DNA from: Fimbriimonadaceae bacterium
GTDB lineage: Bacteria; Armatimonadota; Fimbriimonadia; Fimbriimonadales; Fimbriimonadaceae
Reading direction: 5' to 3'
Length of the DNA: 64,000 nt
NCBI GenBank assembly: GCA_019454145.1
Contig: CP075366.1
Location: 2,583,564 to 2,647,563, forward strand
Under the pieces are notes generated by a model. It saw nothing but the letters and a program-made list of their open reading frames with translations. It was not told the DNA's origin and did not search any database. This document shows positions 1 to 64,000 of this stretch, piece by piece. Position 1 is the stretch's first letter. Each line of letters starts with the position of its first letter. The position numbers were made by a program, and so were the translations under genes.

Positions 1-1
1 T

Positions 2-640
2 CTTTGTGGAGATGCTGGTTCAAACCCAGTAATGCGACACTTATTGTTGAACCTGGCGATGATGGTTCAACCAACCGAAATTCTCGCTCCAGAAAAAACA
101 GGATTGGAGTTCTGGCCCTGGCCGGTAGGAGCAAAAGCCGTTCCTGTTTCGGCTGGATTCCCAGATTTGGTTCACGAAGCCCAGCGGCGCGCTTTGTGGC
201 TGAAACTGATTGAAGAATGTTCGGAACATGAAGTGCTATTGAAAGATATTTGTGTGATTGGTTCGCGGCTGGGCAGCGGAACCATGCTGGCAAATCCAGA
301 TACCAACGATTATTCTGAGATTAGCGGAGACGTTTTGCACCTGGTCACTCAGTCAAAACTTGGCGATGAGGAAATCGCTCGAATGTTGGATCACACTCAT
401 ACAGCGCGGCTTTCGATGGTTGACCCACGCACCTACCACGGATTAATTTGTAGTTTTGCCCACGAAAGCGGGGATGATTTTGGAATGGGAATTGTTAAAC
501 GGTTTGACGAATCGCGAGGACTTATGACTATTTTGAACACCGCATTACCCCCCGCTCCGGTGAGAATCTTGAAACTTGGCACCTTCCGCATCGATTCTGG
601 CGGCAAGGAGGTCGGGTCGCTGGCGCCATGGACGGTATAA
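2..640 (+). CDS. C-terminal part of a probable Clp1/Grc3-type polynucleotide 5'-hydroxyl kinase-like protein (5' end outside window)
   Basis: The reading frame is open to the left edge, so the N-terminal part with the P-loop kinase core is not visible. About 212 residues remain. The end of the protein resembles the C-terminal domain of Clp1/Grc3 family polynucleotide kinases: a short stretch near YHGLICSF, then GMGIVKRFD, then a closing LGTFRID strand. That order of Gly-rich beta strands is the reason for the call. Without the Walker motifs the kinase activity cannot be confirmed, and an unrelated beta-rich domain is possible. An internal ATG at position 32 is unlikely to be the start because coding sequence continues upstream. 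The next gene follows after 12 bases on the same strand. Confidence 0.45.
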   Translation, partial: LCGDAGSNPVMRHLLLNLAMMVQPTEILAPEKTGLEFWPWPVGAKAVPVSAGFPDLVHEAQRRALWLKLIEECSEHEVLLKDICVIGSRLGSGTMLANPDTNDYSEISGDVLHLVTQSKLGDEEIARMLDHTHTARLSMVDPRTYHGLICSFAHESGDDFGMGIVKRFDESRGLMTILNTALPPAPVRILKLGTFRIDSGGKEVGSLAPWTV

Positions 641-641
641 C
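636..641 (+). promoter_or_regulatory. -10-like box TATAAC before the histidine phosphatase gene
   Basis: TATAAC overlaps the stop of the upstream gene and lies 11 nt before the ATG at 653. Initiation from it would give a leader of only about 4-5 nt. No convincing -35 box is seen. Confidence 0.35.
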
Positions 642-652
642 CATAAGTCTGC

Positions 653-1276
653 ATGCGCTTATTTATTGTTCGTCATGGCCAAACTGAGTGGAACACCAAC
701 GGGTTTGCACAAGGGCATTCGAACGTCGATCTTGATGAAACGGGACGGCGGCAAGCTGACCGTTTGATAGCCGCACTGCAAGATCAGAGAATTCAGCGCG
801 TTTTCAGTAGCGACCTCAACCGGTGCGTAGAAACCGCTCAACCGCTAGCGACTTCGCTCGATTTGGAGTTGGAAATCCGCGAGGATTTACGCGAGCGAAC
901 CTTCGGTGAATTAGAAGGAGCCCACTACACTGCGATCCGGGCTTGGTTTTCCGCTGAGTCCAGACAACGCGGGTTGGGAGAACACGAGCTTCGACCTGAG
1001 GGTGGGGAGTCCATGAAAGACGTATGGAACCGTCTCGCCCGGATGAACCGAATGTTGGATCGGGCGCGTGAAAACACGGTGATCGTTACCCACGGCGGAA
1101 CAGGCGGTTTGCTGATGGCCCGGTTGATGCGTGGAACAGTTCAGACCGCAAAGAGTTTTCGACTCGAAAATGCTTCGATCACTGAACTCATCCGCCGTCC
1201 AGATGGGTACTGGCAGATGCTGAGATTCTCGGATACCCGGCATTTAAGTGGTTGCCATGAAGAAACTCGCCGCTGA
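653..1276 (+). CDS. Histidine phosphatase family protein (phosphoglycerate mutase-like)
   Basis: This 207-residue protein opens with the RHGQTEWN motif, whose histidine is the phosphate acceptor of the branch-1 histidine phosphatases. The partner motifs follow in the expected order: an arginine in SSDLNRCVETA, the acidic LRERTFGELEG segment, and THGGTGG near the end with the second catalytic histidine. The length fits cofactor-dependent phosphatases such as GpmB-like proteins and alpha-ribazole phosphatase CobC. Substrate cannot be read from the sequence, and no cobalamin genes are nearby to favour CobC. The 3' end overlaps the start of lnt by about 20 bases, so the two are probably co-transcribed and translationally coupled. 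Confidence 0.85.
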   Translation: MRLFIVRHGQTEWNTNGFAQGHSNVDLDETGRRQADRLIAALQDQRIQRVFSSDLNRCVETAQPLATSLDLELEIREDLRERTFGELEGAHYTAIRAWFSAESRQRGLGEHELRPEGGESMKDVWNRLARMNRMLDRARENTVIVTHGGTGGLLMARLMRGTVQTAKSFRLENASITELIRRPDGYWQMLRFSDTRHLSGCHEETRR

Positions 1277-2726
1277 ATTTGGGCCAGTTGTTCTCTCAGC
1301 GATCATGCTGAGTTTGGCTTTTCCGCCTGCGAATATCTTTTTGCTCGTTTTTATTGCGCTTGTGCCGTGGTTACGCCAACTTAGGGATAGCGAAAGCGGT
1401 TGGCACGCGGCTAAGCGGGGGTACCTGTTCGGATTTCTTTATTTTGGATTTCAAATGTTTTGGCTGTTCCCGTTTGTTTTTCGCTGGACTGGCAACCTAA
1501 CACTTTCTTTACTGCCGTGGGTTGTCAGTGCATTCTTGGCAGGATTCTTCTTTATGCTTTTAGGTTGGCTGCTCAACCGATCCTTCGCTCGAGGATGGTG
1601 GTGGGCAGTGCCGCTGGTCTGGGCAGGAATTGAAGGATTCCGAGCCTACGTTCCGGTTTTGGCGTTCCCTTGGGGCAATGTGAGTCTGCCTTTGTGGCGG
1701 GTTCCAAGCATTGTTCAGCACGCAGCGTGGGGAACAATGTTCTTGGTTTCAGCGTGGGTGATCATCGCAAATCTGATCATCTTGGAACTGATGTATCCCA
1801 AAGAGCAAAAGCCAAATCAGCCAACTGTGTGGAGAATGACCGTGGTGTTCGTCGGGCTGTTGATGTTGAGCACGGCTCGATTCGCAATGCGCCCGGAAGG
1901 GGTCACAAAATCGTTCACTCTTGGTCAGCCAGGGGTTGACATGGCATTTTCACCGCCAGATGTAGAAAAGAAACTTTTGTTAGAAGCGACTCCAGATTTG
2001 CTGAATTCTGCGGTTCTTCAAAAGTCGGATTTGCTGATTCTGCCCGAGGGATATGCCGGGCACAATGAAGGTGATCCAATCTTTACGCCACTCGGTGAAC
2101 GTCCGTTGGTGCCTGTGATCATGGGTGGTAACCATGTGGAAGGAGAAACGACATTCCAAACCGCCTTTTTATGGAACGGCGAAAAGTGGAGTTATGCAGA
2201 TAAAACTCGCTTAGTTGTGTTCGGCGAGTTCGTTCCGTTTCGTGAATTGCCGTTCCTGCAGAACTTTGATTTACCCGCAGGCGACTTGTCTCCGGCCAAG
2301 AACTTTCAAACCTTGGATGCGGGCGACTACAAAATTGGGCAACTGATCTGCTTTGAAGGAGTTTTTCCTGATCTTGCCGCTAAACACTGTATGAATGGCG
2401 CCCAGGTGCTGGTGCAGATGAGCATAGATGACTGGTACGAAAAAACACCTTGCCACGACCAGCTTTGGATGAGTTCTGTGTGGCGCTCCATTGAAAGCGG
2501 GTTGCCTTTGGTGCGGGTTGGCGCTAGGGGGCAAAGTTTGGCGACTGACTCCCGGGGTGCGCTGGTGACGATGCTTCCGATTGGAGATCGGGTCGCAGGC
2601 GAAGCCAAATTGGTTGTCCCAGAAAAATCCGATGCTTTCGCATTCCGAATGTGGTTTGTGTACCTTTGCTGGCTTGTATGCGGTGTTGTTGGCGTGATAA
2701 GCTTGCGCCGTAATGCCACTCAGTAA
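1257..2726 (+). CDS. lnt: Apolipoprotein N-acyltransferase
   Basis: Lnt transfers an acyl chain from phospholipid to the N-terminal cysteine of lipoproteins at the periplasmic face of the inner membrane. The first 200 or so residues hold about six hydrophobic segments, followed by a nitrilase-type domain. The Glu-Lys-Cys triad is recognisable: Glu264 in ILPEGYAG, Lys316 in ADKTRLVVFGE, Cys365 in LICFEGVFPD. A last membrane segment ends the protein. Length (489 aa) fits the family. I chose ATG 1257; an in-frame GTG at 1248 is the alternative. The window holds at least four lipoprotein-type precursors that could be substrates, which also suggests a cell envelope with triacylated lipoproteins. 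Confidence 0.9.
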   Translation: MKKLAAEFGPVVLSAIMLSLAFPPANIFLLVFIALVPWLRQLRDSESGWHAAKRGYLFGFLYFGFQMFWLFPFVFRWTGNLTLSLLPWVVSAFLAGFFFMLLGWLLNRSFARGWWWAVPLVWAGIEGFRAYVPVLAFPWGNVSLPLWRVPSIVQHAAWGTMFLVSAWVIIANLIILELMYPKEQKPNQPTVWRMTVVFVGLLMLSTARFAMRPEGVTKSFTLGQPGVDMAFSPPDVEKKLLLEATPDLLNSAVLQKSDLLILPEGYAGHNEGDPIFTPLGERPLVPVIMGGNHVEGETTFQTAFLWNGEKWSYADKTRLVVFGEFVPFRELPFLQNFDLPAGDLSPAKNFQTLDAGDYKIGQLICFEGVFPDLAAKHCMNGAQVLVQMSIDDWYEKTPCHDQLWMSSVWRSIESGLPLVRVGARGQSLATDSRGALVTMLPIGDRVAGEAKLVVPEKSDAFAFRMWFVYLCWLVCGVVGVISLRRNATQ

Positions 2727-3234
2727 TGATGTAGTTTTATCGCTCAAAGCCGTGCCGATTTTTCCGGATAAGTGCGTGGTATGCAAGCAAACACCGGATA
2801 CCTATTGGTCGATTCTCAGCAACCGCACCAATTTACTGTTCACCTTTTTGTTACCGGTGCTGTTTCTATTTGGATTCAAAAAAACGAAGGTGCCGATCTG
2901 CAAATCTTGCAAGAAAGTATTTGTTGTCAACCGAACTTTGCGATTTATCATCACCTTGGCCTTTCCGATTATATTAGTCGCAATTTTTTGGAACGCCCTT
3001 GATGACATGACCAGGCTACAAAGGCGGCTGGTTATTCTCATCGGTGGAGTAATGAGCGTTATTCCGGCAATCGTATGGCAGGTGTTCAATCCTCCGGCGG
3101 TGGATGTTTCCTTTTACGATGACAATAAGGAGTACGAATTTAAGAACTTAGAGTACGCAGTCGAATTTGCCGAGCTGAATTATCAAGAGGTCGTGAAAGT
3201 TTCTTTTGAGCAAGAAGCTCCGAGCGAAGCGTAG
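2713..3234 (+). CDS. Small membrane protein with a two-CxxC zinc-ribbon-like motif
   Basis: I do not recognise a named family. The 173-residue protein has CVVC near residue 21 and CKSC near residue 63, a spacing suited to a treble-clef or zinc-ribbon site that is split by one hydrophobic segment (about residues 41-55). Two more hydrophobic segments follow at about 78-92 and 105-122, and the acidic C-terminal part is probably cytosolic. The start overlaps lnt by 14 bases, so it likely shares its transcript. The stop is directly adjacent to the stop of the convergent regulator gene. A role in envelope maintenance would only be guessed from the neighbour. Confidence 0.7.
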   Translation: MPLSNDVVLSLKAVPIFPDKCVVCKQTPDTYWSILSNRTNLLFTFLLPVLFLFGFKKTKVPICKSCKKVFVVNRTLRFIITLAFPIILVAIFWNALDDMTRLQRRLVILIGGVMSVIPAIVWQVFNPPAVDVSFYDDNKEYEFKNLEYAVEFAELNYQEVVKVSFEQEAPSEA

Positions 3235-3867
3235 CTAATCCTCTTTTGCTTTCGATTTCAGGATTCTCTTGCTTTCGCTTTGGGTTGGAATCATCAAAGT
3301 TGAAACGTTGACGTGGATATGCTCGCCTTCAATCCGCTTTTCCTGGTCAGATTCTGAAAGTTCATCAATGAGGTCGTAGACTTCGTGCAAAGCCTTGCGA
3401 ACAATCGCACTATTCTCGCGGCTGAGGTAAGCGCGGCTCCACCTGTATTGCAGATAGTCGTTGATGCCAGGTTCGATTTGCGCCGCTTTTTGGGTGAGTT
3501 CAAATTGGCGTTCCGCCATCCGCATTTGACCACGGAATCGGGCGAGGTATTCCATGATGATGCCCCATGGCTTGCCGCGCAGAACCATTTTCGTTTCGCG
3601 GCCTTTGGCGATGTAAAGGGCTTCCGTGCGAGAGCGACGCTTACGGGTGCCGGCGGGAACAATAAGCTCTACTGCAAGCAAGGTCGAAACGTGCTCGCCA
3701 ACGCTGGCCGGACTTTTTCCAAGCTCTTGCGCTATCTCCCTGATGGAAATGGGTTCCTTTGCAGAAATCGTGCTGAAAACCTCAGTGCAGGCAACCGAAG
3801 CCAGAGCTCTGATTTGATGATTGTCAAAAACCAGGAGTTCGACTTGACCAGGGTAAAGCTTTGGCAT
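3235..3867 (-). CDS. Winged helix-turn-helix transcriptional regulator (ArsR-like)
   Basis: The 210-residue product has a winged-helix region at about residues 18-85: a segment reading ISIREIAQELGKSPASVGEHVSTL matches the helix-turn-helix of ArsR/MarR-like proteins, followed by a basic wing around TRKRRSRTEALY. The remaining part is helical, with a charged C-terminus rich in Lys and Glu. No metal-binding cysteine pair is present, so it is probably not a metal sensor. It is transcribed alone, convergent with the gene to its left, so its target is not evident. An AT-rich region follows upstream of the start. Confidence 0.75.
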   Translation of the reverse strand: MPKLYPGQVELLVFDNHQIRALASVACTEVFSTISAKEPISIREIAQELGKSPASVGEHVSTLLAVELIVPAGTRKRRSRTEALYIAKGRETKMVLRGKPWGIIMEYLARFRGQMRMAERQFELTQKAAQIEPGINDYLQYRWSRAYLSRENSAIVRKALHEVYDLIDELSESDQEKRIEGEHIHVNVSTLMIPTQSESKRILKSKAKED

Positions 3868-3994
3868 ATATTTGGAAATTCCAACTTTTCCTAGTTTACT
3901 AAAAATTATCGAAGAAGGCGTTAGAAATGTTCAGCATACAATGCACTGGACGGGTGATAAGCTTGAACGTTACGGATGCTGTAGCAATTCTATC

Positions 3995-4082
3995 TGGAGG
4001 AGAGAAGGGGATTCGAACCCCTGAAGGCTTTCACCTTAACGGTTTTCAAGACCGTCGCAATCGACCACTCTGCCATCTCTCC
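3995..4082 (-). tRNA. tRNA-Ser (anticodon UGA)
   Basis: The minus strand folds into a class II tRNA: acceptor stem GGAGAGA/TCTCTCC, D arm with GCAGAGTGGTCGA, anticodon stem ACGGT/ACCGT around loop CTTGAAA, a long variable arm AAGG...CCTT, and T arm AGGGG-TTCGAAT-CCCCT. Anticodon TGA and the long variable arm identify serine. CCA is encoded (3995-3997). Position 73 reads T, whereas bacterial tRNA-Ser usually has G73. The loop has A36-A37-A38, the recognition set for the MiaA/MiaB ms2i6A37 pathway, and a miaB gene lies at 55.6-57 kb. Confidence 0.95.
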
Positions 4083-4142
4083 CGGTGATTGAAGGGCGAT
4101 TTTACCATTGAAAAAAAGGGAGCCTGAGCCGTGCGATGTGGG

Positions 4143-4148
4143 TAGATT
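4143..4148 (+). promoter_or_regulatory. Probable leaderless -10 box before the fucosidase gene
   Basis: TAGATT is preceded by GG and ends exactly 6 nt before the GTG at 4155. The same box-to-start spacing recurs at several other genes in the window. There is no Shine-Dalgarno site and no well-placed -35 box. Confidence 0.45.
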
Positions 4149-4154
4149 GAACCT

Positions 4155-5507
4155 GTGGTTGGAGCTTTATTGGCGATGACGATTGGATTGCAAAACGGGA
4201 TGCCCCAGCAGACTGCAGTGCCCACCGAAAGGCATTGGGCATGGCACGATTTGGAGTACTACGCCTTTGTCCACTTTGGCCCCAACACATTTACCAATCA
4301 AGAATGGGGTAGTGGCTTAGAAGACCCCAAAGTATTTGCTCCCACGAATTTAGATACCGACCAGTGGTGCCGCGTGTTCAAAGATGCAGGGATGAAAGCG
4401 GTGATCTTAACCGCAAAACATCACGACGGATTCTGTTTATGGCCCAGCAAACTATCCACTCATACAGTTAGAGAAAGCGGATTCGGCAGAGACGTGCTTG
4501 CCGAGCTATCTGCCAGTTGCAAGAAGTACGGATTGAAAATGGGGGTTTATCTGTCGCCGTGGGATCGCAATCACCCAAAATACGGAACCCCAGAATACAA
4601 CGATGTTTTTGTTGGAATGTTGGAAGAGGTTCTTGGCGGCAAATACGGAGAAATTTTTGAAGTCTGGTTCGATGGCGCAAACGGCGAAGGGCCGAACGGT
4701 AAAAGACAAGTTTATGATTTTGCGCGGTTCAACCAAACAGTAAGGAAATTGCAACCCAAAGCAGTGATCTTTTCTGATGCTGGTCCGGATATCCGCTGGG
4801 TCGGGAATGAGGATGGCTACGCAGGGAAGACGAACTGGTACACCATTGATCGCGACCGCTATGTGCCTGGAACTCCACTATACGCTGAACTCACCGAGGG
4901 TAAGAAAGGCGGAAAGGATTGGGTTCCGAGCGAGTGCGACGTATCTATCCGCAAGGGCTGGTTTTGGCGAGCAAGCGAGGATACAACGGTTAAAACTCCT
5001 GAGAAGCTGTTGGATATTTGGCTTGGCTCAGTTGGACGTGGATCTAACCTGTTGCTCAACGTGCCGCCTGATCGCCGAGGGCAAATATCACCGGCAGATG
5101 AAAAGGCTCTCATGGAATTCAAAAAAATGCGTGAGAAGCTTTTTGCAAATCCGCTTGACTCGATCAATGGCGGTTTTTCATCAGGCTCCCAAAATCATGG
5201 TTGGGTTTGGACTCCAGACGAGTCGGATAAGAGTCCGACTTGGGCGATCCGATTTCCCAACCCAACTGAATGCAATATGGTTGAGATCAGAGAGATTCTG
5301 GGAGGTGGTCAAGCTATAGCTGGATGGAAGGTTTCGGGGCTCGCGAAAGATGGCTGGCATGAGGTCACTCGTGGAACCACGATTGGTCGGCGGCGAATTG
5401 TTCAGTTTTCAAAAGTCAAAGTTTCGGAACTGAAATTAGAGATCACAGAGAGTTTAGGGACGGTTTCTTTGTTGATGCCGTTCACCGCGTATTTCGCGGA
5501 ACCCTAA
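4155..5507 (+). CDS. Alpha-L-fucosidase, GH29 family
   Basis: The enzyme would hydrolyse alpha-L-fucosides with retention. Family features include YYAFVHFGPNTF near residue 35, TAKHHDGFCLWPS near 87, and VWFDGANGEGP near 170, in which Asp173 is the expected nucleophile. A C-terminal beta-rich region (about 350-450) resembles the accessory sandwich domain of GH29. The first 19 residues are hydrophobic and could serve as a signal sequence, suggesting export. Length (450 aa) is normal. GTG 4155 is chosen because a TAGATT box lies 6 nt upstream. No fucose catabolic genes are nearby, so it may act in polysaccharide scavenging. It converges on the kinase gene with 8 bases between stops. Confidence 0.88.
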   Translation: MVGALLAMTIGLQNGMPQQTAVPTERHWAWHDLEYYAFVHFGPNTFTNQEWGSGLEDPKVFAPTNLDTDQWCRVFKDAGMKAVILTAKHHDGFCLWPSKLSTHTVRESGFGRDVLAELSASCKKYGLKMGVYLSPWDRNHPKYGTPEYNDVFVGMLEEVLGGKYGEIFEVWFDGANGEGPNGKRQVYDFARFNQTVRKLQPKAVIFSDAGPDIRWVGNEDGYAGKTNWYTIDRDRYVPGTPLYAELTEGKKGGKDWVPSECDVSIRKGWFWRASEDTTVKTPEKLLDIWLGSVGRGSNLLLNVPPDRRGQISPADEKALMEFKKMREKLFANPLDSINGGFSSGSQNHGWVWTPDESDKSPTWAIRFPNPTECNMVEIREILGGGQAIAGWKVSGLAKDGWHEVTRGTTIGRRRIVQFSKVKVSELKLEITESLGTVSLLMPFTAYFAEP

Positions 5508-5515
5508 CGAAGCCC

Positions 5516-7282
5516 TTAGCTACCTAACTGCCTGAGCCGTGCTTCAACATTAGCTTGCTCCGCGTTGGTGTTTGCATAACCAAGTGCCTGATAGAGAGCT
5601 TCGCGCGCACCTGCATTTGCATTAAGGCTTGCCAGTTGATTGCTGGCGGTGACATATCGGTTGTAAGCCTTAGTTTTGATCTGATTTTCCTGACTTTTGT
5701 CCAGTTGAATCGCATCCCGGAACTTCTCGTTCGCTTGTCGCCATTTCTCGTTGCGGATACGGGCGGTGGAGGCGGCAGTCCCCTCATCAACCAGCGATTC
5801 TGCTTCAAAAATCAGTTGGCTTGGGTCGCCTTGGGGAACTACGTTCTCAGTTGTTGGGGAAGTAGGTTCGTTGACCGGCGGTGGCACTGAATTATTCTGG
5901 GTCGTTCGGTTATCCGGCTGACCTGCCGGTTGATTGGTATCGGTCGGTTGGGTAACTTTTTGCGCGGGAACGCGATTGGTCAGCTCAGTCCCAGCCTCGC
6001 TTAATAGCCGGATGCCAAAAATCAAAAGCCCGCAGAGAGCTCCGATAATCACGAACGCCATCAGCAGTCGTCCGAGATTGGTCAATGCTTCGGGCGAGAT
6101 AATCTGCCGCCGTGGTGGAGGTGGATAATAAACCGGAATCTGGGCTGGAGGATAAGCTGCCCCCTGGCTGTACGCAGAAGGATATTGTTGCGGTGGATAG
6201 TTTTGCTGAACCTGCCCGGGTGCTTGCCCGTAAGGAGTGTAAATCGCTTGGTTCGGTTGCCCACCAAGTGGTTGAGCTTGGTAATTGTATTGCTGAACTG
6301 GAGATACAACTGGTGGCGGAGCGTTACCCGTTGGGAGCAACGGATTGTAAAGCGGGTTGGGGGTTCCGTAAGGCGTGTACTGGCTGTTCGCTTGGTAAGG
6401 GTTCGCCTGAGGTTGAGCCATCGGCATTTGTGGCTGAATCGGATCTAGCACCTGAGAACTGAGTGATTTCAAAGCTTGTTTGAGATCATTGATCAGCGCA
6501 TCCGCGCTACTGTGCCTCAGTTGTGGGGATTTATCCAATGCCTTGATCAGCACCGACCAAACCGTATGGTTGACGTTAGAGAGATATTCCGGCTCCGCGT
6601 TCATAATCGCGTATGTAATGCTGACAACCGAATCGCCAGTGAACGGCTTTTTGCCGGCAAGCATCTCGTAAAGCACGATTCCCAAACTAAAAATGTCGCT
6701 CCGAGCATCAATGTCGCGACCATTGATCTGCTCTGGAGACATATACGAAGGCGTTCCAAAAACCTGCCCATCCATCGTGATGTTCGGTTCAAAGGTTAGC
6801 CTGGCAATACCAAAGTCGGTGAGTTTAATCGCCCCGTTTTCCAGGATTTGGATGTTTTCTGGTTTCACGTCTCGGTGAACAACGCCGTTGCCATGAGCAA
6901 ATGCCAAGGCTTTCAATATTTCAATCGCAACTTCAATAGCTTCGTCTGCTTCCAGTGTTCCGGCTGAATCCAGGGTTTTACGCAGAGTTTGCCCGTCCAG
7001 GTATTCCATCGCCAAATAAAAGCGACCATCTTGTTCGGCAACATCGTAAACGGTAACAATGTTCGGATGAACCAACGAGCCAGCGGCCTTGGCTTCGCGC
7101 ATGAACCGTTTGATCCGGTCTTGCTTTTGCTGATCCGTGGAACCGCTTGGCACGGCAAGCTCTTTCACCGCAACGCGCCGATTCATCACGGGATCGTAGC
7201 CCTCGTAAACGATGTCGTTCGATCGGGCGATCTCGCGGATGATCTGGTATTTGCCCAGTGTGTCCGGCGGTGATTGGCTCAT
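5516..7282 (-). CDS. Membrane-anchored Ser/Thr protein kinase (PknB-like) with Pro/Gln-rich linker and degenerate glycine loop
   Basis: Residues 12-275 form a Hanks-type kinase domain: VAVKEL with Lys40, HRDVKPEN with Asp138, DFG at 156-158, GTPSYMSPE as the P+1 segment. The usual GxGxxG nucleotide loop is absent; the equivalent stretch reads EIARSNDIVYEG. A Pro/Gln/Tyr-rich linker (about 280-395) leads to a single membrane span (about 406-426). The outer part has a Pro/Thr/Asn-rich stalk and a helical, TPR-like C-terminus, with no PASTA repeats. It probably senses an envelope or cytoplasmic signal and phosphorylates cytosolic targets. The gene is transcribed away from 7283-7410, a short divergent promoter region. 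Confidence 0.9.
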   Translation of the reverse strand: MSQSPPDTLGKYQIIREIARSNDIVYEGYDPVMNRRVAVKELAVPSGSTDQQKQDRIKRFMREAKAAGSLVHPNIVTVYDVAEQDGRFYLAMEYLDGQTLRKTLDSAGTLEADEAIEVAIEILKALAFAHGNGVVHRDVKPENIQILENGAIKLTDFGIARLTFEPNITMDGQVFGTPSYMSPEQINGRDIDARSDIFSLGIVLYEMLAGKKPFTGDSVVSITYAIMNAEPEYLSNVNHTVWSVLIKALDKSPQLRHSSADALINDLKQALKSLSSQVLDPIQPQMPMAQPQANPYQANSQYTPYGTPNPLYNPLLPTGNAPPPVVSPVQQYNYQAQPLGGQPNQAIYTPYGQAPGQVQQNYPPQQYPSAYSQGAAYPPAQIPVYYPPPPRRQIISPEALTNLGRLLMAFVIIGALCGLLIFGIRLLSEAGTELTNRVPAQKVTQPTDTNQPAGQPDNRTTQNNSVPPPVNEPTSPTTENVVPQGDPSQLIFEAESLVDEGTAASTARIRNEKWRQANEKFRDAIQLDKSQENQIKTKAYNRYVTASNQLASLNANAGAREALYQALGYANTNAEQANVEARLRQLGS

Positions 7283-7395
7283 TCAGTCAAGTAGATTATC
7301 GGTGGAATTACCAGCAGTCTAAGGTATTTGACGCTTCTTTTTAGGTGTGGGATGCGAACAATCTGGGCGAGTATCGTAAATGCGATTCCTTCCGC

Positions 7396-7401
7396 TACAA
7401 T
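7396..7401 (+). promoter_or_regulatory. -10-like box TACAAT before the membrane protein gene at 7411
   Basis: TACAAT lies 9 nt before the TTG start, so a transcript from it would carry almost no leader. No ribosome-binding site is visible in between. It is one of several such boxes in this window. Confidence 0.35.
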
Positions 7402-7410
7402 TGAATAGAA

Positions 7411-8232
7411 TTGAGCCCGGAACTTCAGAAGAAATCTGTAAGCGCAGAGGAACTCGCCAAGCTGATTGATGCAGTTGGTGAATGCAATTGGCAACGTTTT
7501 CAGCGTTACAAGGATGAAAACCATTTCGTAGGGCAATTAACGTTTCTAGGATTCTTTATTGTATTCATCGCTTCTATTTTTCTTTGTTTTGGATTTGGTT
7601 TGTTTGTTGGGCTCATTGTTTTTGGCGGTAGTTTTGCCTACCCGTTTTATGCGTGGCAAAGATGGATTTCTTTACGTGGGGAACTAGAAGATGCGATGCT
7701 GGTATCGCATGAAGATGAGATCGCAAGCGCAATTTCAATAGCTACTTGGGAATATGTTGGATACGATTCTGCAGAGAGGGTTAGGAAGAGAGGGCGTGCT
7801 GAACTTGAGTCCTTCGCAGTGTTACGTCATTTTGAGCCTAATGACCTTGAAAGGGCGCACTCTGCAATAAAGAATCCAGCAGTCGCAAAAAAACTGAGGG
7901 AGGAGATAAATAGTCGTAAAAAGGTAGAGAACTACTGTGTGAAGTGGGGAGTTTTCGCAGGGTTTATTACAGCAGTTCTTGAATTTATTCTCATCTACAC
8001 ATTTTGGCCGCAGATTCTGTCAAATAGCGCAACTCGGTCAGAACGCAAGCTTCTTTTTTGGATTCCGATTGTAGTTGGCTTCATTTGTTACATTCTGCTG
8101 ATAACAAATAAGGCTGAAGAGCTTCAGCGGCTGTCGGGTTTGAGTAGACGATCTCTAAGAAAGATTAAAAGACAGGCGAACATAGAGAAAACAAAAGTGA
8201 AATCAAATCAACGTCCAAGTAAAGATGATTGA
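7411..8232 (+). CDS. Hypothetical membrane protein with two pairs of transmembrane segments
   Basis: I do not recognise the family. The 273-residue product has two close hydrophobic segments at about residues 43-80, a charged domain of roughly 100 residues rich in Glu, Lys and Arg, then two more hydrophobic segments at about 178-195 and 210-230, and a very basic tail (KIKRQANIEKTKVK region). Both termini and the central domain are probably cytosolic. The TTG start is chosen because the frame has no good ATG upstream and a TACAAT box precedes it. Codon use here is more AT-rich than the neighbours. It lies alone between the kinase and two lipoproteins. Confidence 0.6.
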   Translation: MSPELQKKSVSAEELAKLIDAVGECNWQRFQRYKDENHFVGQLTFLGFFIVFIASIFLCFGFGLFVGLIVFGGSFAYPFYAWQRWISLRGELEDAMLVSHEDEIASAISIATWEYVGYDSAERVRKRGRAELESFAVLRHFEPNDLERAHSAIKNPAVAKKLREEINSRKKVENYCVKWGVFAGFITAVLEFILIYTFWPQILSNSATRSERKLLFWIPIVVGFICYILLITNKAEELQRLSGLSRRSLRKIKRQANIEKTKVKSNQRPSKDD

Positions 8233-8303
8233 CCCGATCTATCAATTTCGTATTGTTGTAGGCCCAGACGTTGCCTCACTCATTTTCAGGCGTCTGGTTC
8301 ATC

Positions 8304-8705
8304 GTGAAAAGGGTTTGGGCAATAGGGTTACTGAGTATTTTAATACTCGCTGGATGTGGCGGATACAGCTATAAAATCAACCTCGCCGTCGGAGAGTTTG
8401 TGGGTGATATCGAATCCGTCTCCCCCGGAGAATTCGATGCGTGGGTGGATTTGCGCTTTCGGAGCAACGGGCGAGTTACTGGCTGGGGTGACATTGAGGA
8501 TACGAAACAAATTACCGTCACCGGGCAACTCCAGGAAAACGGCGAGCTTGAGCTAATCCTTATCGAAAATGATTCCGGGAACCAGCACCTCATCCAAGGG
8601 CGGGTTGGGGTTGAGAATGTCACCATGTCTGGTCGGGTAGATCGCGTGGTGGGCGAAAACCGCTACCCGACCGACTTGGAATTAGTCAGAATTGATCCTC
8701 TTTAA
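8304..8705 (+). CDS. Small predicted lipoprotein
   Basis: The GTG at 8304 gives a type II signal peptide: KR at residues 2-3, a hydrophobic core, and the lipobox LILAGC with the acylated Cys at residue 18, followed by GG. The mature part (about 115 aa) is Gly- and Asp-rich and probably beta-structured, with a central GRVTGWGDI and a later GRV segment. An upstream TTG at 8271 would add 11 residues before the basic region and is less likely. No family is recognised. The next gene encodes a protein with the same layout, so the two may be distant tandem paralogues. Confidence 0.65.
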   Translation: MKRVWAIGLLSILILAGCGGYSYKINLAVGEFVGDIESVSPGEFDAWVDLRFRSNGRVTGWGDIEDTKQITVTGQLQENGELELILIENDSGNQHLIQGRVGVENVTMSGRVDRVVGENRYPTDLELVRIDPL

Positions 8706-8759
8706 AGATTTCATCTGAAATCTGATGAATCTTTGATTCTGATTACGCGTCAGTCTTGC

Positions 8760-9197
8760 ATGGGCACAATTAGATGGGTCTGCGGGTTTGTAATGGCATC
8801 ACTTACTTTAGTTGGGTGTGGTGGCTCGAGTGGAGTCCTGAATGAGGCAGTAAATACAAACATTACTGTAATTGCTGGCGACTATTCCGGCGTTCTTGTT
8901 TCAACCAATCCACTCGAAGGCGGATTTGCTGTCACATTTGGAGCAGCACTTGATAACTTTGGCGCATTCTCTGGAGAGGGTGAAATTATGACCGACGCGT
9001 CTGCGCAGGTAAGCGGATCACTTGCCAACGATGGTGTAGTAAGGGTGTTTGTTACTTTTTCATCCGCAGATGGATCAACTACAGAATCTAAGTCGTTTAC
9101 TGGTCGAGTTATACAATCTGGCAACGAATACAAAGGATCGGCACGCGATGATAATCCCGTTAATCCGACCATTTACCACTTTACACTGAAACGATAA
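8760..9197 (+). CDS. Small predicted lipoprotein, possible paralogue of its upstream neighbour
   Basis: ATG 8760 gives a short signal peptide ending in the lipobox LTLVGC and a mature start CGGSS. The mature part (about 125 aa) has alternating hydrophobic and polar residues typical of a small beta sandwich or barrel, with repeated Gly and a GRV segment about 30 residues from the end, at a similar place to the preceding lipoprotein. Function is unknown. An in-frame TTG at 8733 exists but would place nine odd residues before the signal. The stop codon lies inside a long perfect palindrome shared with the convergent osmC-like gene. Confidence 0.65.
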   Translation: MGTIRWVCGFVMASLTLVGCGGSSGVLNEAVNTNITVIAGDYSGVLVSTNPLEGGFAVTFGAALDNFGAFSGEGEIMTDASAQVSGSLANDGVVRVFVTFSSADGSTTESKSFTGRVIQSGNEYKGSARDDNPVNPTIYHFTLKR

Positions 9198-9242
9198 ATT
9201 TAGAACAGCGTGGAAGAATATTCTTCCACGCTGTTCTAAATT
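9197..9242. terminator. 46-bp perfect palindrome, probable bidirectional terminator
   Basis: A 23-base arm (9197-9219) is followed without spacer by its exact reverse complement (9220-9242). The whole gap between the convergent stop codons lies within it, and each stop codon overlaps one end. Either strand would form a very stable hairpin with an AATTTAGAAC base and an AATATT centre. The flanking U-tract is weak. Confidence 0.7.
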
Positions 9243-9663
9243 AAGAAAGTGAGGCGTCCATCGTGATGGTCGCGTTCAGAACTTTGCTGACTGGGCAACC
9301 CTTTTCAACATCCTTCGCACATTGCTGGAATTGTTCGGCGGTTGCGCCGGGTACCGATGCCTTTACTGTCAAGTGAACCTTCGTAATGGTGAATCCATCG
9401 CCATCTTTTTCCACCGTCACCGCTGAACTCGTATTGATACTGTCGGCGGTCAATCCTTCTTTAGCAAGTCGGCCCGCCAGCGCCATTGAAAAACAGCCTG
9501 CGTGAGCGGCTCCGATGAGTTCTTCGGGGTTGGTGCCTTGGCCTTCGGCAAATCGTGCGTTAAAGCTGTAAGGGGCTTGGTCAAGCACTTTGGTTTCGGT
9601 GGAAACCGTGCCTTTGCCATCCATAATTCCGCCGTTCCACACGGCACTACCAGTTCTTGTCAT
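9241..9663 (-). CDS. OsmC family peroxidase
   Basis: OsmC proteins reduce organic hydroperoxides in the cytoplasm using a pair of cysteines. Here Cys57 in AAHAGCFSMAL and Cys123 in EKGCPVSKVL sit at the positions of the peroxidatic and resolving residues. Length (140 aa) and the opening segment with GSAVWNGGIMDGKGTVST match the classic OsmC branch rather than Ohr. A TAGGCT box lies 9 nt upstream of the ATG on the minus strand, so the mRNA may have a very short leader. The downstream end runs into the shared palindromic terminator. Confidence 0.88.
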   Translation of the reverse strand: MTRTGSAVWNGGIMDGKGTVSTETKVLDQAPYSFNARFAEGQGTNPEELIGAAHAGCFSMALAGRLAKEGLTADSINTSSAVTVEKDGDGFTITKVHLTVKASVPGATAEQFQQCAKDVEKGCPVSKVLNATITMDASLS

Positions 9664-9720
9664 ATCAATTTCAGCCTACCAGGCGACCAGTCCGCGATCT
9701 AGTAAATTGTCCGTTAAGAT

Positions 9721-11472
9721 TTAGAACCCTGTGCCAGGCGCACCTTCAAAAATGGGGAATGGTGGTTCTTTAAAGCCCTTTGCATCGAACTCTGCCCTGG
9801 TTTTGCGAACCTGATCAATCAATCCAGGAACCTGGTGCGGTGCCTTTGCTGGATTCTTAAACGCCTGCTTGAAGATCGGCCAGAAATCTTCGATTCCGTG
9901 CGAAAGGTCAAAGACCATCACTCCTTGAGTGGTTGCCGTAGCTGCTTGGAGAGCAGATTCTAACCCTTCGTGGTTCGTTTTGAACGTATCGAGCATGATC
10001 CCGGCGTAAACCCACGATTGGTCACGAGCGACCCGGTTGCTGAGGATTCCTCCCGCTTCGACAGTTCGCCCGGGAACACCGCCTGAACCTACCGCTTCAT
10101 AAACCGTTCCATGAGGGTAGTAGCATCCCGTGATCAGCACATCTAACTTTGATGCGAAGCCAGTTTGCCGGTACGCCGAAGTAAGAAACGGGAAGCCAGC
10201 ATTGATGTTGGGGCTTGCGTAGTTGTTCCCGTACTTCTGATAATCGCCGTACCAAGAACCAGCATAGATTCCGAACTGTGCGGTCGGTCGGTTTACTTTG
10301 AGGTGGGCCCGAGCTTTGGCAACCCAACTCGATAAAGTCTGCGCCCGAAAAGCTAGCCAAGCGTCGAAGAGTCGCCCCGGTTGAAGATAAGGAGTCAAGC
10401 TGGGAGAGTAATTGTAGGTGTAGATATCGTTGGGCCAATCCACAAATTCGCCAATCGCTTGCTCAAATTTGATGCGAGTAGTTTCGGAGAAATCAGAATC
10501 CAGGCCGCCAAATCGGAGTCGGTCGTCGTAAAGTAGCCCATCAATTTCGTAATTCTTTGCGACTTCATCAATAAATGCAAAAGTGCGCTGCTGCATCCGC
10601 TCACTGTGCGGATTCATCATCAGCGGGATTTGATTCTGGTCTTCGCCACTGGGAACGAATTTAGCGGTTGAACGGATCACGATTTTATTGCCCGGGCTGT
10701 AACGGGCAAGTTCGGTCGCTGCATTGCCAGTAGCGGCGAATAGCGCCAAACCGTTGAGAGATGCTGGTTTTTCGCTTGAACTGGATCGGATGTTTCCCGA
10801 TTTCTCAACCGCTACGAACCACTCCCCGCTCGCTTTCTTAGGGTCGGTGAATACCGCAACTGGCTGATCGTAGTTTGCCGGGTCCAAGCCAGGTGCGATT
10901 TCAAACCCATTCCAAGTCGGAACAGGAATATATCGAGCGGTTTGAAGCTCAGGGTGCTCATATCCCCAGCCTGGTTTAAAGAACTGATTATTTTCCTTGC
11001 CGAAATCTCGTTTGCCGTAGCTATGACCCTCACTGAACGCGTTCATCGCAACAAAGAGAGAAATGCCTTGCTTCTTTGTTTCGTCGCAGAAAATCTTTAG
11101 CGGATCAAATCCCGCTTCCATCTTCGCATCCCGCCAAAACGTAATCTGCTCAGTGAGTTTGGATGGATACATCGTATACCCATTGATCGGTTTGATATCG
11201 AATACCAGCGTGTTGAACCCGACTTCTTTGGCTTTGGCGACAATGCCAGCGATTTTCTGTTCGCTATTAACTCGCCCAAGGTTGGCGGTGGCGTCGATCC
11301 ACAAAACTCTGGCTTGGAGGTCTAGTCGGCGAGCGGTGGATTGCCCGACTCCGTATTTGGCGAGTTCGTGGTGGATGTAAACGGGCGGAAGCGCAAGCGG
11401 AGCGGTTAGCTCAAACCGGCTCTCGGTGCTGAGAGCTTGGGTGGTGATAAGAGCGGCGAGCGTTCCGAGCAT
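9721..11472 (-). CDS. Glycosyl hydrolase-like 10 (GHL10/DUF187) family protein, probably exported
   Basis: The 583-residue protein starts with a short hydrophobic stretch consistent with a signal peptide. The main part fits a TIM-barrel glycosidase-like fold: RVLWIDATANLG, then FNTLVFDIKPINGYTMYPS, a distal IDGLLYDDRLRFGG and QFGIYAGSWYGDY. These correspond to beta strands and acidic loops of the family-10-like glycosyl hydrolases found in cell-surface proteins. Substrate is unknown. The start is 6 bases downstream of the sufE stop, so transcription may continue from the sulfurtransferase operon. Confidence 0.7.
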   Translation of the reverse strand: MLGTLAALITTQALSTESRFELTAPLALPPVYIHHELAKYGVGQSTARRLDLQARVLWIDATANLGRVNSEQKIAGIVAKAKEVGFNTLVFDIKPINGYTMYPSKLTEQITFWRDAKMEAGFDPLKIFCDETKKQGISLFVAMNAFSEGHSYGKRDFGKENNQFFKPGWGYEHPELQTARYIPVPTWNGFEIAPGLDPANYDQPVAVFTDPKKASGEWFVAVEKSGNIRSSSSEKPASLNGLALFAATGNAATELARYSPGNKIVIRSTAKFVPSGEDQNQIPLMMNPHSERMQQRTFAFIDEVAKNYEIDGLLYDDRLRFGGLDSDFSETTRIKFEQAIGEFVDWPNDIYTYNYSPSLTPYLQPGRLFDAWLAFRAQTLSSWVAKARAHLKVNRPTAQFGIYAGSWYGDYQKYGNNYASPNINAGFPFLTSAYRQTGFASKLDVLITGCYYPHGTVYEAVGSGGVPGRTVEAGGILSNRVARDQSWVYAGIMLDTFKTNHEGLESALQAATATTQGVMVFDLSHGIEDFWPIFKQAFKNPAKAPHQVPGLIDQVRKTRAEFDAKGFKEPPFPIFEGAPGTGF

Positions 11473-11478
11473 GGCTTA

Positions 11479-11898
11479 TTATGCAAGTTTCAAAGATTGG
11501 GCTTTGACCTGCTGAACCAAATTGGTGAGTCCGAGCGATTTACCCATAGAGAGTTCTCGCCCGAAGAGCGCGAATACAAGTTCTCCATCAAGTGATTCCG
11601 CAGATGAAGGTGATTTGCCTTGGAGAGCTTCCGATAGCAAGGCCGCTAACGCCATTGCGCTCAATCCTTGTGGGTTATCAACAACGATTTCGATATCCAA
11701 TGCTCCTTCTTTTAATGAAACCCAGGTGTAAACCTCCGATTCACAGCCAGGCACCCGATTTTCAGTCGGGTATGGCTTTTCGTGCGGTGCCGGCTGATAA
11801 GATTTCGACAACTCAATGAGAGCTTGAATACGATCCGCTCGATCCTCCAGGAAGCTAAGGGTCTCGATGAACCCTTGAATCGGCTCAGGGTAGGGCAT
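11479..11898 (-). CDS. sufE: SufE-like cysteine desulfurase sulfur acceptor
   Basis: SufE accepts persulfide sulfur from the cysteine desulfurase SufS and passes it on for Fe-S cluster assembly. The 139-residue protein has the active-site segment NRVPGCESEVYTW with Cys52, and the usual helical C-terminal half. I chose ATG 11898 because it lies two bases after the stop of the upstream sulfurtransferase gene, giving a normal SufE length; a longer frame to 11946 would overlap that gene. No sufS or sufBCD is in the window, so the desulfurase must be elsewhere. Pairing with a sulfurtransferase suggests a shared role in sulfur transfer. Confidence 0.88.
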   Translation of the reverse strand: MPYPEPIQGFIETLSFLEDRADRIQALIELSKSYQPAPHEKPYPTENRVPGCESEVYTWVSLKEGALDIEIVVDNPQGLSAMALAALLSEALQGKSPSSAESLDGELVFALFGRELSMGKSLGLTNLVQQVKAQSLKLA

Positions 11899-11900
11899 TC

Positions 11901-12767
11901 TTACTTTTCGATAGGCAGGCCAACACTGTTGCCCCACTCTGTCCACGAACCATCATAGTTCTTAACGTTTGAATGTCCAAGCAGATACTTGAGAACGAAC
12001 CAGGTGTGGGAAGATCGCTCCCCAATTCGGCAATAAGCAATCGTTGGCTCGTTGGATTTCAGTCCCTGTGAAACTTCGTACAGTTCTTTCAGTTCTTCCA
12101 TGGACTTAAAGGTGCCGTCTTCGGGATTGATGGCTTTTGCCCAAGGCACTGATTTCGCACCGGGAATGTGACCACCTCTTAAAGCTCCTTCGTTGGGGTA
12201 GTCGGGCATGTGCATTCGTTCGCCGCTATATTCCTCGGGGGAGCGGACATCTACCAGTTGCCCTTGCTTTTTCACGTGAGAAAGCACTTCATCACGGAAA
12301 GCTCTGAGCTTAGAATCGTCACGATTCGGAGCTTGGTAGTTGGTAGATTCAGCAGTTGGTTTTTCTGTGGAAGTAGGGCGGTTCTCTTTAATCCATTTCA
12401 GTCTTCCACCGTCCATTACTGCGGCGTTGGTGTGACCGAATAGTTGGAATACCCAAAAAGCGTAACAAGCCCACCAGTTGTTCTTGTCGCCATAAAAAAC
12501 GATTTTGGATTCTGGAGTCGCGCCAATCCGCGACATGAGTTTTTCAAACCCATCTTTATCAAGGTAGTCACGAACCAGCGGATCATTTAAGTCAAGAGTC
12601 CAATCCACTTCAAATGCACCTGGGATGTGCCCCGAAGGATAGAGGAGTGGATCTTCATTGGATTCAACAATTATCACACTTGGGTCGTTTACATGCTCTG
12701 CCACCCAATCTGTGTCAACAAGGAATTCAGGATAGGCATAACCTCGATTTTGGATTGAGTCGGACAT
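11901..12767 (-). CDS. Two-domain sulfurtransferase (thiosulfate/3-mercaptopyruvate type)
   Basis: The protein has two rhodanese folds. The C-terminal one carries the catalytic loop [12 protein letters not shown] with the active cysteine near residue 246, and CRxGER is typical of thiosulfate sulfurtransferases. The N-terminal fold has YGDKNN at the equivalent place and no cysteine, as expected for the structural half. I chose the ATG at 12767 (MSDSIQ), which gives 288 residues; an ATG at 12791 is also open. It is the first gene of a unit with sufE, 2 bases apart, and could feed sulfane sulfur into the same pathway. Confidence 0.87.
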
Positions 12768-12996
12768 AAAGTAATTTTGATTGATTTTCATGCTGGCATC
12801 GGGGACTGTATTCTGAGCCTGATTGCATCAGATGTGCCGTTGCTGCGAAAAATGCCCCCAGTAAAAGTATTAGCTAACAGATTAAATTATTGCTGTATTC
12901 AGGTTAATTTCTTATGCAACGTAACGAGGGAAATTTTTTTAGCCGAATTAGTAACTTAGGTTGCTAAGGCTATCAAAGGGATTTGCTCGGGCAGAT

Positions 12997-15066
12997 ATGA
13001 TTCTGCGTTTTGACCGTCGGATTATCGGAATAGGATCCGCCGCCTTGATATTCGTGTCCCTCTATTTTATTGGCCTCATGGTTGCTAAGCGGTGGGAAGA
13101 CACAGTTCGTAAAGAGGTCAGGATGGATCTCGTAATGATTTCGGCCAGTGCAGCTACTCGCCTGGATTCTAAAGTTCATGAAGCGTTGCGCGGCAACTAT
13201 GGCACGGATAACGGAGCTTACGAATATGAGAACAAAAAGCTCAAGCAGATTTTGGTCAGAAACGAAAATATACGCTATGTTTACACTTGTTATCTAGAAA
13301 ACGGAGAAGTTCACTTTGGCCTTGACCCAACTCCGCCGGGAGATTCAGATGGCGATGGAGTTGACGATAAATCTTATTGGGGGGATGTATATGATGATCC
13401 GCCAGGGGAACTGATCAAAGCTCTCAGAACAGGTGAAACTCAAACGGACGCTCGGCCATACAAAGATTCGTGGGGCACTTTTATCAGTGGCTATACACCG
13501 ATTTTTAATGCCGATGGCTCAGTGGAAGCGGTTGTTGGCGTTGATTTGCAGTACTCGCAGTATCTTAAGCAATTCCAAGCTGTAAATGATTTCTTCTGGA
13601 TGTGGATTCTTTCATCAGCAGGATTTTGTGTAGCAGTCGGCTTGTCTTCATTTTTAGCGTGGAATCGGATTCAAAAAGGGTTTATTGCGATTTCCGAATC
13701 AAGGGCTGAGGTCATTGCAAAGAACCGCCAGCTTGAGCAGTTAAACGAAACTCTCGATACTCAAGTGCGGTACGACGCGCTAACTGGTTTGATGAGCCGA
13801 GCGGGGTTTGAAATTGCAGTTTTGAATGAGCTTCATGCGAAACCAGGTGGGCCACGACCAAACGTAACTCTCGCAATTATTGACCTTGATGACTTCAAAC
13901 TCATGAATGATCTCCATAGCCATGCTTATGGAGACAGTGTTCTCATCGCTTTTGGGGCACGATTACAAACCCACGTTGATGGTGCTGTCGTCGGCAGGTT
14001 TGGCGGAGACGAATTCGTTGTCATGATGTCGGGCGAGGATTCACAAAACCGGCTCCGAACCGCACTGCTACGATTCCAGCGCTCGATAGTAGAAGAGCCC
14101 CTCGTGGTGGACGAACATTTGCTTCAACCATGTACTGCGAGCATCGGATTAGCATCCAATGTCGGGCCACGGATGTCTTTTACTGACCTCTTTCGCCATG
14201 CCGACATAGCGATGTACGAAGCAAAGTCGAAGTCCTCTGGTCACTTAGAAGAATATCAAGACTGGATGTCGGAAACCATTGTTCGCCGCTTCCAGATTGA
14301 AAACGATTTGCGCCGGGCGATGGAGAAAAAAGAATTTTGGATGGCGATTCAGCCGATTGTGGATATGTCAACCGGTGAAACCGTAGCCGGAGAAATGCTG
14401 ATGCGCTGGACAAAGGCTGACGGAACATTTGTTTCGCCAGCCGACTTCATTCCGGTTGCAGAAACGACTGGCATGATTGGCGAACTGGGCTACTGGGCCT
14501 TAGAAACGGCATGCGAAACACTTGCGGAAATTAGAAAAGGCGACCCTGATGCCCGGATCAATATTTCAGTAAACGTATCGGCAAGACAGCTCATTGATCC
14601 TGAATTTGTCCAACGCGTTGGAGAGATAATCAGTCGGCACGATTTCCACCGTGCGGCTCTCTGGCTGGAACTGACTGAATCAACCTTGATTGATGACATT
14701 GACGGCGTTTGTGCAAAGCTGGAAAAAATCCGCGAGTATGGGTTAAAGATCGCTTTGGACGACTTTGGAACGGGCTACTCATCACTCAGCATGATGCTGA
14801 AAGTTCCGCTTGACTGCTTGAAGGTAGATCAAAGTTTTGTCATCAACATGCCGGATAACCCGAAAAATATCGAATTGACCCGGACTATCCTCATTCTTGC
14901 TAAATCCATGAATCTGAGAGTTATTGCTGAAGGGGTTGAGACCGAGGAACATGTCCAGCTTTTGAGAAGACTCGGCTGTATCCTCGGACAAGGTTATTTT
15001 TATTCAAAACCGATTCCCATTCCGGCTTACTTAGACCGCCTAAACCTTGACCAAAAAGCGGCCTAG
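12997..15066 (+). CDS. Membrane-bound GGDEF-EAL cyclic-di-GMP enzyme with a Cache-like sensor
   Basis: Two membrane spans (about residues 9-30 and 203-222) enclose an extracytoplasmic Cache/PDC-like sensor of some 170 residues. This sensor contains the acidic loop DSDGDGVDD (about 116-124), reminiscent of calcium-binding loops. Inside, a GGDEF domain has an intact GGDEF at 336-340 but no RxxD inhibitory site. An EAL domain follows with Glu466 in a GEMLMRW variant, DDFGTGYSS at 588-596, KVDQSF and AEGVETEEH. Both synthesis and hydrolysis of c-di-GMP look possible. ATG 12997 is preferred to the TTG at 12961 because the membrane span begins soon after it. The 200 bases upstream show no gene. Confidence 0.92.
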   Translation: MILRFDRRIIGIGSAALIFVSLYFIGLMVAKRWEDTVRKEVRMDLVMISASAATRLDSKVHEALRGNYGTDNGAYEYENKKLKQILVRNENIRYVYTCYLENGEVHFGLDPTPPGDSDGDGVDDKSYWGDVYDDPPGELIKALRTGETQTDARPYKDSWGTFISGYTPIFNADGSVEAVVGVDLQYSQYLKQFQAVNDFFWMWILSSAGFCVAVGLSSFLAWNRIQKGFIAISESRAEVIAKNRQLEQLNETLDTQVRYDALTGLMSRAGFEIAVLNELHAKPGGPRPNVTLAIIDLDDFKLMNDLHSHAYGDSVLIAFGARLQTHVDGAVVGRFGGDEFVVMMSGEDSQNRLRTALLRFQRSIVEEPLVVDEHLLQPCTASIGLASNVGPRMSFTDLFRHADIAMYEAKSKSSGHLEEYQDWMSETIVRRFQIENDLRRAMEKKEFWMAIQPIVDMSTGETVAGEMLMRWTKADGTFVSPADFIPVAETTGMIGELGYWALETACETLAEIRKGDPDARINISVNVSARQLIDPEFVQRVGEIISRHDFHRAALWLELTESTLIDDIDGVCAKLEKIREYGLKIALDDFGTGYSSLSMMLKVPLDCLKVDQSFVINMPDNPKNIELTRTILILAKSMNLRVIAEGVETEEHVQLLRRLGCILGQGYFYSKPIPIPAYLDRLNLDQKAA

Positions 15067-15106
15067 GCTAGTAGACATTCAATTACTGTTTCAAGCATTC
15101 CCGGCG

Positions 15107-15112
15107 TATAAT
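15107..15112 (+). promoter_or_regulatory. Consensus -10 box for uvrB, leaderless spacing
   Basis: A perfect TATAAT ends 8 nt before the uvrB ATG (15121), so transcription would begin at or next to the start codon. The best -35 candidate, TTACTG at 15083-15088, is poor. No Shine-Dalgarno site could fit in the resulting mRNA. Confidence 0.65.
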
Positions 15113-15120
15113 AACGGAAG

Positions 15121-17214
15121 ATGTCTTCCACCATCGTACGATTTGATGCGCCTCTTGCGCTAAGCCAAGATTTCACTCCGAAAGGTGATCAGGCTACGGC
15201 AATTCAAGGGCTGGTCGATGGCCTGGACAGTGGATTTCGATTCCAAACTCTTCTGGGTGCTACTGGAACAGGAAAGACGTACACCATGGCGAGCGTGATC
15301 GCAGAGAGCCAACGCCCAGCCCTCATCATCGCCCACAACAAAACGTTGGCGGCTCAGTTGTGCCAAGAGTTCCGAGCATTTTTCCCCGACAACGCCGTTC
15401 ACTACTTTATCAGCTACTACGACTACTACCAGCCGGAAGCGTATGTGCCAGGAAGCGATTTATATATTGAAAAGGATTCGAGTACAAACGAAGAAATCGA
15501 GCGTCTCCGCCACGCTGCGACTCAGGCATTGCTAGAGCGGCGAGATGTTGTTGTGGTCGCCAGTGTGAGTTGCATCTACGGCCTTGGTTCGCCGGATGTC
15601 TACGCGGATAGCGTTATCACTTTTGTTCAAAACGAAGAATTCCCGATGGACAAGGCGATGGAACGCTTGATCCAGATGCAGTTCACTCGTAATGATTTCG
15701 TACTTGAAAGAGGAACCTTTAAAGTCAAAGGCGACATTTTGGATATCCAGCCAAAAGATGAAGAAGTCGTTACGAGGATCGAATATTTTGGTGATAGCGT
15801 TGAGCGGATTCGACTAATTGACCCTCTGACTCAGGAAGTCTACGATGAACCGAGACAATGCTCAATTTTCCCGGCGACCCACTATGTCACTCCCTGGGAA
15901 AAGATTGATGATGTTCTTGAATTGATTAAATTTGAAGCGGCCCAGCAAGTCGCTTACTTTGAAGCGAACAACAAACTACTAGAAGCTCAACGATTGCGTC
16001 AGCGAACCGAATTTGATATCGAAATGATTAAAGAAGTCGGATTCTGCAACGGAATCGAAAACTATTCGCGTTATTTTGATGGTCGCGAGCCGGGTGATCC
16101 TCCTTACACGCTTCTGGACTTCCTTCCGAAAGATGCGATTGTTTTCATCGATGAAAGTCACCAAACTTTGCCGCAAATTCGGGCGATGTATAACGGTGAC
16201 CGTCAGCGAAAAAGTGTTCTGGTGGACTACGGATTCCGATTGCCGAGCGCGCTCGACAACCGGCCGCTCAAGTTCGATGAATTCTTGGATCGCGTACCTC
16301 AAGTTGTCCATGTCTCAGCAACGCCTGGCCCATTTGAATTAGAAGTCGAGAACAATCGCGTTGAGCAGATCATCCGCCCGACCTACGTTATTGATCCTGA
16401 AATCAGCGTTCGACCAACCGAAAAGCAGATAGATGATTTGATTACTGAGATTCAAAAGCGAGTTGAGCGAAAAGAACGGACTTTGGTGACGACTCTCACC
16501 AAAAAAATGGCAGAAGATCTCACCGGATATCTAGAAGATTTGAATGTGCGGGTCAACTACATCCACAGCGAGGTTCATTCGCTCGAAAGACCAGAGATTC
16601 TGCGCGATCTCCGACTTGGGGTATACGACGTTGTCGTCGGCGTCAACCTTCTTCGCGAAGGTCTTGACCTGCCCGAAGTTACGCTTGTTGCCATTCTTGA
16701 TGCGGATAAAGAAGGATTCCTGCGATCCGAAACTTCTCTGATCCAAACTATTGGTCGCGCTGCGAGGAACGAAGACGGGTTAGTGATCATGTATGCGGAT
16801 CGAGTTACCCGATCAATGCAAGCCGCAATAGATGAAACGAACCGCCGTCGGGAGATTCAGGCGGAATACAATGAGAAGAATGGCACCCGCCCGCGAACAG
16901 TAAAGAAGGAAGTGCGGGAAACTGTCCGCTCCTACGATGCTGTTGCAGAAACTGTCGCCCAATACTCAGATGAAGTCGGTCAGAAGTTAGCGGCTGATGG
17001 GCAACCGATTAGGGTTGAAGATATTCCTGTGCTCATCAGCGCGCTCGAAAAAAATATGAAGGAACTTGCTAAGGCCATGGAATTTGAAAAAGCCGCTCAA
17101 GTACGTGATGAGATTTCTGGTTTGCGCAAAATGATGGGGATCAGCGATGGTCGAATTGGAGTTGACAAACGCAAGTTACCGGGAGCCCGAGGAAGATCGC
17201 GGTACAAGCATTAA
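15121..17214 (+). CDS. uvrB: Excinuclease ABC subunit B
   Basis: UvrB is the damage-verifying helicase-like subunit of nucleotide excision repair. The 697-residue protein shows the Walker A segment GATGTGKTYT, the beta-hairpin tip YYDYYQPEAYVP, FIDESH of motif II, and motifs V/VI in GVNLLREGLDLPE and QTIGRAARN. A C-terminal UVR domain (around residues 640-675, with KAMEFEKAAQVRDEI) binds UvrC. Length is typical. The gene stands alone, preceded by a consensus -10 box, and converges on the DUF2156 gene with an overlap of four bases at their ends. Confidence 0.97.
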   Translation: MSSTIVRFDAPLALSQDFTPKGDQATAIQGLVDGLDSGFRFQTLLGATGTGKTYTMASVIAESQRPALIIAHNKTLAAQLCQEFRAFFPDNAVHYFISYYDYYQPEAYVPGSDLYIEKDSSTNEEIERLRHAATQALLERRDVVVVASVSCIYGLGSPDVYADSVITFVQNEEFPMDKAMERLIQMQFTRNDFVLERGTFKVKGDILDIQPKDEEVVTRIEYFGDSVERIRLIDPLTQEVYDEPRQCSIFPATHYVTPWEKIDDVLELIKFEAAQQVAYFEANNKLLEAQRLRQRTEFDIEMIKEVGFCNGIENYSRYFDGREPGDPPYTLLDFLPKDAIVFIDESHQTLPQIRAMYNGDRQRKSVLVDYGFRLPSALDNRPLKFDEFLDRVPQVVHVSATPGPFELEVENNRVEQIIRPTYVIDPEISVRPTEKQIDDLITEIQKRVERKERTLVTTLTKKMAEDLTGYLEDLNVRVNYIHSEVHSLERPEILRDLRLGVYDVVVGVNLLREGLDLPEVTLVAILDADKEGFLRSETSLIQTIGRAARNEDGLVIMYADRVTRSMQAAIDETNRRREIQAEYNEKNGTRPRTVKKEVRETVRSYDAVAETVAQYSDEVGQKLAADGQPIRVEDIPVLISALEKNMKELAKAMEFEKAAQVRDEISGLRKMMGISDGRIGVDKRKLPGARGRSRYKH

Positions 17215-18296
17215 CGATCTTTGCGAGCTAACCATCGGTATTCTTGTCGTACGGCCCTCAGCAAACTTTTAGTAATAGATTGGGGAAGTGGTTCATCGGC
17301 AAATGCTTGAGCTATTGCGGCGATATGGATAGGTTTAATTGTTGGTTCGGGAACAACTGCGTAAACCGTTTCCCAAGTGTGCGGATGAAACTTCGACTTA
17401 AAGTTTTCCAGCCCGTTAAAGTTATAGAACCTCCGACCATGGGCTCGTGCCCAGGTTGCGAGTGCCTTCAACCATTTGGGCAAATCGCTACTCATTACTG
17501 TACTTGAGAACGGAATCAAGCCCATTGTGAGGAATTCAAACCCTTCTTCGGCAAGCTGAAGTGCCGCCGTGTGAAGCATGAGTTCTACGGTCCCGTTTGG
17601 GGCAGATGGGGAGCGAGGGAATTGTTCGGTTAGCCAACCTTTCCGAGTTGCAATGGGGCATAGATTCAGGAAGGCTATTGGCACACCGTTTTGTTCAGCA
17701 ACAAATGTGCGACGATCAACCAAATAGTTAAGAGTTTGAGGTTCAACTAAGAAATGCAGAGGAGGCAGGCCCCGATGCGCGAGCCACGAATCAAGTACGG
17801 CTTGTAGCCCGGGATTGTTCTCTGCCTCGTCGGTCGAGTATTCGCGAATCGTAACGCCTTTGGCCCGAGAGCGCCGAAGTTGCTCTTTGAGCGAGGCGTG
17901 GGCCGTAATTGTTTGCTTCCACTCAGCAAGATTCCAACAAGGCTGGGTACCGATAGCAATACGTGAACTGGGGCAAATTTCTTCGCACGTATCCAATAAC
18001 GGAGGGATTCCAGCAAAAAAACACGGACGCTTATTAGCCAATTTACAGTCCGCAAAAAATTCTCGAAGAACTTCAGGGAGTTTTCCCTTTGGGCAAACCG
18101 GATTACCTGCGACGACCCGTATTCCAAAGTGGTCTACATAACCAATTACGCTCGTCTGGTCACGGTTAAACCATTTGGTTATTCCATCGTTGACCAGCTG
18201 ATAGCTCGCGACATTGGTTCCGTGAGAGAGAATAATCTCGCGGGCCAACAAGGTTTCAGAGGATGGATGGGTGAGGTTCAACTGAATAGCTATCAA
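17211..18296 (-). CDS. DUF2156 / phosphatidylglycerol lysyltransferase C-terminal-like domain protein
   Basis: The product resembles the soluble GNAT-like domain of MprF: an opening region LLAREIILSHGTNVASYQ, then VGNPVCP-like context (VAGNPVCPKGKLPEVL), and the late TVELMLHTAALQLAEEGFEFLTMGL and FYNFNGLENFKSKF, which match the family's acceptor-site signature. The MprF flippase membrane half is missing, so this is a stand-alone cytosolic form whose aminoacyl or acyl acceptor is unknown. The frame is open to 18572, but no ATG exists there and it would overlap the divergent hydrolase; the TTG at 18296 gives 361 residues that start just before the domain. That start is tentative. Confidence 0.75.
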   Translation of the reverse strand: MIAIQLNLTHPSSETLLAREIILSHGTNVASYQLVNDGITKWFNRDQTSVIGYVDHFGIRVVAGNPVCPKGKLPEVLREFFADCKLANKRPCFFAGIPPLLDTCEEICPSSRIAIGTQPCWNLAEWKQTITAHASLKEQLRRSRAKGVTIREYSTDEAENNPGLQAVLDSWLAHRGLPPLHFLVEPQTLNYLVDRRTFVAEQNGVPIAFLNLCPIATRKGWLTEQFPRSPSAPNGTVELMLHTAALQLAEEGFEFLTMGLIPFSSTVMSSDLPKWLKALATWARAHGRRFYNFNGLENFKSKFHPHTWETVYAVVPEPTIKPIHIAAIAQAFADEPLPQSITKSLLRAVRQEYRWLARKDR

Positions 18297-18350
18297 CCCA
18301 GCATACCGGGAGGCCCAGGATAAATGGCTAATGGTTGATAGACTCCGATT

Positions 18351-19181
18351 ATGGATACGCCGATTCGGATTCCTGATTCGCTGCAAGGAATCGGCGCAAC
18401 CATGGATCGGATTCCCACTCCTGAAGAAGCCCTTTGGCTTTTCGCAACTCCCGTTCGAGTTGAAATGGCTCGCAAAGAAGCCGCAGTCGCGGATACGGGC
18501 GAACGTTTCACATTTGGCGATGGAATCGCCGCCTGGCGTTGGGGAAGCGGGCCACGAATTCTTTTGATGCACGGTTGGAACGGCAGGGGATTAAATCTTT
18601 CTTCTTTCGTTCAGCCGCTGGTGGATGCAGGTTATGAGGTCATCGCGATTGACGCCCCCGGGCATGGCGATTCCGCTGGTGATTATTGTTATGCTCCTCT
18701 CTATGCCGATGCCGCCACACTTTTAGCGCAGGCACAGGGCGAGTTTTATGCTGTGGTTGCTCACTCGTTCGGAACGTGCGCCGCCACCGTGGCGATGAAA
18801 CGCGGGCTGAGGTTTGAAAAAGCGGTTTATCTCAGTGCGTTTTGTTACATCAAGCCAAGATTTTTTGAGTTCAGTGCCGCTGTCGGGTTAGATTCCGCCG
18901 GTCAGCAAGCGATGTGGCAACACACAGAGGATTACTTCGGCCCGGGGTTGATTGAAAGCTTCCACGGCGACGTCGCGGCTAAGGGGTTCACGGCGCAGGG
19001 ATTGATCATCCACGATCAAGACGATCCCGAAATTTTGGTAGAGCAGGCACAAGCAATGGCGGCGGTCTGGCCAAATTGCGAACTAATGGTTACAGAAAAA
19101 TTGGGGCATTACCGGCTCATCCGAAGCCGAGAAGTCATCGAAAAAGTAACTGAATTTCTAGGAGGCGGAAATGAAATTTGA
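18351..19181 (+). CDS. Alpha/beta hydrolase
   Basis: The fold is shown by LLMHGWNGRG (oxyanion region), IAIDAPGHGDS and the nucleophile elbow VVAHSFGTC with Ser in A-H-S-F-G, a variant of GxSxG. A late aspartate in IHDQDDPEI and the histidine in EKLGHYRLIRS complete a likely triad. The 276-residue enzyme is soluble and could be an esterase or C-C hydrolase. It overlaps the following Rieske oxygenase gene by 11 bases, so the pair are probably translated together, which would suit a small oxidative catabolic step. Substrate is unknown. Confidence 0.85.
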   Translation: MDTPIRIPDSLQGIGATMDRIPTPEEALWLFATPVRVEMARKEAAVADTGERFTFGDGIAAWRWGSGPRILLMHGWNGRGLNLSSFVQPLVDAGYEVIAIDAPGHGDSAGDYCYAPLYADAATLLAQAQGEFYAVVAHSFGTCAATVAMKRGLRFEKAVYLSAFCYIKPRFFEFSAAVGLDSAGQQAMWQHTEDYFGPGLIESFHGDVAAKGFTAQGLIIHDQDDPEILVEQAQAMAAVWPNCELMVTEKLGHYRLIRSREVIEKVTEFLGGGNEI

Positions 19182-20259
19182 AATGAACCCGGAAATCACT
19201 GAGGCTTGGACAATTCCGAGCGCGTTCTATACCGATGAAGCAATTTTCCGAGAGAGTGCCGACAAAATTTTTGCTCGGAGCTGGCAGTTCACAATCTGGC
19301 TCGATCAGGTCAAGGTGCCAGGCTCGGTGTATCCCTTCATGCTTTTGCCGGGCTTTGTAGATGAACCGTTACTTTTCACTCGATCTCGTGAAGATGAACT
19401 GCATTTGCTTTCCAATGTCTGCACGCATCGGGGCAACTTAGTTTGCGAGGGTGCCGGGAACACGAACAGCCTCCGATGCCGTTACCATGGTCGGCGGTTT
19501 GGGCTAGACGGCAAATTTCAATCGATGCCCGAGTTTGAGGACGTCAAAAACTTCCCGTGCGAAAGCGATAATCTTCCGCACATTCCGTTTGGTGAGTGGC
19601 GGAACTTCTACTTCACAAAGCTTAGCGATTCTGAAGTCACTCTACAAGACGTTTTTGCCGAAATCGAAGAACGGATCGGCTGGATGCCCATTGAACAGTT
19701 CATTCACGCTCCAGAACGCAAGCGCGACTACTTGGTGAATGCTCACTGGGCACTCTATGTTGATAATTATCTGGAAGGATTTCACATCCCGTACATCCAC
19801 GCGGCCCTCAACGCTACTTTGGATTATGGGAATTACCGCACAGAACTCATTAAACATGGCAACTTACAGGTGGGGTTTGCCGGAACCGGGGAACCAGCGT
19901 TTGATCTTCCCGAAAGCAGTCCAGATTTCGGTTCCCGCATCGGTGCGTACTACTATTGGCTATTCCCGAATCTGATGCTGAATTTTTATCCGTGGGGGCT
20001 CAGTGTGAACATCATTCAGCCTCTTGCCGTCAACCGCACAAAGGTGACTTTCTTGCCATTCGTTTGGAAGCCAGAGCTAGTCGGGGAAGGGGCTGGAGGC
20101 GACCTTGACCGAGTCGAACGGGAAGACGAAGTCGTGGTTGAAATGACGATGAAAGGCGTCGGTAGTCGATTTTATGATAGGGGTCGCTATTCGCCGAAAC
20201 GTGAATTAGGTGTTCACCAATTTCATCAGATGATCGCTGAGGCAATGAATCGTGAGTAA
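19171..20259 (+). CDS. Aromatic ring-hydroxylating-type Rieske oxygenase, alpha subunit
   Basis: The Rieske [2Fe-2S] ligands are Cys84-x-His86 in NVCTHRGN and Cys103-x2-His106 in CRYHGRRF. The mononuclear iron site follows in DNYLEGFHIPYIH, with Asp198 as the bridging residue and His205 and His210 as ligands. Length (362 aa) fits the shorter oxygenases related to choline and carnitine monooxygenases and to one-subunit hydroxylases. A ferredoxin reductase partner is not encoded nearby. The gene overlaps an alpha/beta hydrolase upstream and a DUF423 gene downstream. Substrate is unknown; a quaternary amine or an aromatic acid would both fit the family. Confidence 0.9.
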   Translation: MKFEMNPEITEAWTIPSAFYTDEAIFRESADKIFARSWQFTIWLDQVKVPGSVYPFMLLPGFVDEPLLFTRSREDELHLLSNVCTHRGNLVCEGAGNTNSLRCRYHGRRFGLDGKFQSMPEFEDVKNFPCESDNLPHIPFGEWRNFYFTKLSDSEVTLQDVFAEIEERIGWMPIEQFIHAPERKRDYLVNAHWALYVDNYLEGFHIPYIHAALNATLDYGNYRTELIKHGNLQVGFAGTGEPAFDLPESSPDFGSRIGAYYYWLFPNLMLNFYPWGLSVNIIQPLAVNRTKVTFLPFVWKPELVGEGAGGDLDRVEREDEVVVEMTMKGVGSRFYDRGRYSPKRELGVHQFHQMIAEAMNRE

Positions 20260-20647
20260 CAGTTCCAAACGAGCGGCTCTACCTTTATTCAACTTTGCTT
20301 TGGCAATTGCGATGGGTGCATTTTGTGCTCACGCGCTCAAAAGCAGTCTCTCGGAATACGGCCTTGAAGTCTTCAATACAAGCAAGGATTATCACATGTG
20401 GGTCGGCATTGTGTGGATTGTTTTGGCTCTGTCGGCAATCTCAGATAGAACGTGGAAGTGGTTAACCTGGGTACTAGGAATCGGGACGATTTTGTTCTGC
20501 GGAAGCCTTTATCTGCTTGCTGTAACGAATATCAAAGTTCTGGGTGCGATTACTCCGCTGGGTGGAGCAACTTGGATTATTGGGTTCACTGCGCTTGGCA
20601 TTTCTGCCCTCAAAGGCAGTTTGTTGGTAGAGTCTGTGCATGATTAG
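20252..20647 (+). CDS. DUF423 family membrane protein
   Basis: This 131-residue protein has four hydrophobic segments with the family marks MGAFCAHALK near the first helix, a YHMWVGI segment, LFCGSLYLLAV in the third and ITPLGGATWI leading to the fourth. Such proteins (YgdD-like) are widespread, of unknown function, and sit in the inner membrane. The GTG start overlaps the stop of the Rieske gene by 8 bases, implying coupling. The end overlaps the next start by 8 bases. Confidence 0.8.
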   Translation: MSNSSKRAALPLFNFALAIAMGAFCAHALKSSLSEYGLEVFNTSKDYHMWVGIVWIVLALSAISDRTWKWLTWVLGIGTILFCGSLYLLAVTNIKVLGAITPLGGATWIIGFTALGISALKGSLLVESVHD

Positions 20648-21239
20648 CGTTTTGGTGGCAAGCATTGCTTTAGCCCAAGACAAGCCTTTCCCTCAGCCAC
20701 GGATTTATTCACGTGAGGATTGGGGAGCAAACAAAGTTGTTTTGGAATTAGAACCCCACAAAATTACGACAATCACGGTTCACCACACAGGCGTCAAACA
20801 AGATAAAGCGAGAGCATTTTTCAGCAAGTTGCGCGGATTACAGGCTTGGTCACAAAGGGAAGATGAACTTGCTAGTGGTAAAAAGAAGCCGCAATGGGCA
20901 GATATTCCGTATCACTACTACATTGATTGGCAAGGCGGAATTGCCGAATGCCGACCAATCAATCTGCCTGGTGATACAAACACTTCTTACGATGTGCGCG
21001 GTCATGCACTGGTGGTTGTAGAAGGGACTTTCCCCGACGATGAATTCAATGCAGATCAGCAGAAGTCGCTGATGGCAACAGTTCTTTGGCTGAGCGACAA
21101 GTACCATATCTCAGCGGAGAAGGTTAAGGGCCACATGGATTACGCACCTGGGGAAACCGATTGCCCCGGCACTTCAATCATGGAATTCTTGCCAAAAATC
21201 CGTGATGCGATCAAGAAGCACAAGTCTCCAATGGGCTGA
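20640..21239 (+). CDS. Peptidoglycan-recognition-type N-acetylmuramoyl-L-alanine amidase, exported
   Basis: A short hydrophobic leader ending near ALAQ suggests export. The amidase-2/PGRP fold is marked by ITTITVHHTGVK with the first zinc histidine, the WADIPYHYYIDWQGGIAECR strand pair, and KGHMDYAPGETDCPG, where His and Cys would complete the zinc site. Length (199 aa) is right for a single amidase domain. It would cleave the amide bond between muramic acid and L-alanine in the wall. The ATG overlaps the DUF423 stop, so it is the last gene of a four-gene coupled run. It could remodel the cell's own wall or digest foreign peptidoglycan. Confidence 0.85.
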   Translation: MISVLVASIALAQDKPFPQPRIYSREDWGANKVVLELEPHKITTITVHHTGVKQDKARAFFSKLRGLQAWSQREDELASGKKKPQWADIPYHYYIDWQGGIAECRPINLPGDTNTSYDVRGHALVVVEGTFPDDEFNADQQKSLMATVLWLSDKYHISAEKVKGHMDYAPGETDCPGTSIMEFLPKIRDAIKKHKSPMG

Positions 21240-21285
21240 TTAATGGAACCATCTGGCATCAAATGTGCTTTTATTTAGATAAGAG

Positions 21286-22215
21286 ATGATCTCCCTCCTT
21301 GCCGCAACCATACTGTTTTTCCCAGAACCTGTAGTCAGCATTCCTGGATGGTCGGCAAACTGGGAGGCGGCTAAAGCTCAATCTCTGCAAACGGGAAAAC
21401 CGATTCTGGCCAACTTTACTGGCTCAGATTGGTGTCCATATTGTATACGGCTGGAAGAAGAAGTCTTTACTACGGAAGAATTCAAATCGTGGGCGAAAGA
21501 AAAAGTCATTTTGCTTGAAGTTGATTTTCCTCAAGGCAAAAAGTTGCCGGAGAAGATAACTAAACAAAATGAGCAACTGGCTCGCGAATACGGTGTGAGC
21601 GCGTTCCCATCTATTTTGTTCTTAGACGGTAACGGAGATGTACTAGGGAATTCTGGATATTTGCGTGATCCTGGACCCAAGGTGTGGACTCAACATGCGG
21701 ATCAACAAATTACCCTGGGCAAAATCGACCTGAAGAGTAGCAATGGCTGGCCAAAAATTGTGGCAAAGCAATTATCTGCAGAAAATGATGTCCGTGGGAA
21801 AAAACTGCAAACAACCGATTTTGGCAAGATTGTTAACGGCAAAGCCGCCCCCAAGAAGGGTCGCGTTTTAATCGTTGATTTATGGGCAACTTGGTGCGGC
21901 CCCTGCGTTCAAGAAATGCCCAAACTTGAAGCTTGGGCTAAAAAGTACTCAAATTACGTTGACATCATTGGAGTCTCAGAAGAAGATGCGGCGACTATCA
22001 AAGAGTTTGCAGCTAAACGCCCCGTCAGCTATCCGCTCTATTCGGATACGGATGCAAAAATTTACAAGGAACTCATGGTGGGTGGAATCCCATTCGTACT
22101 CGTGATTTCGCCCGATGGCATTGTCCGATATGAGGGTTCTCCCAATGATCCGAGCGATCCTTTAACCGAAAGAGTGCTGCAAAAAATCATCACAGCCAGT
22201 AAGCTGAGAAAATGA
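21286..22215 (+). CDS. Exported protein with two thioredoxin-like domains
   Basis: A hydrophobic leader is followed by one thioredoxin fold with CPYC (Cys50, Cys53) in FTGSDWCPYCIRLEEEVF, typical of periplasmic disulfide reductases, and a second with CGPC (Cys204, Cys207) in DLWATWCGPCVQEMPKLE, which is a TlpA/ResA type. Cis-prolines follow in both (SAFPSILFL and GGIPFVLVI). The fusion may pass electrons between domains or act on two substrates. At 309 residues it is longer than a single-domain thioredoxin. The stop overlaps the next start (ATGA). Confidence 0.88.
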   Translation: MISLLAATILFFPEPVVSIPGWSANWEAAKAQSLQTGKPILANFTGSDWCPYCIRLEEEVFTTEEFKSWAKEKVILLEVDFPQGKKLPEKITKQNEQLAREYGVSAFPSILFLDGNGDVLGNSGYLRDPGPKVWTQHADQQITLGKIDLKSSNGWPKIVAKQLSAENDVRGKKLQTTDFGKIVNGKAAPKKGRVLIVDLWATWCGPCVQEMPKLEAWAKKYSNYVDIIGVSEEDAATIKEFAAKRPVSYPLYSDTDAKIYKELMVGGIPFVLVISPDGIVRYEGSPNDPSDPLTERVLQKIITASKLRK

Positions 22216-22919
22216 TTTCAGCTCTGCTTGCCGTTTCGCTGCTCCAACAAAACTCTGCCATCGTTCCGGTCAATCGAACAGATGCGGGGTGGACGGCTCG
22301 GCATGAAGAAATGGTTAAGCTAGCAAAGTCCGGCGAAAAATTTGAGCTAGTTCTGATTGGTGACTCGATCACACATGGATGGGGAGGCCGTCCGCAGCCA
22401 AACGCCCAGTGGAAAGGCGTCGCGCCAGATCACTTCGATGAACTGTTTGGCCCTTACAAACCATTGAACCTGGGAATTAGCGGCGACCGAACCCAACACG
22501 TTTTATGGCGATTAGATAATGGCGAACTTGAAGGCGTTAATCCCAAGGTCTGCATGATCATGATCGGTACCAACAATGTGAGTTCAAACACACCCGCTGA
22601 GGTGTTTGAAGGCATCAGCAAAATCGTAGATAAAGTTCACGAAAAAGCCCCTAAATCCAAGGTGTTGATTATCGGGATTCTGCCGCGAGATTTTGAAATC
22701 ACCGAGAACCGCAAGAAAAACGATGCGGTTAACGAAATGATTGAAAAGAAATCGTGGCCCGCTTATGTGACATACCAGAATGTCAACAAAGGATTCTTGG
22801 ATTCTGAGGGCAAAATGAGCGCTTCCGTTATGCCAGATGCGCTCCATCCTAACGCCGCCGGATACAAAATATGGGGCGATGCGATCAAGCCAACACTCGC
22901 GAAACTATTTAGCGAGTAG
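22212..22919 (+). CDS. SGNH/GDSL hydrolase, PAF-acetylhydrolase-like
   Basis: The four SGNH blocks are visible: LIGDSITHGW with the catalytic serine, LGISGDRTQH with Gly, MIGTNNVSS with Asn, and DALHPNAAGY with Asp and His. The arrangement matches the GDSL lipases similar to platelet-activating factor acetylhydrolase, often sugar- or lipid-esterases at the cell surface. A short hydrophobic N-terminus may act as a signal peptide. The ATG overlaps the thioredoxin-like stop, so the pair are one unit. The 3' end overlaps the convergent kynU gene by 15 bases. Confidence 0.9.
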   Translation: MISALLAVSLLQQNSAIVPVNRTDAGWTARHEEMVKLAKSGEKFELVLIGDSITHGWGGRPQPNAQWKGVAPDHFDELFGPYKPLNLGISGDRTQHVLWRLDNGELEGVNPKVCMIMIGTNNVSSNTPAEVFEGISKIVDKVHEKAPKSKVLIIGILPRDFEITENRKKNDAVNEMIEKKSWPAYVTYQNVNKGFLDSEGKMSASVMPDALHPNAAGYKIWGDAIKPTLAKLFSE

Positions 22920-24074
22920 TCCGGCTAGTACGTCTGCCGTGTCCATAAACTCTTCCACGGTGTTCAGCGGGTGGGGGCCAAACCGAACGAATCCGTTTCG
23001 AGAGTCCACTCTTATGCCGTGTTGCTTGAGTTGAGCCACCAACTCTTGGTGGTTTGCGGTTGGAAGGAGTGAAAAAGCACCAAATTGCTCGGCATCTTCC
23101 GGAACGAAAATTGGAACACCTTCAGCTTGAAACGCCTGCCGCAATTCGCTTTGTTGATGCAGATTCGTCGCCCTCAGCTTCTCGATTGTGAAGTAATTCA
23201 GATAATTAAGGCCCGCTAAAGCTTGATAGGCGCAGATGACGGGAGGAGTTGATTCCCACCAAGCCCGCTCATCAGTAGCGCGGTCTGCATTGCGTTCGTA
23301 TCCAAATAATTCCTTTTTGGCAAACCATCCTGTATCAAGAGTTTGGAGCTGGTTTTGTACTTTCGGGGCAACTGCTAGCCAGCACGCTCCAGGGCCACCG
23401 TGGACATATTTGTAGCTTCCACCGATTGCAAAATCCGCCCCGGGCCACGCCATAGGGATCACACCAAAGCTGTGATAAGTGTCGAGCAAAACGAGTGCAC
23501 CGCAATTGTGAGCATGATTGACTAACCTCTCAATCTCTGGAAACAGTTGCCCGGTCGTGAAATTGACTATGCTTATGACAATAAGGTCAGTTCCTTCGGT
23601 GATCGCATTGATGAAGTCATTAGCAACAAACAGCGGAACCTCTCCCGAATGAGAAGTCGGCTCAACAAAATTACACTCAATCAAGCCCTGTGATTCATAA
23701 GTACGAAGGATAAAGTCAATGCTGTCGAACTCCATACTGGAAGTCACTACATTAATCTTTTTGCCAGCAAGTGAGTTAAGAACTGCTCTCAAACCTTGTC
23801 CGGCTGACGTTTTTAAATTGACTGAACCACCTTCAGGCAATTGCAGTAAGTCGCCGACGAGGTTATGGAAATTGCTGAGAGTTTCTAGCCACTCGCCCCA
23901 AGCATCGTCAATGTTCGTGTACCACAGCTCCAGAAATCGGTTGATATCGAGTTGGGTTTGGTCAAGGGGGCGTCCAAGCGAGTGGTTTGCCAAGTAGATA
24001 CCGCCCGGATTGTGGCGAGAGAACAGGGGTGCAATCTGTTGCTTGACTTCCAGGTGAGTGAATGGGGTTGCCAA
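22905..24074 (-). CDS. kynU: Kynureninase
   Basis: Kynureninase splits L-kynurenine or 3-hydroxykynurenine into alanine and (3-hydroxy)anthranilate with PLP. The protein is 389 residues long. The PLP lysine is Lys222 in GGSYKYVHGGPGACWLAV, and Asp198 in LLDTYHS should hold the pyridine nitrogen. The gene starts one base after the kynA stop, so the two are an operon. No arylformamidase gene is next to them, so N-formylkynurenine hydrolysis must come from elsewhere or from a non-homologous enzyme. Nothing of the later NAD branch is in view. Confidence 0.93.
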   Translation of the reverse strand: MATPFTHLEVKQQIAPLFSRHNPGGIYLANHSLGRPLDQTQLDINRFLELWYTNIDDAWGEWLETLSNFHNLVGDLLQLPEGGSVNLKTSAGQGLRAVLNSLAGKKINVVTSSMEFDSIDFILRTYESQGLIECNFVEPTSHSGEVPLFVANDFINAITEGTDLIVISIVNFTTGQLFPEIERLVNHAHNCGALVLLDTYHSFGVIPMAWPGADFAIGGSYKYVHGGPGACWLAVAPKVQNQLQTLDTGWFAKKELFGYERNADRATDERAWWESTPPVICAYQALAGLNYLNYFTIEKLRATNLHQQSELRQAFQAEGVPIFVPEDAEQFGAFSLLPTANHQELVAQLKQHGIRVDSRNGFVRFGPHPLNTVEEFMDTADVLAGLLAK

Positions 24075-24075
24075 G

Positions 24076-24915
24076 TTATCTCCCGATTTCTGTGCGGACT
24101 GCCCATAACTCAGGGAATAACCGAATTCCCACAGCCTTGCGTAGGAACATCACGCCGGAGCTTCCGCCGGTTCCGGTCTTCATACCGATGATTCGTTCAA
24201 CCGTTAGCATGTGCCGCACACGCCAGAGGGTGAACTGCTCCTCGATGTCAACCAGCTTTTCGGCCATTTCATAGGCATCCCAATTGTCGTGAGGGTTGTC
24301 GTAGATGTTTTTGAAGACAGCAATCACTTCGTCGTTCGATTCGTGATTCTCTGAAAAATCGCGTTCGATTACTTCTTTAGGAATTGCGTGCCCGTGGCGA
24401 TGGAGATAGATCAAAAAGTGCTCATACAGAGATGGTTCTTGGAGAACCTTGCTAAGTTGTGCATGAATTTCTGGTTGGTGCTTGAACACGGAGACCGAAC
24501 TCGATTCCTTATTTCCCATTAAGAATTCGATCATTCGATATTGGTGAGATTGGAAGCCTGACGAATTGCCGAGGACATCCCGGAATTGGGAGTACTCCGT
24601 AGGGGTAAGAGTTTCAAGAACTGCCCACTGTTCAAACAACATTCGTTGAACATGCTTGACCCGAGCAAGAATCTTGAAACAAGGCGAAAGTTGGTCATCC
24701 TGAATACTTTTGATTGCCGCAGTAAGTTCATGGATTACCAGCTTCATCCAAAGCTCGGAAGTCTGATGCTGGATGATGAACAGCATTTCATCGTGATGCT
24801 CGGGTTTGCTCAGCGGTTCTTGCGCGGAAAGCACCCGATCAAGGTGTAGGTATCCACTGTAATCCATTCGGTGGCTGAAGTCTGTATGGATGGTTGGCTC
24901 AAGTGGCCGTGACAT
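24076..24915 (-). CDS. kynA: Tryptophan 2,3-dioxygenase
   Basis: This heme enzyme opens the indole ring of tryptophan to N-formylkynurenine. Family signatures include [34 protein letters not shown] in which a histidine lies in the substrate pocket, [17 protein letters not shown], and the C-terminal [26 protein letters not shown], where the histidine in RHM is the expected heme ligand. Length (279 aa) is normal. A TAAAAC box 6 nt upstream of the ATG suggests a leaderless mRNA. With kynU it covers two of the first three kynurenine pathway steps. Confidence 0.95.
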
Positions 24916-24921
24916 AGTGAG

Positions 24922-24927
24922 GTTTTA
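24922..24927 (-). promoter_or_regulatory. Probable leaderless -10 box for kynA-kynU
   Basis: On the minus strand TAAAAC is followed by 6 nt and then the kynA ATG. This is the same spacing as at several other starts in the window. No Shine-Dalgarno site intervenes. Confidence 0.4.
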
Positions 24928-25028
24928 CCTGTGGCAGGATGTGAAAACAGTACTGAGCCAAAATAGCAAAATTCTCACCTTCACAATCAACTGATTTTGA
25001 GAAACTTGGTGGTTTAATAGAAATACCT

Positions 25029-26759
25029 ATGAAAGTTTTGTTGACAACTGGGTTTCTGCTTAGCAGTTTAGGCATGGCGTATGCCGATATTGCCTACACC
25101 ATCACGATGGAAGAAGGTGGAAACGGAATTCAAGTTGAAATGGTTATCCCCAGTAAAGGTGAAGCAGTTCAGTTGCAGATTCCGAATTGGGCACCCGGCT
25201 CCTATCGGCTTGCAGAAAACTATAAGCGGATTGCAGACGTTACTGCAGTTCGTGCTGGACGATCGGCTGAAGTTGTAAAAAAAGACAACAATACTTGGGA
25301 AGTCTCGGGCGGAACGCAAGGCGATGTAAGGCTACGCTACAAAGTGGCCTCCGGCCCTGTGACAACTCGAACCCACATTACCGGCCCAGCCAATTACCTG
25401 TATGTAAAGGATCGGCTTAAGGAAGCTTGCACCCTGAACTTCAAACTTCCAAATGAATGGCGAGCAACCTGCGGCTTAGAAGAAAAGAATAAGGGATTCG
25501 TTGCTCCCGATTACGATACTCTCGCTGATAACCCAGTCACGGTCGGTGTGTTTGAATCCGACTATTACACCTACAACGGTGTAAAGCATGAAATCGCCTA
25601 CTACGGCGGTGATGTTTCGACGGTTGATCGAAAAGTGGTGTTGGAATACTGCCAAAAAGTAACCGATGCAGAAAGCCGGTTCTGGGGTGGTTTGCCGTTC
25701 AAAAAGTACGTATGGCACTTCACTATCCTGCCATCCGCTGATGGCGGTTGGGGGCTTGAGCACCTCAGCAGTACGACTATGGGTATTGCACGCGGTGTTG
25801 GGCAGGGAACGGTTTCGGTTATGGCGCACGAGTATTTCCATGCTTGGAACGTCAAACGTATTCGCTCTAGCGTTCTCGGCCCATTTAACTACCTTGAACT
25901 GCCAAAAACTGGTGCGCTGTGGCTCTTAGAAGGCGTGACCGATTACTACGCTGATATGTTGCTCTATCGCTACGGGATTTTTGACGAGGCTTATTTCCTC
26001 CGCAATATCGTGAGCAACACTCGCACCACCCGAGCAAATGCAGAGCGGATGAACGTAAGCCCTTACGATTCCAGTTACCGAGTGGGCGAGGCGGCGAACG
26101 GTCAAGGCAACAGCTCAGGATTTGGAGTCAATTACTACAACACGGGTTGGTTAGTTGGCCTCGTTCTAGATATTGAAATTCGCACCAAAACTAGCGGCAA
26201 AAAATCTCTGGATGATGTGATGTACGCGCTTTACGAGCAGTGCAAAAATGGCAAAGCGGGATTCCAAGAAGGTGACATCCGAAAGCATCTGATCGCGGTT
26301 GGTGGGCCAGATATGGGTCAGGTCTACGATGAGTGGGTGCTGAAGCCAGGTGAACTGCCAGTCGAATCGCAGCTTATGAAATTCGGCTACGAGATGAAAA
26401 CCACTCAAGAACCTTACGACGATCCCGGATTCCAATTCTTCCCCGGTCGCACAGGCACCGTTACAGTTTCTCGTGACGCTGATGAACTTGGCCTGAAGCG
26501 GGGCGACGAAATCCTATCCGTCAACGGCGTAGCCAAGGCCAGTGATCCTGCGGAAGCACGTAACGTAATGACCTCTTGGCAAGAATTGATGAAAGCAGGC
26601 GCAACTGTTGAGGTCGAATTCCAGCGAGGCGAGGAGAAGTTCACGAAGTCAATTACGGTCAAGCAAGCTCACCGAGATGTGCTTACGGTTGAGCCATTGG
26701 CTTCTTCCAGCTCGGATGTCAAAAATCTTCGCAAGAGCTGGTCAATTCCGACTGGCTAA
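25029..26759 (+). CDS. M61 family (glycyl) aminopeptidase with PDZ domain, exported
   Basis: A signal peptide of about 19 residues is followed by an N-terminal beta-rich domain. The zinc peptidase motif is HEYFHAW with His267, Glu268 and His271, and Glu301 in LWLLEGVTDYYAD is the third ligand, as in M61. A PDZ domain occupies about residues 450-550 (FFPGRTGTVTVSRDADELGLKRGDEIL). M61 enzymes such as SGAP release N-terminal glycine or alanine from peptides. Length (576 aa) fits. A hairpin terminator follows. The upstream 113 bases separate it from the divergent kynA. Confidence 0.92.
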   Translation: MKVLLTTGFLLSSLGMAYADIAYTITMEEGGNGIQVEMVIPSKGEAVQLQIPNWAPGSYRLAENYKRIADVTAVRAGRSAEVVKKDNNTWEVSGGTQGDVRLRYKVASGPVTTRTHITGPANYLYVKDRLKEACTLNFKLPNEWRATCGLEEKNKGFVAPDYDTLADNPVTVGVFESDYYTYNGVKHEIAYYGGDVSTVDRKVVLEYCQKVTDAESRFWGGLPFKKYVWHFTILPSADGGWGLEHLSSTTMGIARGVGQGTVSVMAHEYFHAWNVKRIRSSVLGPFNYLELPKTGALWLLEGVTDYYADMLLYRYGIFDEAYFLRNIVSNTRTTRANAERMNVSPYDSSYRVGEAANGQGNSSGFGVNYYNTGWLVGLVLDIEIRTKTSGKKSLDDVMYALYEQCKNGKAGFQEGDIRKHLIAVGGPDMGQVYDEWVLKPGELPVESQLMKFGYEMKTTQEPYDDPGFQFFPGRTGTVTVSRDADELGLKRGDEILSVNGVAKASDPAEARNVMTSWQELMKAGATVEVEFQRGEEKFTKSITVKQAHRDVLTVEPLASSSSDVKNLRKSWSIPTG

Positions 26760-26767
26760 TTCGATTA

Positions 26768-26797
26768 GCGGAGGGGCACTTGCCCCTCCGCCTCTTT
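26768..26797 (+). terminator. Rho-independent-type terminator after the M61 peptidase gene
   Basis: An 11-bp perfect stem, GCGGAGGGGCA paired with TGCCCCTCCGC around a CT tip, lies 8 bases after the stop. It is followed by CTCTTT, a short U-tract. Confidence 0.75.
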
Positions 26798-26823
26798 ACG
26801 AAACTCCATGCGAGTCAAAAAAG

Positions 26824-26829
26824 TATATT
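26824..26829 (+). promoter_or_regulatory. Probable leaderless -10 box for the serine hydrolase gene
   Basis: TATATT ends 6 nt before the ATG at 26836. No Shine-Dalgarno site is present in the 6 nt or just upstream. Confidence 0.5.
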
Positions 26830-26835
26830 AGTTAA

Positions 26836-27894
26836 ATGATTTCGGCCCTCTTCAGCACCTTGCTATTGCCTGCGGCAAAGTACAGCGAAATCCCCACAAA
26901 AGTTCAGGAGCAAATGCACGCTGTCAAGTTGCCAGCGGTAGGAGTTGCGGTGGTGACAAGCAAAGGTGTTGAATACATGTTTGTTCGCGGTGCCTTAATG
27001 ATGGATGGATCAGTCGCTGCCACCGAAAAAAATATGTGGCACATGGGTAGCTGTACTAAGTCAATGACCGCAATGGTGGTGGCTCGGCTTGCCGAGCAAG
27101 GGAAGATTGACCTTGATATCCCCTTGGACAAAGTGTTTCCAGAGTTCAAGGTTCATGAAAAATACAAAATAGTCACGACTCGGCACTTGCTTGCCCACTT
27201 GGGCGGAATCGGTCAGAAGTTCGATTACAGCCTCACCCGGGGCAAGACTGTTCCCGAGCAAGTACAGATCGCCGCCAAGTATTTTTTAGAAAACGCCCCG
27301 CAAGCCGAGATCGGCAAATACGAATATGCCAACTTTGGAATTGTGATTGCCGGAGCAGTTGCCGCCAAAGTGACAGGTAAACCAATTGAAGATTTACTCA
27401 GCGAGCAATTTGCCAGCATGGGCATCAAGGAGTTCGGATTTGGCCCGTGCGGTGAGGGGCAACCTTGGCCTCATAAAGATGGGGTGCCGACAAAAAGTCG
27501 TATTCCTGGGCACGATAACCCGGCGGTGATTACATGCGCTGGCCGTGTTCACATGACTCTTCCAGAATGGGCAAAGTACATTCAAGAACATCTCAAAGCA
27601 TTTAAGGGTGAGAGCAAAGTAGTGCCGCAACTCTATATTAAAGAAATGCTTAATCCGCCATTAAAAACCTATTACAGCATGGGATGGGCAATTGCACCAC
27701 GATCTTGGGCGGGTGGAGTAGCGTTCAACCACACGGGAAGCAATACGATGAATTACTGTTCTGTATGGATCGCACCAGCCAGAGATAAAGCTTATCTTGT
27801 CGTTACAAATACAGCTGGTGAAGGAGTTGCAGATTCGGTAGATTTACTGGTCTCGGAACTCGTTAAAGCATCTCAGTCCTTTGGTAGTATGTAA
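26836..27894 (+). CDS. Serine hydrolase, class C beta-lactamase / DD-peptidase-like
   Basis: The active site is SxxK with Ser72 and Lys75 in GSCTKSMTAM. A YxN motif appears in YEYANFGIVI, and HTGS near residue 300 replaces the KTG box, as is common in esterase and peptidase members of the family. The short hydrophobic N-terminus may be a signal sequence. Length (352 aa) suits a single catalytic domain. It could be an esterase, a D-amino peptidase or a beta-lactamase; the sequence does not choose between them. It is a single gene with its own TATATT box. Confidence 0.85.
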   Translation: MISALFSTLLLPAAKYSEIPTKVQEQMHAVKLPAVGVAVVTSKGVEYMFVRGALMMDGSVAATEKNMWHMGSCTKSMTAMVVARLAEQGKIDLDIPLDKVFPEFKVHEKYKIVTTRHLLAHLGGIGQKFDYSLTRGKTVPEQVQIAAKYFLENAPQAEIGKYEYANFGIVIAGAVAAKVTGKPIEDLLSEQFASMGIKEFGFGPCGEGQPWPHKDGVPTKSRIPGHDNPAVITCAGRVHMTLPEWAKYIQEHLKAFKGESKVVPQLYIKEMLNPPLKTYYSMGWAIAPRSWAGGVAFNHTGSNTMNYCSVWIAPARDKAYLVVTNTAGEGVADSVDLLVSELVKASQSFGSM

Positions 27895-27899
27895 TCGTT

Positions 27900-27946
27900 G
27901 AGCAGAGAACTACATGTAGTTTTCTGTATTGCTCACAAATTTTGTG
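27900..27946 (+). repeat. Nested palindromes upstream of the choice-of-anchor A gene
   Basis: A perfect 14-bp palindrome AACTACATGTAGTT (27908-27921) is enclosed by GAGCA (27900-27904) and TGCTC (27930-27934), and a second near-perfect palindrome CACAAATTTTGTG lies at 27934-27946. The region follows the serine hydrolase stop and ends 21 bases before the next start, so it could be a terminator, an operator, or both. Confidence 0.5.
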
Positions 27947-27967
27947 GGCTTGGAGAAGAGGACTCTT

Positions 27968-28900
27968 ATGTTGCAATTTAAATTCGCCGCGTCATTGTGC
28001 GCATTCGCTTTGGTGGCTTCGGCCCATGCCGTCAACCTCGGCGTAGCCAATGACTTCAATGCCTTCATTTTTGGAAATGCGATCGCGCAGAGTGGAGATT
28101 CCGATGGTGCGGTAGCTGTTGGTGGAAACTGGACAACTGTAAACAGTTACGTGTTCAATGCTCACAGCACTACTCCCAATCCGACAATTGGATCGGCAAT
28201 AAATCTGGGCCTCTATCTCGGCGGAAATTTGAACGGTGGCGCAAACAACGGTGCGACTCAAATTAACAGCGGGCGCAACGCTTACGTTGCAGGCACAGTT
28301 TCCAACCCTGCCCCGCTGATGAACGGCGACGGAACAATGTTTGCTGGATCTGCGGCGGTGCAGGCTTCTACTTTCACCAATCAATTTGCCTATAGTTCGT
28401 TGCAATCATCAACCCTTAGTGGACTGGCAGCGGGAAGTGTGAACATAAGCAACCCTAACAATTATTCAATCCAGATTACTAACACCGGAGGATTGAACGT
28501 TTACAACATTAACGGTTCGCTCCTGAGTGGCGGAAAAACATTGGATGTTGTGGGCGGAAACGGCCTTGAGACGATCATCTTCAATGTCACCGGAACTTCT
28601 GTAAACTGGGGCACGGAGTACCACGGAAACAAGAATCGAACCCTGTGGAACTTTTACCAAGCCACTACCCTGAATGTCACAGATCGACAACTTCAAGGGT
28701 CAGTTCTTGCAGTCGGTGCAGCCGTCAACCAAGGGCAGAATATTGAAGGCACTCTCATCGCCTCCTCGTTGAACATCACAAACGGGGCCGAACTCCATAG
28801 CTTCACATTTGAAGGCAACGCTCCAGTGCCAGAACCAGCGACTATGATTGGCCTCGGCATCGGCGCTTTGGCCCTTGCCCGACGAAAAAAGCGCAATTAA
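27968..28900 (+). CDS. Choice-of-anchor A family PEP-CTERM protein
   Basis: The ATG at 27968 is preceded by a GAGAAGAGGA purine run and gives a 310-residue secreted protein with a signal peptide ending near SAHA. The mature part begins with the LGVANDFNAFIFGNA segment and carries SGDSDGAVAVGGNW, both typical of choice-of-anchor A proteins. It ends in VPEPATM, a hydrophobic helix and RRKKRN, the PEP-CTERM sorting signal cut by exosortase. The protein is probably exported and attached at or released from the cell surface. An exosortase is not in this window. A strong terminator follows. Confidence 0.88.
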   Translation: MLQFKFAASLCAFALVASAHAVNLGVANDFNAFIFGNAIAQSGDSDGAVAVGGNWTTVNSYVFNAHSTTPNPTIGSAINLGLYLGGNLNGGANNGATQINSGRNAYVAGTVSNPAPLMNGDGTMFAGSAAVQASTFTNQFAYSSLQSSTLSGLAAGSVNISNPNNYSIQITNTGGLNVYNINGSLLSGGKTLDVVGGNGLETIIFNVTGTSVNWGTEYHGNKNRTLWNFYQATTLNVTDRQLQGSVLAVGAAVNQGQNIEGTLIASSLNITNGAELHSFTFEGNAPVPEPATMIGLGIGALALARRKKRN

Positions 28901-28923
28901 TTTTCGAGAATTATTAAATCGAG

Positions 28924-28947
28924 GGCTGCCTGAAGGCAGCCTTTTTT
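28924..28947 (+). terminator. Rho-independent terminator after the choice-of-anchor A gene
   Basis: A 7-bp GC-rich stem GGCTGCC/GGCAGCC with a TGAA loop is followed directly by six T residues. It is among the clearest terminators in the window. Confidence 0.9.
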
Positions 28948-29118
28948 ATGCGAATTTGAACCTAAAATCTATGGTTCAAGATCGTCTTTATACTGTCTTT
29001 ATGCTGAACCGTAACTTATTTACGAAACGCTACGTCTCAAATAGTCCTATACTGGGGAACCTAAATACAAAGGAACGTGTTCTGACTAGCAGAACCCTTG
29101 AAAGGAGAAGAAAAATAA

Positions 29119-29709
29119 ATGGCAAGTCTCAGTCTAAAACAAAATACACAGGCCGAATTCCAAGCTCAAATGGAGCAGTCATACAAAAAGGTTTTTAACT
29201 TGGCGTATCGATTGGCAGGTAATCGTCCGGATGCTGAAGACTTGACCCAAGAAGCGTTTTATCGAGCGTTTCGTAAATACGATTCGTTCCAAGGCGACCG
29301 ACCATTCGAAAACTGGATTTTCCGAATTGTCACCCGCCTCTTCTTGGATATGAAGCGCAGCCGAGGACGACGCGTCCAGACCGTGAGTTCGGATGCTCCA
29401 TTGAGAGCCGACGGATACGACGACACAGTAAGCTTTGAGGCTCCTGATAGTCGTCCGAATCCTGTCCAAGCTCTGTTGGGCGATCATCTAAGCGAAGAAC
29501 TGGAGTGCGGCTTGAAACACCTCACCGATGAGCAGCGAGAATTGGTTTGGATGGCCGACGTTGAAGGCGTCCCATACAACGAAATCGCTGAACGATTCGA
29601 TGCCCCGGTTGGGACGATCCGTAGCCGACTGCATCGCGCGCACAAGCAATTGCGTAAGATCCTAGAGCAGATTCAAAGCAAAAAGCTCCCTTGCGATGCT
29701 TGCGCTTAA
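29119..29709 (+). CDS. ECF-type RNA polymerase sigma factor
   Basis: Region 2 is recognisable in YRLAGNRPDAEDLTQEAFYRAF and in FENWIFRIVTRLFLDMKR. Region 4 is at the end, with EIAERFDAPVGTIRSRLHRAHKQL as the helix-turn-helix. The linker between them is longer and acidic. At 196 residues it fits an ECF sigma. The C-terminus ends in LPCDACA, a CxxC pair that most ECF sigmas lack. A consensus ribosome site AAAGGAG lies about 13 nt upstream of the ATG. No anti-sigma gene follows; a bidirectional terminator and the convergent ATP synthase operon do. Confidence 0.9.
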   Translation: MASLSLKQNTQAEFQAQMEQSYKKVFNLAYRLAGNRPDAEDLTQEAFYRAFRKYDSFQGDRPFENWIFRIVTRLFLDMKRSRGRRVQTVSSDAPLRADGYDDTVSFEAPDSRPNPVQALLGDHLSEELECGLKHLTDEQRELVWMADVEGVPYNEIAERFDAPVGTIRSRLHRAHKQLRKILEQIQSKKLPCDACA

Positions 29710-29743
29710 GATAACGAGTTCATGAGGGTGAACACAAAATAGA

Positions 29744-29780
29744 AAATGCCCGGTCAATGGAGACCGGGCATTTCTTTTTA
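29744..29780. terminator. Bidirectional terminator between sigma factor and atpG
   Basis: A 12-bp perfect stem AAATGCCCGGTC/GACCGGGCATTT with a 6-nt loop is followed by CTTTTTATT on the plus strand and by a weaker T-rich run on the minus strand. It can end both the sigma factor transcript and the ATP synthase operon. Confidence 0.85.
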
Positions 29781-29792
29781 TTAATCTGCTGA

Positions 29793-30656
29793 TTAGTTCT
29801 TAAGTGCTTCCGCACCAGCGACGATTTCAAGAATCTCGGTGGTGATGCTGGCTTGCCGAACTCGGTTCGCCTTAAGCGAGAGTTCGCCGATCATCTTGCC
29901 AGCGTTATCCGTTGCGTTGCTCATCGCAGTCATCCGTGAACCGTGTTCGGAAGCAGATGATTCCAACATGGCTTGGTAAGTGACAGTGAGCAAGTACTTA
30001 GGTAAGAGAAGCGAGAGTAGCTCCTCTGGCCCTGGCTCGAAGTCGTATTCCTTGGAAGTGCCGTGCCCATCCTCGGTTTGAGGAGGTTCGATTGGTAGAA
30101 GTTGTACAACTCGTGGCTCTTGTCGGATCGCAGAGAAGAACTTGCTGTAGCAGAGGTAAACCGCGTCAACTTCGCCAGAAGTAAATAGTCGCTCTAGCTC
30201 GTTGGTCAATTCAACTGCGTTTTCTAAGTCTGCACCAGCGGTTGGAACCGACATATTGAACAAGCATTCGTATCCGCGTTTGGTAAAGAACAAGTTGCCT
30301 TTTTTGCCAACGGTGACAAGCGCCTTTTCAGTAGTTTGGGAATCCAGCCAGTTCTTGGCGGTTTTGAGCAAGTTTGTGTTGTAAGACCCGCACAAACCGC
30401 GTTCCGCCGTGATTAAAACCAGGGCAACTTTTTTGACTTCGTTTCTTCGTTGAAGAAGTGGGTGAGCAGGGAGTTCTCCAGCTCCACCAACGCTCAAGAT
30501 GAATTCGTACATCTTCTCACTGTAGGGTCGAGCTTCTTCAACTCGGTTCTTTGCCTTGGTGAGACGAGCGGCCGCAACCAGTTTCATCGCCCGTGTGATG
30601 GACTGGGTGTTTTTTGCCGCACGGATGCGTTGTCGAATTTGCTTGAGCGTTGCCAT
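29793..30656 (-). CDS. atpG: ATP synthase F1 subunit gamma
   Basis: Gamma is the central rotor shaft of F1. The N-terminal helix RQRIRAAKNTQSITRAMKLVAAARL and the C-terminal helix MTAMSNATDNAGKMIGELSLKANRVRQASITTEILEIVAG are both family signatures and together form the coiled coil in the alpha/beta hexamer. Length (287 aa) is normal. It is the last gene of this operon, 13 bases after atpA, and is followed by a terminator. The beta (atpD) and epsilon (atpC) genes that usually come next are absent here. Confidence 0.97.
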   Translation of the reverse strand: MATLKQIRQRIRAAKNTQSITRAMKLVAAARLTKAKNRVEEARPYSEKMYEFILSVGGAGELPAHPLLQRRNEVKKVALVLITAERGLCGSYNTNLLKTAKNWLDSQTTEKALVTVGKKGNLFFTKRGYECLFNMSVPTAGADLENAVELTNELERLFTSGEVDAVYLCYSKFFSAIRQEPRVVQLLPIEPPQTEDGHGTSKEYDFEPGPEELLSLLLPKYLLTVTYQAMLESSASEHGSRMTAMSNATDNAGKMIGELSLKANRVRQASITTEILEIVAGAEALKN

Positions 30657-30669
30657 TCTTGCTTATGAA

Positions 30670-32217
30670 TTAGTCGAGGTTGTGGTTTGCCTTGAATTGT
30701 TTGAGCGCTTCGGCGTTGGCTTTCTTCAAAGTTTCCGAAACGTCATCGCTCATACCCTTGCTCATTCGAATGCTTTCGATTGCATCTGGATATTGTTCGT
30801 GAACAAAGTTCAGAAGGAAAGCTTCAAATTCTTGAACCAGGTTGTTTGGAACTTCGTCCAGAACACCGCTGGTACCCGCGAGGATCGCAACAACTTGATC
30901 TTCGAGTGCGTATGGCACTGCCAAACCTTGCTTGAGCAATTCAACCAATCGTTGACCACGGAGCAACTGAAGTTGGGTAGCGCGGTCAAGGTCACTTGCA
31001 AACTGGGCGAACGCTTGAACTTCGCGGTATGCCGCCATTTCAAGCTTCATTTTCCCAGCAACCGATTTCATTGCCTTGGTTTGAGCGTTACCACCTACCC
31101 GGCTAACCGAGATACCAACGTTTACCGCAGGTCGAACACCAGCAAAGAACAGGTCTGGCTCGAGGTAGATCTGACCGTCGGTAATCGAAATCACGTTAGT
31201 TGGGATGTAGGCCGAAACGTCGCCGCTTTGGGTTTCGATCACCGGAAGCGCGGTGAGCGAACCTGCGCCGTTTTCGTCGGAGAGCTTTGCCGCTCGTTCG
31301 AGAAGGCGTGAGTGAAGGTAGAAAACGTCACCAGGATAAGCTTCGCGTCCGGGAGGTCGTCGGAGCAAGAGCGATACCGCACGGTAAGCAACTGCGTGCT
31401 TACTCAGGTCATCGTAAACCGCAAGAGCGTGCATGCTGTTGTCGCGGAAGTATTCGCCCATCGCCGCACCAGCAAATGGTGCCAGGTACTGCATCGCGTT
31501 GGAGTCAGAAGCCGATGCCGCAACAACGATGGTGTACTTCATTGCATCGTGCTCGCGGAGAGTTTCTACAACGCGGGCAACGTTGGCCATTTTTTGACCA
31601 ATCGCAACGTAGATGCTGTAAACCTTATCTTTTTCGTCGCAGCTTTCGTTGAGCTTTGCCTGGTTGATGATGGTATCAACGCAGATCGCGGTTTTACCGG
31701 TTTGTCGGTCACCAATGATAAGTTCACGTTGGCCGCGACCGATGGGGATCATCGCGTCAACTGACTTGATACCGGTTTGCAGAGGCTCGGTAACCGGCTG
31801 TCGGTCAACAACGCCAGGAGCGTTGGTTTCCAGAAGCTTAAATTCTTCCGCGGCGATTGGGCCAGCGCCATCAATTGGCTGACCAAGCGCGTTGACAACC
31901 CGACCGAGAAGTGCCTTACCCACAGGGACTTCGATAATTCGTCCGGTTTCTTTAACTGGGTCGCCTTCCTTGATTGCGTTGGAGTCGCCGATAAGAACGG
32001 CCCCGATTGAATCTTCTTCAAGGTTAAGGGCGAGTCCGATAACTCCGCCGGGGAATTCGAGCATTTCACCGACTTGGCAGTCGGGAAGTCCGTAAACGCG
32101 AGCAATGCCGTCGCCGACTTGAAGGACGGTGCCGACATGTTCGACTTGCGCCTTTTTATCAAGGGCTTTGAGTTCCTGCTCGAGAATCGAGGTGATTTCT
32201 TCGGGTTTGATGGCCAT
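30670..32217 (-). CDS. atpA: ATP synthase F1 subunit alpha
   Basis: Alpha forms the non-catalytic nucleotide-binding half of the F1 hexamer. Walker A is [10 protein letters not shown] near residue 169, and [16 protein letters not shown] and [26 protein letters not shown] are standard alpha signatures. Length (515 aa) is typical. It lies between atpH and atpG in the conserved order, with 24 bases to atpH. Confidence 0.98.
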
Positions 32218-32241
32218 GGTCTTAGTAATGGGTGGGTGAAT

Positions 32242-32796
32242 TTAGGCTTGTTTAAGCACGTCGTAAAGCAGTCGTTCTTTCATGCGGTTGAGTTGACCGC
32301 GAACGGAACCATCAAGCACGTAGTCGCCATAGGTGACTTTAACGCCCATAATGAGTTCGGGATTGATAGCAAATTCGGTTTCTAGCTTTTTGCCAGTTGC
32401 TTCTTCGATCTTAGCGACGACGGCTTTCTTTTGTTTGTCGTCGAGTTCGGATGAAGATTCGATGATCGCTCGGATCACTTGTTCGTGATTGCGTCGGAGT
32501 TCATCAAATGCGATTTTGACGCCAGTAATTTCATCGTCTCGTCGCTTTTTTACGAGGAGTTTGATGAAACTCAGGGTCGTTGCGGTGACTTTGTCGCCAA
32601 ACGTTTTTTCAAAGATCGCCAGCTTGTTGGTATCTGAGGTGCGAGGGTTGTAGAGGAACTCTCGGAATCCATCCGAGTTACGGATTGCATTGGTGATCGT
32701 AGTGAGGTCATCGCTCACACTGCTCACAATATCCATTTTCAGCGCGGCGTTAAACAGCGCTTTGGCGTATCGCTTGGCAACCCGTTGTTCTGCCAC
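32242..32796 (-). CDS. atpH: ATP synthase F1 subunit delta
   Basis: Delta joins the peripheral stalk to the top of F1. The N-terminal helical domain opens with VAKRYAKALFNAAL, and the C-terminal part carries the conserved GVKVTYGDYVLDGSVRGQLNRMKERL segment near residues 151-177. Length (184 aa) is usual. The GTG start shares one base with the atpF stop, so the two are coupled. Confidence 0.95.
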   Translation of the reverse strand: MAEQRVAKRYAKALFNAALKMDIVSSVSDDLTTITNAIRNSDGFREFLYNPRTSDTNKLAIFEKTFGDKVTATTLSFIKLLVKKRRDDEITGVKIAFDELRRNHEQVIRAIIESSSELDDKQKKAVVAKIEEATGKKLETEFAINPELIMGVKVTYGDYVLDGSVRGQLNRMKERLLYDVLKQA

Positions 32797-33428
32797 TAGT
32801 TCTTAACCTCAACTGTGCTCAAGAACTCGTCAATGAGCTTGCGGTTTCGATCGTTGTCCACGTTTTCGCTAAGAATCTTCTCGGTTGCTTGCAACGAAAG
32901 GTTGGTGACGTGAATGCGCAGATCAACTAACGCCTTGCGCTTTTCAGCGTCAATTTCGGCGATGGCTTGTTGCTTGTATTCTTCGGCTTTGCGCTGAGCA
33001 TCCGCCATAAGATCTTTCTTGAGGTCTTGCGCTTCTTTGATCTGAGCCTGGATCTGTTCGCGAGCGGAAGCCTCTGTATCAGAAATTCGTTTTTCGTAGT
33101 CGGCTTTGAGTTGAGTCATTTCGTTTCGGAGCGACTCAGCTTCGCCGAATGTATTTTCAAGTTCCGAAGTTCTTCCATTAATAGCCTCAAATAATGGGGC
33201 GAAGAAGAACAGGTGCAGAATCTTGAACATGATCAAGAACACGCCAATCGTGGCGATGGTCTTGCCGATTTCAAGGGGGATGCCCATGTGGTGGAGCGAA
33301 TCCTCCATGCCATGGAACATCTTTTGTTGGTCAATGATCGCACCACCCACGATGGCTGCTACGCCAAGGATGATCATCCCGACGATTGATCCAGCAGATG
33401 GAGCTTTATTAACTTCTGATTGGCTCAT
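32796..33428 (-). CDS. atpF: ATP synthase F0 subunit b
   Basis: Subunit b forms the peripheral stalk dimer. The long charged helix from about residue 85 on, with FGEAESLRNEMTQLKADYEKR, is typical. Unusually, there are two hydrophobic segments: one at about residues 15-33 and the expected anchor at about 57-77. Most b subunits have only one at the very N-terminus. The extra segment and linker make the protein 210 residues. It sits between atpE and atpH as in most F0F1 operons. Confidence 0.93.
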   Translation of the reverse strand: MSQSEVNKAPSAGSIVGMIILGVAAIVGGAIIDQQKMFHGMEDSLHHMGIPLEIGKTIATIGVFLIMFKILHLFFFAPLFEAINGRTSELENTFGEAESLRNEMTQLKADYEKRISDTEASAREQIQAQIKEAQDLKKDLMADAQRKAEEYKQQAIAEIDAEKRKALVDLRIHVTNLSLQATEKILSENVDNDRNRKLIDEFLSTVEVKN

Positions 33429-33513
33429 TGAATTTGTAGAAGTGAAATTGATTGAAGGTCAGGTCGGATGCAAGCTCCCAGGAACCTGCATCCGAAAAAT
33501 GATTGATCTTAGA

Positions 33514-33714
33514 TCAGGGCTTGAACGCGCCAGCGCCGACGAAGACGGTGAGCAGGAAGACAAGTTCAACGAACGCAAGAGCGATCAACATAGCTGTTTG
33601 CAGCTTACCGATAGCTTCTGGTTGTCGAGCCATGCCTTGCATAGCGCCGTATCCGATGAGACCGAGACCGATGCCGCAACCAAGAGCGGACAGACCGAGT
33701 GCGAATGGGAGCAT
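33514..33714 (-). CDS. atpE: ATP synthase F0 subunit c
   Basis: The 66-residue hairpin has a Gly-rich first helix ([14 protein letters not shown]), the polar loop ARQPEA, and a second helix with the essential carboxylate Glu50 in [10 protein letters not shown]. The sodium-binding set of Gln in helix 1 with Ser/Thr after the carboxylate is not seen, so proton coupling is likely. It is slightly shorter than most c subunits. Confidence 0.96.
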
Positions 33715-33773
33715 TGTTTTTCTAGTTTCCTCCAGAGTGTTTTCTTTGCGATTGTGAAATCGAATGAAATCGT

Positions 33774-34556
33774 TTAGTGTGCAGGTGCTGCGTGACCCTC
33801 GTCGTTTCCGTGGTCGTGCCCTTCGTCATGGTGATGTGTCACCAAGGAAAGGTAGACGGCGAATAACAAGCAGAAGATGAGCGCTTGCACAACACAGGTG
33901 AGGAGCTTGATGGGGAAGAGGAAGTCACCTACGGGAACCCATCCGCCACCAAGTTTGTTCATGGCGACCACGGCTTCGTGTCCACCGTGGATGTTTCCGT
34001 AGAGCCTCAAGCTCAAAGAGACGTTTTTCATCGTCTCGGAGATGATTTCAATAATGAAGATCATCGGGGTAATGATCAGGGCCATGGCGAGAGGGAGCCG
34101 TGGCCCGGCAAAGTGAGAAAAGTGACCGAGCACTCCGTTGGCTCGCATCCCTTCGTACTGCACATAGCCAACGGCGATAAGAGCCATGGCTAAGTTAAAA
34201 CTGAGGTCGGCAGTTGGGCCAGCGTGGAGAATCAACGCGACTAAGTTGCCAGTAAAGATCATCAGCCAAAGAGTCAGCAACATCGGAATGTATTTGCGTC
34301 CGTGGGGGCCGATGATGTTAACGCAGAGGCCTTCAATAAATACGTAGAGTTGTTCGAGAAGCTGAGTCGCTGGTTTTTTGAAGAAGCGAGTGTTCAAACC
34401 AGTCTTGGCAACTGCAAGAAATCCGACGACAACTAAAAGAGTAACTGCGATGTAAAACATGAGTCCCGCAAAGCTCAAACCGTGCGCCGCTTCGGCACCG
34501 GCTTCGGCTACTTCTTCGGAGGCCATTAGCCACGTTGAATTTACAAGGAACTCCAT
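33774..34556 (-). CDS. atpB: ATP synthase F0 subunit a with a His-rich C-terminal tail
   Basis: Subunit a carries the proton half-channels. The essential arginine is Arg184 in [14 protein letters not shown], followed by a conserved final helix pair. At least five membrane spans are visible. The C-terminus (about 241-260) is an unusual His/Asp/Glu tail with [10 protein letters not shown], which is absent in typical subunit a and could bind metal ions. The N-terminus is also acidic. The gene follows atpI by about 10 bases. Confidence 0.95.
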
Positions 34557-34566
34557 TGTTTTCGCT

Positions 34567-34869
34567 TCAATCAGATTTTGGTTTCAGGGTCACCCTGACG
34601 ACCGCGAGCGAGTATACCAACATAATTCCGAGCCCAAAAGCGACAGGGCCCGGGTGTCCTAACGACATATTCAACTGCCAACCGAAGAACAGAATCGGCA
34701 GCTTTAAAATCAGCGATATGATGAGTACGGGCCAAGGCACTTTGGGTTGCGTTTCACGATCAAAAGTACGCGCCATAAAGGCGCTGATAGCCCATAGACC
34801 TAAAAAGCTGACCAATCCGGAAATCAGCCCGGTCAAAAGACCGATTAAGGCGATAACAGGCTGGCTCAC
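34567..34869 (-). CDS. AtpI-like small membrane protein of the ATP synthase operon
   Basis: Starting at the GTG at 34869, which overlaps the atpZ stop (GTGA), the protein has 100 residues with four hydrophobic segments and a short basic tail. Position and topology match AtpI, which assists c-ring assembly or Mg2+ uptake in other bacteria; sequence similarity is weak, so I infer it from context. The longer frame to 34947 lies within atpZ and is unlikely. Confidence 0.75.
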   Translation of the reverse strand: MSQPVIALIGLLTGLISGLVSFLGLWAISAFMARTFDRETQPKVPWPVLIISLILKLPILFFGWQLNMSLGHPGPVAFGLGIMLVYSLAVVRVTLKPKSD

Positions 34870-35303
34870 TTGTTCATTCGACCAGCGACGATCACCGCGA
34901 AAGTCACTCCCACAACCGCTCCGACGAGAGCTAAAACAGAAGCCCATTGCATACTTCCCGGCGTGTTGTTTTGTGTGAAGTGGTCAATCATCATTCCAAC
35001 ACCCCAGCCAAACAACGGAACCCCAATAATCGCGTAGGCTACGGTGAGGCCAGTCCCTAAGCTGCGAGAAGATTCTGGGTCAAGGCCAGAGCTGTTATTT
35101 GCTGGCTTTGTTTTGCTAGCCTCATATCGGTTGCGACCAGAAGTGATCTTGTTTCCCATATCTTGGAGCCTGGAATCAAAATCGCGATCAATTTCTTCCA
35201 TTTGCGCGCGGGCAGACTGAGCAATCTTTTCCGTGTTCGTGGCGAGCTCCTCAACCCCGGATTCTGGCTGCTCAGAAAATTCTTCTGGTTTTTCCACTGC
35301 CAT
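34866..35303 (-). CDS. AtpZ-like protein of the ATP synthase operon
   Basis: From ATG 35303 the product has 145 residues: an acidic helical N-terminal half of about 80 residues, then two hydrophobic segments at about 85-107 and 120-142. The pair, with a loop containing GVGMMIDHF, fits the AtpZ/AtpI-related membrane proteins that begin many ATP synthase operons. The frame remains open to 35528, but that would overlap the divergent recG start and adds non-conserved residues. It is the first gene of atpZ-I-B-E-F-H-A-G. Confidence 0.75.
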   Translation of the reverse strand: MAVEKPEEFSEQPESGVEELATNTEKIAQSARAQMEEIDRDFDSRLQDMGNKITSGRNRYEASKTKPANNSSGLDPESSRSLGTGLTVAYAIIGVPLFGWGVGMMIDHFTQNNTPGSMQWASVLALVGAVVGVTFAVIVAGRMNK

Positions 35304-35406
35304 AGTGTAGCTGACGCCGAAATACGCGCGTCCTGTGCCAGGCTTTGAGAGTCTGAATGTGTGGTTCATGGGTACGCAAAGCGTTGATTCGCCGCGAGGT
35401 TTGCAG

Positions 35407-37530
35407 ATGGATGTCCAATTTCTGAAAGGAGTTGGGCCGAAGTCGGCAATGGTTCTAGCAAAACTCGGACTCAAAACGGTCGAAGATGTGCTTTGGTATC
35501 TGCCCCGCCGATACGATGACCGCACCAAGTTGCCCGATCTCGTAATGCTCCGGCCCGGAGAAGCTCAGTCCGTGCGAGGAACCTTGGCGGGAGTACAGAC
35601 TCGCTCCACAAGAGGCGGAAAGGTGCTGATCCAAGCAATATTGGATGACGGTACAGGTCAAGTTGTCCTCACATGGTTCAACCAACCTTGGATCGCACGA
35701 GAGCTACAAAAAGTCGAAGGTGAAGTCATGGCTTTCGGGCAAGTCAAAGAAGGGCAGGGTCGGAGGTTAGAAATGGCTTCACCGGAATGGGAAGCCGTTG
35801 ACGTGGACGATGATTCCGGCGAGTTCGCCCGAATTGTCCCTGTTTATCCGTTGAGTGAAGGCGTTGCCCAACGAACAGTACGTCGGGCGGCGGCATCGGC
35901 AATTGAATACTTTGCATCGCAGATGGATGACCCGTTGCCGGAAAAGTTTCGCTCAACTAACCGGCTGATGAGCCTTGGTGCAGCAATCAGCCAAATGCAC
36001 CAGCCGGAATCCGAGGAAAAGCTGGCTCGGGCACGCCACCGATTGGTTTACGAAGACTTCCTCTATCTTCAACTCGCTCTGCAAATGCGCCGAAGCGAAG
36101 TAAAGCAAGAAGTCGGCATCGGCTTTCCGATTTCAAAAGTTGGAGTGGAAGAGATGGCTGGCCGAGTGGATTTGTTCGGGGAAGTTGCCGAACACGATAC
36201 GCGGGACTTGATTTCTCAATGTGCGGCGATGCTCCCATTTGAGCTAACGGGCGCGCAAAGACGGGTTGTGCAGGAAATATGGGACGATATGGAGCGACCA
36301 TTTCCCATGAACCGGCTCGTTCAGGGTGATGTGGGGAGCGGGAAAACCGCGGTCGCGGCTTGCGCCATGTTAGCGGCGGTTCGGTGCGGATACCAAGCGG
36401 CATTGATGGCTCCAACCGAGATTCTCGCTGAGCAACATTCAATAGTATTAAAACGTTTGCTTGAACCGCTGGGAGTGATAGTCACTCTGCTCGTTGGAAA
36501 GCTCACGGGCAAAAACAAGGCGCGAGCGTTGGAGAAAGCCGCGTCGGGCGAAAGCCAAGTTTTAGTCGGTACTCACGCGTTAATTAGTGAGGGTGTTAAG
36601 TTTGAAAAACTCGGATTTATTGTTATTGATGAACAGCATAGGTTCGGGGTAGTTCAACGCATGGCTCTACGGCAGAAAGGGGTCGAGCACCCTGATGTGC
36701 TAGTTATGACGGCGACACCGATTCCTCGAACCCTAACTATGACCCTATACGGCGACCTTGATCTAAGTGTGATTGACGAACTTCCACCGGGTCGAAAACC
36801 GATCAAAACTCACTGGAAAAAACCGGGCGACCGAGAGAAGGTTTACGCCACTGTGCGTAGTTTGATCGGCGAAGGCAGGCAAGCGTACTTTGTTTGTCCG
36901 ATGATTACCGAAAGCGACAAGATGCAAACTCAAGCCGCTGAGGATTTGTACTATCGCTTAAGTGAAGAGACATATCCTGATCTATCGGTTGGATTGCTTC
37001 ATGGGCAGATGAAAGCCGCAGAAAAAGAAGCAATTATGGAGCAGTTTCGAGCGGGCGAAATCCAGATCCTGGTGAGCACGGTGGTTATCGAAGTTGGCGT
37101 AGACGTTCCTAATGCCACGGTTATGGTGATCGAAGATGCCAACCGGTTTGGGTTATCTCAACTGCACCAGTTACGGGGCCGGGTTGGAAGAGGAGAGCAT
37201 CAGAGTTACTGCATCCTGATTGCCGACGCGACGACTGCGGACGCTGAGCAGAGACTTGCAGTTCTGGAAAGAACCACCGACGGGTTCAAAATCGCGGAAG
37301 AAGATTTGAATATTCGCGGGCCAGGCGACGTGATGGGGACTCGGCAAAGCGGAATGCTTGAATTCAGAGTAGCTGACCTGATCAGCGACGGGCCAGTGTT
37401 GGAACAGGCACGCCAAGGAGCGATTAGCATTCTTCACGACGACCCAATCCTTGGGAAGCCCGTCAATCAAAAGATTTTGCAGAAAGTGCGCGAAAGGCGT
37501 TCTGAAGAAGCATTGATTTCGGTGAGTTGA
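35407..37530 (+). CDS. recG: ATP-dependent DNA helicase RecG
   Basis: RecG remodels stalled forks and branched DNA. The start FLKGVGPKSAMVLAKLGLKTVEDVLWYLPRRYDDR marks the N-terminal wedge region, followed by the OB-fold with GTLAGVQTRSTRGGK. Motor motifs include GDVGSGKTAVA (Walker A), VIDEQHRFGV (DEQH box), MTATPIPRTL, and QLRGRVGRGEHQSYC. ATG 35407 is preceded by GAGGT about 6 nt upstream; ATG 35368 is an alternative. Length of about 707 aa is normal. It diverges from atpZ across about 100 bases. Confidence 0.97.
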   Translation: MDVQFLKGVGPKSAMVLAKLGLKTVEDVLWYLPRRYDDRTKLPDLVMLRPGEAQSVRGTLAGVQTRSTRGGKVLIQAILDDGTGQVVLTWFNQPWIARELQKVEGEVMAFGQVKEGQGRRLEMASPEWEAVDVDDDSGEFARIVPVYPLSEGVAQRTVRRAAASAIEYFASQMDDPLPEKFRSTNRLMSLGAAISQMHQPESEEKLARARHRLVYEDFLYLQLALQMRRSEVKQEVGIGFPISKVGVEEMAGRVDLFGEVAEHDTRDLISQCAAMLPFELTGAQRRVVQEIWDDMERPFPMNRLVQGDVGSGKTAVAACAMLAAVRCGYQAALMAPTEILAEQHSIVLKRLLEPLGVIVTLLVGKLTGKNKARALEKAASGESQVLVGTHALISEGVKFEKLGFIVIDEQHRFGVVQRMALRQKGVEHPDVLVMTATPIPRTLTMTLYGDLDLSVIDELPPGRKPIKTHWKKPGDREKVYATVRSLIGEGRQAYFVCPMITESDKMQTQAAEDLYYRLSEETYPDLSVGLLHGQMKAAEKEAIMEQFRAGEIQILVSTVVIEVGVDVPNATVMVIEDANRFGLSQLHQLRGRVGRGEHQSYCILIADATTADAEQRLAVLERTTDGFKIAEEDLNIRGPGDVMGTRQSGMLEFRVADLISDGPVLEQARQGAISILHDDPILGKPVNQKILQKVRERRSEEALISVS

Positions 37531-37551
37531 AAAAACTGGCTAACAAGCGCG

Positions 37552-37557
37552 TAGAAT
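37552..37557 (+). promoter_or_regulatory. -10 box TAGAAT for the rhodanese gene
   Basis: TAGAAT ends 6 nt before ATG 37564, and TTGAAA at 37527-37532 is a fair -35 with a 19-nt spacer. The transcript would be leaderless. Confidence 0.55.
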
Positions 37558-37563
37558 TGGGGC

Positions 37564-37884
37564 ATGGATTTCGAGATTTCTATTCACGAGCTTAATGCTC
37601 GTTTACAAAACGGAGATCAACTTTTTTTACTTGATGTTCGTGAGCCGCACGAACTGGAAAACGGGATGATCAAAGGTGCCGTCAGTATTCCAATGGGTGA
37701 AGTCACTGACCGCCTCGGCGAGATTGACCGCTCGCAAGAAGTAATCGTGATCTGCCGAACGGGCGGCAGAAGCGGAAGAGTCACCGAATTCTTAGCGCAA
37801 TCTGGCTTTCCACGAGTGAAAAACATGACGGGCGGAATGAACGCCTGGGCCACAGAAGTTGATCAATCCATGCAGGTTTATTGA
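37564..37884 (+). CDS. Single-domain rhodanese-like protein
   Basis: The 106-residue protein is a complete rhodanese fold with LLDVREPHELENGMIKGAVSIP and the active loop CRTGGRSGRV, Cys64 being the sulfur-carrying residue. The loop length matches sulfurtransferases rather than Cdc25-like phosphatases. It is cytosolic, without a signal peptide. It might deliver sulfane sulfur to tRNA thiolation or to Fe-S assembly, but no partner is adjacent. It converges on topA with 12 bases between stops. Confidence 0.9.
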   Translation: MDFEISIHELNARLQNGDQLFLLDVREPHELENGMIKGAVSIPMGEVTDRLGEIDRSQEVIVICRTGGRSGRVTEFLAQSGFPRVKNMTGGMNAWATEVDQSMQVY

Positions 37885-37896
37885 ACAAACCTGCCG

Positions 37897-40506
37897 TTAC
37901 TTTTTCTTACGGGCCGACGCACGACGCTTCGGTCGTTTCGATGGGCCAGCCGCTTCTCGGGCTTTAATCAGTTCTTGCGCTTGCGCCAGAGTTAATGCTT
38001 CAGGGTCAGTGCCTTTTGGAATAGTTGCGTTAGTTTTCCCATCGGTGACATACGGTCCATAACGACCTGACATCACTTTGATTTCGTCCGACAATTGCTT
38101 AAGAGCGCTAGGAGCTGAAGACTTGCGTTTCGATCCACCCTCGGCAATTAAAGCGACGGCTTCTTCTAAGCTGAGTTGAACTGGCGCTCGCCAGTCATCC
38201 CCGAGATTCGCACTTTGCGAACCAGCGGTGAGATAGGGGCCGTATCGACCGATGAGTAGCTTCACTTCCTCGCCAGATTCCGGATGTTTGCCGAGTACCT
38301 TTGGATAAGCAAGGATGATTTGCAAATCTTCTGGCGTAACGTCTGCTGGTTTCACTTCCGGCGGTAGGGAAACCCGGGTCGGCTTTTCTTTGGCTTCGAT
38401 TTCGGCTTCGGTTTGTTCTAATTCCAAATAAGGGCCGAACCTTCCGGTTTTCGCGATGATATTGCGACCAGTTTTCGGGTCAGTACCAAGCGTTTCTGGC
38501 CCTTTTGCTCTCGCTTCCAGCAATTCCAATGCTGTCGCATAAGTGAGGTCGGCTGGAGCAATGTCCTCAGGAATCGAGGCAGTGTTGCCGGGGCCACCTT
38601 CGCCACGTTGAATAAACGGCCCATTGCGCCCGATGCGGATGACGATATCTTCGCCCAGTTGAATGTGTGGGAACGGAATTTCAGGCCCTCGCTTTTCAAC
38701 TTTGTCCAGAATTCCTTCCTCATCTTTGGTGCCGTAATAGAACTCTTTAAGGTGAGCGACCATATCGCGCTTTCCATCGGCGATTTCGTCGAGTTCGTCT
38801 TCCATGCTTGCGGTAAATCGCAGATCAACTAGCTTGGGGAAAGCTCCTTCTAGCAGTTCGGTCACGGCAAATGCAGTAAAAGTAGGAATCAACTGATTCG
38901 CCGATTTGAACACGTATCCACGATCTTGGATTGTGCCGATGATGCTGGCGTACGTGGATGGCCTGCCAATGCCTTCCGCTTCTAGTTTTTGAACAAGCGA
39001 AGCTTCTGTGTAGCGTGCGGGTGGTCGGGTCTCGTGGTCGTTGGCTTCGACTTTTTTGGCATCCAGCGGTTGACCAGCTTCAAGAGATGGCAGTACCGTT
39101 TCTTTGTCGCCGAGTTCAGCTTCGGGATCGTCTGAGCCTTCGACATAAACTCTCAGGAATCCAGGGAAGCTAATTTCCTTTCCACTTGCTCCGAAGGTGT
39201 ATTTAGAACCGGAATCCTCAACTTGAATTGCAACTCGAGTTCTGAGAACGCGGGCAGCTTCCATCTGACAAGCAAGCGTGCGTTTCCAGATCAAATCGTA
39301 CAGCTTGAACTGCTCGTCGGTGAGTTTCGATTTAATGCTTGCCGGGTCGCGGGTGAGATCAGTTGGACGGATGGCCTCGTGGGCTTCTTGAGCATTTTTG
39401 GCTTTAGATTTATATTGCCGCGCGGTTTTTGGAACGTATTCCGCACCGTATCGCCGATTGATTTCTGAACGGGCTTCTTGCAATGCGCGGTCTGCCAGTG
39501 TGAGTGAGTCAGTTCGCATATAAGTAATCAAACCAACGGAGCCGCCGCCGATATCAATACCTTCGTAAAGGTTTTGCGCGATCTGCATGGTTCGCCGAGC
39601 GGAAAATCCGAATTTGCGGTTTGCTTCTTGCTGAAGCGTGGAAGTCATGAATGGCGGCGGAGGATTTTCTACGCCAGGTTTCTTGTCAACGGATTCCACT
39701 TTCCACGGTTTTGCGGCTTTTAGGCGGTCGCTCATAGATGCGGCTTCTTCGGATTTCAGCCACCGTTCTTTGCTGTTGGTGAGTTCGCCGTTACTGTCGA
39801 ACGATTGCCCATCGGCAACGTTAGCCGCATCAATTTTTTGAAGGCGAGCTTTGAATTCACTTGCCGCAGCGAGGGTTGCAGTGATGCTGCTGTAGCCAGC
39901 GACAACGAAATCTCGCCGTTCTCTTTCTCGCATCACTACCAAGCGCACGGCAACGGATTGCACTCGCCCAGCGGAAAGTTTTGGCGCGACCTTTTTCCAA
40001 AGAAGTGGACTAAGCGTGTAGCCATACAACCGGTCGAGAATGCGGCGTGTTTCTTGTGCTTTCACAAGAGCTTCGTCAACTTGCCGCGGATTTGCGATTG
40101 CTACGGCAATTGCTTCGGGAGTGATTTCGTGGAATACGATCCGCTGAATTTCAACTGACTTCTTGGGTTTGAGAACGTTGAGAATGTGCCAAGAAATCGC
40201 TTCGCCTTCGCGGTCTTCATCAGTTGCGAGTAAAAGGTGAGTGACATCTTTTGCGGCGGAACGGAGTTCTGCGACCTGCTTTTTCTTATCTGAGGTCACA
40301 ACGTAGACTGGCTCAAAGTCGCCTTCTACGTTGACGCCAAGCTTTGCCCATTTCTTGCCCTTGAGTTCAGCCGGAACATCGGTTGCCTTTTCGGGAAGAT
40401 CGCGGATATGACCAAAAGAAGCTAAGACTTCGTAATCTTTGCCCAAAAATCTACTGATGGTGCGGGCTTTAGCGGGAGATTCTACGATGACTAGAGATTT
40501 GGGCAT
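37897..40506 (-). CDS. topA: DNA topoisomerase I
   Basis: Type IA topoisomerase relaxing negative supercoils. The Toprim domain starts with LVIVESPAKARTISRFLG and includes DEDREGEAISWH. The catalytic tyrosine is in GLITYMRTDS. The C-terminal third contains repeats with GRYGPYL-type motifs (three to four TopoC-terminal repeats) and a basic tail rich in Lys and Arg, which helps DNA binding. No zinc ribbons are seen, which fits this repeat type. Length (869 aa) is in range. It is transcribed alone. Confidence 0.97.
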   Translation of the reverse strand: MPKSLVIVESPAKARTISRFLGKDYEVLASFGHIRDLPEKATDVPAELKGKKWAKLGVNVEGDFEPVYVVTSDKKKQVAELRSAAKDVTHLLLATDEDREGEAISWHILNVLKPKKSVEIQRIVFHEITPEAIAVAIANPRQVDEALVKAQETRRILDRLYGYTLSPLLWKKVAPKLSAGRVQSVAVRLVVMRERERRDFVVAGYSSITATLAAASEFKARLQKIDAANVADGQSFDSNGELTNSKERWLKSEEAASMSDRLKAAKPWKVESVDKKPGVENPPPPFMTSTLQQEANRKFGFSARRTMQIAQNLYEGIDIGGGSVGLITYMRTDSLTLADRALQEARSEINRRYGAEYVPKTARQYKSKAKNAQEAHEAIRPTDLTRDPASIKSKLTDEQFKLYDLIWKRTLACQMEAARVLRTRVAIQVEDSGSKYTFGASGKEISFPGFLRVYVEGSDDPEAELGDKETVLPSLEAGQPLDAKKVEANDHETRPPARYTEASLVQKLEAEGIGRPSTYASIIGTIQDRGYVFKSANQLIPTFTAFAVTELLEGAFPKLVDLRFTASMEDELDEIADGKRDMVAHLKEFYYGTKDEEGILDKVEKRGPEIPFPHIQLGEDIVIRIGRNGPFIQRGEGGPGNTASIPEDIAPADLTYATALELLEARAKGPETLGTDPKTGRNIIAKTGRFGPYLELEQTEAEIEAKEKPTRVSLPPEVKPADVTPEDLQIILAYPKVLGKHPESGEEVKLLIGRYGPYLTAGSQSANLGDDWRAPVQLSLEEAVALIAEGGSKRKSSAPSALKQLSDEIKVMSGRYGPYVTDGKTNATIPKGTDPEALTLAQAQELIKAREAAGPSKRPKRRASARKKK

Positions 40507-40695
40507 GATGTTAGGCGTCGTCGTTTTACCAATAGCTCCGCTCGTTGGTCAACCGTCGGGGGCACAATGACTGGTAGCTCGACACGACTTCTTGACGCTT
40601 TAATCCTCAATATTCGACTCAAAAATTCATATTTATGGGTCTAAGTGAGTTTTTTTGGCTCAACTCGGGGTTCACCAAAACGTCTACTATGTTGT

Positions 40696-40703
40696 TATAT
40701 AAG
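40696..40703 (+). promoter_or_regulatory. -10-like element upstream of the transglutaminase gene
   Basis: TATATAAG, containing overlapping TATATA and TATAAG boxes, ends 7 nt before ATG 40711. Transcription from it would have little or no leader. Confidence 0.4.
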
Positions 40704-40710
40704 TAAGACC

Positions 40711-42135
40711 ATGAAGCCCTTCCCACGAATTCAATCCCTTATCCGGCTAGCGACAGCAACCGCAATTTTTGCCATTACAAGTTGGTGTTTTGCCGCAACC
40801 GAATGGATGGGAATCTATCTACAGGGGCAAAAGATTGGATACAGCTACGCAGAAACAAACCCCGCGCAGTTGAATGGTAAAGAGGTCAGCCTCACGCGGA
40901 GCCGAATGGAAATCGGCACTCAAATGCTCGGCGCCAGCATGAGAATACTGGTTGATACTTCCACTTGGGCGGATGCAAAAGGGGCACCGCTCAAAAGCGA
41001 ATTCCGGATGGAAAGCTCAGGTCGAACAATGAGCGTAAACGCACTATTTTTTGCTGATCGAATCGAGTCATCCATGGTGACGGGTGAAGGAGAGACTTCA
41101 AAAACCATTCCTGTACCGAAAGGGAAGTCAATCGTTCTTGATGCAACCGACCTGGTTAAAGCGGGCGGACTATCGCAATCTGGCATGAAGCAACTTATTT
41201 TTTCACCAGAAACGTTGGAGCTAGTTGAAGTAACGATTAATTCGAAAGGGACACAAAAGGTGACGGTGAACGGTCAAGAAGTCACCGCTAATGTGGTCGA
41301 AATTGTTGACCCTCGCGCACCAAGCACTCTGTATCTGAGTTCCAAAGGTGACCTAATTAAAATGGTCGGCCCTTTGGGAATCGAGATGTATCCGGAATCG
41401 GAAGAGGAAGCCCGAAAGTTCACAGGAATGGCAGAAGTTGATCTTGCATCTGCCAGCCGACTGCACGTTGAAGGGCAATTTGACCGCACAAAACCAGTTC
41501 GATTTCAAGTTTCTGGCGTCGACTTAAGCAAGATGCCAAGTGGTGATGCTCAAACCGTTGGCAAAAAGTCAGACGCATGGGTGATCCATATCAAGCCGTT
41601 CTTGAACGCAGATCGAAAAATCACGATTGCGAATGCGGCAAAAGGGGTCGAGAAGAAATGGCTCCAACCAGAAGCACGAGTCCCCAGCAATGATCCGGAG
41701 TTTAAGAAATTAGCAAAGGAGATTGTCGGAAACGAAAAGAATCTCTGGAACGCGGTGCAACTCATCCGCGATTTCGTCCACAACAAAATGGGTGTCAATG
41801 CGGGCATTGGCGTGATGCGTGATGCGAAAGAAATTCTTAAAAGCCAAGAAGGGGTTTGTCGCGACCATGCAATCCTCACTGGCACGATTTTGAGGTCAGC
41901 CGGAATTCCCACCCGATTTGCAAACGGCCTCGTTTATTACGCTGGCGACTTTTATTACCACGCTTGGGTGGAAGTTTGGGACGGCAAAAATTGGATTGGT
42001 GTTGATTCAACCCGACCTGGCCTGATTATTGATTCCGGATATATTAAAACTAGCCACGGTACAGTAGGGCAAGCGTTACAGGGCTTCTTGCTAGATGGGG
42101 CTAAGATTAAAGTGATTCCCGGAACCAACTCATGA
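40711..42135 (+). CDS. Exported transglutaminase-like protein
   Basis: A signal peptide (to about SWCFA) precedes a beta-rich N-terminal region. The C-terminal transglutaminase-like domain carries the Cys-His-Asp triad: EGVCRDHAILT, FYYHAWVEVW and WIGVDSTRPG. Length is 474 residues. In bacteria such proteins are mostly cysteine proteases or amidases acting in the periplasm. The stop overlaps the start of the PIN-domain gene by ATGA, so the two are coupled and followed by ispDF. Its role is not clear from context. Confidence 0.85.
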   Translation: MKPFPRIQSLIRLATATAIFAITSWCFAATEWMGIYLQGQKIGYSYAETNPAQLNGKEVSLTRSRMEIGTQMLGASMRILVDTSTWADAKGAPLKSEFRMESSGRTMSVNALFFADRIESSMVTGEGETSKTIPVPKGKSIVLDATDLVKAGGLSQSGMKQLIFSPETLELVEVTINSKGTQKVTVNGQEVTANVVEIVDPRAPSTLYLSSKGDLIKMVGPLGIEMYPESEEEARKFTGMAEVDLASASRLHVEGQFDRTKPVRFQVSGVDLSKMPSGDAQTVGKKSDAWVIHIKPFLNADRKITIANAAKGVEKKWLQPEARVPSNDPEFKKLAKEIVGNEKNLWNAVQLIRDFVHNKMGVNAGIGVMRDAKEILKSQEGVCRDHAILTGTILRSAGIPTRFANGLVYYAGDFYYHAWVEVWDGKNWIGVDSTRPGLIIDSGYIKTSHGTVGQALQGFLLDGAKIKVIPGTNS

Positions 42136-43445
42136 AACATCGAGGAAAGCTGTTATTTGTTGTAGCTTGTGGAATTCTAGGAGCTATCCTCAGCCTTTCC
42201 TTGTTGCCCGGTTATATTGATTTTGTTGGTAACAAACTGTATTCGTTTAATCGGGAGATGGAGGGTACCGAGAAGTCGAACCGTTCCGCCGAATCCTACA
42301 AGCCGAACGAAACAAACACGACAAAGCCTCCAGATCAAGTCACTCCGAACACTGATCCAGGCAAGGGTGGGGAACAGAATCCTGACGAGGTAGGAGGGAC
42401 CGAACCTGGTAAGGAACCATCAACAGAAAATGATGGAACTGATCGGCCGAAAAAACCACCCATTCGAGTGAGCACCGAAGATCCCGTTGTCGATCCAAGC
42501 TTTCCAACGAATCCATTCGCTCTTGGGCTGTTGGGTTTGATTGCGGGTGCTGCAACCGGCGGATTTCTTCTGCGCAAGTGGGAAAAATTTGTCATCAACT
42601 GGGAAAAGATGCCCTCTGGCGACAAAGTCACCCTGATGCTGGGCACGTTTACTGGAGTGGTCGCCGGAATCCTCGTATCAATGCCTTTCCTTATTACTCT
42701 GCAAGGGCGACCAGAAGGAACTCTTTTAACAATTGGGTTGGTGATTGGTTGCAGCGCGGCAATGGTTTATTTGCTCCGCTCGCTTGCGCCATATCTGCCT
42801 TGGGAAACGAGCGGCGGGAAAAGTAAACGCACCGGTCTGAAAATTCTTGATACAAATGTTTTGATAGATGGTCGAGTGTATGACTTAATTCGCACTGGCT
42901 TCCTCGACGGTGACCTGTATGTTCCTGAGTTCGTTTTACGAGAACTTCAACACATTGCAGATTCAGCTGACGGCTTACGCCGCCAGAGGGGCCGCCGGGG
43001 CCTTGAAGTATTAAAGCGCATACAAGCTGAATTTGAGGTTGAAATTGGAACTCGTGATCGCTACGCCGGAAACTCGCTAGAAGAAGTTGACGATAGATTG
43101 GTCAAGCTGGCCAAAGCACTTGGTGCCGATTTGGTCAGTAACGATTTTAACTTGAACCGTCGCGCAACAATCCAAGAGATCAAGGTTCTCAATGTCAACG
43201 ACCTTGCGTTAGCTCTCAGACCCAATGTTCTGCCTGGCGAAACGATGGAAATCACGGTTATCAAAGAAGGCAACCAGGGTGGCCAGGGGGTTGGTTATCT
43301 CAACGACGGAACGATGGTCGTTGTTGAAGGCGGAAACGAACTCATCGGTCAAACTACGGTTGTCGAAGTCACGCAAGTGATTCAAACAGAGCGCGGCAAG
43401 ATGATTTTTGCTGACGCAGCCCACAAGACTAGCGATGTGAAATAA
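42132..43445 (+). CDS. PIN-TRAM domain membrane protein (YacL-like) with an extra Pro/Thr-rich insert
   Basis: After a first membrane span (about 7-27) comes a Pro/Thr/Asn/Glu-rich stretch (about 40-125), then further hydrophobic segments (129-146, 166-190, 199-216). The PIN nuclease domain starts at KILDTNVLIDGRVYD with Asp240 and contains further acidic residues in EVDDRLVKLAKALGADLVSNDFN. A TRAM domain (about 365-425) closes it. YacL-type proteins have the spans together without this insert, which would lie outside the membrane. The cytosolic PIN and TRAM parts suggest RNA processing at the membrane. It starts inside the transglutaminase stop. Confidence 0.87.
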   Translation: MKHRGKLLFVVACGILGAILSLSLLPGYIDFVGNKLYSFNREMEGTEKSNRSAESYKPNETNTTKPPDQVTPNTDPGKGGEQNPDEVGGTEPGKEPSTENDGTDRPKKPPIRVSTEDPVVDPSFPTNPFALGLLGLIAGAATGGFLLRKWEKFVINWEKMPSGDKVTLMLGTFTGVVAGILVSMPFLITLQGRPEGTLLTIGLVIGCSAAMVYLLRSLAPYLPWETSGGKSKRTGLKILDTNVLIDGRVYDLIRTGFLDGDLYVPEFVLRELQHIADSADGLRRQRGRRGLEVLKRIQAEFEVEIGTRDRYAGNSLEEVDDRLVKLAKALGADLVSNDFNLNRRATIQEIKVLNVNDLALALRPNVLPGETMEITVIKEGNQGGQGVGYLNDGTMVVVEGGNELIGQTTVVEVTQVIQTERGKMIFADAAHKTSDVK

Positions 43446-43449
43446 GATC

Positions 43450-44574
43450 GTGAATACGTTACCGAATCCAAAATGTTTTGCCATTCTCGCGGCATCAGGT
43501 TCATCGGTTCGATTCGGTAGCGACAAACTAAATCTTCAAGTCGATGGGATTCCCGTTTGGCGAAAGAGTTACCAAATACTTATCTCTTGCCCCCTTGTTT
43601 CCGGGGTGGGGGTCGTTACAAGGCAAGAAAAAATCTCAGAAATCCTTGCCGCAGAACCAGGAATGACATTCGTTGTTTCGGGCGGTGAAACTCGGGCTCA
43701 GAGTATTCGCAACGCAATGGCCCACGTTCCTCGAGGCTCCACCCACGTCTTAATTCACGACGCCGCGAGGCCGTTTGCGAGTGCCGACCTGATCGAACGG
43801 GTCATTGCATCTGCGTTTGAGCACGGGGCGGCCTTTCCCGGATTATCTCTGACGGAAACTGTGCGCCAAGCAAATAACGACTCATGGCATGAGCTTGACC
43901 GCTCTCAAATCATGCGAGTGCAAACTCCGCAGGTTGTCCGTCGCGACTGGTTTGAGCAAGCGCTCAGCCAAATAGAAGACGACCTGACTGATGATGTGGG
44001 TTATCTTATTGCCGCTGGATTTCCCGTGCAGTTGGTTCAAGGAGAACCAGAAAATATGAAAATCACTCATCCAAGCGATTTGCCCCAGATGCCTGAATAC
44101 AGGATGGGGTTTGGCTACGATGTGCATCGGTTTAGTGAAGACCCAAATCGCCCGCTTTGGCTCGGTGGAGTGGAATTCGACGAGCGACCAGGTTTAGAGG
44201 GTCATAGCGATGCGGATGCTCTTTTACATGCTGTGGTGGATGCACTTCTCGGCGCGGCAGGAGAAGGTGATATAGGAGTTCATTATCCGCCCAGCGACGA
44301 GCAGTGGAAAGATTGCCCGTCGGTGCGCTTCTTATCTGAGGCGGCGAATTTGCTGAAATCTAAGGGTTGGCATATAGTAAACATAGATGCCACAGTAGTG
44401 GCCGAGCGTCCCAAAGTGATGCCGAAAAGTCTGGAAATCCGCAAGGTGATTTCGGAGTCAATTGAAGTAGCCATAGAGCGGGTGAGCGTTAAAGCGACAA
44501 CGAACGAAAAACTCGGATCAATCGGAAAATCTGAAGGAATTGCTTGCTACGCTGTGGCGACAATCCGCCGATGA
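43450..44574 (+). CDS. ispDF: Bifunctional IspD-IspF enzyme of the MEP pathway
   Basis: The N-terminal half is 2-C-methyl-D-erythritol 4-phosphate cytidylyltransferase: ILAASGSSVRFGSDK at the nucleotide site, IHDAARPF, and MRVQTPQV. The C-terminal half, from MGFGYDVHRF, is MECDP synthase, with the zinc-binding Asp-His of DVH and EGHSDADALLHAVVDALLGAAGEGDIG. The order and length (374 aa) match natural IspDF fusions. The two steps flank IspE in isoprenoid precursor synthesis. GTG 43450 lies 4 bases after the previous stop, so it is in the same operon. Confidence 0.95.
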   Translation: MNTLPNPKCFAILAASGSSVRFGSDKLNLQVDGIPVWRKSYQILISCPLVSGVGVVTRQEKISEILAAEPGMTFVVSGGETRAQSIRNAMAHVPRGSTHVLIHDAARPFASADLIERVIASAFEHGAAFPGLSLTETVRQANNDSWHELDRSQIMRVQTPQVVRRDWFEQALSQIEDDLTDDVGYLIAAGFPVQLVQGEPENMKITHPSDLPQMPEYRMGFGYDVHRFSEDPNRPLWLGGVEFDERPGLEGHSDADALLHAVVDALLGAAGEGDIGVHYPPSDEQWKDCPSVRFLSEAANLLKSKGWHIVNIDATVVAERPKVMPKSLEIRKVISESIEVAIERVSVKATTNEKLGSIGKSEGIACYAVATIRR

Positions 44575-44595
44575 ACAGGAGGATAGGATTCACAA

Positions 44596-44925
44596 ATGCT
44601 TGAAGTCTTAGTTCGAAACGCAAATGGAAACTTGAGTAATCACGACCGTGACTACGCGATCAAAAAGCTCAGCAAACTTGACCGATATTTTAGCCATGCC
44701 ACAAAAGCGGAGTTAGCTTATTGCGAGGATAAGCATGGCCACGTAATAGAAGTAACGGTATTTGCCGACGGAGTTCCTTTGCACGGACGGGAAGTTGATA
44801 GCCACGCAAATGCGGCTATTGACAGCGTGGTCGATAAGCTAGAGGCTCAATTGCGAAAGCTTAAAAAACGTACCCTTGATCGACGTCAAGGGCGCAGAGA
44901 CCGCCCAAATTTTAGGGCCGCCTAA
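44596..44925 (+). CDS. hpf: Ribosome hibernation-promoting factor / RaiA family
   Basis: The 109-residue protein is a short HPF/RaiA-type factor: it opens with LEVLVRNANGNLSNHDRDYAIKKLSKLDRYFSH and ends with ADGVPLHGREVDSHANAAIDSVVDKLEAQLRKLK, then a basic tail. It binds the decoding region of the 30S subunit in stationary phase. The long C-terminal dimerisation domain of long HPF is absent. A strong Shine-Dalgarno ACAGGAGGAT lies about 12 nt before the ATG, in contrast to most genes here. The end overlaps the convergent comF-like gene by 4 bases. Confidence 0.93.
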   Translation: MLEVLVRNANGNLSNHDRDYAIKKLSKLDRYFSHATKAELAYCEDKHGHVIEVTVFADGVPLHGREVDSHANAAIDSVVDKLEAQLRKLKKRTLDRRQGRRDRPNFRAA

Positions 44926-45554
44926 CTGAGCGGCTGGCTCGCAAAGGTGAGCAGGTGAACCTCACCTGCTCCTCCAGCCATTAAGGCTTCGCCGCAAGCG
45001 ATAGCCGTTCCCCCAGTAGTGATAACATCATCAATCAGGAGAACCTTGGCTCCTAGAGGCAGATCAACTGTAATAAATGCTCCTTGGAGATTAGTGAGCC
45101 GCGCCTTTCGGTCGAGATTCACCTGCGGTTTTGTGTAGGGCGTTCGCTTGAGGTAACCAGGCCTAACTAAGTCGGGCGGAAATGCTAAGCAAAGCAATTC
45201 CGCTTGGTTGAATCCCCGCTCGGATTTGCGAGTGCGCGCGATTGGCACGGGAATGATCACGTCGTATTTGCCGTCGAGGTGCTTCTGGGCGTATTCCAAA
45301 ATGATTTCGGACATCGGTGTGGCGAGAGAAGTGATTCGTCGAAATTTGAGATTCTGAATAGCCGTACCTGCTTCTCCATCGTAAAGGTAAGGCGCGTGAA
45401 GGCTTGCTAAAGGGGCGAGTGGGGCTCTTTGAGTTGGGAGAACCGTAAAATTATTCTTGCACTTGGGGCACAAGCCCGGCTGACCGATCAGCCCGCAGAC
45501 CCCACATTTGGGCGGATACATGATATCGAGAAGAGGTTTTAAGATATCTGGCAA
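44922..45554 (-). CDS. ComF family phosphoribosyltransferase-like protein
   Basis: A zinc ribbon with Cys17/20 and Cys29/32 opens the protein (YPPKCGVCG and LCPKCK). The PRPP loop VLLIDDVITTGGT is at about residue 170, and VIIPVPIARTRKSERGFNQAELL is the other hallmark of ComF/GntX proteins, which support DNA uptake or carbon-source use. Length is 210 residues. The start is a TTG. A TACAAT box (45565-45570 on the minus strand) is 10 nt upstream. Confidence 0.9.
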   Translation of the reverse strand: MPDILKPLLDIMYPPKCGVCGLIGQPGLCPKCKNNFTVLPTQRAPLAPLASLHAPYLYDGEAGTAIQNLKFRRITSLATPMSEIILEYAQKHLDGKYDVIIPVPIARTRKSERGFNQAELLCLAFPPDLVRPGYLKRTPYTKPQVNLDRKARLTNLQGAFITVDLPLGAKVLLIDDVITTGGTAIACGEALMAGGAGEVHLLTFASQPLS

Positions 45555-45564
45555 GTTATGGTTG

Positions 45565-45570
45565 ATTGTA
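45565..45570 (-). promoter_or_regulatory. -10-like box TACAAT for the comF-like gene
   Basis: TACAAT on the minus strand ends 10 nt before the TTG start, and is placed downstream of the neighbouring terminator, as a promoter should be. Confidence 0.4.
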
Positions 45571-45584
45571 TATGAGTGTGAGAC

Positions 45585-45621
45585 AAAAAAATACGGCTCC
45601 GATCAAAATCGGAACCGTATT
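45585..45621 (-). terminator. Terminator downstream of the LuxR-type gene
   Basis: On the minus strand a 14-bp stem with one mismatch (AATACGG.TCCGAT) and a TTTG loop is followed by six T residues. It lies 26 bases after the stop of the regulator gene and isolates it from comF. Confidence 0.85.
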
Positions 45622-45646
45622 GAAAGTTGCGCTTAGCGGCCTATGC

Positions 45647-45922
45647 TTAGGATTCGCCTTGAGCGTGTCCAAAGAACGGCTCGAAAGGAATCAAGCCCAG
45701 CCGAGTTGCGGCGCGGAGCGCTTGCACTCGATTGTTGACTTGCAACTTTTGGTAGATGTTCGCCAGGTGAAAATCCACAGTTCGCTTGGAAACGACCATT
45801 TTGTCGGCCGCTTCTTGGCTGCTGTGTCCCTGAGCGATAAGACTCAATACTTTGACTTCCGTCGGTGTGAGACGCACACCTCGGGGAGATTCACTTGTTC
45901 TAGATGTTCCAGGCATTGCCAT
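45647..45922 (-). CDS. LuxR-type helix-turn-helix regulator, DNA-binding domain only
   Basis: The protein is essentially one GerE/LuxR domain: LTPTEVKVLSLIAQGHSSQEAADKMVVSKRTVDFHLANIYQKLQVNNRVQA. Glu in LTPTE, the recognition helix with KRTVDFH, and the LQVNNR turn are standard. There is no receiver or ligand domain, so control may come from its amount or a partner. I prefer ATG 45922, which has GAGG about 10 nt upstream and overlaps the stop of a small upstream ORF (TAATG). A GTG at 46003 would add 27 residues. Confidence 0.83.
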   Translation of the reverse strand: MAMPGTSRTSESPRGVRLTPTEVKVLSLIAQGHSSQEAADKMVVSKRTVDFHLANIYQKLQVNNRVQALRAATRLGLIPFEPFFGHAQGES

Positions 45923-46026
45923 TAACCCATTCCTCGCATTTCTTTTTGCCGCCTGGTTTCTTTCTTCCATGTGTCCTGGCATTTTTGAGATGGTCTCGGG
46001 CACTTTTTCAAAATTTCTTCTTGCAT
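45922..46026 (-). CDS. Possible 34-residue leader ORF between galK and the LuxR-type gene
   Basis: An ATG-initiated frame of 34 codons starts 12 bases after the galK stop, encodes a basic, Lys/Arg-rich peptide beginning MQEEILKKCPR, and ends in TAATG, overlapping the likely start of the LuxR-type gene. The position suggests translational coupling. The peptide has no known relative to me and could be a chance ORF. Confidence 0.3.
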   Translation of the reverse strand: MQEEILKKCPRPSQKCQDTWKKETRRQKEMRGMG

Positions 46027-46037
46027 GGCGTATTTGG

Positions 46038-47165
46038 TCAAACTAGAACTCTTGCTCCTTCAGCTGGTTTACAGCTACTGAGTGAAGCTATATAGGTTCT
46101 GACTCCAAGTGAATAAGAATGTTCGGTCGCCTTAATAAAATCACCGACTAATTCAGATTCAGTTAAGGCTACCGCTGCACCCCCAAATCCTGCTCCAGTA
46201 AGGCGCGCTCCGATGCAACCGGGAGCACTACGTGCCGCCTGAACCATGATGTCAAGTTCTGGGCATGAGACTTCATAGTCATCCCGCAAACTGACATGGG
46301 ATTCCGCCATCAGTTGCCCGATTGCTGGCAAATCTTGTCGCGCTAGGGCGGCGGTAAAGTCATGAACTCTTTGATTTTCAGAAATCACATGTCTTGCCCG
46401 TTTGATCTGCATCTCATCCGATAGACGTGCTAAGTCGGAGAGTTCTGCATCTCTCAGAGATGGAATGCCTAGCACTTGCGCTGCCGCTTCGCATTGGGCA
46501 CGGCGTTCGTTGTATCCGCTTGCGGCAAGGGTTCGCGCTTTGCCTGTGTCCATCAACACAATACATAGATTGCTGGGGATGGCAAAAGGTTGAACTTCTA
46601 GTGATCTGGTGTCGATCAATAAAGCATGGTCAGCAACCCCGCAAGCGGAAGCGAGCATATCCATAATGCCGCAGTTGACGCCGACGTAGTTATTTTCTGC
46701 CTGTTGACATAAGAGGGCAAGTTCCTTTGGGGAGTGATTGAAGCCGTCAAGATGGTTCCAAAGTGTGGCAAATGCAACTTCTAATGCCGCAGATGAACTC
46801 ACTCCTCCCGCAACTGGGAGGTTCGATGTAACTACTGCTTGGATTGGCGTTTTAGCTTTGATAACTGAAGCAACGCCAGCGGCGTAGATAGCCCAATCAC
46901 CTGGCTTTTCATGAGCCCCAAATGCGAAAGGCAGAGCCAAACCAACTTGCTCGCTCAGCAAATGGTTCATGTCGTCAGGGGATGGCGAAGCGGCAATGGT
47001 AATGCCTTGATCTATCGCGCATGGAAGAACAAACCCATCGTTGTAATCCGTATGCTCACCGATCAAGTTGATCCGGCCCGGAGCATGGACAACAATGCTC
47101 GGCTCGGTTGAATATGTGGCTCTAAAAAGCTCGTAAATGTGGTCTAGGTTCACTTTTAATGACAT
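46038..47165 (-). CDS. galK: Galactokinase
   Basis: Galactokinase phosphorylates galactose at C1 in the Leloir pathway. The N-terminal GHMP signature is APGRINLIGEHTDYNDGFVLP, the ATP loop is LPVAGGVSSSAALEVA, and the C-terminal motif is RLTGAGFGGAAVAL. ATG 47165 gives 375 residues, the usual length; the frame upstream to 47306 would overlap the divergent dipeptidase. No galT or galE is next to it. The downstream LuxR-type regulator may be co-transcribed. Confidence 0.95.
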   Translation of the reverse strand: MSLKVNLDHIYELFRATYSTEPSIVVHAPGRINLIGEHTDYNDGFVLPCAIDQGITIAASPSPDDMNHLLSEQVGLALPFAFGAHEKPGDWAIYAAGVASVIKAKTPIQAVVTSNLPVAGGVSSSAALEVAFATLWNHLDGFNHSPKELALLCQQAENNYVGVNCGIMDMLASACGVADHALLIDTRSLEVQPFAIPSNLCIVLMDTGKARTLAASGYNERRAQCEAAAQVLGIPSLRDAELSDLARLSDEMQIKRARHVISENQRVHDFTAALARQDLPAIGQLMAESHVSLRDDYEVSCPELDIMVQAARSAPGCIGARLTGAGFGGAAVALTESELVGDFIKATEHSYSLGVRTYIASLSSCKPAEGARVLV

Positions 47166-47295
47166 TTGATGCTGTGACCTAGTAAGGATACTTGGAGAGT
47201 CCAGGTAGTTTTCGGGAAGAACATTGGCAGTGTGTGGTGGCTCTTGCCGCCGCTCGGGCGCCGCACACTTCTTTTGTTCTGACAAAGACAGTAAT

Positions 47296-48714
47296 ATGAG
47301 CGGCATGTCTAAGCAGGAAATCGTGAGCCAGGTGCAAGCCTGGCTCCGAGATCACGAATCTCAACTTCTCTCCGATTACCAAACTCTTCTTCGATTTCCT
47401 AGTCTTGAAGAACCTGCCCTACCAAACGCACCGTTTGGGCAAGCGAATCGCGATGCACTTGACTTCATGTTGGGGCTTTCAAAAGATTCGGGGATGAAAA
47501 CCGCAGATATTGAGGGCTATTGTGGCTGGGCGGAATTTGGTTCGGGCGAAAAAATGGTGATGTCGCTGGGTCACCTGGATGTCGTTCCGGTAGGCCCAGG
47601 TTGGAAGCACGAGCCGTTCGGGGCAGAGATTGACGGAGGCTACGTATATGCCCGGGGAGCTAGCGACGACAAAGGCCCGACGATGGCGATGTTTTACGCT
47701 TCTAAGGCTGTTCAAGCCTGCTGGCCCGATATTCCAGTTCGGATTCGCAATGTATTTGGCTGTAACGAAGAGAGTGGCTTTGAATGCGTGAAGCGTTACA
47801 TGCAAACCGAGGAAGTCCCGACGATCGGAGTTGCTCCAGATGCTGGCTGGCCTTGCATTCATGGCGAAAAAGGAATTGCCGACTTTCTTGTTCAACGCAC
47901 AATGCCAAAAGGTGAAGTCACAATGCTCGAACTCACAGGAGGGCAAAGGCCAAACATCGTGATTGATTCGTGTGTTGCGCGGGTTCAGGTTTCCGAAAGT
48001 TGGCGACCAACAATGGAAATGTGCATCGCCGAAGCGTGGGATAAAAATCTCGACTTTAACTGGAACGGAGACATTCTGACGATCACGGCACATGGAAAGG
48101 CGGCGCATGGTGCTCGACCATTTGGTGGAGATTCTGCTGCGATCCGTGCACTGAGATTTCTCAAAGATGCTGTGCCATTAAACCAAGAGCGCGACTACGA
48201 TTCTTTGTTTGAGCTAGGGCATATAGGTGGAAATGGAATCGGAATTGCGGGGGCAGACGAACCAAGCGGGCCACTCACTTTGAATATGGGAATCGTCGAA
48301 ACTGAAGGCGATCAGGTGAAGTTCACCCTCAACGTTCGTTACCCGGTTACATTTGAAGGCGACGACTTGAAAGCCAAGTGCATTGCGTTTCTCGCGAAAC
48401 TTCCTGGTGATTATAAGCTCGTTTCGATGAGCGACAGCAAGCCGCTCTATTTCCCGATTGATCACCCGCTTGTAAAAACGATTTGCGAAGTTCACCACGC
48501 TGAAACTGGTGAAACCAAAGAACCGGGAACGATGGGCGGAGGAACTTATGCTCGCGCGGTTCCAAACTGCGTAGCTATCGGTACGGGATGGGAAGGCGAT
48601 GGCCCAGCTCACGAAACTGATGAGCGGATGGCGTTAACCAGCTTGTTCAAAATGGCGCAGATTTACGGACATTTATTGGTAAGGCTGGCGCAAACAGCCC
48701 AAGAAATGAAGTAG
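47296..48714 (+). CDS. M20 family dipeptidase (PepV-like)
   Basis: A di-zinc peptidase: LGHLDVVPVGPGW carries the first ligand histidine, ARGASDDKGPTM the bridging Asp, and CNEESGFEC the general base Glu and next ligand. A dimerisation lid follows with ITAHGKAAHGARPFGG. The C-terminal end has GTMGGGTYARAVPNCVAIG, typical of PepV. Starts at 47296 or 47305 both fit; TAATAT precedes 47305 by 7 nt, so the latter could be leaderless. It diverges from galK. Confidence 0.9.
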   Translation: MSGMSKQEIVSQVQAWLRDHESQLLSDYQTLLRFPSLEEPALPNAPFGQANRDALDFMLGLSKDSGMKTADIEGYCGWAEFGSGEKMVMSLGHLDVVPVGPGWKHEPFGAEIDGGYVYARGASDDKGPTMAMFYASKAVQACWPDIPVRIRNVFGCNEESGFECVKRYMQTEEVPTIGVAPDAGWPCIHGEKGIADFLVQRTMPKGEVTMLELTGGQRPNIVIDSCVARVQVSESWRPTMEMCIAEAWDKNLDFNWNGDILTITAHGKAAHGARPFGGDSAAIRALRFLKDAVPLNQERDYDSLFELGHIGGNGIGIAGADEPSGPLTLNMGIVETEGDQVKFTLNVRYPVTFEGDDLKAKCIAFLAKLPGDYKLVSMSDSKPLYFPIDHPLVKTICEVHHAETGETKEPGTMGGGTYARAVPNCVAIGTGWEGDGPAHETDERMALTSLFKMAQIYGHLLVRLAQTAQEMK

Positions 48715-48723
48715 AAATACCTC

Positions 48724-49263
48724 GTGTACAAGGGCATTCGGAATATTCACAAATGGGCCGGTTTAATCGCCTGCCTTTTTCTGATGGTCATTTCTGCATC
48801 TGGCTTCTTTTTGGCGATTAAAGGGAAAGTGGATTGGATGCGTCCTAAAACCCAAACTGGCGCACCGTTTGATCACCCTTCGCAGTTAGTTCCGGTTGAT
48901 CAAGTGATGGAAGCGGCTTTTCAGGCGGGCTTTACGGAACTCGCCGAGCATTCTCACATAGATAGGCTGGAATACCACGCAGAAGACAACGTTTGGAAGG
49001 TTCTCAGCAAGAGCGGATATCGGGAAGTCCAGGTAGATGGCACCACCGGGGATGTACTCAGTACTGGTCAGCGCAACGACCAGCTAACGGAGGATATCCA
49101 TGACCTATCTTTGTTTGCCGAGTTCTGGCACGAATGGGGGCTTCCAGTAGCCGGTCTCCTTTTATTCTTCCTGAGCTTAAGTGGCGTTTACATGTTCTTC
49201 GTGCCAGTATTCAGACGCTGGAAGTTCAAGCGAACGACTGGCAAGCAAGAAGTTAAGATGTAA
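48724..49263 (+). CDS. PepSY-associated membrane protein
   Basis: The 179-residue protein has two membrane spans (about 13-33 and 141-163) around an extracytoplasmic PepSY-like domain (WKVLSKSGYREVQVDGTTGDVLS). A conserved histidine near each helix end (NIHKWAGL and FWHEWGLP) fits the PepSY_TM family, some of which handle iron or heme reduction. A basic tail lies inside. The GTG start follows the dipeptidase stop by 9 bases, so they may share a transcript. Confidence 0.85.
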   Translation: MYKGIRNIHKWAGLIACLFLMVISASGFFLAIKGKVDWMRPKTQTGAPFDHPSQLVPVDQVMEAAFQAGFTELAEHSHIDRLEYHAEDNVWKVLSKSGYREVQVDGTTGDVLSTGQRNDQLTEDIHDLSLFAEFWHEWGLPVAGLLLFFLSLSGVYMFFVPVFRRWKFKRTTGKQEVKM

Positions 49264-49273
49264 TTAAGATTCT

Positions 49274-49303
49274 CTATTCCCCCGCATTTATGCGGGGGAA
49301 TAG
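49274..49303 (+). terminator. Hairpin after the PepSY gene
   Basis: A 13-bp perfect stem CTATTCCCCCGCA/TGCGGGGGAATAG with a TTTA loop lies 10 bases after the stop. There is no U-tract, so it is either a weak terminator or an mRNA 3' stabiliser. Confidence 0.6.
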
Positions 49304-49328
49304 TATCTGCGTGTTAACCGCTCCTTAA

Positions 49329-49377
49329 CTCCTGAATCTCAAATTATCTTAATTAGTCGCATGTTGCGATTCAGGAG
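49329..49377 (+). promoter_or_regulatory. Inverted repeat covering the ribosome-binding site of the PEP-CTERM gene
   Basis: CTCCTGAATC (49329-49338) is the exact reverse complement of GATTCAGGAG (49368-49377), which contains the Shine-Dalgarno sequence ahead of ATG 49387. A smaller CGCA/TGCG stem sits inside the loop. If transcribed, the stem would hide the ribosome site. If transcription starts between the arms, it may instead be an operator. Confidence 0.55.
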
Positions 49378-49386
49378 AAGACATAA

Positions 49387-50109
49387 ATGAAATCAACTTT
49401 GACTCTTGGTGCCGTGCTGATCGCTGGCGCCTCTCAAGCTGGGATCATCACTCAGTGGGATTTTAACGGCACAAGCTCATCTACGGTTCCAGGAGGCGTA
49501 TCTAGCCCAACTGCCAGCATCGGTCTAGGCACCGCTTCTTTGCTTGGCGTCACAGGTAGCTTTTCTTCCGGTGTTGCAAACGGCGGATCAAGCGATCCTG
49601 TAACTACGTCACCACCAAACTTCGGTTGGCAAACCACTGGTTATGCAGCTCAAGGAACGGAAAATGGACAACGTGGTGTTCAGTTTGCGGTTTCCACTGT
49701 AGGTTTTGAAGACATCATGGTGAGCTTCGACGTTCGTAAGAGTAACACGTCTAGCCGATTCACCCGATTTGATTACTCGGCAAACGGTGGCACCACCTGG
49801 ACAGAAGGTGCTCTCCTGGATGGGAATGCAGGTGACACCTGGTTTAACCTTAACCTCAACGACCTTTCTGCTGATTCGGGCGTGGACAATAATGCGAACT
49901 TCGTGTTTCGCATGGTTGCTGTCTTTGATCCGAACATCGTCGTTGCTGGTCAATACTCAGCTTCAAACTCAAGCAGTTCATACGCAACAACTGGAACTCT
50001 GCGATGGGATATGGTGACCGTTTCGGGAACCGAAGCTGTGCCTGAACCAGCGACCATGGCGGTTTTAGCTGGTCTTGGCTTGGCAGCCGCTCGCCGACGC
50101 AAGAAGTAA
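49387..50109 (+). CDS. PEP-CTERM sorting domain protein
   Basis: A signal peptide (to about ASQA) starts a 240-residue secreted protein. The mature part begins with ITQWDFNGTSSSTVPGG and is Ser/Thr/Gly-rich and beta-structured, similar to surface proteins with a jelly-roll domain. The C-terminus has AVPEPATM, a hydrophobic helix and RRRKK, a PEP-CTERM signal for exosortase. A ribosome site CAGGAGAAG precedes the ATG. The inverted repeat ahead of it suggests control of translation or transcription. It is followed by a strong terminator. Confidence 0.87.
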   Translation: MKSTLTLGAVLIAGASQAGIITQWDFNGTSSSTVPGGVSSPTASIGLGTASLLGVTGSFSSGVANGGSSDPVTTSPPNFGWQTTGYAAQGTENGQRGVQFAVSTVGFEDIMVSFDVRKSNTSSRFTRFDYSANGGTTWTEGALLDGNAGDTWFNLNLNDLSADSGVDNNANFVFRMVAVFDPNIVVAGQYSASNSSSSYATTGTLRWDMVTVSGTEAVPEPATMAVLAGLGLAAARRRKK

Positions 50110-50137
50110 AGAGAATCAATTTAGAACTTTGAACTTT

Positions 50138-50164
50138 CCCCGGCAGCTTGCCGGGGATTTTTTT
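50138..50164 (+). terminator. Rho-independent terminator after the PEP-CTERM gene
   Basis: An 8-bp stem CCCCGGCA/TGCCGGGG with a 3-nt loop is followed by A and seven T residues. Confidence 0.9.
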
Positions 50165-50207
50165 GTCAGTCCCGATTAGAAATCAAGTTATTGACGATAC
50201 TTTCACC

Positions 50208-51314
50208 GTGTCTGAATTTCCGCTTCGCTACGAACTACTTGCGACTTGCCCTCATACCAGCGCGCGTCGAGGTCGAATTCATACGGCACACGGAACAGTG
50301 GAAACCCCTGCTTTTATGCCCGTTGGCACGCAGGGCAGTGTGAAAACTGTTGGAAGCGAAGACTTAGAAGCGGCGGGGTTCCAGCAAGTTCTTGCTAATA
50401 CGTATCACTTGTCTTTGCGACCAGGAGAAGACTTAGTCGAAAGGTTTGGTGGACTCCACGAATTGATGAGCTGGCGCGGGCCGATCTTAACCGATAGCGG
50501 CGGCTATCAAGTGATGAGTCTCAGCAAGTGGCGCAAGATCAGTGACGAAGGCGTAGTTTTCAAGAGTCACTTGGACGGGAGCGAATTGTTCCTTACGCCT
50601 GAAAAATCGATGGAAATCCAGAGCAAACTCGGCGTGGATATCGCTATGTGTTTGGATGAGTGCCCACCGTATCCTTGCACCCGCGAAGAAGCCGCCCGAG
50701 CAATGGAACGCACTCATAAGTGGCTGCCTCGAAACCTCGCCTCCAAAGGCGAAAAAACTAATCTATTTGGAATCGTGCAGGGAGGCGTTCATGAAGATTT
50801 ACGTAGAGAATCCGCTGAAACTGTGAGCAGCATGTCGTTTGATGGCGTTGCGATTGGGGGCGTCAGTGTAGGTGAACCAACGGAAATGCAGTATCCGGTT
50901 GTGGAATTCACTACACCTCTATTGCCGAAAGATAAGCCTCGTTACTTGATGGGAGTAGGTCATCCGCAAGATATCTTCCACGCTGTTAAATGTGGAGTTG
51001 ACCTATTTGATTGCGTTTTGCCAACTAGAATGGCCCGGCACCACGCTTTGTACACAATGCAAGGGCGTGTAAACGCGATGAATCTGCAGTGGGCGGAGCA
51101 CAAGGGGTGGTTCGATGAGGATTCGATTTTTCCGCCAACCGAGCGGTATTCCGCAGCTTATGTCAGGCATCTTTTCAAAGCTGAAGAACCGTTAGGTGCT
51201 CGTTTAGCGAGTTTGCATAACCTTTGGTTTTATTCGCGGATGATGCAAGAAATCCGAGATGCGATTGAGAAGGGCACTTGGCCCGAATTAATGGCCCGTT
51301 ACGCCCATGCGTAG
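50208..51314 (+). CDS. tgt: Queuine/preQ1 tRNA-ribosyltransferase family protein lacking the zinc-binding cysteines
   Basis: Tgt swaps the guanine at position 34 of GUN-anticodon tRNAs for a 7-deazaguanine. The substrate pocket motif is TDSGGYQVMSLS (Asp96), the expected nucleophile is Asp268 in LFDCVLPTR, and GVSVGEP and LGARLASLHN are family signatures. The usual CxCxxC zinc site before YxRAYLxHL is absent: residues 301-313 read WFDEDSIFPPTER and contain no Cys, although the later His of SLHN is kept. RNG after PTR is replaced by RHH. GTG 50208 is chosen because the frame upstream enters a terminator; GATACT lies 6 nt before it. Confidence 0.87.
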   Translation: MSEFPLRYELLATCPHTSARRGRIHTAHGTVETPAFMPVGTQGSVKTVGSEDLEAAGFQQVLANTYHLSLRPGEDLVERFGGLHELMSWRGPILTDSGGYQVMSLSKWRKISDEGVVFKSHLDGSELFLTPEKSMEIQSKLGVDIAMCLDECPPYPCTREEAARAMERTHKWLPRNLASKGEKTNLFGIVQGGVHEDLRRESAETVSSMSFDGVAIGGVSVGEPTEMQYPVVEFTTPLLPKDKPRYLMGVGHPQDIFHAVKCGVDLFDCVLPTRMARHHALYTMQGRVNAMNLQWAEHKGWFDEDSIFPPTERYSAAYVRHLFKAEEPLGARLASLHNLWFYSRMMQEIRDAIEKGTWPELMARYAHA

Positions 51315-51364
51315 CTAATTTGACTTACAGACCAAGTTCGCAAGCCGAGTACCATGAGGCGGTT

Positions 51365-51877
51365 ATGGGATTGCGAGATGTAACGCTGGGGAAAAATGCA
51401 CCTCAAGAAATAAATGTGATTATCGAAATCCCTCGGTTCAGCACAAATAAATATGAATACGATCCGGAAATGGACGTGATGAAGCTAGACCGCGTACTGT
51501 TTTCGCCTCTTTTCTACCCATGGGATTACGGCTTCCTACCTCGCACCACCTACCTCGATGGCGACCCCATCGACGCTCTTGTGTTGGTGAGCCACCCAAC
51601 GTATCCTGGCATCGTGGTCGAAGCTCAGCCAATCGGAGTTTTGGAAATGGTAGATGGTGGAATGCCGGACGAGAAGCTTCTTTGCGTTGCCAGCAAAGAT
51701 CCTCGATTCGGAAACCGCGAATCAATGTCTGATTTGCACCAACACACTCTGGACGAAATTTTCCACTTCTTTGAAGTGTATAAGCAGCTTGAACAAAAGA
51801 GTGTTGAAATCAAAGGCTGGAAAAAGCGCGAATACGCTTACGATATCATCGAGAAGTTCAAGCACGAAGGAGAGTAG
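51365..51877 (+). CDS. ppa: Inorganic pyrophosphatase, family I
   Basis: Soluble enzyme that hydrolyses PPi to 2 Pi with Mg2+. ATG 51365 gives 170 residues, the usual bacterial size. The metal-binding loop is DGDPIDALVL, preceded by the substrate region YPWDYGFLPRT and followed by KDPRF. The C-terminal WKKREYAYDIIEKF segment also fits. The upstream extension in the same frame overlaps tgt and is not conserved-looking. Confidence 0.93.
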   Translation: MGLRDVTLGKNAPQEINVIIEIPRFSTNKYEYDPEMDVMKLDRVLFSPLFYPWDYGFLPRTTYLDGDPIDALVLVSHPTYPGIVVEAQPIGVLEMVDGGMPDEKLLCVASKDPRFGNRESMSDLHQHTLDEIFHFFEVYKQLEQKSVEIKGWKKREYAYDIIEKFKHEGE

Positions 51878-51886
51878 TAATTTTCG

Positions 51887-51892
51887 TATAAT
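51887..51892 (+). promoter_or_regulatory. Consensus -10 box of a leaderless lipoprotein operon
   Basis: A perfect TATAAT ends 6 nt before GTG 51899. The three coupled genes at 51899-55595 would be transcribed from it. No -35 box is clear. Confidence 0.6.
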
Positions 51893-51898
51893 GAAGGC

Positions 51899-53209
51899 GT
51901 GGTTGGATTCTCACGCTTTTCCGTTTTCTCCGTCCTATGTGTGTTAAGTCTTGGGTGCGAAGACGCTCAGGTCAAACCCGTGCCAAAAATCTCGATTGAA
52001 TCTGGTTTAGCGGTCGCGCCAGAACTCACATTCGCTCCGGTGGAAGGAGATTTAGATGCGCTTCCAAAAATCAGTACTTTGGTCAAGTCGAGCGGTGTAG
52101 TTTTGAATCCAATTATTCAAAAGCCCTCTAAGGATTGGGTGGCGGGTGATAAAGCCAACTTAGTAGCATCTGGTGAAGAATTTCTCTCCCAGATCGAGCC
52201 GATTATTGAAAAACGATGGCAGCTTCCTCCACCAAGTGCTGAAAATCTCAACTTTGTTGGCTACGTCGATATAAAAACTGCCTGCAAATATTTGGTTGCT
52301 TACGCAGATGCGGTTGATGAAGGAGGTAACCCCGAGTACGCAATCCGCGCTCTCAAGGCGAGCCGCAATTTAGCGAGCAGATTATATGAAAGCTCGACTT
52401 CGTTTGTCTCTCAGTTAGTGGGGAACGCGATTGATGCAATTGCCGAAAGAGCGATCCGACAGATCGTGATTCGAGGTTCGATGTCGAGCAAAGAACTTGC
52501 CCAGTTGCAACAGCCAGCCCTAACCATTGATCCTGCAAGGACTGGCCTTTCTCAAGCGATCCGCGGGGAATGGACTCTGTTTTTTGTTCCAACGATTGCA
52601 ACAACCGAATTCCCGCCACATGGCAACGAAATGACTGAGTTGTTTAGCCTTGATGACCATGATTTGACAGAGGAAATAAGGGGAAACAGCGAACCATTCA
52701 ACCGCCTAAAAACCATTGAAACATTTGCGCCGTATTTTCGGATTGCAATCAGTGAGCTGGAAGGGGACGGCATCAGCACGGAGCTTTCGCGGGCGAAGCT
52801 GGCAGAGATTTTGAATGGAGTGCCTACAGAAGAATCGGCGGTGCCGGCATGGGCAAAGAAGACCTCAAATGCGGTTGGGTTACTGATTGGTCAAGCTTCG
52901 TTGGGAGTCTGGGATTCAGCATTTGGCGCGGCAGTTAAGTGCGGGGTCAGCCGGGGTCTTACTGAAGTAGTTGTCGCCGCTCAACGCGGATTAGCCGAAA
53001 CGGGTTCTTTGCCGCGAGATATGGCGGAGCTTCGGAAATATGGTTTATCGGATTCAGTAAAGGATGCTTATTCGGGCAAAGATTTTCTCTACGACCCTGT
53101 TCGCGGTCTTGCATGGAGCGTCGGTCCAGATGGAAAAGATGACGGTGGCAAAGATCAAATTGAACGGTGGTCAAACGACACTAAAGATAGAGTTGTTAGA
53201 GTGAAATGA
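51899..53209 (+). CDS. Predicted lipoprotein with C-terminal WSVGPDGKDDGG motif
   Basis: A signal peptide with lipobox LSLGC places the acylated cysteine at residue 20. The mature protein (about 415 aa) is largely helical, with a long central domain. Its end reads SGKDFLYDPVRGLAWSVGPDGKDDGG, a motif I associate with pseudopilin-like and other surface proteins of Planctomycetes and relatives, where it may be a beta hairpin with an acidic, possibly calcium-binding loop. The stop overlaps the next ATG (ATGA). The next gene shares the layout, so these appear to be tandem paralogues. Function is unknown. Confidence 0.7.
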   Translation: MVGFSRFSVFSVLCVLSLGCEDAQVKPVPKISIESGLAVAPELTFAPVEGDLDALPKISTLVKSSGVVLNPIIQKPSKDWVAGDKANLVASGEEFLSQIEPIIEKRWQLPPPSAENLNFVGYVDIKTACKYLVAYADAVDEGGNPEYAIRALKASRNLASRLYESSTSFVSQLVGNAIDAIAERAIRQIVIRGSMSSKELAQLQQPALTIDPARTGLSQAIRGEWTLFFVPTIATTEFPPHGNEMTELFSLDDHDLTEEIRGNSEPFNRLKTIETFAPYFRIAISELEGDGISTELSRAKLAEILNGVPTEESAVPAWAKKTSNAVGLLIGQASLGVWDSAFGAAVKCGVSRGLTEVVVAAQRGLAETGSLPRDMAELRKYGLSDSVKDAYSGKDFLYDPVRGLAWSVGPDGKDDGGKDQIERWSNDTKDRVVRVK

Positions 53210-54570
53210 AGTTTGGCGTCGGAGTTCTAATTTTGGTTGGGTTAGGCATCGCAAGTTGCGACAGGCCAAGAAACGTCATTGTCCAGCCGGTGCCACATTC
53301 CGACATTCTTGCCCTTGCTCCTGATTTGAATTTAAACCAAAAACCAATCATGGGTGATAACGGATTAGAGGCCGTGATTTCTGACTTTGAGATTTTGCCT
53401 TATGAGGTTCGAGAGCCACAGAAAGTTCCTTTTGAAGAACTCACCGCGGGGCAAAAGAAAATTATTTATGATGAGTCCCTAGGTTTCTTGAAGTTATTTG
53501 AGAAGCACGAAAAATTGGAATGGGGTTTGCCAGTATACAAAAATTTGTACATGTCTTATCCACAGCTATCGAAGGCCAAAAATATAGGTAGATTATTAAA
53601 TCTGGCAAGCCAGGTGGCATTGCATCAAGGGGATAAAACTTTTTCCATTCGCCTACATCTTGCTTCTCGCAGACTTGCCGAGCGAATAGACGAAGCAACT
53701 AATGTCGGCATGGCCTTTCTAGTTGCTCGAGCAATATGTGCAAATAACGAGAGAATGCTTCAAAAATTGCTTGCCACCAACAAATATTCAAGTGCTGAAC
53801 TGAAGCAGCTTCTAGATGATTACAATCAAGATTCAACTCCAGTTGGGTTAGAACCAGGGTTAAAAGGCAACTGGATCAATGCGGCCGACTATATCGCTAC
53901 TATAAGATTTCCTCAAGATGCGGCTGACGTTGTCTTTGCTACTGAGGAAAAGGAGAAAGTCGAATTTCTTGAGGGGTTTAGAGGCAATAAAAAGCCGCTT
54001 GATCGCAATGCAACTGCTAAAGAACTGATAGAAGTGTATCGTGCTGCCATCAATGGTCAAGATCCGGAAAAAGCCGACGCTCTTGCCAGCGCCAGCACTT
54101 CGTACTTAGACAGGTTTCATGAATTTGATCAAGATGAATCTGGCGGAAAACTGGATTTGAAAGCTTTAAACGAATGGAAGCAAAAAACTCCCAATTCCTT
54201 CGGCAAATACCTGCTGAGCTTCGTGCTACCGGGAACCGTTAAGAACTATTTTGAGACTCGCACTAGCTTTGATATTGAACGTGATCTCAGCCGGGTGGCA
54301 ATAGCTTGCAAACTGTTCCAAATGCAAACTGGGAGCTATCCTCAGACTCTTAATCAACTGCGTAGCCTGAACATGAAAAGGGGCATAATTGATCGATTCA
54401 GTGGTAAACCATTTGGTTATGATCCTAAGCGGAAAATTATTTGGAGTGTAGGAAAGGATCGAGTAAACGATAACGGGCTGGATCGTACTTCGTCTTCAGG
54501 CTTTGGTCAAATTGCTGAAGGGGTTGCCCCTCCACCTCAAACTTACGATATTGTGGTGCATCTTCCGTGA
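53206..54570 (+). CDS. Predicted lipoprotein, paralogue of the preceding gene
   Basis: Lipobox GIASC gives an acylated Cys at residue 18. The C-terminus reads FSGKPFGYDPKRKIIWSVG then DRVNDNGLD, clearly the same motif as the preceding protein, and a helical domain with HLASRRLAERIDEA aligns with its ASRNLASRLYES segment. The overall identity looks low, so the duplication is old or the pair has diverged for different roles. Starts within the upstream stop and ends in GTGA at the dehydrogenase start. No known function. Confidence 0.7.
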   Translation: MKFGVGVLILVGLGIASCDRPRNVIVQPVPHSDILALAPDLNLNQKPIMGDNGLEAVISDFEILPYEVREPQKVPFEELTAGQKKIIYDESLGFLKLFEKHEKLEWGLPVYKNLYMSYPQLSKAKNIGRLLNLASQVALHQGDKTFSIRLHLASRRLAERIDEATNVGMAFLVARAICANNERMLQKLLATNKYSSAELKQLLDDYNQDSTPVGLEPGLKGNWINAADYIATIRFPQDAADVVFATEEKEKVEFLEGFRGNKKPLDRNATAKELIEVYRAAINGQDPEKADALASASTSYLDRFHEFDQDESGGKLDLKALNEWKQKTPNSFGKYLLSFVLPGTVKNYFETRTSFDIERDLSRVAIACKLFQMQTGSYPQTLNQLRSLNMKRGIIDRFSGKPFGYDPKRKIIWSVGKDRVNDNGLDRTSSSGFGQIAEGVAPPPQTYDIVVHLP

Positions 54571-55595
54571 GAGTTCATCTCACGGAACCGATTGACCTTA
54601 ACCTTTTGGGTGAAACTGGCGAGTGTTCTTTTTCAACTGGGAAAGACATACCAGCGGATACCAAAATCTTAGTTCAAGGTGTCGTGAAGTCCGAAGAAGC
54701 CGACAGTCTCCATCACCTAAAGGCGGTTATTATTCCTTGGGCGGGGTTGCCCGGTGCTACCAGAAATACTTTCAAAAACCGACCCGAAGTTGGTGTCTAT
54801 AACCTGCATCACAACGCAGGGATGACGGCGGAAACAGCTGTCGCTCTCATGATGGCGGTCAGTCGAAACATTGTCGCCCTAGATAGGCGGATGCGCATGC
54901 GCGATTGGGGTGAACGCAGCAAAGGGATTAGGCAGCCATTTTCTTGGCGTGATTTTGTGCGAAAGCAACTTCTCCATGGAGGCAGAGAATGGACAGAGCG
55001 ATACGAGGGAGCCGGAACAATTGGCCTCGCGGGGAAAACAGCCGTGATTCTCGGATTTGGGGAGATCGGTCAGCGAGTCGCGAAGGTGTGTTCGGCTTTG
55101 GGAATGAAGGTGATTGGGATCCGCAAAGGAGAGGGGCGGATTATAGATAAGTTTGACGTATGGAATATCCGCCGGTTAGATGAAGCACTTGCGCTTGCAG
55201 ACGTTCTGCATATCTGCCTACCGCTCACCGACGAAACTAAAGGGTTGCTCACCGCTCAAAAACTTGCCTTGCTTCCAGATCATTCAATTATTGTCAATGT
55301 TGGCAGAGGTGTGATTATTGACGAAGCGGCCCTATTCGCAGAACTGAAATCTAAACGACTTCACGGAGCAGGTCTGGACGTTTGGTGGCGGTATCCGGGT
55401 GAAAACGATACGCGCGACTGTGCTCCTGGCACTCTGGATTGGGCATCGCTTGAAAACGTGGTGATGACTCCTCACATCGGCGGCAGTGGCGCAGGAGTGG
55501 ATGACCTACGTTGGAAAGCGGTCGGCGATGTCTTGAGACGCTTGCAATCGGGCGATTTCGAAACCGGGCGAGTTAATCTGGACGCTGGATATTGA
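54567..55595 (+). CDS. D-2-hydroxyacid dehydrogenase family protein with altered catalytic motif
   Basis: The NAD-binding site is VILGFGEIGQRVAK (Rossmann Gly-rich loop) followed by the IIVNVGRGVIIDE segment with the substrate arginine, and TPHIGGSG with the catalytic histidine. The catalytic glutamate normally found in a DVFxxEP segment is replaced: here LDVWWRYPG has Tyr at that place. Variants with W-x-x-Y-P exist among hypothetical hydroxyacid dehydrogenases, so it may be a separate subfamily. Length is 342 residues. The GTG start overlaps the upstream lipoprotein stop, so the three genes form one operon. Substrate is unknown. Confidence 0.82.
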   Translation: MRVHLTEPIDLNLLGETGECSFSTGKDIPADTKILVQGVVKSEEADSLHHLKAVIIPWAGLPGATRNTFKNRPEVGVYNLHHNAGMTAETAVALMMAVSRNIVALDRRMRMRDWGERSKGIRQPFSWRDFVRKQLLHGGREWTERYEGAGTIGLAGKTAVILGFGEIGQRVAKVCSALGMKVIGIRKGEGRIIDKFDVWNIRRLDEALALADVLHICLPLTDETKGLLTAQKLALLPDHSIIVNVGRGVIIDEAALFAELKSKRLHGAGLDVWWRYPGENDTRDCAPGTLDWASLENVVMTPHIGGSGAGVDDLRWKAVGDVLRRLQSGDFETGRVNLDAGY

Positions 55596-55597
55596 CT

Positions 55598-56983
55598 TTA
55601 CACTTGCTTAGCAATGAATCCCCAGCGGTGGGCTTCAGTGAGTTCAACAGGAACGATCGTGCCTGCCTGAATAGATTCAGTGCCTTCGAAGTGAATCATC
55701 TTGAAGCACGGCGTGTAGCCTTGGAGCATCTTGGGGTTCTTAGGCGATGGCCCTTCAACCATCACTTCTAATATTTGGCCTATGCACTTCGGGGCTTCCT
55801 CTGCTTGAACCGCGTATTGAACCTCTTGCAACTTTGCTAATCGCAGTTTTGAAACTTCTTGAGGGACTTGCTCCATTTCGGCGGCAGGGGTGCCGGGGCG
55901 CGGAGAGTAGCGGAACATATAAGCTTGATCAAACTTGAATTCCTGCATTGCCGCAAGAGTTCCTTCAAATTCTTCTTCAGTTTCGCCGGGGAATCCAACA
56001 ATTACGTCGGTAGTGAGACCGATATGAGGAACCGCAGATCGGAGGTTGTCCACAATCTCGCGGAAAGATTCCACGGTGTATATTCTCTTCATCCGCTTGA
56101 GCAAATCGTTATTGCCAGCCTGGAGAGGCATGTGGCAATGCTCCATCACTTCAGGAACATCGCGGATAACATCAATAAGATCGGCTTTGAAATCTCGTGG
56201 ATAAGGTGAGGTGTATCGAATCCGCTCAATTCCAGGAATACCGGAAATCAGCTTAAGTAACTTAGAGAACGGTACGTTGCCTTCGGCAAGATTCTTTCCG
56301 TAGGAGTTCACGGTCTGACCAAGAAGGGTTACTTCCTTTGTGCCAAGTTCGGCTAGTCGGCGGACTTCCTCGATGACGTGTTCGGTTGGCCGGGAGCGTT
56401 CTCGCCCCCTGGTGGTTGGAACGATGCAGAAAGTGCAGAACTTGTCACATCCGTATTGGATCGGAACAAACGCTTTGAGTTTTCCGCCTCTTTCTAAGTG
56501 GCGTTGCGGAATGTTGGTGACAACTGCCCCTTTTCGCTCTGGTAATTCCAACCGTTTTTGAAATTTCTTGGTTTGGATGGCTTCTTCAACCAATCCAGGG
56601 ATCTGTCCGATTTGGGCGGTGCCGATCACGAAATCAACAAATGGGTTTCGCCTTCTAATTTCGTCGGCTCGGACTTGCGCCATGCATCCAGCAACACCTA
56701 CCACCATGGTTGGTCGAATCGCTTTGACCTCGCCGATTTGACCGAGCATCGAAAACGCCTTGTCTTCTGGTTTTTTGCGGACACTGCATGTGTTGAGTAC
56801 AACAACGTGCGCTTCGCGCCAATCTTGAGCCGCAGTGAATCCTAAATCTTTGAGGTAGAGGGCGATTTGCTCACTATCTTCTTCGTTCATTTGGCAACCC
56901 CACGTCTGCACAAAATAGGTGCCGCGCCGAGTTGGAATATTGCTCGGTCGGGAACCAGGTTGCAGCAAAGTGACGTTGCTCAT
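55598..56983 (-). CDS. miaB: tRNA-2-methylthio-N6-dimethylallyladenosine synthase
   Basis: MiaB adds a methylthio group to i6A37 of tRNAs reading UNN codons, using SAM and two 4Fe-4S clusters. The N-terminal UPF0004 domain has TWGCQMNEEDS and NTCSVRKKPEDK, and the radical SAM motif is CDKFCTFCIVP with its CxxxCxxC. A TRAM domain closes the protein. Length (461 aa) is typical. The tRNA-Ser(UGA) in this window has the A36-A37-A38 substrate context. Confidence 0.95.
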   Translation of the reverse strand: MSNVTLLQPGSRPSNIPTRRGTYFVQTWGCQMNEEDSEQIALYLKDLGFTAAQDWREAHVVVLNTCSVRKKPEDKAFSMLGQIGEVKAIRPTMVVGVAGCMAQVRADEIRRRNPFVDFVIGTAQIGQIPGLVEEAIQTKKFQKRLELPERKGAVVTNIPQRHLERGGKLKAFVPIQYGCDKFCTFCIVPTTRGRERSRPTEHVIEEVRRLAELGTKEVTLLGQTVNSYGKNLAEGNVPFSKLLKLISGIPGIERIRYTSPYPRDFKADLIDVIRDVPEVMEHCHMPLQAGNNDLLKRMKRIYTVESFREIVDNLRSAVPHIGLTTDVIVGFPGETEEEFEGTLAAMQEFKFDQAYMFRYSPRPGTPAAEMEQVPQEVSKLRLAKLQEVQYAVQAEEAPKCIGQILEVMVEGPSPKNPKMLQGYTPCFKMIHFEGTESIQAGTIVPVELTEAHRWGFIAKQV

Positions 56984-57075
56984 GGGAAAGGAGAGTTGGC
57001 AGGATTCGCCGAGGCTTTTATGGTACCAGGGCCGCCTGGTTCAATGAGTCTGAGAGAACGGACGCCTGCGCAACG

Positions 57076-57081
57076 TATAAT
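57076..57081 (+). promoter_or_regulatory. Consensus -10 box for the VKOR-DsbA fusion gene
   Basis: A perfect TATAAT ends 6 nt before GTG 57088. The same TATAAT-N6-GTG arrangement occurs at 51887. No Shine-Dalgarno site is present. Confidence 0.65.
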
Positions 57082-57087
57082 TACACC

Positions 57088-58233
57088 GTGAATTCGACCT
57101 TGCTTAACCGCGTGACTATGGTTCTATCGCTCTTTGGAGTGTTCGTAACCGGAGTGCTTTCTTATTCCCACGCAGCCGAAAAAGAAGTGCCATGTGCCGC
57201 GAACGCTACCGTGAACTGTGCGGCGGTTGTCAATAGCCCGGCCGGATCTTTTTACGGTATTCCTGTCGCCTACCTTGGATTGATCTGCTACCTGCTGTTA
57301 TTTGGGCTTGCATGGTTTCGAGTGAAAGCAACCGGCAAGAATTGGGTTCGGGCCGCAAATGCAAGCTTGATCCTTACGGGAATTGGCTTCGGTTTTCATT
57401 TGTTCCTACAAGTCGTTTCACTTAATGTTCTCCAGCAGCTTTGCTATTGGTGTTTAACATCAGCTGTTAACATGTTGATTGCGTTTATTGTTCACGGAAT
57501 GCTTGCCCAAAGTGGGGAGCCCACCGATGAAAAGGGTTCCAAAATTGATGTCACAGTTGCGGCTGCTGCAGCAATCTTGGCGGTCGGTGCATTTGGCATT
57601 ACGACGACAATGATGCAAAAAGAAGCGAAGTTCTACAAAGATTTCAAAACGGAACTCACCAACGATCAGATTTTGCCGATCCCGGCAAAGATGAAAGGGA
57701 ACAAAGACGCAAAGATCGTCATTATCGAATTTGCGGACATGTTGTGTCCAACCTGTCGCTCAACTAGCCCGAAGTTTGAGGCACTGTACAAGAAGCATTC
57801 GGGCAAGATCAGAATTGGATTCCGACAGTTTCCGCTCTTCAATTTGCCGGGTCACGAAATGGCCTTAACAGCCGCAATGATTGCGGAGTTTGCGGCGGAA
57901 AAAGAACGATTCTGGGAATTCGTGAATCGTGCGTACGATGAAGGGAATGGCGAGCGTGTGAAAACAGAAGCTGGCCTGCTGGAAATCGCGCGAGAATCCG
58001 GCCTGTCTCTAGATGAACTGAGGCCGCTGCTAGAGGAAGCAAAGAGCCCGACGGGCGAAAGCCGATTGCTGGATAAGGTGAATGCCGACTTCCACCTTTC
58101 ATCTGAAGATTTGAAGATCAAGGGCACGCCCACCTTCCTTTTGATCGTCAATAATGGTGAGCCTCGTGCATTAAGCTTTGAGGAACTTGAGCACGCTTTT
58201 GACGAGCCAGAAATCAAAGAATTATTGAAGTGA
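57088..58233 (+). CDS. Vitamin K epoxide reductase-DsbA-like thioredoxin fusion protein
   Basis: The first 170 residues form a VKOR four-helix membrane domain, with Cys36 and Cys44 in the outer loop and the active CYWC (Cys119, Cys122). A further membrane segment leads to a thioredoxin-fold domain with CPTC (Cys220, Cys223) in IIEFADMLCPTCRS and the cis-Pro in KGTPTFLL. Such fusions combine quinone-linked disulfide formation (replacing DsbB) with a DsbA-like oxidase. It should drive disulfide formation in exported proteins. The stop overlaps the mnmA start (GTGA). Confidence 0.92.
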   Translation: MNSTLLNRVTMVLSLFGVFVTGVLSYSHAAEKEVPCAANATVNCAAVVNSPAGSFYGIPVAYLGLICYLLLFGLAWFRVKATGKNWVRAANASLILTGIGFGFHLFLQVVSLNVLQQLCYWCLTSAVNMLIAFIVHGMLAQSGEPTDEKGSKIDVTVAAAAAILAVGAFGITTTMMQKEAKFYKDFKTELTNDQILPIPAKMKGNKDAKIVIIEFADMLCPTCRSTSPKFEALYKKHSGKIRIGFRQFPLFNLPGHEMALTAAMIAEFAAEKERFWEFVNRAYDEGNGERVKTEAGLLEIARESGLSLDELRPLLEEAKSPTGESRLLDKVNADFHLSSEDLKIKGTPTFLLIVNNGEPRALSFEELEHAFDEPEIKELLK

Positions 58234-59306
58234 ACAAGAAACCCACGATTTGTGTCGCAATGAGCGGCGGAGTAGACAGTAGCGTAGTTCCGATACTGTT
58301 GAAAAATCGTGGGTTCAATGTGATCGGTGTGACGATGCAAATTTGGCAAGAAAGCCAAACCGATCCTCGCCATGCTGGGTGCTGTAGTCTTGGTGCCGTA
58401 GAAGATGCCCGCCGTGTTGCCCGGATGCTGGATATGCCGCATTACGTGATCAACTTCAAGGATCAGTTCAAGTCAACGGTTATTGATGAGTTTATTGACG
58501 AGTATTCCAAGGGTCGTACTCCTAACCCTTGCGTGACCTGCAATCGAAAAGTCAAGTTCGATGCGCTACTCAACACAATGCAAGAACTCGGTTGCGACAA
58601 GCTGGCAACTGGTCACTACGCGCGAATTCGGTACGACAAGAATCGGAATCGTTACCGATTGATGCGCAGCAAGGGCGGTAACAAAGATCAAAGCTACGTT
58701 TTGTATGCGACTACGCAAGAACAATTAAGCAAGGTCATGTTTCCGTTGGGCGAACTCGGCGATAAAGCTGAGTGCCGCCGAATCGCTCGGGAAGCTGGTT
58801 TACCAGTTGCGAATAAGCCAGACTCGCAAGAAATCTGCTTTGTTAGCGATGCGGGCGGTTACCGCGAGTTTATGCGTAAGAACAAACCAGAAATCTTCGC
58901 CGAAGGCGATCTGGTTGATACTTCTGGCAAAAAGGTCGGAACCCATTCCGGTACTGCCGATTTCACGGTTGGTCAACGACGGGGAATTAAGCTCTCGCAA
59001 GAAAGGCCGCTCTATGTCATCGGATTGATCCCCGATGAAAATAAAGTGATCGTGGGCGACCACGACGAGCTTTTGCAAAGCGAGGTTTATCTTGAAGACG
59101 TGACATGGAGTGCTTATTCAAGCCACGAGGCTCCCATTAAGGTCATGGCAAAAATCCGGTACAACATGGATGCTCGCCCTGCAACTCTGTATGCCTACCC
59201 AGAGCCAGTGATTGTCTTCGATGAGCCAGTTCGCGCGGTCACTCCCGGGCAAATCGCGGTGGCCTATAGCGGCGAAACAGTGGTTGCGGGAGGAAGGATC
59301 AAATAG
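58230..59306 (+). CDS. mnmA: tRNA-specific 2-thiouridylase MnmA
   Basis: MnmA makes 2-thiouridine at wobble U34 in Lys, Glu and Gln tRNAs. The PP-loop is AMSGGVDSSV near residue 10. The catalytic cysteines are in NPCVTCNRKVKF and EICFVSD, and ATGHYARI is also typical. Length (358 aa) fits. The GTG start is inside the upstream stop, so it is in the VKOR operon, though no functional link is evident. Confidence 0.97.
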   Translation: MNKKPTICVAMSGGVDSSVVPILLKNRGFNVIGVTMQIWQESQTDPRHAGCCSLGAVEDARRVARMLDMPHYVINFKDQFKSTVIDEFIDEYSKGRTPNPCVTCNRKVKFDALLNTMQELGCDKLATGHYARIRYDKNRNRYRLMRSKGGNKDQSYVLYATTQEQLSKVMFPLGELGDKAECRRIAREAGLPVANKPDSQEICFVSDAGGYREFMRKNKPEIFAEGDLVDTSGKKVGTHSGTADFTVGQRRGIKLSQERPLYVIGLIPDENKVIVGDHDELLQSEVYLEDVTWSAYSSHEAPIKVMAKIRYNMDARPATLYAYPEPVIVFDEPVRAVTPGQIAVAYSGETVVAGGRIK

Positions 59307-59308
59307 TT

Positions 59309-59677
59309 ATGCCAACCGCAATGATCAATTTTCTGCTTATCTTTTCCGTCATCCTTGCAGTTTTTCTGCTTGCTGGCGTGGTTCTCATGCTGCGGATGGC
59401 AAAAGAGATGCGCAAATCTATTCAGGCAATGGATGCCCGTCTAGCCAAGCTAGATCAGCGTCTGACCGAACAGCAAGCACAAGTGAATTCTCTCAAGGCG
59501 ATGCTGGCGCACAAGCCAGACCCTATGCATGAAATCATGAATGCACTGAGCGGTTTCCGTCAAAATGGCCCGGCAAAGACTCTATTGTCTTTGGGATCAA
59601 AGTTATTTGCGGCATACTTTAAGCAGAGAAAGGTGAAAGCACTGCCTGAGCGTGTATCATCTGAGGTTCAGAAATGA
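59309..59677 (+). CDS. Small membrane protein with a single TM segment and a coiled coil
   Basis: The 122-residue product has one hydrophobic N-terminal segment (about 5-27) and then a charged, heptad-like helix (MAKEMRKSIQAMDARLAKLDQRLTEQQAQ). It resembles DUF948-like proteins that accompany YtxH proteins in Firmicutes, and a YtxH gene follows here with a 4-base ATGA overlap. Function is unknown; a role in envelope stress or cell-surface structure is only suggested by that pairing. Confidence 0.65.
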   Translation: MPTAMINFLLIFSVILAVFLLAGVVLMLRMAKEMRKSIQAMDARLAKLDQRLTEQQAQVNSLKAMLAHKPDPMHEIMNALSGFRQNGPAKTLLSLGSKLFAAYFKQRKVKALPERVSSEVQK

Positions 59678-59907
59678 GTGGAAACGACGACAAAAATGGT
59701 TTGATTTATCTTTTAGCTGGGTTTGGTCTCGGCGCTTTGGTTGGTGCAGTTGCTGGCATCTTGTTTGCTCCTAAAGCGGGCGACGAAATGCGACACGAAC
59801 TCAGCGACAAGTTGAAAGAAGCGAAAGACAAAACTGAAGACTGGATCGCTGAACAACGAGCTAAGAGACAAGCAAAAGGTATCGAATCTGACGAAGTAGG
59901 CGCATAA
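59674..59907 (+). CDS. YtxH domain protein
   Basis: The 77-residue protein has one membrane segment (LLAGFGLGALVGAVAGILFAP) directly followed by KAGDEMRHELSDKLKEAKDKTEDW, the classic YtxH layout of a Gly-rich TM with a FAPKxG motif and a charged helix. YtxH proteins are general stress proteins of unknown mechanism. It overlaps the previous gene by ATGA and belongs to the run from the VKOR gene onwards. Confidence 0.88.
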   Translation: MSGNDDKNGLIYLLAGFGLGALVGAVAGILFAPKAGDEMRHELSDKLKEAKDKTEDWIAEQRAKRQAKGIESDEVGA

Positions 59908-59934
59908 GCGCCGACGGCCAGATAAACGCCCCGC

Positions 59935-61146
59935 ATGAAAAGCTGGAGGATATTCCTATGGGTCGTCGTAGTAGCGGTGACTGTATGGTTCCTTTGGAGT
60001 GTGCGGGGCGTTTTATTGCCTTTCGTACTCGCTTGGCTAACTGCGGTTCTGCTGGAACCAGTTATTAGAAGGCTGAACAAATGGGGATTACCCCGTCCGG
60101 CTGCGGTCATGTTGATCAGCTTGCTATTTTTTGGTTCTATTCTTGGCCTTGGTCTTGCCATCGGCCCAAGAATCGGCAAACAGATCAACGACGTTCGGTC
60201 ATCAGTTCAAAGCCTAGCGCAGCGACTCGCTGAGGAATCGGCGGATGACAACCCCTTTGTACGGTGGAATCCCGCGGTTATTGCAAAGCCAGCTGGCCCG
60301 TTAGGGGCAGTAGATACAACGCTTTCTGCCTACCGCTCGACACTTGAGCAAGTGGGTCTGCCTTCTACCCGAAGGGCATTTACCGCGCAATTCGTTGACC
60401 CTTATCGAGAAAACATTAGTAAGTCTCTTCAACGGGCATTTAATGGGTTTGTTGCGTTTCTCAGCGGAATGGTCAGTCAACTTGTATTGTTGGCCTTTAC
60501 GCCACTTTTCGCGATTTTCCTAATGATGGATTTGGAGATGTTCCGGTCAAGGTTTGCGAACTGGATTCCTCCCGCCATACGCATGGAAGTGAAAGATTTT
60601 CTGGATGATGTTGGCGATGTTTTCCAAAACTATCTCCGTGGCGTGATGGTCAACATCTCGCTGTACATGACAGTGCAGGCAATCATGCTCACCGTGATGG
60701 GCGTTCCTTATAGCTACATCCTTGCGTTTGTTGCTGGGTGTCTGTATCTCATTCCGAACATCGGCGGTTTGATCAGCGCGTTTATTATCGTGATCGCCAC
60801 CGGGACAAGTGGAGTTCATTCAAACTGGTTTTTGAATCTTCCTAATTCTTGGTGGTTCGCTGGAGTCATCATGCTGTGCTTCACGGCGATCACAACGACC
60901 TGGGATATCGGGATCACGCCGCGAGTTGTCGGCAAAGCGGTCAAACTCCATCCGTTTGTCGGAATGTTTGTCGTTTTCTGCGGCGGAGCTCTATTCGGGG
61001 TTCTTGGAATGATGCTCGCCTATCCAGTTGCCGGGGTTGTAAAGCTCGTGCTAGAAAGGGTTCTCAACTACACGAATAAACCAGTCGGAACTGGTAGCGG
61101 GCTCCCGGCAGTACCCCTCAGGCATCGTGAAGAAGGGATAGTATAA
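59935..61146 (+). CDS. AI-2E family transporter (PerM/TqsA-like)
   Basis: The 403-residue membrane protein has the layout of the AI-2E exporter superfamily: two N-terminal membrane spans, a periplasmic or cytosolic helical region of about 100 residues with RSSVQSLAQRLAEES, and a cluster of spans later with AFVAGCLYLIPNIGGLISAFI and FVVFCGGALFGVLGMMLAYPVAG, both hallmark segments. The transported molecule is uncertain; family members export autoinducer-2 or act as sodium/proton antiporters. ATG 59935 follows ytxH by 27 bases. Confidence 0.88.
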   Translation: MKSWRIFLWVVVVAVTVWFLWSVRGVLLPFVLAWLTAVLLEPVIRRLNKWGLPRPAAVMLISLLFFGSILGLGLAIGPRIGKQINDVRSSVQSLAQRLAEESADDNPFVRWNPAVIAKPAGPLGAVDTTLSAYRSTLEQVGLPSTRRAFTAQFVDPYRENISKSLQRAFNGFVAFLSGMVSQLVLLAFTPLFAIFLMMDLEMFRSRFANWIPPAIRMEVKDFLDDVGDVFQNYLRGVMVNISLYMTVQAIMLTVMGVPYSYILAFVAGCLYLIPNIGGLISAFIIVIATGTSGVHSNWFLNLPNSWWFAGVIMLCFTAITTTWDIGITPRVVGKAVKLHPFVGMFVVFCGGALFGVLGMMLAYPVAGVVKLVLERVLNYTNKPVGTGSGLPAVPLRHREEGIV

Positions 61147-61147
61147 G
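61142..61147 (+). promoter_or_regulatory. -10-like box TATAAG before the CLC gene
   Basis: TATAAG overlaps the stop of the AI-2E gene and ends 8 nt before TTG 61156. Spacing equals that of the uvrB box. It would allow separate, leaderless expression of the CLC gene. Confidence 0.4.
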
Positions 61148-61155
61148 TCTACGGT

Positions 61156-62772
61156 TTGGAAAATAAGGAAGAATTATCGGAAGTATCTGAAAAAAGCACG
61201 GTCGGATTAGAAGAGGAGGTTCGCGAGTACCTCGCCACCAAAGTTGTCCGGCGCCGATTATTTCCTCGTGCAGTTTTAGTAGGAGTCTTATCTGGAACGG
61301 TTGCCGTTTGTTTTCGCTTAGCTTTGCATTTTATTGAGTCATGGCGGATGTGGTTTACCAGCCAGATTCCGCAGAACCCTATACTTGTCGTCTTCGTTGT
61401 CGCTCTTATTGCTTCGGCTGGAATCCTGCTTGCTTTATTTGTCGGGAAAATTGATCCCAATTCAGGCGGTAGCGGTATTCCGCACATGAAGGCGGTGTTA
61501 GAAGGCCATGCGTCATTGAATTGGGCGAGACTGCTGTGGGTGAAATTTACAGCTTCTTTACTTGCGCTTGGTTCGGGATTGGTGATGGGCCGCGAAGGGC
61601 CAACCGTGCAAATGGGCGGTGCAGTAGGAACCGCAGTATCTGACTTCACACAAGCGACTGGTCGCGAGCGAAGGGCATTGATCGCCTCTGGCGCGGGCGC
61701 GGGCCTTGCCGCTGCATTTAACGCCCCACTGGCCGGAGTGACGTTTGTTTTAGAAGAACTTCAGCGAGATTTCCAACCAGTTGTTTTTGGTGCGTCCCTT
61801 TTGAGTGCGGCGGTCGCGACGGTCATTTCACGGCTTGTATCTGGGCAAGTTTCAATTTTCAATGTTCCGCCCATCCCTGCTCCATCGTTGATGTACATCC
61901 CTTTGTTCGTGCTAATGGGTGTGTTTGGCGGAATATTAGGCGTGATCTTCAACCGCGGGCTTTTGGATAGCCAAAAGGTGGTCGGCAAATGGAAGAAGAA
62001 AAGCACCGTCGCCGTAGCGTGTGTGATTGGAGTGATGGTCGGGCTTGCTTATCTGGTTTCGCCTCTTTTGCTCGGTGGAGGCCACGAACTCAGCGAAGCC
62101 GCCCTTCACGGTGAGATTCTTCTTTGGCCCGCGATTGCTTATCTGATCATTCGGCTCTTGCTGGTGCATTTTTGCTACGCCACGGGTGCCCCAGGTGGCA
62201 TTTTTGCCCCTCTGCTTTCACTGGGTGCAGTGATGGGAGTGGCAGGATTTCACATCACCCAGCTTATTGTGCCATCGGATGAGATAAGCGTCGCTGCATG
62301 TGCAGTCGCGGGGATGTGTGCCTTATTCAGTGGCGTAGTGCGCGCACCTTTAACGGCGATCATCTTGATTGGCGAAATGACCGGAAGCTACGATTTACTC
62401 TTGCCACTACTGATCGCCGCATTTACTGCATATTCGGTCTCTGAAGGTTTGAAGGACACCCCAATCTATGAAGCATTGCTTCAGCGAGACGCGGCTAAAA
62501 ACGGCTGGAAACTCATAGACGACGAACCACTCACCGCCGAGTTTGAAGTGAGGTCAGGCGCACCTTATGAAGGAAAAGAAGTCAAGGATCTTGGATTGCC
62601 AGAAGGGGTTCTAATTGTTCTCTGCAAAGCGGAAGGCAAAGAATTTGTGCCAAACGGTTCTACCGTTTTGCACCAGCACATGAAGGTCGTCGTTGCTACG
62701 GGAACGCCGGAAGATTTGCATGAAGTTCAGCGCGGTGTGACTGGCCTGGGGCCTGAAGAACTCAGTTCGTAG
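61156..62772 (+). CDS. CLC-type chloride/proton antiporter with a C-terminal TrkA-C-like domain
   Basis: The anion pathway motifs are GSGIP at residues 105-109, GREGP at 145-149 with gating Glu147, and PGGIFAPLLSLGA further on. The membrane part has the usual repeated hydrophobic segments. The gating Glu favours an antiporter over a channel. The last 75 residues (about 460-538) resemble a TrkA-C/RCK-C regulatory domain. Length is 538 residues. The start codon is TTG, behind a TATAAG box; an N-terminal acidic stretch of 30 residues precedes the first span. Confidence 0.92.
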   Translation: MENKEELSEVSEKSTVGLEEEVREYLATKVVRRRLFPRAVLVGVLSGTVAVCFRLALHFIESWRMWFTSQIPQNPILVVFVVALIASAGILLALFVGKIDPNSGGSGIPHMKAVLEGHASLNWARLLWVKFTASLLALGSGLVMGREGPTVQMGGAVGTAVSDFTQATGRERRALIASGAGAGLAAAFNAPLAGVTFVLEELQRDFQPVVFGASLLSAAVATVISRLVSGQVSIFNVPPIPAPSLMYIPLFVLMGVFGGILGVIFNRGLLDSQKVVGKWKKKSTVAVACVIGVMVGLAYLVSPLLLGGGHELSEAALHGEILLWPAIAYLIIRLLLVHFCYATGAPGGIFAPLLSLGAVMGVAGFHITQLIVPSDEISVAACAVAGMCALFSGVVRAPLTAIILIGEMTGSYDLLLPLLIAAFTAYSVSEGLKDTPIYEALLQRDAAKNGWKLIDDEPLTAEFEVRSGAPYEGKEVKDLGLPEGVLIVLCKAEGKEFVPNGSTVLHQHMKVVVATGTPEDLHEVQRGVTGLGPEELSS

Positions 62773-62799
62773 GCCAGCACTGGGGAATATTCCTAGCTT

Positions 62800-63840
62800 T
62801 TGATTCGCAAGGGAAATTTAGGCGTCAAAATCTTAATGATGTTGACTTTGGTTGCGGCTTCCGCTATAGCTATGGGTGTGTATCAGTTTGATGCCACAAC
62901 AAAGCTGGACTACGACGTTGCGGTTGTATTTAACGGCTTTCTGCCTCTGCTTGGTGGCAATGAAGGCAAAGCCGAAGTCAATATGGGGGTCAAAGTCGCC
63001 GGACTCTCCAAAGACGCTGAGAACTTGAGAGCGTCAAGCGAACTTACGGCATTTGATATTAAGTTTAACGGTGCAAAGCTACCGCTTGATATTGAATCGG
63101 CTAAAGGGTATTTCCCAAAAACCACGGTGAGCATGACTCCCGGCGGAAAGGTTCTGAAGTCAGACGCGCCAAACATCATGCTTCCCGTAAGGCTTCCAGG
63201 TTTGGATGTCAAACGATTCCCCGATATCACTTATCTCCCGATTGAGTTGGATGGAAATGAACTCAAAGTCGGCGGCAAGTGGGAGTTCTCGCGGATGTTC
63301 GGTGATTCGCCGATGCAGTATTCCTGCACGGTTAGTGAGATGAAAGGCGACCTCGCCACTATTGCCGTTACCGTGAAGCAAGAGTACGAAGTTTTTGAAG
63401 ATGAATCGCTTGAGGTTGTCAAGAACGAAAAAGACGCGATCAGCCGAGTGAAAACCGTGCTGAATGGCTCTGGAACGGTGGTGTTCGATGCCGCAAAAGG
63501 GGCGGCACGAACTGTTGCGATGAAGAACTCTTCGGTTAGCACGGTGACGTCGATCAGCGACGGTTCAAAAACCGAACGCAAACTCGATTCCACGCTTAAT
63601 GTAAAACTCAAAGGAGTTGCCGATCCTGCGGTAAAACCTGCCGCGAACACAACCAAACCAGCAACCCCGCCGACTCTGATGGATCAAGCGGGCAACCTTT
63701 GGAACAATGCCGTGAAGGCCGGACAGAACGCTTGGCAAACTGGCGCGGGATATATTTCTCTAGCGCGGATGGCTTTCGGAATGTTCGCGGCTCAAATTCC
63801 AGGCTTACAGCCTTTTCTCAAGCAGATAATGGGCGGATAA
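62800..63840 (+). CDS. Hypothetical exported protein
   Basis: I do not recognise the family. A hydrophobic segment at about residues 10-25 fits a signal peptide or anchor. The mature part of about 270 residues is Lys/Asp/Val-rich and looks like a beta-structured domain with repeated hydrophobic alternation. A Pro/Thr/Ala linker (around 276-293) precedes a helical, hydrophobic C-terminal part ending in QIPGLQPFLKQIMGG. The TTG start is the only one ahead of the signal, apart from in-frame ATG codons near residue 13. It follows the CLC gene by 27 bases. Confidence 0.6.
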   Translation: MIRKGNLGVKILMMLTLVAASAIAMGVYQFDATTKLDYDVAVVFNGFLPLLGGNEGKAEVNMGVKVAGLSKDAENLRASSELTAFDIKFNGAKLPLDIESAKGYFPKTTVSMTPGGKVLKSDAPNIMLPVRLPGLDVKRFPDITYLPIELDGNELKVGGKWEFSRMFGDSPMQYSCTVSEMKGDLATIAVTVKQEYEVFEDESLEVVKNEKDAISRVKTVLNGSGTVVFDAAKGAARTVAMKNSSVSTVTSISDGSKTERKLDSTLNVKLKGVADPAVKPAANTTKPATPPTLMDQAGNLWNNAVKAGQNAWQTGAGYISLARMAFGMFAAQIPGLQPFLKQIMGG

Positions 63841-63857
63841 CAATCGCTTTCGGGCGG

Positions 63858-63863
63858 TAAATT
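63858..63863 (+). promoter_or_regulatory. Probable leaderless -10 box for ligA
   Basis: TAAATT, preceded by GG, ends 7 nt before ATG 63871. The intervening bases lack a Shine-Dalgarno site. Confidence 0.4.
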
Positions 63864-63870
63864 ATCTGTG

Positions 63871-64000
63871 ATGGATGTTGGTGCTCGGATTGCAGAACTC
63901 AGGCAGGTTTTAACTCGTGCTGCCGAGCTTTATTACCAATACGAGCAGCCAGAACTCAGCGATACCGAATACGATTTACAGTTCCGGGAACTTGTAGAAC
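63871..64000 (+). CDS. ligA: NAD-dependent DNA ligase, N-terminal part (cut by window edge)
   Basis: Only 43 codons are present. They match domain Ia of bacterial LigA: RIAELRQVLTRAAELYYQYE, then PELSDTEYDLQFRELVE, in which the YY and D-x-EYD residues bind the nicotinamide mononucleotide part of NAD. The catalytic lysine and the other domains lie beyond the window. Because it is truncated, the call rests on this short region, but the pattern is quite specific. It follows the hypothetical gene by 30 bases. Confidence 0.85.
   Translation, partial: MDVGARIAELRQVLTRAAELYYQYEQPELSDTEYDLQFRELVE

Follow-up and report, generated by a model that had tools for sequence, protein, structure and literature searches.

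A tRNA-guanine transglycosylase without the zinc cysteines in Fimbriimonadaceae (Armatimonadota)

The tgt gene and its surroundings

The window (the whole stretch of DNA that was analysed, 64,000 nucleotides) is part of the complete, single-contig chromosome (2.76 Mb) of a bacterium placed in the Fimbriimonadaceae (Armatimonadota) by its nearest named relative, ACE_ARM7 (95% identity in the Tgt protein). At 50208-51314 on the forward strand it carries a tgt gene with a GTG start, encoding a protein of 368 amino acids. The first-pass annotation had placed the feature at 50496-51310, which lies within the gene but spans only its C-terminal two thirds. The longest ORF containing tgt, counted from the first TTG, is 50148-51314. 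Because this TTG sits within the intrinsic terminator upstream (stem 50137-50157), and because the matching stretch of the closest relative carries an in-frame TAG, translation probably begins at the GTG at 50208. The features discussed here, all on the forward strand, are the following.

50137-50166, +: intrinsic terminator of the upstream gene (9-pair stem and T run), overlapping the TTG
50208-51314, +: tgt, tRNA guanosine(34) transglycosylase without the zinc cysteines (TIGR00430, PF01702); the sole Tgt match in the genome
50493-50510, +: DSGGYQ, with Asp96 (Zymomonas mobilis Asp102) and Tyr100 (Tyr106) of the base pocket, from the alignment
50661-50663, +: Cys152 (Z. mobilis Cys158), a preQ1-type residue, invariant
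50856-50876, +: GGVSVGE pocket loop, in which the preQ1/queuine discriminator Val221 (Z. mobilis Val233) is kept, from the alignment
51009-51011, +: Asp268, the catalytic nucleophile (Z. mobilis Asp280), invariant
51021-51044, +: PTRMARHH loop, both Arg kept, RHH for RNG of E. coli, from the alignment
51108-51146, +: former zinc loop, residues 301-313, WFDEDSIFPPTER, with Ser306, Phe308 and Thr311 in place of three Cys ligands (model pLDDT about 95-97)
51216-51218, +: His337 (in SLHN), the sole zinc ligand kept, His in 55/55 clade sequences
51278-51877, +: family I inorganic pyrophosphatase (PF00719, 184 bits), the downstream neighbour; these are ORF limits, and translation probably starts inside them

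Immediately 5' of tgt, a secreted protein with a PEP-CTERM anchor is encoded at 49387-50109. Two neighbouring ORFs of like size and layout, each with a WSVG-D-D-G stretch near the C-terminus, occupy 51899-54570 and are probably tandem paralogues; the first of them had no Pfam or NCBIfam match. An Rfam search of the window matched one tRNA-Ser only, so that neither a preQ1 riboswitch nor another RNA was found near tgt. A phage origin of the gene was rejected, as phage records give only matches below 60% identity and several of these records look like bacterial contigs.

Family membership and queuosine pathway

The protein scores 452.4 bits with the bacterial Tgt model TIGR00430 (curated cut-off 306.75) and 482 bits with PF01702 (cut-off 26.3), whereas the archaeal arcTGT model TIGR00432 gives 148.3 bits against a cut-off of 350. 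The profile of the DNA-guanine transglycosylase DpdA (NF041059) showed no match at E 0.001, and on the DpdA side there was only a weak match to PDB 7ui4 (E 2e-4). The genome was also searched for an additional Tgt of the normal kind, and there is none. The equivalents of Z. mobilis Asp102, Asp156, Gln203, Gly230, Glu235 and Asp280 are all invariant in the alignment. Asp96 is present in 42/42 clade sequences, 8/8 from related families and 55/55 others, and among the catalytic and pocket residues checked the only variation within the clade is at Tyr100, where Tyr or Phe occurs. The pocket is of the preQ1 type by the two residues used to recognise it, Cys158 and Val233 (PMC3660597, PMC11570991), which correspond to Cys152 and Val221; a role in preQ1 affinity has been described for Cys158 of Z. 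mobilis (PMC3660597).

The genome also encodes QueA, QueC, QueF-II and QueG, all above curated cut-offs, together with a PTPS-family protein and a QueE-like radical SAM protein that overlaps queC and is matched by several models, all below their cut-offs. The question raised earlier, whether queE, queC and queF exist in this genome, can thus be answered in the affirmative, with that reservation for the QueE-like protein. A missing queuosine (Q) pathway is ruled out by these matches, and the pathway appears complete as far as tested. All four GUN tRNAs (Asn, Asp, His and Tyr) have U33-G34-U35. In a reduced genome of the same family (1.5 Mb), strong matches to QueC and QueF were absent and Tgt, QueA and QueG were kept, which suggests preQ1 salvage there.

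The one feature of the family that the protein lacks is the structural zinc site of three Cys and one His: none of the three Cys is present, and the His is kept. This site or subdomain is regarded as a hallmark of Tgt in structural work (PMC6165067). We do not consider it to be required for membership, because the Tgt of Sinorhizobium meliloti, with its genetic role in the Q pathway, is also without it, and because the Fimbriimonadaceae protein nests within Tgt in the tree. By ancestry, profile, residues and context the protein is a Tgt, that is, a variant without the zinc site rather than a protein of new function.

Extent of the loss in Armatimonadota and Alphaproteobacteria

In the alignment, S306-I-F308-P-P-T311 stands where other Tgts carry C-x-C-x-x-C. 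The first reading from the letters, that residues 301-313 contain no cysteine and that Asp268, DSGGYQ and the SLHN histidine are nevertheless kept, was borne out, with its numbering exact for the GTG start, and the whole clade is alike. The clade alignment comprised 42 sequences, the query and 41 relatives, drawn from its own family and one sister family: none of the 42 carries more than one of the three Cys, and the zinc site is absent from all 41 relatives. When all distinct sequences of the Fimbriimonadaceae and the sister family are taken, 55 of 55 are without CxCxxC. The replacement loop has a motif of its own, D-x-x-S-[VI]-F-P-x-x-x-R-Y-S-A-A-Y, with Ser at the first Cys position in 96% of the clade and Phe at the second in 98%, neither of which occurs at these positions in any of the 88 sequences that keep the site.

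The three other families of the order that were sampled keep CxCxxC, and of the Tgts read from elsewhere in the phylum all but two carry three cysteines and the histidine. In these two (L145 and L156, from different families), the cysteines are displaced to C-x-x-x-C-C (CPEWCC and CDAWCC), which may perhaps be a rearranged zinc site. In two trees, the second of which was built without the zinc columns, the 55 zinc-less sequences form one branch nested among relatives that keep the cysteines (SH-aLRT 99 and 100). The site was therefore lost once in Fimbriimonadales and then inherited. A tree placing the protein within a group where such loss is already common and characterised had been named as a refutation; this applies by half, as the loss is indeed universal in the clade, but no paper characterising it was found.

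Four armatimonadotal sequences from two other families represent a second, divergent Tgt paralogue, with GGWPL for GGLxVGE, loss of Glu235 and some 15 inserted residues following PTRDAR. CxCxxC and the nucleophile Asp are present in this paralogue, which may have another substrate; with the Tgt equivalog model it reaches 277 and 306.7 bits, no higher than the cut-off of 306.75.

Among the fetched sequences from outside Armatimonadota, ten Tgts of alphaproteobacterial type have lost ligands, and QueA is present in nine of the ten genomes that hold them. The zinc site is missing in all 60 Hyphomicrobiales genomes read: none has the first or third Cys, 54 still have the middle one, 57 lack the His, and every catalytic residue is kept. 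The named record of S. meliloti Tgt has S, C, T and N at the four ligand positions, which are occupied by C, C, C and H in the Tgts of Paracoccus and E. coli; a third group, in the main Rhodospirillaceae, shows V/I, C, S and H. (One record labelled as S. meliloti pSymB, CP090106.1, is 3.7 Mb long and contains tgt and coaD; it looks like a mislabelled chromosome.) The tree requires four changes, one of which is a small and uncertain placement of two sequences, and so a cautious count from these sequences would be at least three independent losses. In short, the loss of the zinc site is real, clade-wide and recurrent.

Genetic work bears on one of these lineages. Mutants of S. meliloti in tgt have a queuosine-pathway phenotype, and preQ1 rescues queC and queF mutants, not tgt (PMC3568095). 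In E. coli, the Tgt of Bartonella henselae, another member of the Hyphomicrobiales, forms Q-tRNA from preQ1 (PMC11570991), which would speak for the function of zinc-less Tgts if this protein, too, lacks the site. For the Fimbriimonadales Tgt we infer both the absence of metal and the enzyme activity, and the support for function comes from a different lineage with different replacements.

Function without the structural zinc

The protein is very probably a functional G34/preQ1 Tgt in which a packed, metal-free loop has replaced the structural zinc. A zinc-free Tgt had been one of the readings offered at first, and it is the best one: three of four ligands are lost throughout the clade, and a like loss is seen in lineages that include a genetically functional tgt. 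The enzyme would be a homodimeric TIM barrel that binds the Asp, Asn, His and Tyr tRNAs and performs the standard double-displacement base exchange, in which Asp268 would attack C1' of G34, guanine would leave, and preQ1 would take its place, with Asp96 serving as general acid/base. Queuosine would then be finished by QueA and QueG. In other Tgts the zinc ties the C-terminal subdomain to the barrel. The ancestor common to the Fimbriimonadaceae and the sister family lost this site, and a loop that is presumably metal-free took over, with Phe308 probably packed where the zinc and Cys320 (Z. mobilis numbering) sat; this hydrophobic packing probably holds the former zinc subdomain. Because the same site has been lost independently in rhizobia and their relatives, the structural zinc of Tgt is probably dispensable.

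The AlphaFold2 model (52 sequences) has a mean pLDDT of 92 and superposes on Z. mobilis Tgt 1pud over its whole length (Z 52.6, rmsd 1.5 A, 364 residues, 46% identity), which indicates a sequence compatible with the Tgt fold and is no proof of metal-free stability, as AlphaFold2 would give the family fold regardless of stability without zinc. A model of the Methyloligella Tgt, which has yet another set of replacements, gave Z 55.2 and rmsd 1.0 A. The residues named as dimer hot spots of Tgt (PMC5395182) are mostly kept, namely Tyr330, His333 and an aromatic residue at 326 (Z. mobilis numbering).

That the loss is a zinc-sparing adaptation of the lineage is unlikely. It is fixed in the whole family and recurs in other lineages, as such an adaptation might be; however, the Cys4 motif (C...CEHCDSC) is intact in QueC from this genome, so that not every part of the pathway is free of zinc, and neutral loss of a dispensable site fits the data equally well. 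There is still less to be expected of a metal, zinc or other, bound through His337 and non-cysteine ligands. The invariance of His337 in all 55 sequences leaves room for an unusual metal site, and acidic residues are nearby, but the loop has no Asp, Glu, His or Cys that is both invariant in the clade and peculiar to it and so might substitute for the lost ligands, Asp303 is conserved equally in zinc-bearing Tgts, and the Hyphomicrobiales (57/60) lose even the His. A more speculative proposal, to which we give a very small chance, is that the site was shed at least three times in bacteria by different routes and that the SxFP loop of Fimbriimonadales does more than stand in for the metal: it would alter the dimer or the docking surface for tRNA, with the result that the enzyme takes additional UGU-containing RNAs as substrates or can do without the classical dimer.

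It is slightly less probable again that the changed loops reflect another base or tRNA specificity (queuine, preQ0 or another RNA), which had been the other reading suggested at first. What speaks for it are RHH in the substrate loop and two departures of the pocket loop from the family norm, Leu231 to Val and Ala232 to Ser (Z. mobilis numbering). Both of the latter are, however, shared by 8/8 sampled relatives that keep the zinc cysteines, GGVSVGE or GGLSVGE is frequent in other Armatimonadota, and Z. mobilis Tgt(Ala232Ser) was assayed with guanine and preQ1 and not taken further (PMC3660597). RHH is present as described, but it is a minor distinguishing feature: its first His (E. coli has PTRNARNG) is also found in the same 8/8 relatives and in many Hyphomicrobiales Tgts, and its second is H in 34/42 clade members and N, R, Q, A or K in the rest. 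As the residues that set preQ1 or queuine preference (Val233, Cys158) are retained and zinc-keeping relatives share the other pocket changes, a change of specificity is unlikely; the catalytic residues, both Arg of the PTR loop, the Q genes and the four GUN tRNAs are likewise all in place. A sequencing or assembly error, or a decaying gene, can practically be dismissed, since dozens of independent assemblies, single-contig chromosomes among them, have the same state, and dN/dS against the nearest relative is 0.03, which means that tgt is under strong purifying selection.

The ligand cysteines of E. coli Tgt are reportedly important for activity, and if so, their repeated natural loss is the more notable. 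In the open literature we found no description of bacterial Tgts without zinc ligands, an earlier subscription-only account being possible, and no paper on Q in Fimbriimonadaceae. Natural Tgts that are zinc-less and otherwise intact offer a direct way to find out whether the zinc serves folding, the dimer or tRNA binding. They are also possible metal-free scaffolds for tRNA-guanine exchange tools, and they are a warning for annotation, the CxCxxC motif being unsuitable as a criterion for Tgt.

Compared with known systems, the Fimbriimonadaceae protein has the superfamily fold in common with archaeal arcTGT and DpdA and is without their extra C-terminal domains. With the Tgts of Z. mobilis and E. 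coli it shares the fold, the catalytic Asp pair, the preQ1 pocket and Tyr330/His333, and it differs from them in Leu231 to Val, RHH for RNG and Phe92 to Leu; in place of Cys318, Cys320 and Cys323 of Z. mobilis it has the SxF motif of the clade, the His being kept. The nearest zinc-site-bearing relatives, the Tgts of the other sampled families of the order (55-61% identical), resemble the zinc-less clade in their GGVSVGE-type pocket and in the RH of the PTR loop. The Hyphomicrobiales Tgts, as those of Fimbriimonadales, have lost the zinc site and kept the catalytic residues; however, theirs is an independent loss with other replacements, a mirror image of that in Armatimonadota, as most of them retain the middle Cys and lack the His.
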